DNA of 64,000 nt from Opisthocomus hoazin (lineage: Eukaryota > Chordata > Aves > Opisthocomiformes > Opisthocomidae): the NCBI RefSeq assembly GCF_030867145.1, contig NC_134429.1, forward strand, positions 17,086,615 to 17,150,614, written 5' to 3'. The notes under the pieces are model-generated. The model was not told the DNA's origin. It did not search any database and saw only the letters and a list, made by a program, of their open reading frames with translations. Positions 1-64,000 of this stretch are shown piece after piece; the first letter of the stretch is position 1, and every line of letters starts with the position of its first letter. The translations under genes and the position numbers were made by a program.

Positions 1-545
1 TAAGCGATCCCTCACACAGTCCTCCTCAACCAAGGGAAAGTCGTCCTCTTTGTAGGCTTCTTCTTTTACCTCCGGGGCTTGGGACTCCTGAGGGCCAGTC
101 TTAGCACTGAAGACTGAAGCAAAGAAGGCATTCAGTAGCTCTGCCTTCTCCGCATCCTCCATCACCAGGACACCCTCCTCATTCAGCAGCGGCCCCACGT
201 TGTCTCTAGCCTTCCTTTTGCTGCTGATGTAGTTGAAGAAGCCCTTCTTGTTGTTTTTGACATCCCTTGCCAGCTTCAATTCCAGGTGAGCCTTGGCCTT
301 CCTCGTTGCATCCCTGCATGCTCTCACCACGTTTCTGTACTCTTCCCAAGTGGCCTGTCCCTCTTTCCACATTCCATGGACCTTTCTCTTCTGCCTGATC
401 TCCGCTAGAAGCTCCTTATTTAACCATGCAGGTCTCCTGCCTCCTTTGCTCGATTTCTTTCTCAGGCGGATGCATTGCTCCTGTGCATGGAAGAAGTGTT
501 GTTTAAAGAGCGACCAGCACTCATACGATGGAGGAACGGAACTTC
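1..545 (-). mobile_element. CR1 LINE, middle part of ORF2 (partial, open frame)
   Basis: Read on the minus strand, one frame stays open from about position 545 to the window edge (about 180 codons). It gives the segment typical of avian CR1 ORF2 between the endonuclease and reverse transcriptase domains. Recognisable pieces, in order, are ECWSLFKQHF, KKSSKGGRRPAWL, GQATWEEYRNVVRACRDATR, RDVKNNKKGFFNYISSKRK and LNAFFASVFSAKTGPQES. The reverse transcriptase itself would lie to the left, outside the window. The right end, near 545, is the 5' truncation typical of CR1 copies. The absence of stops suggests a fairly young insertion. Family assignment is from recognition of the protein; I cannot name the subfamily. 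Confidence 0.9.
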
Positions 546-3500
546 TGAGATGCTACTACTGTGACATTGCTTGCATTGGGGTAATACTCTCACCATCTGA
601 TGCCGGATGGCATCAAATATGTATACAGCATGATTAGATAAAATTATGTATGCATTTATCTCCATAACAATCCTTAACATCACAAGCACAAGTATCATCA
701 TTAGCATTAATCAATCTTTTGTTTATTGCTCTCGGAAACCAAGTAGAATGAAATGTACTCATCTCTGGTGGGGTTTGGGTTTTTTTTACATTGTTGTAGT
801 TCAGTTTTCCAAGGCTGCTTTTTAAAGCAGCTGCTGACTTCTGGTCTTCATCTTCCAGAAAAATCGACAGTTTGATTTCAGGACTGATGCTATGAAGCAT
901 GGATATAAGATTAACAGTCACTGGGGTCCATTCTAGTTAATTAATTAAATTAAGCCTCTGTTTCCTACCTCTTTAGTGCCCACGGAAATGCCATAGAATC
1001 TGAGGAAGAATTAAGTTGCAAGTATATTATAGGAGCTGGATATGGAATCATGTGGCCAGGAGAAAAGTACATCTCCAGCCTGCTGGACTGATATTGAAAT
1101 AAAAAATAATATTAATTTAATTGTGTGTCCTGCAGAAATGAGACTCCTCAGTTGCATAAGGAAAATTACAAGATATTTAGTGGTGGCTGTTTTATTCTCT
1201 GGCTTTTCTTTTCCAATTGAGAAAAAAATATTATCAAAGGAGGTTTCAGAAGATCTGTTTCTTAGAAGATTGTTCATTCTTGTCTCTCATGGTTTTAGTT
1301 TATGCTCTGCAAAACTTAATTTGGGGGAAAGTCTCGTGTTCCAGGTCATTAGATGGTGGTTTTTAGTTACCAGCTAAGTCCCTGGGCTTTTTTTGTGTGT
1401 GTGTGTGTCTGTATCACCTATGGATCTAAAGTTTTTGTTTTGCTTTCAGTGTAATCATATATACATATATATCAAAGTATGCTCTTGTAACTTCATCTGC
1501 ACAAGAACAGCTGCACTTACGGCCAGAAATTCCTGTCCTTGGACCCTGGACTCTGGAGAGTGAGCTTGCTTTATGATCTGATTTGTTATTTCCCTAACTT
1601 TCAATCTCTGTTATCAGTCTCCATGCAATAACAAGGTAATGATTGCAGCAGATGCCTCAGCTGACAGGAATATGGTTTTGTGAGTGTCATGGGAACAGGT
1701 CTGCACTTCATTCACTGGTGGCCTCTCCACTGGTGGTGATTATGCACTGCCTCTCAGAAGCACAAAACAACTCTTTCGCATCAGAGGGAGGTGGATTGCC
1801 TATCAGACATTAACACAGTAAAATAACAACCTCACCTTCAAAACCACCATCTTACCCACGGGATTCTTCCAAACAGTGCCATCACAATGTAGTCCACCTG
1901 AGGAAAGAAGGTACTAACCAGTTTGTTGAAAAACATTGTGGAAGTGGGGATGGTTTTGGTCAAGACACTTGGAAAGCCATCTGATGCATAAAGAAAAGTG
2001 AAAGAATGGGGCAAGTGTACAGTGTTGTTCCTGTGATAATTCTGAAAACAGAGTGTGCAGTTTGCTCAGTAGCCCGCCATGGACTTTTCAAGAGCTTTTT
2101 CATTCTTTCTTAAAACTCATGCAAATATTTGCCATCTGTTACTGCATGTGACAAGGAGGTCCACAGCTTAATTATCCCTTGCAGGAAGAGATAAACCCTT
2201 TTGCTTGTGTTCTGAACAGGCAACTCTGTAGTTTCATGTGGTGCTTCCTAGTTCTTATGTTACAAGTTTGACATTGAGGAATTAAATCCTATCAGCCTTC
2301 TCCATACTGCTCTTTACTTTTCCTCCCTCTTTTCCATACACCTTGGTCTTCTCTGTTCCAGGATGATGAGTCTTTTTGTTAATCGCTTTCAGAATTGCAG
2401 TACTGCTAGTAGGAAGGAGTCTCCGATCCAGCCTCATGCTTAGAACAGGACAATCACCAACACTAGATCAGGGAAGTCACGGCTTTGCCTAGGTGTATCT
2501 TGGAAAAATTCAAAGTCCACCAATTCACCACTGCTCTGTTAATATGTCCCAAGGCTGCACCACCTTGCTGACATACTTTCATTGCTATTTTTCCTTTAAA
2601 AGTCAGCAAACATGGATGCTACCTAAGACTTGTTGCTTACTCTAAATCTTATCTTTTATCTAGACCACAGTGTCACCTGTTGCAACATAAAGCCAAAGTC
2701 AGAAATATCTCCTTGCTTCATCAGTTTCTTCATCAGTCACCCTGTATCAGCTGACATTTGTATCTCTAGACTGTAAAAAGTTCCTCTCTGTACAGTTCTC
2801 TAGCTCTGTTTTATCCAATTTATTAGGCATATTGATGGTATTCACCTATCAAAACAAAAAGAAAGGTGGATTATAGGGAAAGAGTTCTAAGACTTACTTG
2901 AAGTTTGGACACCTTACCTTAAGAATCTGTCTTTCATTTACTCATGAGAATATTATAATGTCAAGAGTTTTCATTGGGAGATATTTCTAACAGGTGAGTT
3001 TTCTTCAAAGTTTCAGGAAAAAAGTAAATATTTGGTGAATGGCCAAAAATTAATCTAAGCTTATTTATTCTATAAAGAATATGAACAAAAGAAGGCAACT
3101 CGCTGTACTTAGGACACTGAAAGACATCTTTGTACTCTTACAATACTTCACATTGGAAAAATTGATCATGGATCAAGGAATGCTGCTAGTTTAAATGAGA
3201 TTTAAACTTCTCTTTTGCAGCACTGCACTTCGGGCATAAGTTTTTCTGGAGAGGGGAGTGGCTGGGAAATGCTCCTGCTTCATCTTTGCGTAATCTGGGA
3301 GGCCACGTAGAAGGTCAGACGAGTAGAAGCAATCTCTTAATGGGCCTTTGTTCACCCCATAATTTTTTGACTATTCTGGTTCATTTCACCAGGAAAAGGT
3401 CTCACTGATGAGCTCCTATGTATTGCCTCAAAATCAAAGGGAAACAGAAAAAACAGAATTTATGTGTGAACCAAGTCTGTGGGGAAGTTTCAGAGTAAAT

Positions 3501-5071
3501 TCACATCATTTCAGACAACAGAAATTTACATGAAAAGGAGATGTTGAAAATTTCCTTGTCTGTGTAAGCCAAGTCTTGTGCAGAGCCCATGCTTTCCTAG
3601 GCACTGAATAGACTGTGCACGTGAAAGTCCTGCATGGGAAACTCCAGAGGAAGCATTAGCCAAAGCTCTGCTTTCTTGGTGTATCATGCCTCTGATTCTG
3701 GCTTTTACACTGAAGATTTGGGTTTTGTTTGTGTTAGGAGATATATCTGTAGGCAACATTTCCTGTTACTGCTTTTATTTCTATGCAGCCTTAAGGACAA
3801 AAGAAAAACACAGGGGCCCAGAAGGTTCCAAATAACTGCAGGCAAAAAAACTTCATATATATCTATCTCAACTTGCAGCTTTTATTGGGCAATCTCCTTC
3901 CCCAGGGAGAAGACTGTAGCTTATTAACAGAGGTACTTCTATAATTCCCAGTCCATTTTCTGCTTTGCGCTATTGCACGCCACAAGTGTCTAGCAGAACA
4001 GCTACTTGGTGAATCAACAGCTGATGAACTGTTTCGTTTGTTTCTTCCCAGTCTGTTGTATGTTACAAGATGTGCCTGAGAAGCCCAGTTCACCATCCTC
4101 CCAGTACCCGCCCAAGCACTGACCACCTTTGCTCTTTGAGGTACTGGGGAGCTTGCAAGTGGTTCTAAATTTTACATCAGCAGAGGCACATGTTCCAGCC
4201 TGGGTGGCTGCAAGTCAGTTACTCTCAGAGAAGCTGATGCTCTAAAACTGACCTTTCCTAAAAGATTTTGGATTAAATCTTTTTTTTGAATTCTTATACA
4301 ATGAAGTAAGAAGACAGCAGTGAAAAGCAAAAAACTACAATGAAAGCACAAAGTCTTTCTTCTCCAGACATCCCTTTGGTGGACAAGATGGCAGGTACTT
4401 CTTCCTACTGGTACCTCTACATGCCAGTTTGCCCTCAGATGCCTCCTCTCTGTGTCTGACTCTACAACAGATGGGAGCTCACTGTGCCTGTGCACAAAAC
4501 AGATTAAAAATCTCATGAACATGCTGAGCAAGACACAGAGCTTGAGCTAATTCACTTTTCTGGGAGGCAGAATAGATTAGTTTGATCTTCTCTACTCATG
4601 GTTTCCATCTGGCCTAGGTTGTGGCAGAGTGAGTTTGTGCCTGCCCAAAGTACCACACAAAAATGCCATCTCAGCTCTGGGCACTTAACTCGTATCAGTG
4701 TTTTCATCTCCTGCTTGTTTTGTGATTACTTCTTCTGTCTTCTCTTCCCGAGCCATTATTTAAAATATATTACTAGCCACGTGGCTCAAGATGTAATCTC
4801 CAAATGCAGCATCATAGTGTCTTCTGCCACACTTGAAGTCATTATGGATACTTGGGAAGCAATCCCCTGGATCATCTGATAAAAGCCAGAGCAGCATTGC
4901 AATGCAGAGGAGTGCAGCTAAGGGAAAGATAAAGAAAAACAGTGGTAGGCACTGTGGTAGGCACAGTTACCTTGTGCTCAGAAGTCTAAGGAGTACGGGC
5001 AGAATTCTTGTTAACACTAACCACTGCCTGGTTGAATATTTCTTCCTCCTCTAGTGGTGTTTCTCTTTTAT
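546..5071. other. No gene recognised
   Basis: AT-rich sequence with only short, unrelated open frames in all six frames. I see no repeat family, exon with splice sites, or RNA gene I can name. A short TG run lies near 1396-1409 and a short AT-alternating stretch near 1456-1472. Confidence 0.5.
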
Positions 5072-6244
5072 TAAGGGCAGGCCATGCTTGAGTAACCCAG
5101 TTGCCTTCTCTGGTGAGATGACTGGTTCTGTAGACAAGGAGAGAGCAGTGGACATTGCATACCTTCAGTTTAGAGAGGCCTTTGACATGGTCTCCCATAA
5201 CATACTTAAATTAATGACATATGAACTGCATGGAAGGACTCAGGGTAGGTGGAAAATTCAGTGGCCCATCAAACTCAAAAGATGTTGATGAGTGTTATAA
5301 AATCCAACTGACAGCCAGTCGCCAGAGGTGTCCCTCAGGGGCCAATATTGAGGCCAATACCATTCAATGCCTGTTATAATAATCTGGATGATGGGACAGA
5401 GCATACTCACAGTAAATCTGTAGATTATACCAAAGCGGGTAGGGGGAGCAGTCAATACATTGGAGTTAAAAGCTACTGTTTGGAAGGACAGGAACAGACT
5501 GGAAAAACAGGCTGACAGGAACCTCTTGAAGTTCCATAAAGGCACATGCAAATCACTGCATCTGATACAGAAGAATCCTGGGTGGCAAGTCAGGTCGGCA
5601 GCCAACTAGCCAGGAAGTAGCTTTGCAGAAAAGGAGCTTGGGGTCCTGGCTGACAGCAAATTGTATTAAAGTTAGCAGTGTGCCCTTACAGCAAAGAAGG
5701 GGAGCCACATCCTTGGCTGTATTAGCAGCAGCACTTCAGGAAGGGTGAGGAAAAGAATCCTCCTCTGTTTGGCACTTGTGAGATGATACCTGAACTCCAA
5801 GTCCTGTTGGAAACTTCCCCATATAAGCAAGGCATTAACACACTGGAGCAAGTCCAGCCGAGGACCACCAAGGTGACTGGGAGTTGGAGCACATGATGGG
5901 GAGAGGCTGAGGGAACTGGGTTTGTTCAGCCTGGAGAAGACAGGTAGACATACCTGCTGGAACAGTGCGGAGAAGAGACAGACAGACTCCTCTAAGGGTG
6001 AGAAGCACCCAGGGCTGGGATAAGAGGCAATAGGCACAATCCGGGAGATCGAAATTTCAACTTGATTTAAGGAAAACATTTTGTGCCATGAGCATGGTCA
6101 AACACTGGAAGAGGGATTTCCACACTTGGAGATAATCAGTACTCAACTGGACAACTTGCTCTAACTGGGCCTGCTTTGGTCAGGAGACTGGAGTACACAG
6201 GTTCCTTCTGTGGTCTCCTCTGCATGATTTTGTGGTTCTGTGAG
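5072..6244 (+). mobile_element. Old, degenerate CR1 LINE (reverse transcriptase to 3' end)
   Basis: A plus-strand CR1 copy broken by stops and frameshifts. Around 5130-5210 it still reads DKERAVDIAYLQFREAFDMV, which matches the CR1 reverse transcriptase segment with its Asp-x-x-x-Ala-Phe-Asp signature. Further on, remnants of the C-terminal ORF2 and 3' UTR are visible, including a 'gtttgttcagcctggagaag' stretch near 5920. The end at about 6220-6244 resembles a worn CR1 terminal octamer repeat (gattttgtggttctgtgag). It is much more diverged than the copies near 29 and 32 kb, so it is an older insertion. Confidence 0.8.
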
Positions 6245-9200
6245 TTTACGTACCAGTATCTAGGGAATTACTGCACTGGTAGAGCACTGGCAAGTGCTAA
6301 TACTTGATGAGAGGAGTAATGGAGAAATAAACTAAAAAGGAAAGAAACTCACTCACAGATGCTTATGGAAATTGGTTCATCATGACAATACTAGCAGAAA
6401 CAAGTATAATCTTACTGAACTTTAACCATATAATTTGGGGTTGAAATGTATGTGAGAGAGGGCAGTCAAAGGAAAATGGTAAAAATGGAGGCCTGTTACC
6501 ATTCAGTATATGATGCATTAAGTAAAATCCCTTGGAAGTATCTGTTACAAACAAAGATATCTGGTCTTGGAGTTTCATGATAAAATATCAAATCTGAGAT
6601 ACAGAAGTAGAAAAGTTAAACCAACTTTTAGGCCTGTGATTGTCAGCCTTCCCATTCTCATCATCCCTCTCAAGACTTTTTTCCTGTTATGTTTGTTATG
6701 TTACCCTACCTCGCCTTGGTTATGAGACATGACCTGGGCTTCTCATTTCTCACTGCTAAAGACAGGGCAAGCCATTGTGCTACCAGTACGCTTTTAATGC
6801 AAGGAAAAGTGTAAGAAACAGCTTTTGTTAGTATTTTCTGTCCAACTTTGCGTTAAGTTCTGTCCTTTAATACATCTCCATTCGAAGAGGAATGTTTCCC
6901 TTTGTGCTCTCTGCTGGGAAATAGCTGTCCAGAGTGTCTTCAACCTTCATCAGACAATTTAATTTCCCAGAAATGACAGGATAAGGTTGCCCTCGTGTGG
7001 TTAACGAGGGAAATAAAGGCCGGAGGGAGGGGGAAAAGGCTATTTTGGCAAAACGAGGTTTCTGCTGTCCTTCTCAGAGCCATTGCTTCTTCCTTCATCT
7101 TCCCAGCTCTTTTCAAAACATGCAAAAAAAGCAGCTCCTCCTGAAGGGTATGTGCACACTCCCGCCCTGCACACACACCTGCCTAATGCTCCCTTTACCT
7201 GCAGCATGCTCTATTTACACTGAAATCTGTGGGCTGTTGTTTTGCACCTTCAGATCTTCTCTGATTGCTCATATTCACAGCACATAGACAACTGAGACTG
7301 ACGTACTCGTGGTGGGACACCAGCTGGACATGAGCCAGCCAGATCACTGCGTCATGAAAACGGCAAGCACAGACTGGAATGTGAAGAGCCACGACTCACA
7401 GAGTGTGTGGATTAACCTTTTGCATTCATTTAGAGAGCTGCGCTTCAGAGAAGAGCTGGGACTGCTAGTATGACTACAGAGAGGACCATGAGTGACCTTG
7501 AAGGGACAGACCAGTAAGAGAGGATGGAAAAAATAAGCAGAAAATAAATAAGATAGGGGTGAGGATGAAAATAACCCTTGCATTTGTAGGCAGTAGATAA
7601 AAGAGAACAAGTTTGGTCTGATCTCCATTTCCATGAACAGAACTGGGAATAATGGGTTTAAAATGCAGCAAAAGGTTGATTCAAAGAGAAAAGATTCAAA
7701 TAACAGATATAGTGAAGCTTTGGACTTCTCTGAGGAAGTTATGGAATTCCATCTCTTGTAGGCGCTGAAGTTAGACATGCATATCCTGGGAATGACTCAG
7801 AAATAATAGCTTCTGCTTTGTAAAGAAAATGTAAATCTGTAGCTCAGTATAAATCCATGTGGATCAATCGCTGTGTGAACTATTCTGGTTTCGCATGGGC
7901 ACAACTTCTTTAGCTCCAGGGAGGCTGCGTGTATCCTGCTAGTACTTGCACTTCTCTGTTTCTCCCCTTTAATTCCTAATGCACCACATCAACTAATTAA
8001 GACACAGTAATACAGCTGCGCGCTTCTAAAGGTGATCTCCGAAGCGTCTGTGTGTCTGGCCATCTGGTTCCACATGCTGATCTTTGACCTCGCTGTACAA
8101 ATCCCTTCCTTACGCTTTCCTTTGCCTCCGATGTTGTGTCGCATGGCCCATGGGCCTTCTTACTCTCAAGGCTCATGTGCGGTACCCTGCTAGTTGGAGG
8201 CTTGCTGTGCTTTTCTGATCAGCCTCTCACTTGTGTCCTGGCGTGACACTGAAGAAGTGCGATGCAGGTGGGGGAAAAATCCCCTTCCAGAACCTCACGC
8301 TCAGAGGAGCCCCATGAGGAGGGACGGTCTTTGTGGGTTGCTGACCACTGTGGCCTGCCACAGGGCAGCTGGTAGAGCTTTCTGTTGGCACCTTCTGGTA
8401 CACCCAGGCCACAGGGCTGGCACATGTTTGAAAGATGATGTCAGAGTTATGCACAGAGCTTTATCAGGCAATAAATGGTAATATTCTTCAGCCTTGACTG
8501 TAAGAGTGTTATTGGAATAGGTTTGTTGTTTTTATTAAGGAGAAGATGAAAGACTGGTAGAAGAGAAAGCAAATGGCTTTAGAAAGGCCCCAGTAACTTG
8601 GATACCACCTGACTGGATGCAGCAGACTTTGCCCACATCCTCCCACAAAGCTTCACTGCAAATGAGAGTGTTTTGTTATGAAGTTGTACCTGGTCATTTG
8701 CTAGTTTTGACCCTAGAGTGATCAGCCAGCCTCAGGAAACGGGATCTCCAATTGCCCCTATTTTACACTGAGCAAACATTTTTCTTGCCATAAATTCTGT
8801 GAGGCAGGGCTCCTATCTTCTGGATTTTATTTAACCCCTAGCATGCTGATGCTTAATAAACAAACACTGTCATAACTATGTTTAAGCATTAATTTGTCCA
8901 GTCACTTTTCAAATCCAGCTATCTCCTGACATCCTGTACTCACAAATAACACCTACTGTGTGCCTCCTTGGAGGTACTCTGGTCCCTAACTAATTTAACT
9001 GCTGTGGCTCTTTTCTGATGCCGCTTCTTGTAGGGAGCTGTAGAATCTGGTACCACAAGAGAGGGAAGGCTGCAACAGGTCAATGTCACCAGGTCCAGCC
9101 AGTAACACAACCAAGCGCGTATTCGCAGTACGCGCACGTCAGTTCAGGAGCTGCTCCTGGATCCTTGCTCTCCCCCAGTGTCTCCCATGCATGGACATGC

Positions 9201-11849
9201 ACACACATGCAAACAGGTCTCTCCAATGACCCCCTCAGACCTCATGATCTCTCCAGCAGTTGGCCTGGACCCCTCTGCTGCCTCTGATAGCCAGATCCTC
9301 CAGTGTGTCACCCTCAGAGACACACACGGGCTCCTGGCTCCCCACTCGTCAGCTAGTCTGGCTGGATGTTCACTACCCCTCACACACCCACACGGCTCCA
9401 GCTGCTGGCACGTGAGCCCTCCAACCCACAGTCCTACTCCGGTTGCTGGCACTCAGACCACCTTGCAGACAGAACAAACAGTGCATGACCCAGAAAAACA
9501 GTTAGAAATGGAATTTAATGAGAAGACAGGACAGACTTTACTGATCGGGATCAGGGCATGGCAGGACAAGCATACTGACAAATAAGATATTTACATGTGT
9601 CTGGCGTCTCTTACCCCCTTTTTCTTCTTTGGTCCCATGTTTCTTCCTCTCCAAATCCCATCGATCCCTCCCTTTCCCCACCTGTGATTCTTCCTCTGAG
9701 CATCATGTAGTAAGACTACTGAGATCCTGAAACTTTCTTTACCTGTATCCCATAATGTGTCCCGTATCCCTAGGCAGAGAAAGAAGGATGACTCATGATG
9801 GTGGGATTCACACCTGGACCATGGGGCTGAGGTTTTCCTGGGACAGTCCTGGGAGGAGGCAGGGCATGAAGGCATGATCTCCTTTCTCTGACAGGGTGAT
9901 TTCCCCACCTGCCACTGTGAGTCTGTGCCCATGTGTGTTTGTCTGTATGTGCCTGTGTGTGGATGAGCCTTTTATGGGTTGCTCACTCTCCTGTGGTGAG
10001 CGTGGGGTAGCTGGGGCTGGGTATAATTTGGGTTCTCCCACCTGCCAGTGTTCCTCCACCCTAAGTTGTGAGGATGGAGACAAGCTTTTTATGTTATAAA
10101 CTAACAATCTCTGCTATATCAGATGTCACATACCTGGGAAAACAAGCAAGGAACCAATGCACAACATAGCATTTGCACATAATTTTTTCCAGAATAAAAG
10201 TTTTGTTCCTGATACATATTAATAAACTTTTTGTTGTCGCTGTAATTGTGAAATTTCAAACCAGCATCTGCCTTTGGAGCTAGCTGTGTGCCTATATTCT
10301 CAGTCTCGCAGTAGCAAAGTGCTTTTGGATACATCAGGACTGTATGTCTAATTTCTTTGGTGTTACAGGCAAATGTTAAAAGAAACTTGCACCCAATAGT
10401 TACTCTCTTCCTTGAGGTAGTCATTAGCTCCTTCTCTTTACCAAGGCACTGGTTGTGGAGAGGTCACATACCATGAAGCATGATCTGCTAGAGTCACATC
10501 CTGTATTGTTATAAACCAACATTCTCACACTGCTATGGCCAGCCTTCCATTTTTGCTATATTTGGTGGCAAATGCTATGATGTGGAGTTGAATACATGAA
10601 AAAATAAATGCATGCCTTATTGCAGGGCCTGAGCTTACCTGGCAATCATTTTCTGTACACTGTGACTTGGAGGCACATTTGCACAAGATTGGTACAATAT
10701 CAGCACTTTTGGCAAATGAGGCCAAACCTACATCAGGTCACACACGCAGCCTCTGAGAGAGGCAAGGAATGCAGTGGAGGGTGTGGTACACACTAGGAGT
10801 TTCAACAAAATATCATCCAAACGTCAAGGTCATAGTTATAAATTTCTAAACAAAAAGGCACGGTTGGTCTGTTCTCACGCAGCTGTTGCAGTTACACACA
10901 GATTCACAGGCAAGTCTCACAAAGGATAAAATTCAAAGCTGAATCCTTGACAAGGCAAGGCAATGTATGTTTCTTGAGCAGCTCCATCATGACTAAATAA
11001 AAGAAAAAGGCATGAGCCCATTCGGTGCTAGAAGGCTAAATTAAAATTAAGGGAAACTGGGTATGCAGCCACCTCAGGAAATACTGAAAATATCAGCCAT
11101 GTTTTTCTGTTGGAGATAACAATTTATGGGGCACATTCAGATTTGCACACCAGGCTTTATTCAGGGGCAAATGCCAAGGACTGCGATGGTGAAAAGCATT
11201 CACTGAGGATGGCAGCTGGGGTGTGAAGTGTTGGGATGGGGCACACAGGAAACAAGCAGCACTTGTTGCATCCATTTTAATTTTTAGAATGGACAGGTGT
11301 CTTTGTGGCTTCTGTTTGACTTTCTACTCCAGCTCCTTCCTGCATCCCTTATCCTTAATCCTTCCTTCCTAGACATAGCCACCTCTGGCTCTTTTTGATG
11401 GACCATGGAACTCAAAATGCTGCCTCTGTTCAATGTGTAGGGTGTCATGGCCTCTGTGCAGATTTTTCTCTACACAAATGTGCAGAAATTTGATCCCTTG
11501 AGATCTCTAACTGGTTCAGTTTTTTTCTGCAAGAGATCTCAAGCTAAAAAGGTACCTGACATGGGTAAATGGTCAAGTAAGACAGTATGAATGGGTCTTT
11601 AGGAAATCAGGCCATAAATACAGTGCTGGATTAAAACTACAAAGCTCTGTTGAGTCTCCTCCCTTGATATTTGATCTCATTTTTGTTCATTGTTGAAAGT
11701 TTTGCTTTCAGATATTTGCAGGCAGATATTTGCCTGAATATTTCTGTTTGTTAGAAAGGGCAATCTTGCAGTTAAGGTTGTGAATTATTATCTAGAGATC
11801 TATGAACAGCTCTGGGCTCTGAACGTTAAAGCAGTAGTGTCTACATGGA
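6245..11849. other. No gene recognised
   Basis: No exon or known repeat could be assigned. A C-rich, CA-rich patch spans about 9140-9440. It produces overlapping open frames on both strands, but they look compositional and not coding. Confidence 0.45.
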
Positions 11850-12850
11850 AATGACACACTGCAAGCCCTTGAAAGATAAAGCTGTGCTGCCAAGTTAAAG
11901 AGCTGTGGGAGGAGGTGGGCAGTCTGCCCAGTATCATGAAAGATGCAGAAGAGATTGACCAGATCTTCACTGATAACCTGAAGATACAGGACCCTGAACC
12001 CTCAGCTGGGATGCCGAAGGAGCAGCCAGAGTCCATGTTCAGCTGTGGGGCAAATGGAGACTCCCAAGACTGGAAGTTTGTTACTTCTGGCAATGGGAGG
12101 AAGGCTCCTTCTCCACCTGCAGATCTGCAATGGCAGAATAAGGATCAATGCCCTGGTTACAAACAACATAGGAAAAGCCATGTCTTGGGAAGCATCAGAC
12201 ACAGCTGGGCCTGAACCATGCATCTACACAAAGAGAAAGCAAGTGCCTGTGGTGGGAGGTGACCATCTGATGACCTGAGTTACTACGTAGGGAGGTTTGC
12301 TGCCTGCCAGGGGCTCAGGTCTGGCACATTGCGGAGAGAATTCTGAGGCTTGTCTGGGCCTTGGACTGCAACCACCTGCACCTCATCTGCATGTGCATAA
12401 AGGATAAGGTGCCATGGAAGAGCCTGAATGCACCAGGAGTGACTACATGGTTCTGGGACTGAGGGTGGAGGGCATGAGAGGCATCTCGTGCACCTGGTGA
12501 TGTTGTCAAGGTTTTGGCCTTTGCAACTGTGGGACTTTCTTTTAGGAACAAGGACTGCTGTAGAAAGAGGACATCCACCTCACAAAAAAACAAGTTTGCC
12601 AGCAGGCTGGCCAGCCTGGTGAGGAGGATTTTATGCCAGGAATAACTGGGGATGTGGACTACAATCAAGGGAGAAGAGGGCTGAAAGCAGAGGATGCAGG
12701 GTGATTGGTACAAGACACCTCAGGAGTGATACAACAGGGCCAAGGGGGCCTCTCTGAAGTGTATGTATCAAAATGCATAGGCACCAAAATGTGTGTACCC
12801 CGGAGGTCTGGCCAGGATCACTTGGATGCAGCATTGATGATAAAGGACAC
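11850..12850 (+). mobile_element. Degenerate CR1 LINE, ORF1 end and start of ORF2
   Basis: The plus strand near 11895-12130 reads as decayed CR1 ORF1: ELWEEVGSLPSIMKDAEEI, then WKFVTSGNGRKAPSPPADLQ, the usual ORF1 tail. After 12240 the sequence follows the start of ORF2 (VVGGDHLMT, in place of the usual VVVGDSLLR) and continues to about 12800 with a 'tgtgtaccccggaggtctggcc' segment. Stops and frameshifts are frequent. The 3' half is absent, so this is an internal or 5' fragment of a long CR1, which is less common than 3' fragments. Confidence 0.7.
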
Positions 12851-15800
12851 AGGCTGTTGAGTTGCCATCACATCTGTAAGGCTTTTCTTGACTGGCAATG
12901 ACAAATCAGTTTTTGGTCACATCTTCAATATGCTGCAGATGTCCACAGTTACTATGGGGAAGTCCTTTGGTAGAAGCTGTCTTCCTGCTGGTCTCTAACA
13001 GAAAAAGGAACAGCATGTGTGATGTTCCGCCAACGCGTTGCTTCCCATTGATGAGTTATCTATGCTATGAACTTATCAGGATTCAGGTCTTCCGGGCTTC
13101 CCAAAAGCAATATGTTCATCAGTTTCATTGCTTGAACTGTCACCTTTTGTTATCAGCACAAGCCAGTCTTTCGAGTGCTGTTCTGCTGTTTCTTTGTGTG
13201 CTTACTCAACCACATCTGCCCATTCAGACTTTGTGCTAATCATAGGATCTCTGTTAGATGCCTTTACAGTCTGAGTCAACAAGATAATCAAAGGTATAGA
13301 ACAGCTTGAGAGCTTGAAAAGGCTAATAATACAAGACAAAGGGGGTTCAGTGAAATGATCAGACAGTGGGTTCAAAATAATCACAAATCCTTCTTTTTCA
13401 TTCATATATAGTTAAACTGTGCACTACACGGACATGGTAGAAGCTTCAATAAACACAAAAAATGTCTTCAAGAGCTATTAAAGGCAAATGTAGCACTCTA
13501 GCTTATAAACAAACTGTAACACAGATCCTTGAAAGCATCAAAGAAATATCATTAGATGTTCTTGTGCTTATCCAAAGCTGCCTCCAACTGGCTGCTGTTA
13601 AAGATGGGCCACTGAGGGAAATGGACTTCTGGACAATTTGTGTGTTTCTATGTCATCTAATTTATAAATTTTTTTATGAAGAACATACAGAATATGCATC
13701 AACTAGGTGGATAATATCCCCCAAATACACAGTGGTTCCATGAATCTTAACCTGGACTTTTAGACGTAATCGCAAAGAGCTTAGGACAACAATTTGAAAG
13801 AGATTGCTCTCCACCTCTTTGCCCTCTTTTCCTAGGCTGTGTCTCATCTACCTATACTCAGGAGAAAGGCAGCTGAAGGGAGGATCATGGCATCAAATAT
13901 AAGCCAAAATCCTTGCACAGGAAAATACTTTTGTTAAAGAAAACAGAGTAGTGTTTATTTCTTGATATTTTCTGTACTGGTATAGAAATGAGTCCTCAAG
14001 GCTGCTCTGGAGCATCTGTGCCATGTTGTTCATTTCTTCTTAAGTTTCTGCAGTTCTTCTGCCAGGAAGGATTCTGTGGCAACTCCTTCTGCTCAGACAG
14101 ATGAAAGCTCAATTTTCCATACCCACTATCCAGAGATCTGAGAAAAGGAATTTTCTCCCCAGCCACGGTCATCCAGTCTGGAAAGAAGCACCTCAAGAAG
14201 GCTGTAGACGGTGGGTGTCCACTCTTCCAAGATGCTCCATTTATGCTCCTCCCGGTATTGAGAGGAAAGCTATCACCAGCATTCTAGCAGCAAATAGCAA
14301 AATATGCTGAGAAAAGTGTCAGCTTCAGGAAACACCAGGTGGTAAGTGAGTGGGAACCATGTAGGTGGCTTAAATGCAAGGTAGAGGTTCAGCTCGAAAA
14401 AACCACCCATCTAGCAAGAGTGAAGTTGCACAACCAAACAACTAACAGGCACTGCAAATATATGGCCATGGGGCTGGAGGCCATGGTGTTCAGCAGACAG
14501 TTCATGTCTACTGAGGTATCAGAGCCACAGCTGAGGAAGGAGACAGACGAGAAATCTCCATCCTCAAACCCATCACATTGACACCAAAAGTGGGGAATGT
14601 TCTCACCTTGTGCAGAACTATGTGTGACTTTTGTTCTGTGATTTCCCCAAAAGTCTCCCTGATTGCTTCCTCTGCCTCCTCTTCACTTGATCATCTTAAA
14701 TCACGCTGGGAGAATTCCTCCGTTTCTCAGGGTATGCTGCACTCTTTTCAATGACAGCTTAGAAATGCAGAACTCACTGGATCAGTTCAGTAGCAGTTCA
14801 AACGTCCAGTGTTAGAGGGCATGCGTGGTAGTCCAGACACAGTGGGGTCTAAGAAGCAAGTGAGGTTTGAGTCCCAGTTCTTGTCTGAGACAGCTTGCTT
14901 TCAGAAGGATGTCCTCTTTATGAGTTGTCACTGGAAATTCTATGGTCTGCAGAGATAGGGGAGTGGGGGGATACAAATGCCTCAGCTCTTTTTTGAAACA
15001 ATCCCACAGGGCTGGTGGAAAGGACATCTGGGATCTCCCATCCATCCTCCTGTTCATGGCAGGACTATCAAAGTCCTAGATTAGGGCAGCTGTGGCTTCT
15101 TCTAGTCTAGTTATGGAAGCCCCCAAAGTCAGAGCTCCCTCATCTACCTGGTGAAATGCCACAGGCCTGCACCAGCATCTGGGGAAAAAGCTTTATCTAA
15201 TGTGCAGCTTCAACTTTCCAGGTAGCAATTTGCTGTGTTGTCCCTTCTTATGTTGCTTGAAACCACTGGGAAGAGTTTGGCTCTCTTCCCTTTGTAACTG
15301 CCCTTCCAGTGACTGACCCATTGTTGCATGATTGTAACATTGCTTTTCCTCTCCTCTTTACCAGATTAAAGAAGTTCACCTCCCTCCACCTCTCTTCACA
15401 GGCTGTGTGCCACAGACTCCTCAACACTTTAGTCAGCCTCCACTTGACTCTCCACTGTTTTTACCTAGTGTCACCTAGGAGAGGAGTTGGACATCTGCCA
15501 TTAGATATCAAGGCAAATTCGTTGCCTGGACTAAATCAACTGAATCACAATTAAATGCAGGTACCCAGCTGTGGAGAGACATTAAGCTGCAGTGTATTTA
15601 CTATTTAAAGCAGATGAATGCTAAGTGGAATACTGGGATTCAGTGTATCCCTTCACCAGCTGGAATAGGAAAGCAGAAAAGATGCTGATATGGTCAAATA
15701 ATATCTCACCATGACTAGACTGAAAGTAACAAAAAAAGACCTGCATCATCAATTCTGATTCCAGTGTCTGGTATTGAAAATATCCCAGACAGAGGAGCAC

Positions 15801-16429
15801 CCTGAATTTGTCGTTCAGGTTCCTGGAAAAGAACAAGACAAGCCCTTGGAAAGATCTAGGGCTATTTCTATCTAGACCCTACTTTTTTATCAGAATGAAT
15901 GACAGTCATACAAAATACTTAAACACTCCTTGGCTATGCCATTGCTCTTAGAGGCTTTTCATTGCTTATAAACCAAATCGCATCATCATCGGTACTTTAT
16001 TTCACCCTTGTCGTAGTTAAAATATTACTCAAAGGACAATCCCTTCTTTGTGTGTTCAGTGTTTGCTGAGCACTCATTCTGGATTTGCATGATTTGTTGG
16101 AGTGAGAGCACCACCCAGGGATAAGACCAATAACATCAAAATTGCTTGCAATCATTTTGTGTTTTTCCCAGCATAAGCTCTTAACATTGAAACTTCCTTT
16201 CCTCAGCAAAACCTTCATTTTAAATTAGCAAAAACTGTTTCTCTGTTTGCTACGCGGAGGTGAGGCAGAAATGCAGCCATATTGAACAAAAAGACCTAAG
16301 AAATGATTTTCAACCTTCACATTTTTGAGCATTTGAAAGGAAGGAAATATTTTTGCTAGTAAACTAACTTTTTTCCTGCTTGCCTCAAATTTTGCCTGGA
16401 ATTGAACAAAATACAGCCTTTAGGGGAGA

Positions 16430-17310
16430 AATAAAAGGGTTAACAGACATTCTGAAATATAGGAAGAACACGGACAAAACAGGAAACGATAATGACCAGA
16501 TCAGTTAGAACATGGAGGTTAATGGGAATAGAAGCAGATAGACACAAAATGTCAGGACAGAAGGGGTACAGGAGTGAGACTAGAGGCTAATGTGGGTAGA
16601 AACTGGGAAAGAAATTATGAGGTTAGAATTTTAATAGAATTTAAAGCTAGTTGGTTGAGAACACTGGTATCTAGAACTGAAGGAGAGACCAAAAGTATGA
16701 GAACTGTGTAGAAATGGATACCTTTTAAACGAAGAAAAAAAATCTTATTATCTCAGAGTGAGCTGGGATTAAAAAATCTTGTTATCTGGGATAAAAAATC
16801 TTATTATCCCAGAGAAAGCTGGGATTGAGCTTCAGCAGAATAGAAGGAGAAATGGGCAGGCGAATCACATAAGGATCAAGAGTCTAGGGGCAGAAATGAA
16901 AGGAAAGGAATGGAATAAAGAAATCTGGGAAAAGAGCCACATTGCAGAATCTAGGTGAAAAAACCCAAAGAAACCCAAACTCCAAAAACTAAAGGAAAGA
17001 GAATGGGGACTGGGTGTCAGTAGGAAGAAGGAGCAGAGTTGGCAGCCCTTGGAGGTGAGTAAGAAGAGTAAAAGGATAAATCAGGCAAGGTCTGGAGACT
17101 GATGCAGAGATTTGGAAGAACTAAGAAGAGTGATGAGAAGGGTAAGAGAAATCTTGGGGGAAAGACGAGGTAAATTTAAGGGACAGCACAAGAGTCTATG
17201 CATACTATACTGGTGAGAAAAGGGAAAATCCCAGATTACTGATGACCGTAGAGTTACTGACAGAAGTCATAATACAGAATTACATAGCAATAAAATGACA
17301 AGGTGAATCA
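16430..17310 (+). other. Purine-rich strand-asymmetric tract
   Basis: For nearly 900 bases the plus strand is visibly dominated by A and G (many GAA, AGG and GGAA runs), unlike its neighbours. No open frame of note crosses it. It includes a short imperfect tandem repeat at 16738-16826. It could be a worn repeat of unknown family or a polypurine region. Confidence 0.5.
16738..16826 (+). repeat. Short imperfect tandem repeat
   Basis: The phrase 'aaaaaatcttattatc' or a close variant occurs three times, interleaved with 'gagctgggatt' and 'aaagctgggatt'. The TATCCCAG and CTGGGAT(A) pieces are complementary, so the unit could fold into a small hairpin. Confidence 0.6.
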
Positions 17311-20300
17311 GAGGCAGTGCTTTAAGAATCATCTCTTGGAATTACATAGTTGATTGAATCTGTCATCTAAATGCTCAACAGCTGCAAAAAAAATCCAGTG
17401 TTGGGAGTACTAGTAAAGGAGCAGAGGCCACAAGAGAAAACATAACTGAGTAATTGCATAAATTTAGGGAACACTAAATCTTGCTTTGCACTGCACCAAA
17501 GACAGAGCCAAGATGACCGGTTCCTTTACCTCATATAATGTCAGTAATTCTGAGCAAAGCTTGACAACATTTTACCTGGCTGTAGTCTGACCACTAGCCT
17601 TCTGACCAGACCCTGGAGTCACTCGGCTCAGACATCTGTGCAAGACTGTCATCACAGGTATTGAGCTTCTGGGAGGAGTGCATTCATCCTGAAACTGTTC
17701 CAGCAATACAGCACAGAAGGGAATCTTTCCCTTGAAGCACCTTAGTTGAAGAGTTAAAGCTGAAAGAAAGTTTTTTAACTAAGCAGAAGACTGAGGATTG
17801 AGAGCCTTATATCGATAAAGTGCAAGACTGAGTGTTTTCAAGGCAATACAGACTACACTTTCCTTTCTATGGCTTATAAGTGAAGAGCGTGATGATTTAG
17901 AAACAAGAACTGATAGATTCTAAAGCCTAAAAGATGACTCTGCATGCCTAGTCTGAACTTGGATTTAACATATACTAGGGAAAGATACGCATGTGTTAAG
18001 GAAGAGTACATATGTGGTTAAGGAAGTGGATGCAAAGTATGTGTTTAAGAAAGCTAATTCAAGCAATATCTTAAATAGTAGACACTCAATCTCCCTTGCA
18101 AGCTGCTCCATTATTTAATTACACACCCTAAAAAGAAATTGCATCTAAAACTTGAATTTGTCTAACTAGCATTTTATTACACTGCTGACATAAAATCCTT
18201 CTTTTTATTACTTAGCTTTCCCTCTGTGCAAATATCCATCTGTGTTAGGAGGTCATCTCTTCTCATTGATGAAGTTATAAAATCCTCACTATTGCACACT
18301 TCCTGTGTACTGGATCACCTAGTAGGAACAGGTTTGGGAAGAACTGCAAGCTGTGGCAGCAGTAATGGGAATGCTGTCGTCTGGCAGAACTTTACGCAGC
18401 TGCCAAGAGGGTTTTCTTCACGCTGCTACTCCATCCCCATGCAAAGCCTGTTGCTTCTACCTCTCTTTAGTGCTTGTGTAGCTACTCAGGGAACTGCACT
18501 TGTGAACCAATTCCATAGATAATGACTATTTTTTTTGTCACTGGTTCAGTTTCTCAGTGTATCTACTCTCCTGCCGAGCTCCACAGGTGGGATGGGAGTA
18601 GCGGCTTTGTAACAATTTTTGAAAAGCCAATGCAACCCCAAAAGTATGGATAGATAAGCTTTGTCTTTATGTTTCATGTACTTAAGTTCTTCCTGTGCTG
18701 AATGAGATATAGGTTTCTCTTATGGCCATGTTTCTTCTGTCTATAATGGTTTCTGCTTAGCTACTACATAACTATATTTGCACTTGGATTGAACTCTCCA
18801 ACTACTTTACCAGCAGGATCAAAATGGAATCATAAGCTAGTGCTGATGGCAGCTTACTTACACTTTAGCAGGCCATGCATGGACATCACTGGAGGAAGTA
18901 CAATTTAGAGTCAACCCCACAAAATTTAAGATATAGGGAGGTCACGTATGTGGATGCCTTCTGGGAAGAGGACCACAGACATCTGGACATGAAAGGTCAC
19001 AGTCCATCAGAAGCCTGCTGTTGTGACAGAATGTGGTGTCCAAATACGTGCTTTGTGTTGCTGAAAAGTGCTCCTGACATGGAAAGCAATGAGCACTTCA
19101 TCCTCTAAAGGAGAATGTAAATGCTTTCATTACATAGAAAGACGTTTGACTGATTCTTGGGAAGGTGTCCCTTGAGAAGCAAGGTGCTTTATCAGGGATT
19201 AGTTCCTGAACAGCGTCTTTGTGGCTGAACGAGTGTGAAGAACCTGGGTGGAAAACAGATAATGCATGGGTTTCTGGCCTATGTGACCCAAGAAAGGAGA
19301 AACAAACAGGTAAAAAGCATACCTCATTGCATGAACCCACATCTGGAAAGTTTATGTACACAGCTAGCAGAGAGGTGCTGGCTGACATCCTTCTGGAGAA
19401 GAAGGATTTTACAGTTCAAAAGATAACTCTGGAGGAAGGATGTATCAATAAAAAATTCTTGAGGTTGAATTGGCAGATATATGTGACCTGACAGAACCTG
19501 AGAAATTCACACCTCATTTTCCCTGGTGAGACCCAGCTGCTGGTGCTGGGCCTGTGCTTACTGATTGACATAGTGTCAGGTACTTTGCCCAGGTCAGCTG
19601 TGATATTCAGTTCCTGGTGTTCTTTCCTTCATCGACAGCAGAAATGGAGGTAGCCTGATGCAGACCAAACTTTAACTCAGCTGAACATCAGACCTTCTGA
19701 TTTCCCTCATGGTATTTCTTTCTCTTCAACAACCACATTGTCAGCCACATCTCTGTCACGAATCAGGAAAAGATAAATTAGTCCTCTAGGACGAGTATTG
19801 TGTCCGAATCCTTTTTTGTGCCTCCAAATGACTGCCTGTTCTCCAAGTCATTCCTCTTGGCAGTTAGTCTGTGCCTTGTTTACATGTGACATTCACCATC
19901 TTTGATTTGGGTGATGTAAAACACTTTGACAGCAGAACCTTCACAGACATCTAATAACAAATCTCTGTATGAAGTGTGATCTCTATATGAAGATCTGAAG
20001 GCCTCATTCATATAGAAAAGACATCTCTGTCTGATAGATGAGAGGTTTGGAACACCATTTTGGAGACCACGAGGATCCAATAGTTGAGGATAGACCCTGC
20101 TGTCACTTACTCTTCCTGGATCCCCTTTTACAAGGAGCTACAGAGGACCAAACAAGGAGGTCCCCAAAGCTTATATCTAGGGAAGCATCTCTGATCCTTC
20201 CACAAGAGAGAAACCCATATCAAGGTATGCCAGTGTCACTAGACACGATAGTCAACAGAAAGATAAGCAGTGTCCCTGGAGAAGCCTAGCTTTAGAAGGT

Positions 20301-21063
20301 GTCTCAAAGCAGGCGGGCAAGATAGTCACCATTGTCTTTTCATTAAGAATAATCTCAGTTCTAAGCAGCATGCGGGGTTTGTGCGACCAGGCTGCCCAGG
20401 ACTCTGGACACAGGTTGGCTGGGCCCAGGCTGCTCCCTGGAGCAGAGTGGATGGGCAGCGCAGAGGTAACCCATGGGCTGTAGGCGAGGAATACTCACTA
20501 AGGAAATTGCAAGGAGTTGGTGCTGCAGAAAGAAGGGTTCAAGCTGTCTTCATAAGAAGAGCAGAGGACTCTTAAAAAAAGGGAATACCTGCCAGCACAA
20601 TCACTAAAACCCTTTGAAATCTTTATTCCATATCCTTTCTTTGGGACTTAGCCCTAAAGCTCCTTTAAATTTACTACACCTTGATTTGCCTCAAGATTTT
20701 GTTGCTGTATCTAGGAATAGGACAGTTGCAGTAACCAGCAGAAGGAAAGCAAAAAGTTCCTTTCGTTTTTTTATCCAACTATGCAATCTGCGTCACAGCA
20801 GCCCTGCTTTATTATGAACATAAAAACATAATTAGTTTGCATGTGTTCTTACGAACAAAGTGTACAGATAAATTTATGTTGCTTAACACGGACACTGTTA
20901 TGCTTACCAAAAGCATCCTATAAATTGGAGCAAATTTTCTCCAGTAATTAAAAAAGAAGTCACAGAAAAGTATATATTAGTGTTCCCTATCTTTTTTCCC
21001 TGTTAAAACAATGTCAGTCATTTAACAAGGGAGCAGAAAAAGTGCAAGGTACGGAAGTAACAG

Positions 21064-21122
21064 GTAGATATGGACTAGATTACCCACAGAGGTCCCTTCC
21101 AACCCCTACCATTCTGTGATTT
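21064..21122 (+). mobile_element. CR1 3' end fragment
   Basis: A short piece matching the CR1 3' terminus: 'ctagattacccacagaggtc', then 'cttccaacccctaccattctgtgatt'-type sequence with one terminal octamer. Only the last 60 or so bases of the element are present. Confidence 0.8.
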
Positions 21123-23986
21123 GCACATTATATGGGCAAGTCCTAAACTTCAAAATTAGTCTACAGCTGCCTCAGGTTAGTACATTACAGCCTGTAGCTT
21201 GCTTAAAACATGATTACAGAACTGTACTTCTGGTCCTCCTGGGATGCTGGGTGAGCACTCGGAACCAAGGCCATGGCAGCTACCAAGAAAATCTTATTAA
21301 ACTGGGACAATCCCCAAAGATTGATAATATGCATAGTTTGTTCCACTGGCATCTTTCCTTACACAACTATCATGACAGACTTCACGACCAGAGACGTGCA
21401 GGACGACTACTGTTATCTATTCATTTGAAGCTGAACTTGGAGATGCAAGTGCACCCAAGCAATATCTCTTTGCTGAGACGTGGGAAACTTGATGCTGAAA
21501 AACTGCTTAATATTCACTTTGGGTAGGCTTCCATATAAATCTGATGAAGATGACTGGGGAAATCTGGACACTGCTTCTGCCCTGTACTCTCCAGAATACC
21601 TACTGGAGGTGTATTTCATCTGACTGATGTCTACTTATCATCAGTGAGGCATGAGAATGCATATTAACGAAAGCCAATATGTATAGCAAGAAAAAAAGGA
21701 CAAAGAATATCTGTGATCAGCTACAATGACTGAAATGTGATTACACCAATATTCATGTTGTATTACTCTTCTAAAACATTACAGTCTTCAGAATATTAGA
21801 CATTTCTCCTGCTGAATATATTTACATTTTGATTCTATTTCTCTCCCACGAGGTGTTCTTTGAACTTACTGTTCTGATTTAATGGCTATTGGTTTAGTGA
21901 CTTGGGCAATAAAGTGTGATTTATAGTAAATCATGGGTCCTGCTGATTCACTGGCTTTCATCATAACACTGATTAAACTCTGCCAACTCTTCCCAGGCAG
22001 CCCTCACAGACAGAGAAACTTGCTGGGCTTTAAAGAGTTTAGCACTGTGGGGAGGTACCCAGTGATTCAACCTGTACTGTGGTTAGAGGTAGTCTGAGAG
22101 GCAAACAGCGCCAAGCAGCATGGAAATACTGTACAGATTCTTTGCAGGATCTATTCACAGCATTCCTACATGATTTCTTGACTTATTCTGTCCTTTGGCC
22201 TCTTGTGACATAATGCATACTTGCTACGTACAGCAATACAGAAATATGACGCAGATTTTTCTAACAAGAGCCTGGAGCCAAGAGTTGATTGTCTGCAAAA
22301 CTCATATGAAGAGGGCAAAAGATATCAGCAACAGGCTGACCTCTACACTCTCATTAACAATTAAACATTAATAGGAAGTGCATGCAGATGCCGCTGTTGT
22401 CTCATGCAGCAGACCCTGGGGCCAGCAGAGCTAGTGACGCTGCACTGCACTGGGGAGAGGTTTCCTGAGAATTTGCTTCCTCAGCTGACCGGAGTGGTTG
22501 AAGGGTCCTGTGAGGAATGTGCTGCGTTCCAAGATTTATCCAAATCCCAGTTGTTACTGAACAAAAAAAAAAGGATGATGGAGATAGGAGCATATTTCAG
22601 TATACATGTGATGCTATAAAGAAAAAGGTGGAGACAACTCCAAGTTGTAGTTATCAGCTGCAGACTTTGAAATCTGTTCTTAATGTCCTTATGTGACTTC
22701 TTGGCCTTGAAGCAAAAGCTTGTACAAAAGGTACTATATGATGTGACACTCTTATTATGCTTATGTAATAAAGGTAGAATTGCTTATTAAATTTCAGAAT
22801 GCTTCTGTTGCAGCTGGCTTTACTAGATTTCAGAAGAGGCTTTCCTTCACCTCTCTCATATTTCCTCCACTGATGATCTGCCATTTATTTCTGTTATTTG
22901 AGTATTCCAGTCAAGAACATTTTTGAAAAGCCACCGGTTCAGCTAGACAAAAGGAAGCGAACAGGGTTCCCACCTCCCACTGGGCAGAGGTTCTACATTC
23001 AGGTAGTTTCTATGTGTTTACATGTGTTTACTTCCGTTGGTCACCTGTTCCTCAAGGCTAAGTAGGAACAAAATCATTAACTTCATCACAATCATTACAG
23101 TCACAAACTCAACTACCATCGTTAACTTAAGACCACATCCTTCCAAGATCACATCTGTCTCCCACCCATGGGCTCAGGCAAGATCACGAGGAAGACGGTG
23201 TGGGAAATAACTAAGGAAGCTCTTCTGAGTAAGTTTCCCTGTTGCCCAGACCAACAGCAATGAGCAATGTTACATTCTACTCTTTTACATCCCTTAGGTA
23301 CTTTGTTGCAGATTTGTCACCATAAGCAGTACGTGTTGTCCATGACGCAAAACTTCTGTACCATGTCCTTGTGTGTAAAATGAGCAGAGCATCAAACACA
23401 AGCATGGACAGTTAAATATTTTTCACATTGATTTATTGTTCTACTCTCTTCTGAATTTACACAAGAGAAAGTCTTTTTATGGCTGCTTCATTGCTGCTTG
23501 CTCATTATAGGAACTTACTTTATATGTTTATCTAGCAATAACTTCATAGGTTTGCTTGCATCTTCCAGGAAAAATACTAACAATACGGAAAAAGGAAGTA
23601 GACTGGATACAAAACATGCTGAATGTTTTCAGAAGGGACCTTGTGAGGAGTAGCTAACAATTTCTTGTTGAAAATGCTGCCATTTATGAACATGGTGTTG
23701 ATCTGCTGTGCTATTTTTGGATGCCTCTGAACTGTTTCCATTGGGGCCATGTCATTGTGTACATCAGAGATACGAGGTATTACACAGTAAAGGGACTTTC
23801 CGTTCCCCAGATAAAGGGAGGCTTTCAAAAGTCAAGAAGTGCCTCAAACTGAGATAAGAGCCTACATCTGAGAATGAACCATTTGAAAGGACTTTTATAA
23901 TTGCATGGTATCTGCAAATCATGCCTTGACTAGGCAGTGTATGATATACATGTGCACTGTGTACAGTAGGCTACATATCATATATA
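21123..23986. other. No gene recognised
   Basis: Intergenic or intronic sequence without a feature I can support. Confidence 0.45.
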
Positions 23987-24335
23987 TCACAGAATCATAG
24001 AAACATAGAATAGTTGAGGGTGGAAATAGATCTCTAAAGGTCATCTTGTCCGACCCTCTTGCTCAAGCAGGGTCACCCAGAACCACGTCCAGGTGGTGTA
24101 TGAATATCTCTAAGGATGGAGACTCCACAATCTCCCTGGGCAACCTGCTCCAGTGCTCGGTCACCCTCACAGTGAAAAAGCATTTTCTGATGTTCAAGGG
24201 AACCCACTGTGTTTCAATTTGTGCCCATCACCTCTGGTCACCACTCAAAAGAGCCTGGCTCCATCATCTCTGCATTCTCTCTGCAGGTATTTATATACAT
24301 TCATAAAATCCCCCTCAGCCTTCACTTCCCCAGGC
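23987..24335 (-). mobile_element. CR1 LINE 3' end, minus strand
   Basis: It begins with tcacagaatcatag, the reverse complement of the terminal octamers, and proceeds through the typical 3' UTR and ORF2 tail ('agcagggtcacccagaacca', 'gagactccacaatctccctg'). Moderately diverged and 5' truncated near 24335. Confidence 0.88.
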
Positions 24336-27300
24336 AGATGAATGAACCACCAGCAGATGAACGAATGTGAAGCTTGATCATGCAGGTAAGAGAAGTTTGC
24401 CACTAGTTAAGCCTGATCCAGATGTAGAAAATCACTGCCTTGACAAGGGGCTCCTTCACACACCCTGTAGTAGATGGAGATTCATGCAAAACAACTCAGT
24501 TCTTTCTCATTGGGATAAGCCCTGAGTACTGTTAGAGAAGCATTTGCAACATGGGCGATGACGGCATCTAATCTACCCCAAGTATCCATGACCTTCCCAA
24601 CAGCTGGCAGAGACAAGTTTGACTTCAGTTCTGCAGTTCTGACTGAATTATAGTCTTTGCATAAGGTCTGCTACAGGAAGGGGTGACAAAGACGCATTAC
24701 AGCTTTCCCCATGCCACGGTGGTCCTGTTTCCAGGACCAAGAATGAGTCCAAGCATTTACAAACTAACAGTCTCTGCTGGAAAGGAAAAGTGGTCTTTAC
24801 TCATTTCTTTCCCTCTCAGACTTCCAGAATGTGGCACTCCAAAAGAAGATCTTGCTTTTCGGCTTTTTATTGTTAACACATAAGGGTAATTTTCATACAG
24901 ATGCCTCAAATTAAATTGTATCGGCTTAACAAACACATTAAACTGTCTGAACTCTCAAAGGACATTGCACTGACATTTTATGTGGCCTCAGTAACCTGCA
25001 GGACTGAACTCATCATTGTACTGGAGAAGAATTCCTTCATGTTCTCATCCTATTTTCTTTTCCCTTCCACCTTTGTGGCACTTGGTACATTGCAGCGTCT
25101 TGTGGTACTTAAAGGGGATACCATATACAGGTAGAAATTGGTCTCTGAGTGTAAGAACTTCCACACTTTTGAAATCAAATTTAAGTCAGACTGTTTTTCT
25201 GCAGGATGGTGGTGGTGGTGGTGATTGCAATCCTCTGCTCAGAAGTAAAGCTGAATCCTCAGAGCTTGTAAGGTCTGGCTGTTTCCTAACGGAGACTGAG
25301 TTACTGATGAGTTACTTTCATCAGAACCACAAAGTGAAATGCCTACCATTCATGAGTGAAATTGTATACATTTACTTATACATAAAACACAACAGATGCA
25401 AAAATGGGGAAAAAAATGGATTACAGCACCTTACATGCTACTTTCGATCTGGTCGTAATTACTTTTCAGTGTCTATGGGCTTTTCACCAGGGCAATATAA
25501 CTTACATGATGGTGGTCACTTGCCCACCACAAGGCAGCCTTTAAAAAGTACATGGGCAGACTGTAAGATACAGAGGACTGGTTTCAAAAATGTTCTACCG
25601 CAGAAATACCTGAGAAAGACTTTAAAAGACCTTTGCTTCAGAAATGCTCTTTTGACTGTGGCTTTTTGCAGATGCCCCTTGGCTGCTTGTTCTCACAGTC
25701 CATGTAAGAGTTTTCACTCATAGCCAGAGCCAGCCCTTCCTCAGAGCCAACTGCTCGCAGCAAGCTGTGAGACCTGCTTCTTGACAGAATCCTTTACAAA
25801 GCGGGGAAGTACTGAACTCTGTTCACAACTACGAAGGACATTTAGCTCAAGGCACAGCTTGCAGTCTAAATTTCCAAAGGTCAAAGTGTCAGGTTAGCCA
25901 ATGAAAACCATTTTTTGGATGCAGCAGCATAAGAGGCTGATTTTCTTAGGCAATGTGTAGTCAGAGTAGCCACCAACTGAATCTCTGACTGAGTCTTAAG
26001 TGGTCAAGCAGTCCCTCCACAATCTTGCCAGGAGGAAATTTTACTGGACCATTTCAATATTAATTCCATGTCTACCTCATGTTTGTGACTCTTGAGCTAG
26101 CTTGCATCCAGCACCCTGAGCTCTTTCCAAAACAGATACAGTCTGGGACATGGTGGAAGGAGTGTGCCTCCTCACCACTGCCAGCCAGTGTGCATCCTCC
26201 AGGCAGTGTGCTTGTTCCTGTGCAGCCCTCACCACAGCACAGATTAACTTGGTCCTTTTCCTAGACCTCGTGCATGCTAAATGCCTGGGTTATTCGGGTA
26301 TGGAACGGTGACATGTGATTGTGTTTATGAAGCTTCAATATGGCTACTCAAGTTTCCAGCTTTAGTGTGTCACGTGCTGGAGCATAAAATCTTTTCTTGG
26401 GAAGAACAATAGGTCCGTATGATACCCCTATTCTCCTTTTCTAGCCCACTTCATTGCCTTCAGAGGATCTTTAGCAAAGGCAGATGGCTCATGAGATGAT
26501 CCATGTAAAAGTCCTCTTCTTAATTCACTGGTTCCCCATTTTTAGCTGTAGGTCCCAGAAGTATTTGGACTGCAGTCCCTTTCAGTACTAAACATAACTC
26601 CATAACTCCAACTCTGGATGACTAGCTGAAATAATGTGAAGCATTTATGATACCACAGAAAGGATATGGTGAACCCCAGCCTGACCTGTGAAGCTCAATT
26701 TGAGAAGTGCTAACTGGAGCCAGGAATACTCATAGAAACTTCTCTTAGTTGAATGAAAGGTGGAAGCAATTTGAAAGAAAAGTTACTGTGTGTCATGACA
26801 AGGTAAATCATTTTTATCTTCAGAAAAAGAACATTTGTTTATCATTCACACAGAAGAAAACTCAGTGAATGAGACAATGAGATCATAACTCAGTAACTTT
26901 CATCACATCATAATAGGAGGCAGGAAATGAATGAAACATGCAGACAATAAATTATACTGCTATAAATTATAGCAAGTGGTAATCCTGAATTTCCCACAGA
27001 GAATGAAGTGTTGTAAAGCTCAGTCTAACTTACTTCTTAGGAAAACACCAGACTTATGAGAAAACACCAGATTTATGAGAAAAAATGGGGAACTTACAGA
27101 GATGCTTCTGTCTCAGTGTAGCAGGTAGGGCCTGCTTCGTGTTGTGCAACTCGCTTGTGAACTCTTCAACACAACCACCCAAATAAATAAGTGGATGAAG
27201 AACACAAACTACCTTCTGAAAAGAGAATGATAGGAATGCATATGGCATGATGGACATTGGATACACAGGAGCTGGCCAGACAAATGAAGATTGTTATGAA

Positions 27301-28792
27301 TCTCTTTGAGCCATCTGAGAGATGTTGACTGTTGACTAACAAGCTCTCCAGCTTGCAATGTAGTATTGTGTGCCCTTGACCATGAAGAGGTTTCAGGAGC
27401 AAAAGTCAAAGGCTGACTGAATTTTCTCGAGACACTCACCTGTGTAATCTAAGCCTATATCCAAGGAATGGAATCTATCCCTCCGCTTTGGCTCCAGGGC
27501 ATCACATTCTCCAAGTGCTATTATTTAAAAAAAAAAAAAAAGAGTAACTTGTGAATTAAAGTATTTCTTAATGTGCTGAGAAGTGTCTGCATGACATCCT
27601 TGGCTAGGAACTTGGCTCCTGAATCAGTTTTTTGCAGTGCTGGCCTTTTTCATACAAAAAATATCAGCTGTGCTTGAACTATTGAAGAGTGAGAAGAGTT
27701 GAGGGGTTTAACAGCCATTTCCGCCCTGCAAGTGGGAGAGCTCTCAGCTTCTGGAATCCATGAAAAGGTAGAATGGCCTTTTAGATAGTGATGGTATCAG
27801 GGCCCTGAGGGCAACAACAGGCCTTAATGGTCCTGACCAGTCTCAGCTGGGGTCTACACCCACACCCTGGCTATTGGCTTCAGTCCCCGTCTGAGCTTTG
27901 TTTCCACCACAGCCGCAGCCATGTCTGTGGCCATGAACCCCATTAAAAGGGACCTCAACCCATGGGCTGATTGGCCAGGCTGACTATGGACTTGTGTTTT
28001 CGTTATGGACCTGCCTTGCAGCCATGGGGCAGTATCAGCTCCTGGGTATCATCATTGGACTTGAACCTGACCTGAACATTGGCTTTCCAGATTGACCTCA
28101 GTCCTACCTCGTCACCATAAACTCTTCTGATAATCTGGACTTAGCTGAGTTTGGCTATGACCTCTGGGTCTGCTGTGGTCTCCTCACCCAGGCGCTGTAG
28201 GACTGCACCATGGCTGGTGAGGGCCTTGCTCCACCAGCCATGGGATTGCCCTTGGCTCCCCACCCCCTCAAAGCATCGTGATTCAGAAGTCACTTGTAGA
28301 ACAGAAGTGAAAGAATGAAATTTATAATAGGAGGATTTTAAGGGAAAAAATAATGGATTAGGAAACTAGAAGGATGTGTGATTTAACAAAAGCCTAGTGG
28401 TTTGGTGAAAAATAAGGAAATCAACCTGATCTTTTCTCATAATACAAATTGCCTAGTGGAATTGCCAGTGAGTCACTTAATTGTAGTCATTTTTCAGGTG
28501 CCGAGGTCTTGAAGAACGGAGTTTGGACTGTGGCTTGATGCCCAGAAGCTGACTATGTCAAAAGTAGTTCTTTCTGATATAGGACTTCATTCAACCCAGC
28601 ATCTGGGTTATAAACATAAATGTCATGAAGCATTGTCAGGGTGTGGTGATAACCATCTGCTCCCTAAGGGATGGGGAGTTGGGAGCCAATGGCAATTCCA
28701 TGGCCAGTGGAGCAGGGATCTTATCAGGCACAGAGCAGTCCTACAGCACCTGGGTGAGATGAGCAGGCCAGACCTAAAGACTGCAGTCAGGT
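24336..28792. other. No gene recognised
   Basis: Mostly unassigned. It contains a 16-17 base A run near 27526-27541. A GC-richer patch at about 27770-28265 has many GGxCATGG/CCTG phrases and resembles dispersed avian repeat sequence, but I cannot name a family. The plus-strand open frame at 25016-25723 (235 codons) is the longest in the window outside repeats and is discussed as a finding. Confidence 0.4.
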
Positions 28793-29622
28793 TCACAGAA
28801 TCACAGAATGGTAGGGGTTGGAGGGGACCTCTGTGGGTCATCTAGTGCAACCCTCCTGCTGAAGCAGGGTCACCCAGACCAGGCTGCACAGCACTGCGTC
28901 CAGGCAGGTCTTGAATATCTCCAGAGAAGGAGACTCCACAGCCTTCCTGGGCAGCCTGGGCCAGGGCTCCGTCACCCTCAGAGGGAAGAAGTTCTTCCTC
29001 ATGTTCAGATGGAGCTTCCTCTGCTTCCGTTTGTGCCCGTTGCCCCTTGTCCTGTTGCTGGGCACCACTGAAAATAGTTTGGCCCCATCCTCTTGACACC
29101 CACCCTTGAGATATTTATAAACATTTGTTAGGTCCCCTCACAGCCTTCTCTTCTCCAGGCTGAACAAGCCCAGCTCCCTCAGCCTCTCCTCGTAGGAGAG
29201 ATGTTCCAGTCCCCTCATCATCCTCATAGCCCTCCGCTGGACTCTCTCCAGCATCTCCTCATCTTTCTTTAACTGGGGAGCCCAGAACTGGACACAGTAC
29301 TCCAGATGGGGCCTCACTGGGGCAGTGTAGAGGGGAAGGAGAACCTCCCTTGACCTGCTGACCACACTCCTCCTAATGCACCCCAGGATCCTGTTAGCTT
29401 TCTTGGCAGCCAGGGCACACTGCTGGCTCATGGTCAACCTGTCATCCACCAAGACACCCAGGTGCCTCTCCACAGAGCTGCTCTCCAGCAGGTCCGCCCC
29501 AAGTCTGTACTGATGCATGGGGTTGTTCCTCCCCAGGTGCTGTACCCTGCACTTGCCCTTGTTGAACCTCATCAGGTTCCTCTCTGCCCAACTTTCCAGC
29601 CTGTCCAGGTCACGCTGAAAGA
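28793..29622 (-). mobile_element. CR1 LINE, ORF2 C-terminus plus 3' UTR
   Basis: A well-preserved minus-strand CR1. The right part encodes the end of ORF2 and the left part is the 3' UTR, ending in two octamers (tcacagaatcacagaatgg on the plus strand). The 5' end is truncated at about 29622 within the ORF2 C-terminal region. It is close to the copies at 31.8 and 41.3 kb and so belongs to the same young-looking group. Confidence 0.93.
29138..29572 (-). CDS. CR1 ORF2 C-terminal fragment (144 codons)
   Basis: Uninterrupted frame matching the part of CR1 ORF2 downstream of the reverse transcriptase catalytic core. It starts [17 protein letters not shown] and continues [47 protein letters not shown] and [19 protein letters not shown]. 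The Met is simply an internal Met of a truncated element, not a true start. It is a retroelement remnant, not a host gene. The catalytic residues are absent, so it cannot transpose by itself. Confidence 0.85.
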
Positions 29623-31755
29623 CAGCACAACAAACAGTTCAATCAAGACTTCAAATTTTCAGCAGAATTCATGGTGATGAGGCAGGTCTGAAGTTCATTC
29701 AGGAAGTCAACGTGCAGCTCAGGGCCAGATCAGACAGAGCCCCGTGATCACCAAGCAGGTCCATAATGAAGAGACAGGTCCAAGCTCAAGCTGGGGAGTT
29801 GATCTGTGGGTGGTGGTCCTGATCATCAGGGCTCATGGATAGACAGAGACATGTGGTGGTGGAGACCAGTAGTCCTACAGTACTTCGGCTGTGGTGGAGA
29901 CTGGTACTCCTACAATGTAGCTCAGGCAAGCCCAGAGCTGGACTGAAATGAAGCCCATGGGCGGGGCTTGTGGGTGGAGGCCTCAGGTGACCTTGTCAAG
30001 GCCATTAAAGCTTTCTTGGTGCCCTCAGAGCCCTGACACATAGCATGAAAACACCTTGACAATGCAGTGCAGGATCTGCTCTGTGCTCTTTAGAGGGAAA
30101 GAGGACAATGATCAAAGGCTTCTCTTTTGTGACAGGAGTAGCCAGTCATCACCACGAGCACTCCTTCATAGCTGCCATGGTGTCCCCCTGTCTTACGATG
30201 ACTATGCTTTTGGCTTGTGCACCAATCCGCTCCGACATGGCCTGATTAAAGAAGCAGCAGATAACAGCTGTCTATGGAGGAACATTTCTCAATGTGACTC
30301 CCAGGCTCCCAAGATCCCAACAGGGAATGCCTTCAGACCTTTCTAATCCCCGGCAATAGTGTATGGATGGGCAGCCCAGCCTCTGGCTGGTGGGGGACGT
30401 TCAACTGCTCTGACAGATTGCATGTCAGAGTGAGTACAGAGATGCCTTTCGTCCATGTTAGTGAAGTGCATTTTGTATTTAAGAAGATGGCTCCTACAGG
30501 CATTCCCAGCTCTGCTCCTCCAGGCTGAGGATATGCTCAGCACCAAAGCCATGGACAGAAGTGGGAGACCTGACATTTGTGGCTGCAGGAACGCAGGTGC
30601 ATTTCTCCATGTTGTCTGTCTTTATCTGTGCTTCTCTTTCCATCATTGGGACGTTTCATCACGATCAGATATGTGTGTTGTCTACTTTCTTCCCCTTCCA
30701 GTTCCCTGAGAGTTGGGTTCACATGTAGGTAGGAGGAAGAAAGGAGGAGTCTGAAGCTCAGCCCTTGGGGTGGGGGCTATGTTCTCCATGTGTGTCTGTG
30801 ATGGACGGCAGATATCACCTGCTGGGCTTCTCTGCTAGAGGAAAGGCCAGTCCCAGCTCTGTCATGTGGGGGCTTTAGAAACTCCCTGTCAATCCAGATT
30901 TGTGCTTCTGTTGGCTGTAAAATGCTCTGCACTAGGCAGCAGGTTCCAGCCAGCGTGCGGCTCAGGGTCCTGATCCCCTGATAGGGCTGGCCACGCTCAT
31001 CAGCCTCGGGCATTTGCCCTATGACTACGCCATGAGGTTTCTTCCCTGGGGTAGCTCATGCACCTACGGTCTCAAAAATCTTCAGCCTAGCAGACCAGTT
31101 CTCAGCTTTTGTTAAAATAATAAACTCCTGACACTATTTGTACTCCAGTGTGTGCTCAAGACGTAGCCTGAGCCTTTCATTCCTAACCAAAAAGCTTAAA
31201 CCCCTCACTTCTCTGTGTTAAACTGAAACTCTTCTCCCACCCCTTAAATACAGGAGGTGGAACTTCCAGGAAACCCCCAAATCTCAAGAGATCATCTATA
31301 AGATCCTAGAAGAGAGAACTCCTCAATCTCATGAACACAAAGGCATGTACGACCTCTACCCATCTTTAGTAGCAGAGGGGAGCTGTGGAGGGAAGCGGGG
31401 GCACTGCTCGCTGGGCATTGGCAGGGCTGTGTACACAGACATCAGCCAGCAGCCAAAGTTTGCCTGCCCTTGAACACACTTTGAGACGAGGCGGTGGGAG
31501 GAAAAACAGACTAAAAATATGCTGTTAGTCTCAGGGTATCTGACGCTTGCCTGAGGATATTGGCGATTGTTACAATTTAGGATGGTTCTCCCCTCTACCC
31601 TCAAAAGGTGCAATTAGGTGAAATAACTGAGCTGAGCCAGCACCTTACTGCTTCTGAGCAAAAGACTGTGATTAGTTGAAGATCTTGTCTTTCTGTGTCA
31701 ATAAAGACAATGAAAGCTAGAGGATATTTCTTTGAATTATATCTTGTTTATCTTT
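29623..31755. other. No gene recognised; possible dispersed repeat at its start
   Basis: About 29690-30020 has recurring phrases such as 'gtggtggagac', 'caagctggggagttgat' and 'ggtccaagctcaag', giving it a repeat-derived look. No exon is supported in the rest. Confidence 0.4.
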
Positions 31756-32175
31756 CACAGCATCATAGAATCACAGAATGTTTGGGGTTGGAAGGGACCT
31801 CTGTGGGTCATCCAGTCCAACCCCCCTGCTGAAGCAGGGTCACCCAGAGCAGGCTGCACAGGACCTTGTCCAGGCAGGGCTTGAATATCTCCAGAGAAGG
31901 AGACTCCACAGCCTCCCTGGGCAGCCTGGGCCAGGGCTCCGTCACCCTCAGAGGGAAGAAGTTCTTCCTCATGTTCAGATGGAACTTCCTCTGCTTCCGT
32001 TTGTGCCCGTTGCCCCTTGTCCTGTTGCTGGGCACCACTGAAAATAGTTTGGCCCCATCCTCTTGACACCCACCCTTGAGATATTTATAAACATTTGTTA
32101 GGTCCCTTCTCAGCCTTCTCTTCTCCAGGCTGAACAAGCCCAGCTCCCTCAGCCTCTCCTCGTAGGAGAGATACT
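31756..32175 (-). mobile_element. CR1 LINE 3' end, minus strand
   Basis: Starts with tcatagaatcacagaatg and follows the same 3' UTR and ORF2 tail as the 28.8 kb copy, almost base for base for some 350 bases. It is truncated at 'ctcctcgtaggagaga' near 32175. The closeness of the two copies indicates the same subfamily and similar age. Confidence 0.92.
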
Positions 32176-32427
32176 CTCATTCTTCATTCGCTCTCTCATT
32201 GCCTGTGTGTTTAGTATGCTGACCTTGAAGGTGATGCTGATGAGAACAGGGTCAAAGGAAGAGATTGCAGCTTTCCTGTGTGGAGGAGCACTTTTAGCAT
32301 TTGCCATGTGGTTACTTCTTATATCAAATAAACCTTCTCCATTAAAGTAGTAACACTCTGCTAGCTAACACATGGACACCTCCAGTTGCTAGTATGTCTC
32401 TTAACGCAGCATTAGTAGTTCACCAAG

Positions 32428-33215
32428 TGTTGTGGGTTTGTGTGGCAAGGTTTTCGTAGCAGAGGAGCTATAAGGGTGGCTTCTATGAGAAGCTGTGAGA
32501 AGCTTCCCCGTGTCTGATAGAGCCAGTGCCAGCCGGCTCTAAGATGGACCCGCTGCTGGCCAAGGCCAAGTCAGTCAGCGACGGTGGTAGCACCTCTATG
32601 ATAACGTATTTAAGAAGGGGAAAAACATGTGGTGAGACGGTAGTTGAGAGAGAGGAGTGAGACGATGTGAGAGAAACAACTCTGCAGACACCAAGGTCAG
32701 TAATGAAGAAGGGGGAGGAGGTTCTTCAGGTGCCAGAGCAGAGACTTTTCCCCTGCAGCCCGTAATGAAGACTATGGTGAGGCAGGCTGTCTCCCTGCAG
32801 CCCACAGAGGTCTGTGGTGGAGCAGATCTCCACCTGCAGCCCATGGAGGTCTGTGGTGGAGCAGATCCTCACCTGCAGCCCATGGAGGACCCCATGCCGG
32901 AGTAGAGGGTGCCTGAAGAAGACTGTGACCCCGTGGGGACCCTGTGCTGGAACAGGCTCCTGGCAGGAGCTGTGGACCCATGGGGAGAGGAGCCCACACT
33001 GGAGCAGGTTTGCTGGCAGGGCTTGTGACCCCGTGGGTGACCCACACCAGAGCAGCCTGTTCCTGAAGGACTGCACCCCGTGGGAAAGAGCCACGCTGTC
33101 GCAGCTTGTGGAAAACTGCCTCCCATGGGAAGAACTCACATTGGAAAAGCTTGTGGAGAACTGTCTCCTGTGTGAGGGACCTCAGGTTGGAGCAGTTTGT
33201 ATCCCACAGACTGTG
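32428..33215 (+). mobile_element. Avian endogenous-retrovirus LTR-like repeat
   Basis: Begins TGTTGTGGGTTTGTGTGGCA and contains a TATTTAAG promoter-like box at 32607-32614. It continues into a section of related phrases, 'ctgcagcccatggaggtctg' and 'gtggtggagcagat', repeated with variation between about 32755 and 32885. I recognise this as a common dispersed avian repeat of LTR type. A second, opposite copy of its first 240 bases lies at about 45060-45302. The right boundary is approximate and the family name is not certain. Confidence 0.6.
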
Positions 33216-33599
33216 TGCTGGTCACAGCGGTCAATCTGATAACCCAGCATGATCAAATCCTTGCTCTGTTCTGAGGGTGCTGTGCCTACAGCCCTAGTTC
33301 CCAGAGACTGCTGGGAAACACAGTCCTCAAAATACGGTTTCTCTAGTGCATTTTCTACAGCGTGCTACAAAACTGGAACTCCACTCCTGCCTGTTGTTTC
33401 TTAGCTTTCGTGTTTTTTTTCTTTTATTGTGTGCCACTGCTCTTTCCCCTCAGGGATACAACCCTCCTTCTGTATAACCCCCAGTTATCAGAAATATCAT
33501 CCAGCAAGTGCAAAATGGAGGTCTGAGTCCCTGTTTTAACCCCCTCTTTCTGTGTGTCAGGACAGTGCTCTACACACCAGGCCATAACCATGGTGCTCC

Positions 33600-33800
33600 T
33601 GTTGATGGCAGGGCTCTGCATACAGAGCACTGGAACAGGCTGCCCAGGGAGGTTGTGGAGTCTCCTTCTCTGGAGATATTCAAGACCCACCTGGACAAGG
33701 TCCTCTACAGCCTGCTGTAGGTGATCCTGCTTCGGCAGGAGGGTTGGACTAGACGACCCACAGAGGTCCCCTCCAACCCCTACCATTCTGTGATTCTGTG
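33600..33800 (+). mobile_element. CR1 LINE 3' end, plus strand
   Basis: Carries the ORF2 end ('gaacaggctgcccagggagg', 'tggagatattcaagaccca') and the 3' UTR, finishing in two octamers (attctgtgattctgtg) at 33784-33800. Only about 200 bases remain. Confidence 0.92.
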
Positions 33801-34129
33801 GGTGGAAGTTTTGGGGAGAAGACACCCGAGGGTCCCCAGTCCAGCCCTCTCACCCTGCTTGAACACTGTGATTATAGAGCAGGGAGAGCTTGGTTCTGGT
33901 CTTGTTGCCAGCAAGTCTTCCTTGCAAAATGCACAATCTGTCCTCTGTACATGAGCTGCTCCAGGATGGTGTGCTAAGACTGACTGATTTGTCAAGTCTT
34001 GTCAATTTTGCCCAGGCAGTGTTCTGAGTCAGGCAATCCAGGCTCCCAGAGGTGCCAGTCTCAAGGCAGATGGAAGAGCCTTGGTGTGAGACTCTCTCTG
34101 GCATTTGCTGCTGGATGTCTTTCGTCCTG

Positions 34130-34370
34130 GAGTAGTCAACATACTGGATTTGAGGAAGGGGATTGGATATTAGGACAAATTTCTTTACTGAAAGAGTGGT
34201 CAGGCATTGGAACAGACTGCCCAGGGAAGCGATTGAGTCACCATCCCTGGAGGTGTTCAAAAAACGTGTAGACATGGCACTTTGCGATATGGTTTAACAG
34301 GCATGGTGGTGTTGGGTTGATGGTTGAACTTGATGTTCTCAGAGGTTTTTTCCAACCTATGATTCTATTA
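34130..34370 (+). mobile_element. CR1-family 3' end, different subfamily, plus strand
   Basis: Recognisable by 'gaacagactgcccagggaag', 'ccctggaggtgttcaaaaaac' and the terminal 'cctatgattctatta'. It differs from the neighbour ending at 33800 and probably belongs to an older CR1 subfamily. Confidence 0.85.
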
Positions 34371-34802
34371 ATGCTTTTCTGCATCCACAGAGCTTTTCTG
34401 TCAAATGAAACAGGAATTTACACACCCAATGTTGTTTATTGTGAACATCAAATATGGATTTAGGCACCTTGTTCCTGGGATAAGTGTTTAGCTTTAGAGC
34501 ATTGACAGTCTCTTGAGAACTTGGTTGCTGAGTTGAGGGCCCCATATACATGAAATGGAGACAATATTTCAACCTTTAAAAGTAAAAGGGAATAATTTAA
34601 AAGCTATGATGCAGTCTTATATTACTATGATCCATATAAGGACCACAAATTGATTTATGTTCAGGACAATATTAGCAAGATATCTTTTATTCCAGTGAAG
34701 ACCCAGACATGAAAGAACTTATACAGGAGAAAAGCAAGTAGGCAAGCTGACTATCACAAAAAAAAAACCAAACCACCCCAAAGCCCAGCAAAAACATTAA
34801 CA

Positions 34803-34814
34803 CCCCCCCCCCCC
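34803..34814. repeat. Poly-C run
   Basis: Twelve consecutive C bases, preceded by an A/C-rich stretch (aaaaaaaaaccaaaccacc). Runs like this are prone to sequencing error. Confidence 0.9.
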
Positions 34815-35647
34815 ATCTGCCAAATTATTACTAGCTTTTGTTTCATATCCAGCTGATAAACACGGGCAGATCCTTTCTTCACAATATTGCCACCAATAAA
34901 TAAAAACACAAGGCAATGCTTTAGTTTCAAAGTGATTCCAGCATTGCAGTTTGGACTTCCTTTCTCATAAAGAGCTTAATGGACATGAATCTCTGTCAAA
35001 AGAAGGAAGCTTCCATACAACTGTGTAGAAAGTGTTCCTGTGCTCCTCTACATCCGTTACCTAAACTGCCAACAATTAGTACAAGTAACAGACTGAGAAT
35101 TTTCTGGCTATGCAAGTGTTGCTAAACACCAGTAACTTGTCCCCAGGTTACCTGCTGCAGTTCTGTTACAAACATACGAAGACCTACAGGTAGAAAGATC
35201 GCTATCCAAGACATGGGAAAGCATGGGCTGGAAAAGATGATAACCCAATGGTGCTGGGTGCTGTGTGTAGGGGAGGCCAAATCCCAGGCAAATTTAAGTA
35301 TTAAAAAGGCTGCAGGAGACCGTTCAGTTTCACCCATCGTGTTCTAATCCAAGCAAAACAGTGGAAAATGAAAGTGTGCCCAGGACATTTTTGTTCCAGC
35401 GTGACACAACTCGTGCAGAACTGACAGCTCTCAGATGAGGTTCGCAGTCTCCTTGTTGCCAGAACTGCACTGCTGGTGGCACCTGATCCGACTGTTCCAG
35501 GACTACTCCGGTACATCTACATGGGCCAGCAGCTCCAGTTTGACTGGGGTGGAGCTGGAGCCCAAATATTGATTTGTGAAAGTCCCGCAAGATGAATGCA
35601 CAAACCTCCTCAAATGACACATCTTCTCTGGAGTGTTTTGTCCTTAT

Positions 35648-35715
35648 TCAGAAGCAGCCAGCGCAGGCAGCATTGGCACAGATTTCACACAAATCAGCTT
35701 CTCGCACAGCCAGGT
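35648..35715 (-). CDS. GUCA2B: GUCA2 exon 3 (mature peptide)
   Basis: Entered from a pyrimidine-rich acceptor (ttttctctccaacag). It encodes [21 protein letters not shown] and then TGA. The CxxCxxxxCxxC spacing is the diagnostic family pattern (disulfides 1-3 and 2-4 in known members). Confidence 0.93.
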
Positions 35716-38700
35716 CTGTTGGAGAGAAAAGAGAGGGTTTCAGTGAGATGGCAAGAGAATTTCTTCGAGAGCAGAAACGCATACCAAGGCACTTGGAGAT
35801 GCTTTCCATTACTGTTTTATGAGATTTAATGTTCCTTGAAGTTATTACTAGTATAAGTAAAGTTAGTTCTTGCAAAACTTTGGCTTAAAGAATGAAATCA
35901 AACCTGAATTCATTGGGGAAACAATGGGAACATGAGGAGGCAAGAGAACAACATGACATCTTGTGGGATGGTGGTGGGGATGTGGCTTGTAGAATAACAA
36001 CATTCGTTATACTCGCAGTATTTCTTCCTAAGGTGTCCGTTGTATTGGCCAGTAGATAAATGCCACATAATAAAGCAAAAAAAGCAGACACCGTAGCAGT
36101 CAGTTCAAGAGTTGCTGTGCGTGTCTTGGAGACAGATCATGCCAAAGAGTGATGAACCTCATTTACATCTCACACCTCTTTCAGACTGCCTGGAAAAACA
36201 CTTTCTTCTACACTGATTAGGGAGAGCAATTAGACCTGCTCAGGACTCGTAGTTAGCTAGAACTGAGTGATATAAACCTGCTTTTCCTGTAAGCCAGAGG
36301 AGATGGTGGGCTCTCTCGCATTAAGTCTTGCATGTCAGTGTGCAGCTACTTGGAGGAAGTTTTTTCATGGTTACGGAAGCCTGATCTGTACAGGCAACAG
36401 CTAAGCTCAGCACAGCAGGAATTTTCTTGTAGGGGCTCACAGCTAGTGTAGTCCAGCCCTTGCAGGAGGAGTAGTACAAAAGGCAGAAAGGACTCGCTCA
36501 TCTGCTTTAGAAGTGACAGAACAGTAATTACGTTTCTTTGCCTGCTGCTATTTGAATGCTTAAGGTTGAAAAGTGTGATGAAAATGGCAACTATGCAATA
36601 TGAGCTACATACTCAGCCTCTCAAAAATCATGGCTGCATCTTCTCTTTTGCACACAGATTGGAGCTCCTCAGGGAGATCTTCTTCATCACATGGAGAAGA
36701 GCTAGCCACTAAAGCTGCCATGCGAGGGTTGATGTGTGTGTTCTCATCCATAAGCTCCTTTAGCTTCTTCACAGACTCAAGGGAGAATTTCAAGTCTCCA
36801 TCCTATGTAGTCAGAACCAGAAACAAGAGAAGTCAGGAAATCAGTCCTTAGGCAAATCCATTCCATTTCAAACATGATCTCTCCCAGAAACTGTACTACA
36901 GGGCAAAGATGGTGTTGAAACAAAGCCTAGATAAAATGGGCACCAGGTGAAGGCAGGATGATCAGCTCTTCACGGCAAAGACCTTTCAGAGCAGCAGTGG
37001 GACCTGGCTGGCTAGTCAGGGTTCTCGCTGTGTATCACAGTGGACAGAGGAAGAATTGAGGCATTTCTCACTCCCACGAGAGAGGCCCATAAAATCTGGG
37101 GTCGAAAGACACAGACTGGGAATCTTCAGCCTAGAAGAGGGATGACTGGGCAATACGTGGCAGAGATTTACGAAATCGTGGGTTGAGTGGCGCTAAATGG
37201 GAATTTATTTTGTTCACTCTTTCTTCTCATACACCGGCAGAGAACTTGCAGTGTTGGTTGCCATGTGGCAGGCTCTAAGCACACAAAAGGAGCTATTCCT
37301 TCACATTGCACGTGGTTAAGAGCTGAAATCCCTCACCCCAAGGCACTGGGGCAAGTTTCCATTAATTTAAAACTTGGCCACCCAATTAATGGAACACCAA
37401 TTACTGGCAGCATAAATATGACACTTTGGACTCAAAGCTCATACCAAAAGCTTCAGGAGGCTAGGATAATATTCTGTGAAACATTGCTCCATGTTTTAGA
37501 TTGCTAGAGCCTGTGCATCTGTTAATGGTCATTCCCTTAGTTTCAAGTGAGTCCCGCTGTTGAGGTCATAAAGTTAAGTTGCAGGTGGTGCAAATGTTAA
37601 GCTAGGTGCCTAAAGTCTGTGTAGGTCTGCAGATAATCAGAGTTTGGCCTCGAGGAGGAATAAGCATTTTCAAATTGATATTTAGCATGTGTTTTAACCT
37701 GGTTTCATGACCAGTCAGTAGGATGATGAAGTAACACCAGAATAAAAGTGCAGTGACTCTGCTACAGCATGAGACCAAATATTGCCACTTGTTTCCTAGT
37801 GTCTCAAGCCCAGTGTTGAACAGTGTGAGATTGGGGGGAGGGTAGTCGGTTTGGGTTTGTTGGGTTTTTTTCACAGAATGAGAGAATGTTGGTGTTAAAG
37901 AATTAAAAAACCCAACCAGATAAACTCTGGACATGCATTTACTTAAAGTCAAACTCTTTTCTTCTTGCAATCAGTTTATGATTTTACTAAGGTCAATTTA
38001 TCAGTCATGGCTGCCTATGAAAAATTACCTTTTCCTGTTGAAATGCAGTTCTAGATTCATCTATTGGTCTTAGACCTCAAAAGCATACAACAGGGAACTA
38101 AAAAAATGGATTTCCACAGGTACAGGTTCAGAGAAACCAGAAAGTATGAATGAACCCTGAGATGTCTATGTCCTGGTGAAAAAAAAAAAAAAGGAGCAAC
38201 AGAATTTAGCAATTAGACCTTAGTAGTCCAAGTTCAACAAGGAGTTGCAAGGAGTAGTCCAAGTTCAACAAGGAGTTGCAAGGAGTGCAACACATAAGCA
38301 GAGTACACTGAACATATATTGGGGAAAAAACTGAATTAATGATTAATGAGATAAGAAGTCAAACTACAAAGAGGAGCTGAAACTCCAGAGCTGCACCTTC
38401 TGCACCTGTACCCAACCTAGAAACAGCTACTCTCACTCAGTTCTTTATTTTATGCCTCCGAGTGGAAAATGGAGATTTTTTTCATTAAGAAGGAAGCTAT
38501 CTCTTCCCCAGGAGACTCTAAATGTTAAGGAATGGTTTGGAAGAAACGAATAGCTTAAACCTGAAACCTCAGGATATCTCTGACACCCAGAGGAGAAGAG
38601 GATGATGTTTCAAGGCACAAAGGTAGTACATTATCCCTGGAAACCTACTGTCAATAATTGTTTAAGAAATACTAGTTCTTTTGGTGCTCTGAGGAAGTTA

Positions 38701-39854
38701 TGTACGTGGCAATCCAAATGAATTCTCCCAAACTGTTTCTAAGAATGAGTGCAGACTGATCCAGCACATCCCAAGTACAAACAAGAGCTCTGAGGTTCCT
38801 TCTTAACTGCTTCCATCTTGCGTGTAACATCAGTGATAGGTGCTGTGTATTTTGGAAAACCTGACAGAGCCTACTCTAAGAGCTTGTGTGCCTATCAATG
38901 AGTCATTTGATCTAGCCAAGCATTTCTTTCACCTTTTTTTGTTTATATATATGAGAAGTGCATAGGCTCCATCACATAGGCTTGAAGATCATTCTCATAA
39001 AGAACTTCCTGCCCAGAAGCAGGTGAGACAAGACAATTTCTGTTTTGTCACAGCTTGTTTACGTCATTCTATAAAGTTAGAGGTGTTCCCAGGTCTTGCA
39101 GCTTCACAGCACATGGCATTGTGTGCAAAAGCAAACTCTGGAAAGGCAATGCCTCAGTCAGCAAGGAGTTTCAGAGCAGTGATAGGGCTGGTGAAGTTAA
39201 CTGAACTTCAGCAGCATGTTACTAATACCTGAAGCATTTTACAGAAAGAAGAAGTGAACCACAGAATCATAGAATAGTTTAGGTTGGAAGGGACCTTACA
39301 GATCATCTAGTTCCAACCCCCCTGCCATGAGCAGGGACATCTCCCACCAGCCCAGGGTGCTCAGAGCTCCATCCAATCTGGCCTTGAACACTACCAGGGA
39401 GGGGGCAGCCACAGCTTCTCTGGGCAGCCTGGGCCAGTGTTTCACCACCCTCATGGGGAAGAATTTCTTCCTAAGATCTAATCTAAATCTGTCCTCTTTT
39501 AGTTTACAGCCATTCCCCCTTGTCCTATCACTACACACCCTTGTGAAAAGTCCCTCTCCATCCTTCCTGTCGGCCCCCTCAGGTACTGGAAGGATGCTCT
39601 AAGGTCTCCCCGGAGCCTTTAAACCATAGGGAGATGAAGTTGGATAGCAAGCCAGAGCTAAGCAAAAATTCAGGTCTGTTAGTTTAGTTCAAGATTCCTG
39701 TTGCAGCCGCAACACTTCCCATAGTATCAGTACTTTGTTGAACTTGCAATACCAACAAATGAAAGAGCAGAAAACTCACCTGGACGTAGACTGCCTGGGA
39801 GCTGTGCACCAGTAGAAGGACTGCGAGGAGTGTAAAGGACAGAAAGCCTTTCAT
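35648..39854 (-). CDS. GUCA2B: Guanylin/uroguanylin-family hormone precursor (3 exons)
   Basis: Secreted peptide precursor. In this family the processed C-terminal peptide activates the receptor guanylate cyclase GUCY2C, raises cGMP and regulates intestinal and renal salt and water transport. Coding exons on the minus strand are 39854-39780, 36802-36613 and 35715-35648, joined at GT/AG sites with matching phases (0, then 1). The product is 110 residues, close to mammalian lengths of about 112-115. Residues 1 to about 21 form a hydrophobic signal peptide. [19 protein letters not shown] follows, matching the conserved pro-segment start. Cys63 and Cys76 fit the pro-segment disulfide. The end, [16 protein letters not shown], has the family's four Cys (98, 101, 106, 109). 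One residue (Phe) follows the last Cys, a uroguanylin trait, while the pro-segment looks more guanylin-like. The family is secure; paralogue B over A is my inference. The usual Thr between the third Cys and Gly is Ala here. Confidence 0.9.
36613..36802 (-). CDS. GUCA2B: GUCA2 exon 2 (pro-segment)
   Basis: 190 bases, entered from acceptor acatag and left at donor gtatgt (phase 1). It contains [11 protein letters not shown], the two pro-segment Cys and [13 protein letters not shown], all in the order seen in guanylin precursors. Confidence 0.92.
37090..37420 (+). mobile_element. Ancient CR1/L3-type LINE relic in GUCA2 intron 1
   Basis: Heavily worn, but in order it keeps 'gggaatcttcagcctagaag', 'cagagatttacgaaatcgtg', 'gggaatttattttgttcac', 'aaggagctattccttcacat' and 'tggttaagagctgaaatccc'. 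These are landmarks of the old amniote CR1/L3 3' region. It is far more diverged than the avian CR1 copies nearby. Confidence 0.6.
38222..38283 (+). repeat. 31-bp direct tandem duplication
   Basis: A 31-base unit starting agtagtccaagttcaacaag occurs twice back to back without a mismatch (38222-38252 and 38253-38283), inside GUCA2 intron 1. The perfect identity implies a recent local event or an assembly artefact. Confidence 0.92.
39259..39618 (-). mobile_element. CR1 LINE 3' end in GUCA2 intron 1
   Basis: Starts ccacagaatcatagaatag, followed by 'ggttggaagggacc' and an ORF2 tail ('ctgggcagcctgggccag', 'gggaagaatttcttcctaag'). It is in the same orientation as the host gene and belongs to a different CR1 subfamily from the copies at 28.8 and 31.8 kb. 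Confidence 0.88.
39780..39854 (-). CDS. GUCA2B: GUCA2 exon 1 (signal peptide)
   Basis: Encodes 25 residues, from the ATG at 39854 through a Leu/Val-rich signal segment to VYVQ. It ends CAG followed by the donor gtgag, phase 0. The ATG is the first in frame downstream of the TATA box. Confidence 0.9.
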
Positions 39855-40016
39855 AGTGCCTGCAAAGTGTAGCCTTTCCTTACCGGAACAGATTTTCTTT
39901 TCTCTGATTTTGGTCTTTCTCTGTCTTTCTTTTGTGTCTCTCAGACTTTCTCTCTCCTTCTTAGTGCTCAGACTACCCAGCAGTCAGAGCTGTGTGCTCC
40001 CAGTGCAAAGCTGGAG

Positions 40017-40027
40017 CTTTATAAAGA
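40017..40027 (-). promoter_or_regulatory. TATA box of the GUCA2 gene
   Basis: CTTTATAAAGC on the minus strand, about 160 bases upstream of the ATG. This would give a 5' UTR of roughly 130 bases. Confidence 0.7.
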
Positions 40028-40046
40028 CTTCACACAGCACCTGCTT

Positions 40047-40061
40047 GGTAATTCATTAATC
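40047..40061 (-). promoter_or_regulatory. HNF1-like site upstream of GUCA2
   Basis: GATTAATGAATTACC on the minus strand differs at three positions from the palindromic HNF1 consensus GGTTAATNATTAACC. It sits about 20 bases upstream of the TATA box. HNF1 control of mammalian guanylin promoters from a proximal site is established, so position and sequence agree. Functional use here is inferred. Confidence 0.55.
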
Positions 40062-40081
40062 TAAAGTCTTTATTGACGTAT

Positions 40082-41331
40082 AATAAACCCTCAGTGGACT
40101 ATCAGTTATGTGTTCATGAGCAGAGCAGGCCAGTCACACCCAGGCAGACCCTGGGGTTTATGAGTCTCTCCCACTTTGAGAAACTGGCTGTGACACAGGC
40201 AGGCAAAACATTCCAGCCTACAATAAACAAATGGTGGAGAATGATCTAACGCAACGTCTGAAACTCAGTCTCCATATGGGGAATGTACGCAGGTTTCTGG
40301 CCACTTCCTGCAGAACGGTGAGAAAGAGTGAGCTTTGGAAGGAGACAGGAAAAAAAATGGATCTCTTGCGCTGATTGCTGGCCGGTCAGTTCCCTCTTCT
40401 GGGGATTCCAGGTACAACCAGGGTAGCAATGGACCGAGGCCGATGAACATGGGCTGTGCCTGCATATACCCAGATCTAAAATGTCATCTTGCTGCCGCTT
40501 TTTGCAGCACCTAATTAAAATGCACACGTTAAAAGGCACAGGGATTGTCCTGAAGGATAAGGCTGCCATGAATCAAGGCTGTTTCTCTGTGACTTTCAGT
40601 CTTAGCCAGAAACACGGCAAGGTCACACAGATGGAGAAGCATGAACATGCCTCACTCAGCTCAGTTCTGCCCATCAAGCCCAGGGTCTTTCATCGGTGAA
40701 TGATTTCTGGCATATCGTGGCTGTGGAGTAACAACAGACACCATGTCAAACAATCTTCCTGGCCCCAGCAGAACAGAGGAGGGCAACACTCAGCCACTGA
40801 GCAACTTTCTCAAATCTCAGCAATTCTTTGTGCCAATAGAGGCTTTAATTAGTTCTTACTGTATTCCAATCAATTGCTAAGATGAGAGTGAACCCACCAT
40901 GTTGTTTGCTATAAAACTCCAGAAAGTACAGCTGCCTGGAGCTCCCGGGCAGTGGCCTTGTGGGGAGGGAGTGGGACTTCTCCGGTTCAGTATACCCCCT
41001 ACATTTCAGCAAGGCTAAAGCTACCCCTTCGCTGACAGTGCTGGCTGCTGACTGATGACTTTGCTTCTCTCCTCTCCACCAGTCCTGTCTACTCCTCAGC
41101 CACAAAATTTGAACCACTAGAAGCATCTACCACAAAAAGGAGCTTGCTTTCTCTGCTGTTACGCTTTGTCTGCTTTGTACTGCCAAGACCAACAGCCATA
41201 ACCACTTGCAGCTCCAGAGCAGCTCACGCCTCTGCCCTGAATCACTGGGGTATTGCTCCAGGGTGTAACAGTAGAGGGTACAGCACCAGCCTCCTCCTAG
41301 AAGCTTTGCAGAGGTGCCACAGCCCATTACT
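40082..41331. other. Upstream of GUCA2; no second gene recognised
   Basis: I looked here for the neighbouring paralogue exons (four-Cys hormone, [13 protein letters not shown] segment) and found none on either strand. Confidence 0.45.
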
Positions 41332-42520
41332 TCACAGAATCACAGAATCAAAGTATGGCAGGGGTTGGAAGGGACCTCTGTGGGTCATCCAGTCCAACCC
41401 CCTGCCCAAGCAGGGTCACCCAGAGCAGGCTGCACAGGACCACGTCCAGGCAGGGTTTGAATATCTCCAGAGAAGGACACTGCACAACCTCCCTGGGCAG
41501 CCTGGGCCAGGGCTCCGTCACCCTCAGAGGGAAGAAGTTCTTCCCCATCTTCAGGTGGAACTTCCTCTGCTTCCGTTTGTGCCCGTTGCCCCTTGTCCTG
41601 TCGCTGGGCACCACTGGAAAGTGATAGAGGGGATTGTAAGAAATGTCAAACTATAACAAAAAGCCTTAATATTTTCTAGTTTTTAGCAGTCTTTAGTACT
41701 GTAACTTGTATTTCTGCATGCATAGTGATCTAACAATGTAACTGTTACACTAATCCCTGTTTTCTCATTAAGGAATGTAGTGGAAGGACATAGACACAAG
41801 CTATCACTTAGTCGTTAAACAAAATAATTAAGTGAAACAAAAGTGGTCTTGGTTCTTAGCAAATAATCGGGATAATTGTGGGATAAAAGAGACTCCTAAA
41901 TAATTCTGCTCCAGCCAGCTCGGCCTTGGGAGGGCAAATGCGCCAAGCTACAGAGATAAGGAGGCACCAAGAGAGCAACAAGACCGGAGCAAAACACCCT
42001 GAAGGACGTGATATACGTGATCCTGGAACTGAGTGAACTGAGTTTGCGCAGAGACAAAAGTCAATCAGTGAACAGCGTGATGAAGAGGATGGACCTTCAT
42101 CTTGGGACCCCCGAAGACCACCCAAAGATACTAACAGACATGCGTGAAAGATATTTACATATGCTAATTTGTTCCTAGAAATATAATGAATATTTACATG
42201 TGTGATTGTATTTAACCTGAAGCAACAGGGTGTCTGGTGCGCACGTTTGGAGGAGAAATCCCCCGTGTGCCTGGCGCCGCAATAAAGAATCCCTGCTTAA
42301 CAGTGTACATTGTACTGTTAGGATTTTTCCTACCGGAAAGAGTCTGGCCCCGTCCTCCCACCCTGCAGATATTTAGAGGCATTTCTAAGGTCCCCTCTCA
42401 GCCTTCTCTTCTCCAGGCTGAACAACCCCAGCTCCCTCAGCCTTTCCTCATAGGAGAGATGCTCCAGTCCCCTCCTCATCCTCGTAGCCCTTCTCTGGAG
42501 TCTCTCCAGTAGCTCCTCAT
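41332..42520 (-). mobile_element. CR1 LINE split by an LTR insertion
   Basis: The 3' part (41332-41621) ends at 'ctgggcaccactggaaag'. The ORF2 part resumes at 42335 with 'ggaaagagtctggccccgtc' and runs to about 42520. The two pieces join in the order seen in the intact copy at 28.8 kb, so the 713 bases between them arrived later. The 5' truncation coincides with the hexamer tract. Confidence 0.9.
41622..42334 (+). mobile_element. Solo-LTR-like insertion, 713 bp
   Basis: Interrupts the CR1 and is flanked by the 6-base direct repeat GGAAAG (41616-41621 and 42335-42340), fitting a target-site duplication. It begins TG. Late in the insert there is a TATTTAA box (42209-42215), and an AATAAAG polyadenylation-type signal follows at 42281, the order expected of U3-R-U5 on the plus strand. 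The end reads CTACC, not the canonical CA, so it may be mutated or the boundary may differ slightly. No internal viral genes are present. The 6-bp duplication fits ALV-like or ERVK-like avian elements. Confidence 0.75.
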
Positions 42521-42521
42521 T

Positions 42522-42601
42522 TTTCCCTTTCCCTTTCCCTTTCCCTTTCCCTTTCCCTTTCCCTTTCCCTTTCCCTTTCCCTTTCCCTTTCCCTTTCCCT
42601 T
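42522..42601 (+). repeat. (CCCTTT)n hexanucleotide tract
   Basis: About 13 uninterrupted CCCTTT units in 80 bases, directly abutting the truncated CR1. It is not telomeric repeat. The alternating Lys-Gly frame it creates on the minus strand is not a gene. Confidence 0.95.
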
Positions 42602-43250
42602 GTACTTCCCCTACTGTTGGTAGGTCCATTAGAACAGGTTGTCCTGGATAGTGGGGTGGTTTTACAGGATCCTTTATTTCCCTTTTCCCTGGCAGAAGGG
42701 AGGGGGGTCTGGGGTAAAAAGCCGTGAGCCTAGGACATTCATTTACCCACCAGTGGCTGTCAACTTCCGTTACAGCATCTGAGAGCCGCGCTGGCCTTTC
42801 GGTATTGTGGGGTTTGATAACACATTTCAGCAAAACGTTTGTGTGAAATACCCATTGTGTTCCCTCGCCTTTTGCCCCTTCCTGAGCCACCCCGGCAGCA
42901 AAGTGGCTACGGTTATCTGACTGAATTACAATGGTGGGTGAATGGCAGTGTCCCTGGGGCAGACCTGTAAAATAAGCTGCACGCCTTCCCAGGTAAAAAC
43001 AAAGTGGTCTCTGCTTCCTTCAAGGGAACCATAAAAACTGTATCTTTCACGTTAACAGTTGCTAAAATCTGGAGGGCTTTTTCCTGTGTGGTCGCAATCA
43101 GTTCGGCTATGTTAGGCACGGCAGTGGTTAAGGGAAGGGGGTAAGGTTTAACATTTACAGTTTCTGAAGGAGTAATTCTAACACAGGTTGGAGTTAATTG
43201 CTTTGAGGCAGCTGGGAGACAGAATACTCACTCTCCCCCTCCAGTACATC
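42602..43250 (-). pseudogene. Decayed endogenous-retrovirus pol fragment
   Basis: The minus frame at 42913-43119 contains NVKDTVFMVPL, resembling the retroviral reverse transcriptase motif around the first catalytic Asp (usually DVKDMFFMVPL in ERVL-like and gamma-like elements). A worn equivalent of the following segment comes next. Frames are broken, so this is a remnant. The stretch at 42602-42900 reads a Pro-rich frame with [10 protein letters not shown], probably from the same element but unassigned. Confidence 0.5.
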
Positions 43251-43333
43251 CAGGCATGCCCTTCAAGCAAAACAAGCCCCAGAATATCATAATAGCCTTT
43301 GTTGCCAAAAACATCTCTGATCCAAACCTTGTT

Positions 43334-43967
43334 CCCATCTCTGGGAGATATCTCAGCAGAGTCTCAGGTTGATTACGGAGCACACAGATTACTCGAGAAG
43401 GGAAAAATCATCTCAGGTAGCTGTCCTGGAGGAGTCTGCAGTTGCTACCTGGGATATTATGTCTCTAAAACAGGGGTCAAAAGAATTTGGGAGATACCTG
43501 GGAGGAGTCTCGGGTGGATCCCAGAGGAGACAGTGTCCTCGAAAAGAGAAAAATCATCTTGGGCAGCTGCCTTGGAGGAGTCTGAGGCTGCTACCTGGAA
43601 TGTCAGGTTGCGAAAGCAGAGGTGGAAAGACTCTGGGAAATTTCTCAGCAGAGTCTCAGGCTGATTACGGAGCACACAGATTCCTCGAGAAGGGAAAAAT
43701 CATCTCGGGTAGCTGCCCTGGAGGAGTCTGGGGTTGCTACGCAGGACATTCTGTCTCTAAAACAGAGGACAAAAGACTTCAGGAGATGCCTGGGAGGAGT
43801 CTCAAATGGATCTGGAAGAAGACACTTTCCTCTAAAAGAGAAAAATCTCCTTGGGTAGCTGCCTTGGAGGAGTCAGAGGCTGCTACCTGGGATGCCAGGT
43901 TGCGAAAGCAGAGGCGGAAAGACTCTTGGAGATTTCTCAGTGGAGTCTCAGGCTGATTACGGAGCAC
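43334..43967 (+). repeat. Satellite outpost, about 4.3 monomers of 146 bp
   Basis: The same repeat family and orientation as the large array starting at 49108. Monomers alternate strictly between class B (gtcaggttgcgaaagcagag / tctcagcagagtctcagg) and class A (attctgtctctaaaa / gggaggagtctcgggtgga). It begins around 'tctctgggagatatctcagc' and stops abruptly inside a B monomer at 'ggagcaca'. Confidence 0.93.
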
Positions 43968-44579
43968 ATTTGTGCGCAGGGGGTCACTGGCACCTGCTTT
44001 TCACGTACACATCTGTCACCCTTCCCACTGGCAGACCAACGGCAAGTGGTACTGGTTTGCTCTGGTGACGAGTCCGTCCAGTCCAGTGGTGGTGGGTTTT
44101 TTTCATAAGGAACCACCAGTCACATGCAGTTCTGGGGGTGCTACGAACCACTAGTCCACTTTCTTGAATTCTGCCTTATATCTCCTTCCCTTCTCTTTGG
44201 CTTCATCTGCACCCTTATTACTCTTCAAGCAGTGGCATCCTTCTCTTTTGAGGTTGCGGCTCCTTTTCCATTCTGCGCTTCCTTTTACAATTTCCTCCTA
44301 AGTTCCCAGGTTTTGATCTACCAGTGCTCTAAAATGTTCATCTTCAAGCCACCGATGTCGCTCCGTATTGTAAATGTGACCCCCTGTCCTGGGGATAACT
44401 GTATGCTTTACCATTTTGCAGGACTGAAACTTCATTTCCCCTCCTTGATAATTTTTTTCATTAAGAGGCAGCCTAGGACCTGAGTGGGAGGAGAAGTGTT
44501 GATTAGGAACAGCAGTGTACGCTGTTCTTTCTGCTTTCGCTGTGGCAGTGGACATCATGGAAGCAAGAAAAAGGAATGA

Positions 44580-44697
44580 ACCCCAACAAGGGCAGCAGTT
44601 AACAGCTAACGGCGTACTGGCAGGAAGCAGAGGGTTTCTCCATCCAAAGAGAGAGGTACCATGAGAAAGAAACACCTTGGGCACAAGGATTTTGGTT
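44580..44697 (+). repeat. Direct repeat, copy 1 (about 115 bp)
   Basis: Contains 'ggcagcagttaacagctaac', 'agagagaggtaccatgag' and 'aaacaccttgggcacaagga', found again at 45543-45660 with only a few substitutions. In the minus frame both copies stay open and read LVPKVFLSHGTSL, so it may derive from a coding part of a retroelement. No family assigned. Confidence 0.75.
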
Positions 44698-44699
44698 AT

Positions 44700-44990
44700 T
44701 TTGTTCATCTATGGATAAAAGGAGTTAGGGTACCTCATCCAGGAAGACCTCCGAGGAGCACCAAAGACCCTCGAAAAGAGGAAGACATGCGCAGAAGGGT
44801 CTGAAAAGGAGCCAAGAAGAATGACGTCACAGAGTTGCACAACTCATGTAGATCAGAATGAATATGTATTAGACATCTAGAATATGCCTGAATTTCATGT
44901 GTAAATGTAATGAAGAGGCTGGCCTTGGGTGTACTGGATCTGTGGAAAGTCTGCCAAGCACCCAGGCCCTAATAAAACAACCTCTCTGCA
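44700..44990 (+). mobile_element. LTR relic (3' half)
   Basis: Ends with 'caagcacccaggccctaata' running into AATAAAACAACCTC. This resembles the R/U5 part of avian retroviral LTRs with a polyadenylation signal. The preceding 'catgtgtaaatgtaatgaag' resembles U3 of the solo LTR at 42.2 kb only loosely. Boundaries are uncertain. Confidence 0.4.
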
Positions 44991-45302
44991 GAGTGCGTGA
45001 GGACTGGCTCACTGCACGCCGGGTAGAAGCAGCCCCTTTTCGGACAACGCGCTCACACACTCTCACTCCCCTCTCCCCGCTGCGGCTGCCCAGCAGTTTT
45101 TTCCCATTCTTAAATACGTTATCGTCACAGAGGCGCTCCCACTGTCGCTGAGGGGCTCAGCCTTGGCCAGCAGCGGGTCTGTCTTGGAGGCGGCTGGTAT
45201 TGGCTCTGCTGGACATGGCGGAAGGTTCGAGCAGGTTCTCACGGCAGCTACCCCTGTAACCCCACCGCTACCAAAAACTTGCCACGCCAACCCCAGACAG
45301 AA
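44990..45302 (-). mobile_element. Avian LTR-like repeat, second copy, inverted
   Basis: The reverse complement follows the first 240 bases of the element at 32428: 'ggcgtggcaagtttttggta', 'caagacagacccgctgctgg', 'gataacgtatttaagaatgg' with the same TATA-like box, then a gagaggggagtgag stretch. The remainder differs, so it is truncated or recombined. Confidence 0.65.
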
Positions 45303-45542
45303 TGAACTCTTCCTGACCTTTCCTTCTTCTGTGCCACGTTTAGGCACAGCCACACAGCTACACAGAGCCCCTGTTTGGACACCTCTGGGCAGATTTAACA
45401 CTGTCTTCCTCTGCCTGCTCCCGCCCACCGACAGTTCGTTATTCATGGCCCTTGTCTGCTTTCCTGCATTTTCTTTCCCTTGTGTGCCCCAGCCAGTTGC
45501 TGATCCTTGAGTTACAACCAAATGGACAGGCTCCTCGAGAGA

Positions 45543-45660
45543 GCCCAGCAACGGCAGCAGTTAACAGCTAACGGCGCACTGACAGGAAGCAGCGAGTTTC
45601 GCCATCCCAAGAGAGAGGTACCATGAGAAAGAAACACCTTGGGCACAAGGAGTTTGGTTA
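45543..45660 (+). repeat. Direct repeat, copy 2 (about 115 bp)
   Basis: Partner of 44580-44697 in the same orientation, about 960 bases downstream. The interval between them holds LTR relics. Confidence 0.75.
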
Positions 45661-46973
45661 AAAAATTGGTGAACTGGGGTATCAAAAGGTTTGTTTCAAA
45701 GACCACAGTTCCTGCAGCAAGAAGTTGGGGATTATATAAGCCCCGCCAAATGGGTTTGTTCCATTTTATGTAAAAGAAACTGTGGCATGGGAAACTCTTC
45801 CAAAAGGTCCGATTTTCCGTGCCTCACTTTGAAGCAGTGGAGAGAACGGAAGATGCTGAAGGTGGGCAGGGCGCACAGCACCAACATGCTGATGCCAGCA
45901 GCTGCAGGAGTGGTTGAGAACTTTGGAAGCGTGACATTCTGTACTGCCTAGAAACTGCCTTCGTGCAACAAGGCTGGAGAAGGCAGCAGCTCCTTGGTTG
46001 CAGGGTGTTTGGCTGCAGGTTGGGGTTGGATTTCAAAAGAGCAGCAGATTTAGGGTTCTGAAGGTCCAGTTTTTGGAAGAAAATGACGGCTTTCAGGAGA
46101 AGATTACCAGTTGCCTGAAAGTTGATGGCTTTAACATTTTTGCGTCTATTGTGCCAGTATTGAGAGAGTGGAGGAGAAGCCCAAGAGGTGAAAATGGCTG
46201 CAGTTGGGAAGGACCGCTATCTCCATTCTACTTCCCCCTCCGCACAGGTAAGTGCTGTAGACAGAGTGGCTGGTATCCTTGCTTCTCTTGAGATATCCGT
46301 GTTGAAAGGCAGGTTTACTGTGTAAAGTCAGTTGATATGTGACTCTGCCTGGGTCATGGCCGCATCTGTAGATCTCATCTCTGACTTTCAGAAGTGATGA
46401 GAAGAGCTAATGGTCAGTTTCTCCTGTGAACTGGGCTCAGATGATCAAAGGACACAGGAGTTAAAAAGGCACATCAAGATCACTCCTCACTTTCTTCTTG
46501 AATCAAGATTATATTGATTCTGAATAAACAGGCCATGTTTATAATTTCTGCTGCTAGGGACTACCTGAATTTCTGTGAAGTCGGTTATTGAAAACAAATC
46601 CCTTCAAAATGGGTTTGTCCTTCCAAGAAATATTTGGATTGCACCTGGTGAAAATCCAGGGGTGGCTGGAGGGCTCTTCGTTATTGCACCCATTCCGGCA
46701 CTGGTGATTTAGGTGGTAATGCCTGCGGCGTTAATGCCTGGGAGCGTGCCTGCAGTTTGACATCTTGAAAGCTCCCCTGACCTAACTCAAGATATCTGTA
46801 GAGGCATCTGGAGCTTAAGATAACTTTAAAGACAACTTTAAATGTTCTAAAATATCAGAACGTAGTCCCACGAAGTCTTAGTCATATGTTCACAGCGGTA
46901 GAGCGTGTCCTAATCCATTGAGCCCATTTTTATTCTTACATTTACACTACCTGAGAACTGTTTTCTCCTGCAG

Positions 46974-47097
46974 CAAAAGTACGGCCACATTCCCTGTCTG
47001 TGGGAAACACAATGCTCGGGCTGTCTGAAGATCAGTTGCGCCGTCCACCACAGCAAGCCTCGCCATATTAACGGACTCTTTTTGCCACCTAGTAACA
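46974..47097 (+). CDS. ZC3H11A: CCCH zinc-finger exon, ZC3H11A-like
   Basis: A 124-base exon between a strong acceptor (ttttctcctgcag) and a consensus donor (gtgagt), open in phase 0 and leaving in phase 1. It reads QKYGHIPCLWETQCSGCLKI, then SCAVHHSKPRHINGLFLPPS. Spacing Cx8Cx4CxxxH and the trailing GLFLPPS match the third finger of ZC3H11A (IPCYWENQ..GC...C.FHH, DGLFLPPSK). All four zinc ligands are kept. It could belong to a live paralogue whose other exons I mis-assign. Confidence 0.7.
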
Positions 47098-47779
47098 GTG
47101 AGTAAAAGTATTTTCTGAACCATTTCTTCATTCGAGTAAGTAAATACACAAAAATGTCCTTCCAGTGCTTAGTCCCAGTGCTGATGTAATATATATGAAG
47201 GTCAAGAAAGGTAGTATGGCAAACCAGTCAGGTATGATCTGCTATTCCAGCAAGTCCAAGGCAAAGAAAGGAATTGTATTGGCATTTGAAGAGGGTTGTC
47301 AGATGCGTTTTTTTAGCTGTCGTGTTACGCATCTTCCTAACTAGGAGTGCCATGAAAGATGCCGTCACAAAGGGCAGCTTGGGTTACTAAGCTCCACAGA
47401 GTAAAAACGTTGCTTTACTTGAGTATTTGCTAGATGAACTCTGTCTAGTAGTGAAAGCGGTTAGTAGGCAGGGAATCATTGAAGAGAGATGAAAAGTAGC
47501 ATGTGTGGTGGGGGGAGGAGGCTGGTAGGGCCATTTGTAGCCGTACGCATTGATAGAGCACGGCATGGCGTATGGATGAGACCCCCCCTGTATAGATAAC
47601 ATAACAGTGCTGCGTGTGCCGATGCATTTCCAGTTCATTGTTGTGAACACGCTCTTCAGGCTTGAACATTAGACACAGGCTACTGAAGTACAGTGCTAGT
47701 GTGTAAGGCAGTACAGTATCTGAAAATGAGAGTATTTATGGAAAACCCCGCCATCCCAAGTTGGATTTTTTTCTCTCAG

Positions 47780-47949
47780 TCCTGTGTAAGCGGAGCTCTC
47801 ATCTACCAGATGTGCTGGTAGACAGCTGGAACCTGGAACCGGCTAAAAGTCCAGTGCAGGCAGCCAAGACAGAGCTCAGCAATTGGGCCGAAGCAGGAGT
47901 GAGAGCAAGTCAGTATAGCTTGTCAGAGAGGCGTGAACAAGTCTACTAA
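47780..47949 (+). CDS. Candidate next exon of the ZC3H11A-like fragment
   Basis: Follows the acceptor ttttttctctcag and continues the phase-1 split codon from the exon ending at 47097. It reads LCKRSSHLPDVLVDSWNLEP, then KTELSNWAEAGVRASQYSLS, and stops at TAA. The phase match supports the join. Similarity to ZC3H11A is weak except for the last residues. Confidence 0.4.
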
Positions 47950-48060
47950 AATCCAGTTGTTCATGGGCCTTATCTCCAGAGCTGTGGGCAGGTGTCGTAA
48001 GAGAAGCCCAGGCAGACGTTGAGCCAGAAGCAAACCCTCATCTTCCTGAAATTCCGCCAG

Positions 48061-49107
48061 GAAAAGGTAGCCTGTCATACCTGGACATGTTGAGCCTAAC
48101 TGAAAAGCTGACATTAAAACTGCATTTATTCCTTTTAATGTTTAGAAATCTTGTTAAAACTCCTCTGAGTTTGATTTGGCTTACACTACCTGGAGCTAAT
48201 AATACTCCATTCTGGACAGTGAAAACTGCTCTGTCAAGTGAAAGTGGTGTATCTTCCTGTCTCTTGCATGAGAGACAACAAATCCGATCCACAGGTGTGT
48301 TCTTAAAATGGGTTCAATATGAGACACTCGCTGCTCACAAGCAAGCAAGAGATGCACAAGAATAACTGCAAGTGGACTACAAGAAAATACCCATGCTTGA
48401 TCTTCTTTCTTTGACACTGGAAAGCACAGAGAACTTCAATATTATCAACAGAATGCACAGGATCCTGATTGCATCTCTAGTTGCAAGCTGGTCACCTTGA
48501 ACCACGCAAACAGGCGCAGAATTTTTTGTCCTTTTTATTTTCAGTCATTTGCATTTCCTGGCTCTCCGAAAATGCTGTTCCAGGTCTGAAATGGTTTGGC
48601 AGCAAACATTATGCATAAATTTCTATGGAAAAGAATGTTTTCTGTTTTTCTTCTCCTTAAGTGTCAATTATTTTCATGAACTTGATCATTTTTCTCAAAA
48701 GCTACGTTTTGTACTTAGTAGAGAGAGTTGTGATTCTGAAAATTGATTGACAAAAAAAGTCCACAAGCTAAGAAAGGGTAATCCTGTACTCAGCGCTGCT
48801 AAATTCTTCCAAGCTGATGCCATGGGGAGGGATATAGGCCTGCCTAATCTTTAGCGTGTTTACAGTATTTTCCTAGGGGGGGGTTCCTAAACTTATTTAC
48901 TCACTTCAGGTCAGAAATTACTACTCAGACGTTTCCCTATGTTGTCAATATTTACCTCTATTTTCCTACTTTCAGTACTTGGAAGATGTTCTTATGCCAA
49001 GCTCTGCAGAAGGCTTTTCCTAGAAGGCACAATCGGTTGATTTAACGAATCCCTAACTATGATAATGATTTCAAAATTGTGCCTGCTGCTCTGAGGCTGG
49101 ATTTGAT
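48061..49107. other. No gene recognised, satellite flank
   Basis: Unassigned sequence between the ZC3H11A-like fragment and the main satellite array. No further exon of that gene could be supported. Confidence 0.45.
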
Positions 49108-52100
49108 ATTGGAGATACATGGGAGGAGTCTCAGGTGGATCCCGGAGGACAAAGTGTCCTCCATAAGGGAAAAATCATCTCGGGTAGCTGCCCTGGAGGG
49201 GTCTGGGGCTAATACGTGGAAGTATGGTGCTTAAAACAAAGGACAAAAGACTCTAGGACACGCCTGGGAGGAGTCTCAGGTGGATCCAGGAGAAGACACT
49301 TTCCTCAAAAGAGAAAAATCATCTCGGGTAGCTGCCCTGGAGGAGTCTGGGGCTGTTACCCGGGATATTCTGCATCTAAAAGAGAAGGCAAAACTCCAGG
49401 ATATACCTGGGAGGAGTCTCAGGTGGATCCAGAAGAAGACACTAGATCCAAAAAAGGAAAATCATCTCGGGTAGCTGCCTTGGAGGAATCTGGGGCTGCT
49501 ACCTGGATCTATGGTGCTTACAACAGAGGTAAAAGATTCTAGGAGATGCCTGGGAGGAGTCTCAGGTGGATCCCGGAGGAGACAGTGTCCTCCAAAAGAG
49601 AAAAATCACCTCGAGTAGCTGGCTTGGAGGAGTTTGGGGCTGCTAGCTGGAATGTCAGGTTGCAAAAGCAGAGGTGCAAAGACTCTGAGAGATTCCTCGG
49701 AGGATTCTCAGGCTCATTATGGAGCAACACAGATTCCCTAAGAAGGGAAAAATCATCTTGGGTAGCTGCCCTGGAGGAGTCTGGGGCTGCTACCTGGGAT
49801 GTCAGGTTGCAAAAGAAGAAGTGCAAGGACTCTGGGAGATTTCTCAGCAGAGTCTAAGGTTGATTAAGGACCACACAGATTCCTTGAGAAGGGAAAAATC
49901 ACCTCGGGTAGCTGCCCTGGAGGAGTCTGGCGTTGCTACCTGGGATATTATGTCTCTAAAACCGGGGGCAAAATACTCCGCGAGACAGCTGGGAGGAGTC
50001 TCAGGTGGGTCTTCGAGTAGACGCTGTCCTCTAAAAGAGAAAAATCGCCTCAGGTAGCTGACACGGAGGAGTCTAGGGTTGCTATCTGGGATGTCAGGTT
50101 GCAAAAGCAGAGGTGGAAAGACTCTGGGAAATTTCTCAGTGGAGTGTCAGGCTGATGACGGAGCACACAGATTCCTCGAGAAGGGAAAAATCATCTCGGG
50201 TAGCTACCCTGAAGTAGTCTGGGGTTGTTACCCGGGATATTCGGTCTCCGAAAGAGAAGAAAATGACTAATGGAGACACCTGGGAAGAGTCTCGGGTGGA
50301 TCCCGGAGGAGACAGTGTCCTCCAAAAGAGAAAAATCATCTCGGGCAGCTGCCCTGGTAGAGTCTAAGTCTGCTACATGGAATATCAGGATGTGGAAGCC
50401 GAGGTGGAAAGACTCTGGGAGATTTCTCAGCAGAGTCTAAGGTTGATTAAGGAGCGCACAGATTTCTTGAGAAGGGAAAAATCATCTCGGGAAGCTGCCC
50501 TGGAGGAGTCTGGTGTTGCTACCAGGGATATTCTGTATCTTTTAGAGGGGGCAAAAGTCTCCAGGAGACACCTAGGAGGAGTCTCGGGTAGATCCTGGAG
50601 GAGACACTGTCCTCCACAAGATAAAAGAATTATCGGGTCGCTGCCTTGGAATAGACTGAGACTGCTACCTGGGATGTCAGGTGCTGGAAGCTGAGGTGGA
50701 AAGACTCTGGGAGAATTTATCAACAGAGTGTCAGGATGACTGCGGAGCACACAAATTCCTAGAGAAGCGAAAAATCATCTTGGGTAGCTGCCCTGGAGGA
50801 GTCTGGGGTTGCTACCCAGGACATTCTATCTTTATAAGAGAGGATAAAAGACTCCAGGAGATACCTGCGAGGAGTCTCGGGTGTAATCCCGGAGGAGAGA
50901 GTGTCCTCCAAAAGAGAAAAATCACCTCTGGTAGCTGCCTGGGAGGAGTCTGGGGTTGCTACCTGGAATATTCTGTCTCTAAAAGAGAAGGTAAAATACT
51001 CCGGGAGATACCTGGGAGGAGTCTCAGGTGGATCTTCGAGTAGACGCTGTCCTCTAAAAGAGAAATATCACCTCAGGTAGCTGACGTGGAGGAGTCTGGG
51101 TTGCTACCTGGGATGTCAGCATGTGGAAACAGAGGTGCAAAGACTCTGGGAGATTTCTCAGCAGAGTCTAAGGTTGATTAAGGAGCAAACAGATTTCTTG
51201 AGAAGGGAAAAATCGTCTCAGGAAGCTGCCCTGGAGGAGTCTGGTGTTGCAACCCGGGATATTTTGTCTCTAAAAGAGAAGGCAAAATACTCCGGGAGAT
51301 ACCTGGGAGGAGTCTCAGGTGGATCTTCGAGTAGACGTTGTCCTCTAAAAGGGAAAAATCACGTCAGGTAGCTGACCTGGACGCATCTGGGGTTGCTACC
51401 TTGGACATTCTGTCTCTAAAAGAGAGGGCAGAAGACTCCAGGAGACACCTGGGAGGAGTCTTGGGTGGATCCTGGAGGAGATAGTGTCCTTCAAAAGAGA
51501 AAAGTCTTCTCGGGTAGCTGCCTTGGAGTAGACTGAGACTGCTACCTGGGATGTCTTCTGGTAGAAGCTGAGGTGGAAAGACTCTGGGATAATTTATCAA
51601 TAGAGTGTCAGGATGACTGCGGAGCACACAAATTCCTCGAGAAGGGAAAATCATCTTGGGTAGCTGCCCTGGAGGAGTCTGGGGTTTCTACCCGTGACAT
51701 TCTGTCTCTAAAAGAGAGGGCAGAAGACTCCAGGAGATACCTGCGAGGAGTCTCGGGTGTAATCCCGGAGGAGAGAGTGTCCTCCAAAAGAGAAAAATCA
51801 CCTCTGGTAGCTGCCTGGGAGGAGTCTTGGGTTGCTACCCGGAATATTCTGTCTCTAAAAGAGAAGGTAAAATACTCCGGGAGATACCTGGGAGGAATCT
51901 CAGGTGGATCTTCGAGTAGACGCTGTCCTCTAAAAGAGAAATATCACCTCAGGTAGCTGACGTGGAGGAGTCTGGGTTGCTACCTGGGATGTCAGCATGT
52001 GGAAACAGAGGTGCAAAGACTCTGGGAGATTTCTCAGCAGAGTCTCAGGTTGATTAAGGAGCACACAGATTCCTCAAGAAGAGAAAAATCATCTCGGGTA

Positions 52101-53987
52101 GCTACCCTGGAGGAGTCTGGCGTTGCTACCCGGGGTGTTCTGTCTCTAAAACAGGGGACAAAAGAATCTGGGAGATACCTGGGAGGAATCTCGGTTGGAT
52201 CATGGAGGAGACAGTGTCGTACAAAAGAGAAAAATCATGTCAGGTAGCTGCCTTGGAGGAGTCTGGTGTTGCTACCAGGGATATTCTGTATCTTTTAGAG
52301 GGGGCAAAAGTCTCCAGGAGACAGCTAGGAGGAGTCTCGGGTAGATCCTGGAGGAGACACTGTCCTCCACAAGATAAAAATCATCTCGGGTAGCTGCCTT
52401 GGAGGAGTCTGAGACTGCTACCTGGGATGTCTGGTGCTGGAAGCAGCGGTGCAAAGACTCTGGGAGATTTTTAAGCAGAGTCTCATGCTGATTACTGAAC
52501 ACACAGTTTTCTTGAGAAGAGAAAAATCATATTCAGTAGCTGCCCTGGGGGAATCTGAGGCTGCTACCCGGGATGTTCTGTCTTTAAAAAGGAGACAAAA
52601 GAGTCTGGGAGATACCTGGGAGGAGTCTCAGGGTCATCCCGGAGGAGACAGTGTCCTTCAAAAGAGAAAAATCATCTCTGTCAGCTGCCCTGGAGGAGTC
52701 TGGTGTTGGTACCCCGGACATTCTGTATCTAAAAGATAGGGCAAAAGACTACAGGAGACAAATGGCAGGAATCTCGGGTGGATCCTGGTGTAGACAGTGT
52801 CTTCCAAAAGAGAAAAATTATCACGGGTAGCTGCCCTGATAAGTCTGAGGCTGCTACCTGGGATGTCTGGTGCTGGAAGCAGCGGTGCAAAGACTCTTGG
52901 AGATTTTTCAGCAGAGTCTCAGGTTGATTAAGGTGCACTCAGATTCCTCGAGAAGGGAAAATCATCTTCGGTAGCTGCCTTGGAGGAGTCTGGGGTTGCT
53001 ACCTGCGACATTCTGTCTCCAAAAGAGAGGACAAAATACTCCGGGAGACACCTGGGAGGAGTCTCGGGTGTATCCTGGAGGAGACAGTGTCCTCCAAAGG
53101 AGAAAAATCATCTCGGGGAGCTGCCTTGGAGGAGTCTGGGGTTGCTACCTGCGACATTCTGTCTCCAAAAGAGAGGACAAAATACTCCGGGAGACACCTG
53201 GGAGGATTCTCGGGTGGATCCTGGAGGAGACAATGTCCTCTAAAAGATAAAAATCATCTCGCGTAGCTGCCTTGGAGGAGTCTGCGTTTGCTAACCAGGA
53301 TATTCTGTGTCTAAAACGGGACAAAAAACCAGGGAGATACCTGGGAGGAGTCTCGGGTGGATCCCAGAGAAGATAGCGTCCTCCAAATGAGAAGAACCGT
53401 CTTGGGTAACTGCTCTGGTTAAGTCTAATTCTGCTACCTGGGATGTCAGGATGTGGAAACAGAGGTGCAAAGACTCTGGGAGATTTCTCAGCAGAGTCTA
53501 AGGTTGATTAAGGAGCAAACAGATTTCTTGAGAAGGGAAAAATCGTCTCGGGAAGCTGCCATGGAGGAGTCTGGTGTTGCAACCCGGGATATTCTGTCTC
53601 TAAAAGAGAAGGCAAAATACTCCGGGAGATACCTGGGAGGAGTCTCAGGTGGATCTTCGAGTAGACGCTGTCCTCTAAAAGAGAAAAATCACCTCGGGTA
53701 GCTGACCTGGACGCATCTGGGGTTGTTACCTTGGACATTCTGTCTCTAAAAGAGAGGGCAGAAGACTCCAGGAGACACCTGGGAGGAGTCTTGGGTGGGT
53801 CCTGGAGGAGATAGTGTCCTTCAAAAGAGAAAAGTCTTCTCGGGTAGCTGCCTTGGAGTAGACTGAGACTGCTACCTGGGATGTCTTCTGGTAGAAGCTG
53901 AGGTGGAAAGACTCTGGGATAATTTATCAACAGAGTGTCAGGATGACTGCGGAGCACACAAATTCCTCGAGAAGGGAAAATCATCTT
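49108..53987 (+). repeat. Satellite array, diverged patchwork part
   Basis: About 33 tandem monomers of roughly 146 bp, all in plus orientation, of class A, class B and an A variant ending 'ggatcttcgagtagacgctg'. No single higher-order period covers it. Long blocks recur at multiples of the monomer: 51115-51800 matches 53445-54130 (offset 2,330, 16 monomers), 50915-51170 matches 51793-52045 (about 877, 6 monomers), and 49830-50340 matches 54350-54860 (about 4,521, 31 monomers). This looks like the older, partly homogenised edge of the array. Confidence 0.93.
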
Positions 53988-56900
53988 GGGTAGCTGACCT
54001 GGACGCATCTGGGGTTGCTACCTTGGACATTCTGTCTCTAAAAGAGAGGGCAGAAGACTCCAGGAGACACCTGCGAGGAGTCTCGGGTGTAATCCCGGAG
54101 GAGAGAGTGTCCTCCAAAAGAGAAAAATCACCTCTGGTAGCTGCCTTGGAGGAGTCTGGGGTTGCTACCTGGGACATTCTGTCTCTGAAAGAGAGGACAA
54201 AATACTCCAGGAGACACCATGGAGGAGTCTCGGGTGGATCCCAGTGGAGACAGTGTCCTCCAAAAGAGAAAAATCACCTCCGGTATCTGACCTGGAGGAG
54301 TCTGGGGCTGCTACCTGGGATGTCAGGTTGCAAAAGAAGAAGTGCAAGGACTCTGGGAGATTTCTCAGCAGAGTCTAAGGTTGATTAAGGACCACACAGA
54401 TTCCTTGAGAAGGGAAAAATCACCTCGGGTAGCTGCCCTGGAGGAGTCTGGCGTTGCTACCCGGGATATTGTGTCTCTAAAACCGGGGGCAAAATACTCT
54501 GGGAGACACCTGGGAGGAGTCTCAGGTAGGTCTTCGTGTAGACGCTGTCCTCTAAAAGAGAAAAATCGCCTCAGGTAGCTGACGTGGAGGAGTCTAGGGT
54601 TGCTATCTGGGATGTCAGGTTGCAAAAGCAGAGGTGGAAAGACTCTGGGAAATTTCTCAGTGGAGTGTCAGGCTGATGACGGAGCACACAGATTCCTCGA
54701 GAAGGGAAAAATCATCTCGGGTAGCTACCCTGAAGAAGTCTGGGGTTGTTACCCGGGATATTCTGTCTCCGAAAGAGAAGAAAATGACTAATGGAGACAC
54801 CTGGGAAGAGTCTCGGGTGGATCCCGGAGGAGACAGTGTCCTCCAAAAGAGAAAAATCATCTCGGGCAGCTGCGCTGGTAGAGTCTAAGTCTGCTACCTG
54901 GGATGTCAGGTTGCGAAAGCCGAGGTGGAAAGACTCTGGGAGATTTCTCAGCAGAGTCTCAGGTTGACTAAGGAGCACACAGATTCCTTGAGAAGGGAAA
55001 AATCATCTCGGATTGCTGCCCTCGAGGAGTCTGGTGTTGCTACCCGAGACATTCTGTCTCTAAAAGAGAGGGCAGAAGACGCCAGGAGACACCTGGGAGG
55101 ATTCTTGGGTGTATCCTGGAGGAGACAGTGTCCTCCAAAAGAGAAAAGTCATCTCGGGCAGCTGCCTTGGAGGAGTCTAGGGTTGCTACCTGGGATATTC
55201 TGTCTCTTTTAAAAGAGAAGGCAAAATACTCTGGGAGATACCTGGGAGGACTCTCAGGTGGATCTTCGAGTAGACGCTGTCTTCTAAATGAGAAAAATCA
55301 CCTCAGGTAGCTGACCTGGAGGAGTCTGGGGTTGCTACCTGGGATGTCAGGTTGCAAAAGAAGAGGTGGAAAGACTCTGGGAGAATTCTCAGCAGAGTCT
55401 CAGGTTGATTAAGGAGCACACAGATTCCTCAAGAAGAGAAAAATCATCTCGGGTATCTGCCCTGGAGGAGTCTGGGGTTGCTACCAGGGATGTTCTGTCT
55501 CTAAAACAGGGGACAAAAGAATCTGGGAGATACCTGGGAGGAGTCTCGGTTGGATCCTGGAGGAGACAGTATCCTACAAAAGAGAAAGATCACTTCATGT
55601 AGCTGCCTTGGAGGAGTCTGGGCTTGCTACCTGGGATATTCTGTTTCTAAAACAGGGGTTAACAGAGTCTGGGATATACGTGGGAGGAGTCTCGGGTGGG
55701 TCCTGGAGGAGATAGAGTCCTCCAAATGAGAAAAATCAGGTCGGGTAGCTGCCCTGGAGAAGTCTAAGGCTTCTGCCTGGGATACCAGGATGTGGAAGCA
55801 GAGGTGCAAAGACTCTGGGAGATTTCTCAGCAGAGTCTAAGGTTGATTAAGGAGCGCACAGATTTCTTGAGAAGGGAAAAATCATCTCAGGTAGCTGCCT
55901 TGTCAGAGTCTGGGCTTGCTACCTGGGATATTCTGTCTCTAAAACAGGGGTCAAAAGAATCTGGGAGATACCTGGGAGGAGTCTCAGGTGGATCTTCGAG
56001 TAGACGCTGTCCTCTAAAAGAGAAAAATCACCTCGGGTAGCTGACCTGGACGCATCTGGGGTTGCTACCTTGGACATTCTGTCTCTAAAAGAGAGGCCAG
56101 AAGACTCCAGGAGACACCTGCGAGGAGTCTCGGGTGTAATCCCGGAGGAGAGAGTGTCCTCCAAAAGAGAAAAATCACCTCTGGTAGCTGCCTTGGAGGA
56201 GTCTGGGGTTGCTACCTGGGACATTCTGTCTCTGAAAGAGAGGACAAAATACTCCAGGAGACACCATGGAGGAGTCTCGGGTGGATCCCAGTGGAGACAG
56301 TGTCCTCCAAAAGAGAAAAATCACCTCCGGTATCTGACCTGGAGGAGTCTGGGGCTGCTACCTGGGATGTCAGGTTGCAAAAGAAGAAGTGCAAGGACTC
56401 TGGGAGATTTCTCAGCAGAGTCTAAGGTTGATTAAGGACCACACAGATTCCTTGAGAAGGGAAAAATCACCTCGGGTAGCTGCCCTGGAGGAGTCTGGCG
56501 TTGCTACCCGGGATATTGTGTCTCTAAAACCGGGGGCAAAATACTCTGGGAGACACCTGGGAGGAGTCTCAGGTAGGTCTTCGTGTAGACGCTGTCCTCT
56601 AAAAGAGAAAAATCGCCTCAGGTAGCTGACGTGGAGGAGTCTAGGGTTGCTATCTGGGATGTCAGGTTGCAAAAGCAGAGGTGGAAAGACTCTGGGAAAT
56701 TTCTCAGTGGAGTGTCAGGCTGATGACGGAGCACACAGATTCCTCGAGAAGGGAAAAATCATCTCGGGTAGCTACCCTGAAGAAGTCTGGGGTTGTTACC
56801 CGGGATATTCTGTCTCCGAAAGAGAAGAAAATGACTAATGGAGACACCTGGGAAGAGTCTCGGGTGGATCCCGGAGGAGACAGTGTCCTCCAAAAGAGAA

Positions 56901-59900
56901 AAATCATCTCGGGCAGCTGCGCTGGTAGAGTCTAAGTCTGCTACCTGGGATGTCAGGTTGCGAAAGCCGAGGTGGAAAGACTCTGGGAGATTTCTCAGCA
57001 GAGTCTCAGGTTGATTAAGGAGCACACAGATTCCTTGAGAAGGGAAAAATCATCTCGGATTGCTGCCCTCGAGGAGTCTGGTGTTGCTACCCGAGACATT
57101 CTGTCTCTAAAAGAGAGGGCAGAAGACGCCAGGAGACACCTGGGAGGATTCTTGGGTGTATCCTGGAGGAGACAGTGTCCTCCAAAAGAGAAAAGTCATC
57201 TCGGGCAGCTGCCTTGGAGGAGTCTAGGGTTGCTACCTGGGATATTCTGTCTCTTTTAAAAGAGAAGGCAAAATACTCTGGGAGATACCTGGGAGGACTC
57301 TCAGGTGGATCTTCGAGTAGACGCTGTCTTCTAAATGAGAAAAATCACCTCAGGTAGCTGACCTGGAGGAGTCTGGGGTTGCTACCTGGGATGTCAGGTT
57401 GCAAAAGAAGAGGTGGAAAGACTCTGGGAGAATTCTCAGCAGAGTCTCAGGTTGATTAAGGAGCACACAGATTCCTCAAGAAGAGAAAAATCATCTCGGG
57501 TATCTGCCCTGGAGGAGTCTGGGGTTGCTACCAGGGATGTTCTGTCTCTAAAACAGGGGACAAAAGAATCTGGGAGATACCTGGGAGGAGTCTCGGTTGG
57601 ATCCTGGAGGAGACAGTATCCTACAAAAGAGAAAGATCACTTCATGTAGCTGCCTTGGAGGAGTCTGGGCTTGCTACCTGGGATATTCTGTTTCTAAAAC
57701 AGGGGTTAACAGAGTCTGGGATATACGTGGGAGGAGTCTCGGGTGGGTCCTGGAGGAGATAGAGTCCTCCAAATGAGAAAAATCAGGTCGGGTAGCTGCC
57801 CTGGAGAAGTCTAAGGCTTCTGCCTGGGATACCAGGATGTGGAAGCAGAGGTGCAAAGACTCTGGGAGATTTCTCAGCAGAGTCTAAGGTTGATTAAGGA
57901 GCGCACAGATTTCTTGAGAAGGGAAAAATCATCTCAGGTAGCTGCCTTGTCAGAGTCTGGGCTTGCTACCTGGGATATTCTGTCTCTAAAACAGGGGTCA
58001 AAAGAATCTGGGAGATACCTGGGAGGAGTCTCAGGTGGATCTTCGAGTAGACGCTGTCCTCTAAAAGAGAAAAATCACCTCGGGTAGCTGACCTGGACGC
58101 ATCTGGGGTTGCTACCTTGGACATTCTGTCTCTAAAAGAGAGGCCAGAAGACTCCAGGAGACACCTGCGAGGAGTCTCGGGTGTAATCCCGGAGGAGAGA
58201 GTGTCCTCCAAAAGAGAAAAATCACCTCTGGTAGCTGCCTTGGAGGAGTCTGGGGTTGCTACCTGGGACATTCTGTCTCTGAAAGAGAGGACAAAATACT
58301 CCAGGAGACACCATGGAGGAGTCTCGGGTGGATCCCAGTGGAGACAGTGTCCTCCAAAAGAGAAAAATCACCTCCGGTATCTGACCTGGAGGAGTCTGGG
58401 GCTGCTACCTGGGATGTCAGGTTGCAAAAGAAGAAGTGCAAGGACTCTGGGAGATTTCTCAGCAGAGTCTAAGGTTGATTAAGGACCACACAGATTCCTT
58501 GAGAAGGGAAAAATCACCTCGGGTAGCTGCCCTGGAGGAGTCTGGCGTTGCTACCCGGGATATTGTGTCTCTAAAACCGGGGGCAAAATACTCTGGGAGA
58601 CACCTGGGAGGAGTCTCAGGTAGGTCTTCGTGTAGACGCTGTCCTCTAAAAGAGAAAAATCGCCTCAGGTAGCTGACGTGGAGGAGTCTAGGGTTGCTAT
58701 CTGGGATGTCAGGTTGCAAAAGCAGAGGTGGAAAGACTCTGGGAAATTTCTCAGTGGAGTGTCAGGCTGATGACGGAGCACACAGATTCCTCGAGAAGGG
58801 AAAAATCATCTCGGGTAGCTACCCTGAAGAAGTCTGGGGTTGTTACCCGGGATATTCTGTCTCCGAAAGAGAAGAAAATGACTAATGGAGACACCTGGGA
58901 AGAGTCTCGGGTGGATCCCGGAGGAGACAGTGTCCTCCAAAAGAGAAAAATCATCTCGGGCAGCTGCGCTGGTAGAGTCTAAGTCTGCTACCTGGGATGT
59001 CAGGTTGCGAAAGCCGAGGTGGAAAGACTCTGGGAGATTTCTCAGCAGAGTCTCAGGTTGATTAAGGAGCACACAGATTCCTTGAGAAGGGAAAAATCAT
59101 CTCGGATTGCTGCCCTCGAGGAGTCTGGTGTTGCTACCCGAGACATTCTGTCTCTAAAAGAGAGGGCAGAAGACGCCAGGAGACACCTGGGAGGATTCTT
59201 GGGTGTATCCTGGAGGAGACAGTGTCCTCCAAAAGAGAAAAGTCATCTCGGGCAGCTGCCTTGGAGGAGTCTAGGGTTGCTACCTGGGATATTCTGTCTC
59301 TTTTAAAAGAGAAGGCAAAATACTCTGGGAGATACCTGGGAGGACTCTCAGGTGGATCTTCGAGTAGACGCTGTCTTCTAAATGAGAAAAATCACCTCAG
59401 GTAGCTGACCTGGAGGAGTCTGGGGTTGCTACCTGGGATGTCAGGTTGCAAAAGAAGAGGTGGAAAGACTCTGGGAGAATTCTCAGCAGAGTCTCAGGTT
59501 GATTAAGGAGCACACAGATTCCTCAAGAAGAGAAAAATCATCTCGGGTATCTGCCCTGGAGGAGTCTGGGGTTGCTACCAGGGATGTTCTGTCTCTAAAA
59601 CAGGGGACAAAAGAATCTGGGAGATACCTGGGAGGAGTCTCGGTTGGATCCTGGAGGAGACAGTATCCTACAAAAGAGAAAGATCACTTCATGTAGCTGC
59701 CTTGGAGGAGTCTGGGCTTGCTACCTGGGATATTCTGTTTCTAAAACAGGGGTTAACAGAGTCTGGGATATACGTGGGAGGAGTCTCGGGTGGGTCCTGG
59801 AGGAGATAGAGTCCTCCAAATGAGAAAAATCAGGTCGGGTAGCTGCCCTGGAGAAGTCTAAGGCTTCTGCCTGGGATACCAGGATTGGAAGCAGAGGTGC

Positions 59901-62900
59901 AAAGACTCTGGGAGATTTCTCAGCAGAGTCTAAGGTTGATTAAGGAGCGCACAGATTTCTTGAGAAGGGAAAAATCATCTCAGGTAGCTGCCTTGTCAGA
60001 GTCTGGGCTTGCTACCTGGGATATTCTGTCTCTAAAACAGGGGTCAAAAGAATCTGGGAGATACCTGGGAGGAGTCTCAGGTGGATCTTCGAGTAGACGC
60101 TGTCCTCTAAAAGAGAAAAATCACCTCGGGTAGCTGACCTGGACGCATCTGGGGTTGCTACCTTGGACATTCTGTCTCTAAAAGAGAGGGCAGAAGACTC
60201 CAGGAGACACCTGCGAGGAGTCTCGGGTGTAATCCCGGAGGAGAGAGTGTCCTCCAAAAGAGAAAAATCACCTCTGGTAGCTGCCTTGGAGGAGTCTGGG
60301 GTTGCTACCTGGGACATTCTGTCTCTGAAAGAGAGGACAAAATACTCCAGGAGACACCATGGAGGAGTCTCGGGTGGATCCCAGTGGAGACAGTGTCCTC
60401 CAAAAGAGAAAAATCACCTCCGGTATCTGACCTGGAGGAGTCTGGGGCTGCTACCTGGGATGTCAGGTTGCAAAAGAAGAAGTGCAAGGACTCTGGGAGA
60501 TTTCTCAGCAGAGTCTAAGGTTGATTAAGGACCACACAGATTCCTTGAGAAGGGAAAAATCACCTCGGGTAGCTGCCCTGGAGGAGTCTGGCGTTGCTAC
60601 CCGGGATATTGTGTCTCTAAAACCGGGGGCAAAATACTCTGGGAGACACCTGGGAGGAGTCTCAGGTAGGTCTTCGTGTAGACGCTGTCCTCTAAAAGAG
60701 AAAAATCGCCTCAGGTAGCTGACGTGGAGGAGTCTAGGGTTGCTATCTGGGATGTCAGGTTGCAAAAGCAGAGGTGGAAAGACTCTGGGAAATTTCTCAG
60801 TGGAGTGTCAGGCTGATGACGGAGCACACAGATTCCTCGAGAAGGGAAAAATCATCTCGGGTAGCTACCCTGAAGTAGTCTGGGGTTGTTACCCGGGATA
60901 TTCTGTCTCCGAAAGAGAAGAAAATGACTAATGGAGACACCTGGGAAGAGTCTCGGGTGGATCCCGGAGGAGACAGTGTCCTCCAAAAGAGAAAAATCAT
61001 CTCGGGCAGCTGCGCTGGTAGAGTCTAAGTCTGCTACCTGGGATGTCAGGTTGCGAAAGCCGAGGTGGAAAGACTCTGGGAGATTTCTCAGCAGAGTCTC
61101 AGGTTGATTAAGGAGCACACAGATTCCTTGAGAAGGGAAAAATCATCTCGGATTGCTGCCCTCGAGGAGTCTGGTGTTGCTACCCGAGACATTCTGTCTC
61201 TAAAAGAGAGGGCAGAAGACGCCAGGAGACACCTGGGAGGATTCTTGGGTGTATCCTGGAGGAGACAGTGTCCTCCAAAAGAGAAAAGTCATCTCGGGCA
61301 GCTGCCTTGGAGGAGTCTAGGGTTGCTACCTGGGATATTCTGTCTCTTTTAAAAGAGAAGGCAAAATACTCTGGGAGATACCTGGGAGGACTCTCAGGTG
61401 GATCTTCGAGTAGACGCTGTCTTCTAAATGAGAAAAATCACCTCAGGTAGCTGACCTGGAGGAGTCTGGGGTTGCTACCTGGGATGTCAGGTTGCAAAAG
61501 AAGAGGTGGAAAGACTCTGGGAGAATTCTCAGCAGAGTCTCAGGTTGATTAAGGAGCACACAGATTCCTCAAGAAGAGAAAAATCATCTCGGGTATCTGC
61601 CCTGGAGGAGTCTGGGGTTGCTACCAGGGATGTTCTGTCTCTAAAACAGGGGACAAAAGAATCTGGGAGATACCTGGGAGGAGTCTCGGTTGGATCCTGG
61701 AGGAGACAGTATCCTACAAAAGAGAAAGATCACTTCATGTAGCTGCCTTGGAGGAGTCTGGGCTTGCTACCTGGGATATTCTGTTTCTAAAACAGGGATT
61801 AACAGAGTCTGGGATATACGTGGGAGGAGTCTCGGGTGGGTCCTGGAGGAGATAGAGTCCTCCAAATGAGAAAAATCAGGTCGGGTAGCTGCCCTGGAGA
61901 AGTCTAAGGCTTCTGCCTGGGATACCAGGATTGGAAGCAGAGGTGCAAAGACTCTGGGAGATTTCTCAGCAGAGTCTAAGGTTGATTAAGGAGCGCACAG
62001 ATTTCTTGAGAAGGGAAAAATCATCTCAGGTAGCTGCCTTGTCAGAGTCTGGGCTTGCTACCTGGGATATTCTGTCTCTAAAACAGGGGTCAAAAGAATC
62101 TGGGAGATACCTGGGAGGAGTCTCAGGTGGATCTTCGAGTAGACGCTGTCCTCTAAAAGAGAAAAATCACCTCGGGTAGCTGACCTGGACGCATCTGGGG
62201 TTGCTACCTTGGACATTCTGTCTCTAAAAGAGAGGGCAGAAGACTCCAGGAGACACCTGCGAGGAGTCTCGGGTGTAATCCCGGAGGAGAGAGTGTCCTC
62301 CAAAAGAGAAAAATCACCTCTGGTAGCTGCCTTGGAGGAGTCTGGGGTTGCTACCTGGGACATTCTGTCTCTGAAAGAGAGGACAAAATACTCCAGGAGA
62401 CACCATGGAGGAGTCTCGGGTGGATCCCAGTGGAGACAGTGTCCTCCAAAAGAGAAAAATCACCTCCGGTATCTGACCTGGAGGAGTCTGGGGCTGCTAC
62501 CTGGGATGTCAGGTTGCAAAAGAAGAAGTGCAAGGACTCTGGGAGATTTCTCAGCAGAGTCTAAGGTTGATTAAGGACCACACAGATTCCTTGAGAAGGG
62601 AAAAATCACCTCGGGTAGCTGCCCTGGAGGAGTCTGGCGTTGCTACCCGGGATATTGTGTCTCTAAAACCGGGGGCAAAATACTCTGGGAGACACCTGGG
62701 AGGAGTCTCAGGTAGGTCTTCGTGTAGACGCTGTCCTCTAAAAGAGAAAAATCGCCTCAGGTAGCTGACGTGGAGGAGTCTAGGGTTGCTATCTGGGATG
62801 TCAGGTTGCAAAAGCAGAGGTGGAAAGACTCTGGGAAATTTCTCAGTGGAGTGTCAGGCTGATGACGGAGCACACAGATTCCTCGAGAAGGGAAAAATCA

Positions 62901-64000
62901 TCTCGGGTAGCTACCCTGAAGTAGTCTGGGGTTGTTACCCGGGATATTCTGTCTCCGAAAGAGAAGAAAATGACTAATGGAGACACCTGGGAAGAGTCTC
63001 GGGTGGATCCCGGAGGAGACAGTGTCCTCCAAAAGAGAAAAATCATCTCGGGCAGCTGCGCTGGTAGAGTCTAAGTCTGCTACCTGGGATGTCAGGTTGC
63101 GAAAGCCGAGGTGGAAAGACTCTGGGAGATTTCTCAGCAGAGTCTCAGGTTGATTAAGGAGCACACAGATTCCTTGAGAAGGGAAAAATCATCTCGGATT
63201 GCTGCCCTCGAGGAGTCTGGTGTTGCTACCCGAGACATTCTGTCTCTAAAAGAGAGGGCAGAAGACGCCAGGAGACACCTGGGAGGATTCTTGGGTGTAT
63301 CCTGGAGGAGACAGTGTCCTCCAAAAGAGAAAAGTCATCTCGGGCAGCTGCCTTGGAGGAGTCTAGGGTTGCTACCTGGGATATTCTGTCTCTTTTAAAA
63401 GAGAAGGCAAAATACTCTGGGAGATACCTGGGAGGACTCTCAGGTGGATCTTCGAGTAGACGCTGTCTTCTAAATGAGAAAAATCACCTCAGGTAGCTGA
63501 CCTGGAGGAGTCTGGGGTTGCTACCTGGGATGTCAGGTTGCAAAAGAAGAGGTGGAAAGACTCTGGGAGAATTCTCAGCAGAGTCTCAGGTTGATTAAGG
63601 AGCACACAGATTCCTCAAGAAGAGAAAAATCATCTCGGGTATCTGCCCTGGAGGAGTCTGGGGTTGCTACCAGGGATGTTCTGTCTCTAAAACAGGGGAC
63701 AAAAGAATCTGGGAGATACCTGGGAGGAGTCTCGGTTGGATCCTGGAGGAGACAGTATCCTACAAAAGAGAAAGATCACTTCATGTAGCTGCCTTGGAGG
63801 AGTCTGGGCTTGCTACCTGGGATATTCTGTTTCTAAAACAGGGATTAACAGAGTCTGGGATATACGTGGGAGGAGTCTCGGGTGGGTCCTGGAGGAGATA
63901 GAGTCCTCCAAATGAGAAAAATCAGGTCGGGTAGCTGCCCTGGAGAAGTCTAAGGCTTCTGCCTGGGATACCAGGATTGGAAGCAGAGGTGCAAAGACTC
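53988..64000 (+). repeat. Satellite array, 14-mer higher-order repeat of 2,047 bp
   Basis: Copies begin at about 53988, 56035, 58082, 60128 and 62174; the last is cut by the window end. The period is 2,047 bp, then 2,046 bp after a 1-base deletion (ggatgtgg to ggattgg). Each copy holds 14 monomers in the order A A B A' B A B A A' B A A B A'. Monomers within a copy are clearly diverged, whereas equivalent monomers in successive copies are nearly identical; I found only a handful of differing sites. The shared half reads 'aaatcatctcgggtagctgc' and 'ggaggagtctggggttgcta'. Class A then has attctgtctctaaaagag and class B gtcaggttgcaaaagcag. No transcription unit is supported inside; 146 is not a multiple of 3, so frames break at every monomer. 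Confidence 0.96.

What the first reader, a model, noticed from the sequence alone, without database searches (positions are those of the whole stretch)
53988..64000. Recently homogenised 14-mer higher-order repeat satellite of 2,047 bp
The sequence shows 146-bp monomers organised as A A B A' B A B A A' B A A B A' and then repeated almost perfectly 4.9 times. This is the architecture of centromeric alpha satellite, seldom described in birds, where known satellites are mostly simple tandem units. The monomer is close to nucleosome core length. Extending beyond the window, it may be a megabase-scale array. A centromeric or heterochromatic role is inference.
Basis: partly seen in the sequence, partly recalled or inferred. 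Interest (0 to 1): 0.92.

Follow-up and report, generated by a model that had tools for sequence, protein, structure and literature searches.

The report
Satellite with 14-unit higher-order repeats
A short stretch of tandemly repeated, apparently non-coding DNA, probably from a bird, is built of 14 related units copied six times almost perfectly; it lies beside a broken ribosomal gene and about 50 kb from a larger satellite block that is the better centromere candidate, so it is a real but probably secondary piece of chromosome-centre DNA.

Summary
Copies 1-5 differ at 0-4 positions. There are six copies, the last ending about 2.3 kb past the window, inside a longer array of non-HOR 146-bp monomers (49,107 to 3.4 kb past the window; 18.3 kb, 125 segmented monomers).

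The array is not megabase-scale here; it stops directly at a degenerate 45S rDNA unit. About 50 kb further lies a block of about 116 kb of a different, 191-bp satellite, also found on two other long contigs, the better centromere candidate. Most listed matches of the 146-bp family lie on a 4.16-Mb contig (C33), in interrupted arrays over a 0.7-Mb span with other HOR periods. I proposed, then refuted, that the repeat is the rDNA spacer: a higher-scoring rDNA unit has other repeats at that junction.

Best reading: a pericentromeric satellite whose HOR arose by recent local unequal exchange or conversion; CENP-A is untested. HORs at chicken centromeres are already published, so this is a new member of a known kind. 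Bird origin is inferred.

The parts
43339..43968 (+). detached mini-array of 146-bp monomers (4.3 copies), same orientation, in otherwise non-satellite sequence
   Evidence: TRF; BLAST; profile hits; sequence
49107..53987 (+). older, divergent 146-bp monomers (33 segmented), two classes mainly in ABB/AB order, no HOR
   Evidence: abrupt left edge visible
53988..56034 (+). HOR copy 1 (14 monomers, 2,047 bp)
56035..58081 (+). HOR copy 2 (2,047 bp)
58082..60127 (+). HOR copy 3 (2,046 bp)
60128..62173 (+). HOR copy 4 (2,046 bp)
62174..64000 (+). HOR copy 5, cut by the window end (complete in the genome and identical to copy 4); copy 6, 8 divergent monomers and a degenerate 45S rDNA unit follow beyond the window on C16

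Best explanation
A satellite family with a 146-bp monomer (itself probably an old dimer of about 73-bp halves) in two main classes. In this array a 14-monomer block was recently copied into six near-identical tandem copies by unequal sister-chromatid exchange or conversion, inside an older array of diverged monomers that remain on both flanks. It works as passive heterochromatin-type satellite beside the centromere of this chromosome. The centromere itself more likely lies on or at the edge of the 191-bp satellite block about 50 kb further. Shown: the HOR, its diverged flanks, array-specific HOR periods, the neighbours. Inferred: heterochromatin, the mechanism of amplification, the centromere position, bird origin.
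For: HOR and classes. Flanks without HOR on both sides: (33 monomers before and 8 after; lag-14 identity before = 0.714). Half-monomer identity 0.573 against 0.48 for shuffled halves. Other arrays of the family: on C33 a 7,104-bp stretch recurs at lag 8,117 with 98.3% identity (55 monomers), with spacings of 3,056 bp and 1,804 bp; C18 and C32. Three clades, one almost only of C33 pieces, one only of C16 and C18 pieces, one mixed (FastTree, 174 distinct monomers; several deep supports are low). Neighbours: degenerate 45S unit, 54-bp and 28-33-bp arrays, 191-bp block C16:17,205,670-17,321,513, that satellite also on C13, C40, C60, C267, C327 and C220.
Against: No chromatin data of any kind. The centromere of C16 has not been located; that the 191-bp satellite is centromeric is an inference from its block size and its presence on several contigs, and the lengths of C13 and C40 were not seen, so I cannot say whether it is interior there. 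In chicken, CENP-A usually sits at or near the boundary of the satellite cluster, not on its body (PMC9974502 passage), so a large block does not by itself place the kinetochore. The 191-bp block also contains long near-identical repeats (lags 3,041 and 26,031), so HOR-ness does not separate the two satellites. On C33 the 146-bp family spans about 0.7 Mb, which is centromere-sized, though interrupted (5 of 12 probes inside that span positive).
Confidence: 0.68

Rival explanations
1. The 146-bp satellite is itself a centromeric (CENP-A) satellite with chromosome-specific HORs, like alpha satellite; the C16 array is a relic or edge of it and the C33 arrays belong to an active centromere.
For: HOR architecture with different periods in different arrays; about 0.7 Mb span on a 4.16-Mb contig with a strand switch; chicken acrocentric centromeres are 0.2-0.8 Mb long, with HOR satellite (PMC9974502 passages).
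Against: On C16 only 18.3 kb, about 50 kb from a much larger 191-bp block whose satellite recurs on several contigs; on C33 the arrays are interrupted (5 of 12 probes inside the span positive); no CENP-B-box core match in the C16, 191-bp or C33 pieces scanned (a looser pattern hit once in C33; the box is recalled, and the host may not use it).
Confidence: 0.2
2. The repeat is the intergenic-spacer (enhancer-like) repeat of rDNA, lying directly upstream of the 45S promoter.
For: The array ends directly at a 45S unit in the same orientation, about 6.3 kb before its 5.8S gene, where a spacer block could be; ordered repeat tetrads exist in the chicken spacer.
Against: In a unit with a higher-scoring 5.8S (C64) the same 89-bp stretch (98.9%) is preceded by other sequence and a 30-bp repeat, not by the satellite; none of the C64 pieces read matches the satellite (6 pieces, one wholly and one largely masked); with the junction as query only C16 itself spans it among the listed best matches of 710. 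The C16 5.8S scores 133 bits against 141.7 for each of the 40 matches listed on other contigs (40 of 22,903 candidates were scored).
Confidence: 0.03
3. The near-perfect HOR is partly an assembly artefact (copy number wrong, or duplicated path).
For: Copies 4 and 5 are identical and copies 1-3 differ from each other by 1-3 sites; on C33 a 200-N gap is flanked by a 943-bp, 99.6% duplicate, so this assembly does make such errors.
Against: The C16 array is gap-free, its HOR part only 12.3 kb long and bounded on both sides by diverged monomers, so single long reads could span it; copies 1, 2, 3 and 6 carry distinguishing sites.
Confidence: 0.09

Closest known systems
Primate centromeric alpha satellite HORs (171-bp monomer; features recalled)
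   Same: Two or more monomer classes in fixed order, multi-monomer unit amplified at >99% identity, diverged monomeric flanks, array-specific units
   Different: 146-bp monomer; sequences not compared; six copies (12.3 kb) here rather than megabases; centromere role untested; no CENP-B-box core match
Chicken centromeric CNM (41-bp) HORs (PMC9974502)
   Same: Satellite HORs at centromeres of a bird; 26-98 monomers per unit, 5-162 units per cluster (passages)
   Different: Monomer 146 instead of 41 bp; 14 monomers per unit and six units here; CENP-A mapped there, not here
Chicken rDNA spacer Elena repeats (PMC6815422)
   Same: Ordered repeat types (EL2-EL1-EL3-EL3 tetrads) beside 45S units (Results part 1)
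   Different: 92-94 bp, 65-76% GC; here 146 bp and 50% GC; the one rDNA spacer read in this genome (C64) does not carry the 146-bp repeat in the pieces seen
191-bp satellite of the same genome
   Same: Same chromosome, same neighbourhood, also with long-range near-identical blocks
   Different: No BLAST match with the 146-bp repeat in the pieces compared; larger block; listed on more contigs

Membership tests
Higher-order-repeat satellite (class of organisation) | Diverged monomers inside a unit, near-identical units between copies | tested here: met
   0.71-0.78 between monomers, 0.997 at lag 14; permutation control
Higher-order-repeat satellite (class of organisation) | Different arrays carry different units | tested here: met
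   C16 2,046-2,047 bp; C33 8,117, 3,056 and 1,804 bp spacings
Alpha satellite (primate family) | About 171-bp monomer (recalled) | tested here: not met
   Monomers spaced 141-150 bp; no sequence comparison with alpha satellite was made
Centromeric satellite | CENP-A nucleosomes or centromeric FISH | not testable with these tools
   No chromatin or cytogenetic data
Centromeric satellite | Main satellite at one block of most chromosomes | tested here: inconclusive
   146-bp family on C16, C18, C32, C33 in the listed matches; 191-bp satellite on C13, C16, C40, C60, C267, C327 and C220. The searches list only best matches and skip very common words
rDNA intergenic-spacer repeat | Present between tandem 45S units | tested here: not met
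   One unit examined: C64 spacer pieces have a 30-bp repeat and other GC-rich sequence, no 146-bp match; the junction is unique to C16 among listed matches
Chicken CNM satellite | 41-bp monomer | tested here: not met
   TRF periods 146, 438 and 73; no direct sequence comparison made

The most novel reading that the evidence does not exclude
The 146-bp family is an alpha-satellite-like family with array-specific HORs in a bird, in which one small chromosome (C33, in arrays on both strands over about 0.7 Mb) uses it at its centromere while other chromosomes use the 191-bp satellite: two competing centromeric satellites in one genome, with C16 caught carrying both within about 185 kb.
Probability: 0.15. 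Interest if true: 0.65.

Novelty: new member of a known kind. Interest (0 to 1): 0.36.

Why it matters
If the host is a bird, it adds a second kind of monomer (about 146 bp, not 41 bp) to the HOR satellites I found in print for birds. It also gives a gap-free, two-sided example of a young HOR inside its own older monomers, short enough to be spanned by single long reads. The neighbourhood (dead rDNA unit, two satellites) is a good place to test how rDNA fragments and satellites exchange near centromeres. As evidence about centromeres it is weak until CENP-A is mapped.

Tried and rejected
1) rDNA-spacer hypothesis: attractive because the array ends directly at a 45S unit in the right orientation; rejected after reading part of the spacer of one other unit and the junction search. 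2) Coding repeat: stop-to-stop frames in the main array reach 173 aa (211 aa over the mini-array) at the 120-aa cut-off used; 146 is not a multiple of 3 although 2,046 is; not pursued, no protein search was run. 3) CENP-B-box core: 0 matches on either strand in the C16 array, 20 kb of the 191-bp block and 20 kb of C33 (of which about 16 kb is satellite); a looser pattern matched once in C33. 4) Nucleosome phasing by AT dinucleotides: strongest periods 12.2 and 73 bp, 10.4 bp sixth; a repeat's own period dominates such a test. 5) R2-element test with Rfam: only LSU rRNA at E<=1; the insertion is called R2-site only from recalled flanking sequence. Against my reading that this 28S is truncated, the Rfam match spans the whole LSU model; the truncation rests on the recalled 28S sequence and on the 54-bp array starting there. 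6) Sampling other contigs: 0 of 20 probed with 1.5 kb each showed the 146-bp satellite, 1 of 20 (C220) the 191-bp one; 2 of the 20 probes were fully masked. 7) Literature: the listings showed no 146-bp bird satellite with HOR (listings and abstract starts only); three bird satellitome papers searched for the strings 146, 191 and higher-order showed no satellite named by those lengths in the passages displayed (4 of 4, 12 of 13, 8 of 8 places). The library lacks most subscription papers. 8) A first splitting of the HOR copies was wrong and was redone. 9) In one search the C33 seeds mis-split many monomers; I rely there only on the BLAST self-comparison, and on the profile segmentation. Rows dropped before counts: 397 profile hits gave 364 full-length plus-strand ones, collapsed to 174 distinct sequences; 7 weak minus-strand hits were dropped.

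Full report
WHAT WAS CHECKED. The window is C16:17,086,615-17,150,614 of a 1.48-Gb genome in 415 contigs. Its bird origin rests on CR1-like retrotransposon tails among the open frames (recognised by eye from recalled CR1 sequence), genome size and small chromosome-like contigs; it is an inference and no tool named the organism.

THE ARRAY. A 146-bp tandem array starts abruptly at 49,107 after non-satellite sequence and runs, on one strand and without a break, to base 3,411 beyond the window (125 monomers spaced 141-150 bp). Within it, from exactly 53,988 to about 2.26 kb beyond the window, a 14-monomer unit is repeated six times. Mean identity at lag 14 is 0.997 and at lags that are not multiples of 14 is 0.71-0.78; permuting monomer order never gives a best-lag identity above 0.782 against 0.894 observed (200 permutations). 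Unit copies 1-5 differ at 0-4 of 2,049 aligned columns; copies 4 and 5 are identical; copy 6 has 25-26 differences, about half of them in its last 40 columns. Thirty-three monomers before show no such period (lag-14 identity 0.714) and eight after are too few and too diverged for one. This is the layout of a young HOR inside its older monomers.

MONOMER CLASSES. The older flank runs mainly in ABB and AB order. Each monomer is probably an old dimer: its halves are 57% identical on average against 48% (s.d. 3.6) for shuffled halves, and TRF also reports period 73.

THE FAMILY ELSEWHERE. A small array lies about 38 kb from the start of C18, matches lie on C32, and most listed matches are on C33, a 4.16-Mb contig: minus strand at about 2.68-2.80 Mb and plus strand at about 2.96-3.41 Mb (the latter lists only the best of 710 matches). 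The C33 arrays are interrupted: of 15 single 1-2.2-kb probes of C33 other than a masked one, 5 carried the satellite (2,995, 3,002, 3,012, 3,132, 3,282 kb) and 10 did not; inside the 2.68-3.41-Mb span it is 5 of 12, the negatives including three at 2,876, 2,926 and 2,946 kb between the two strand blocks. C33 has its own HORs: a 7,104-bp stretch recurs at lag 8,117 with 98.3% identity (55 monomers), with other spacings of 3,056 and 1,804 bp. In a FastTree of 174 distinct monomers one clade is mixed, one holds only C16 and C18 pieces, and one holds 56 C33 pieces and a single C16 one (several deep supports are low).

THE NEIGHBOURS. Directly after the last monomer comes a 45S rDNA unit (89-bp match to another unit from the very next base): a masked stretch, then ITS1 and 5.8S, then 28S. 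The 28S carries about 1 kb of foreign sequence at what I recall as the R2 insertion site and, by the recalled 28S sequence, stops shortly after, although Rfam aligns it over the whole LSU model. It is followed by a 54-bp tandem array, an LTR-like stretch (by eye) and a 28-33-bp array of about 15 kb. Its 5.8S scores 133 bits against 141.7 for each of the 40 matches listed on other contigs, where neighbouring units lie 22-27 kb apart at the closest; and from the junction to the 5.8S it measures about 6.3 kb against about 7.5 kb on C64. So the C16 unit is probably a degenerate orphon. Further on, C16:17,205,670-17,321,513 is a 191-bp satellite (read continuously to 17,250,614 and sampled beyond). 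That satellite is also listed at 9.7 Mb on C13, 50.1 Mb on C40 (contig lengths not seen), on C60, C267, C327 and C220, making it the better centromere candidate.

THE HYPOTHESIS I HAD AND DROPPED. The array's position and orientation beside a 45S unit suggested a spacer repeat. In the unit on C64 the same 89-bp stretch (98.9% identical) is preceded by about 130 bp of other sequence and then a 30-bp repeat, and the other unmasked spacer pieces are GC-rich repeats or unique sequence without any satellite match. With the junction as query only C16 itself spans both sides among the listed best of 710 matches. The rDNA fragment was therefore probably joined to the satellite on C16 by a breakpoint or insertion. 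Only one other unit was read.

MECHANISM AND STATUS. The simplest account is unequal exchange or conversion amplifying a 14-monomer block six-fold, recently (at most 0.2% difference between copies 1-5). Location near a large second satellite and beside a dead rDNA unit suggests pericentromeric heterochromatin. Whether CENP-A ever sits on the 146-bp repeat is untested. The strongest opposing facts are C33, where the family spans a centromere-sized region, and the chicken finding that CENP-A usually sits at or near the boundary of a satellite cluster.

COMPARISON WITH WHAT IS IN PRINT. Chicken acrocentric centromeres have HORs of the 41-bp CNM repeat, 26-98 monomers per unit, 5-162 units per cluster (PMC9974502; 12 of 16 passages shown). 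The chicken rDNA spacer has ordered repeat tetrads (PMC6815422; abstract, Results part 1, small-unique-region and Discussion sections read); the quail unit was also consulted (PMC11447458; abstract and Results). Three bird satellitome papers (PMC12651973, PMC11375038, PMC10887557) were only searched for strings. No 146-bp HOR satellite of a bird turned up in the listings of the paper searches, which cover open-licence papers only.

VERDICT. Observation confirmed, copy number raised from 4.9 to six; the centromere and megabase claims are not supported for this locus; the claim that HORs are seldom described in birds is out of date at least for chicken. New member of a known kind.

Noticed in passing
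C16 just beyond the window end (L009-L010): A degenerate 45S rDNA unit abuts the array; its 28S carries about 1 kb of foreign sequence at the (recalled) R2 site and seems truncated soon after.
   Followed up: partly
C16:17,205,670-17,321,513 (L014-L019, L047, L050): About 116 kb (sampled) of a 191-bp satellite, with near-identical blocks at lags 3,041 and 26,031 bp in the 45 kb read continuously; also listed on C13, C40 and shorter contigs. Centromere candidate.
   Followed up: partly
C33:2,982,976-2,983,175 (L029): A 200-N gap in the satellite is flanked by a 943-bp, 99.6% duplicate, probably overlapping contig ends joined without merging.
   Followed up: no
L010:8,655 to L012:3,850 (C16): About 15 kb array of 28-33-bp units with CpG observed/expected about 1.0 (measured on L011; window 1-40 kb is 0.18); a short inverted fragment of it lies near the C33 satellite (L031:188-315).
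   Followed up: no
L010:4,788-7,874 (C16): 54-bp tandem array (57 copies, 73% matches) starting right where the 28S seems to be truncated.
   Followed up: no
window 43,339-43,968 and C18:37,517-38,474: Small detached arrays of the same satellite; both lie within 3 kb of a (TTTCCC)n microsatellite (window 42,522-42,601; L024:4,981-5,100).
   Followed up: no
contigs C45, C59, C64, C105 and others: Many 45S units (40 listed 5.8S genes, all at the same score), 22-27 kb apart at the closest; on C64 the spacer has a 30-bp repeat near the promoter side and GC-rich repeats further up (C55 probe: 257-bp period).
   Followed up: partly
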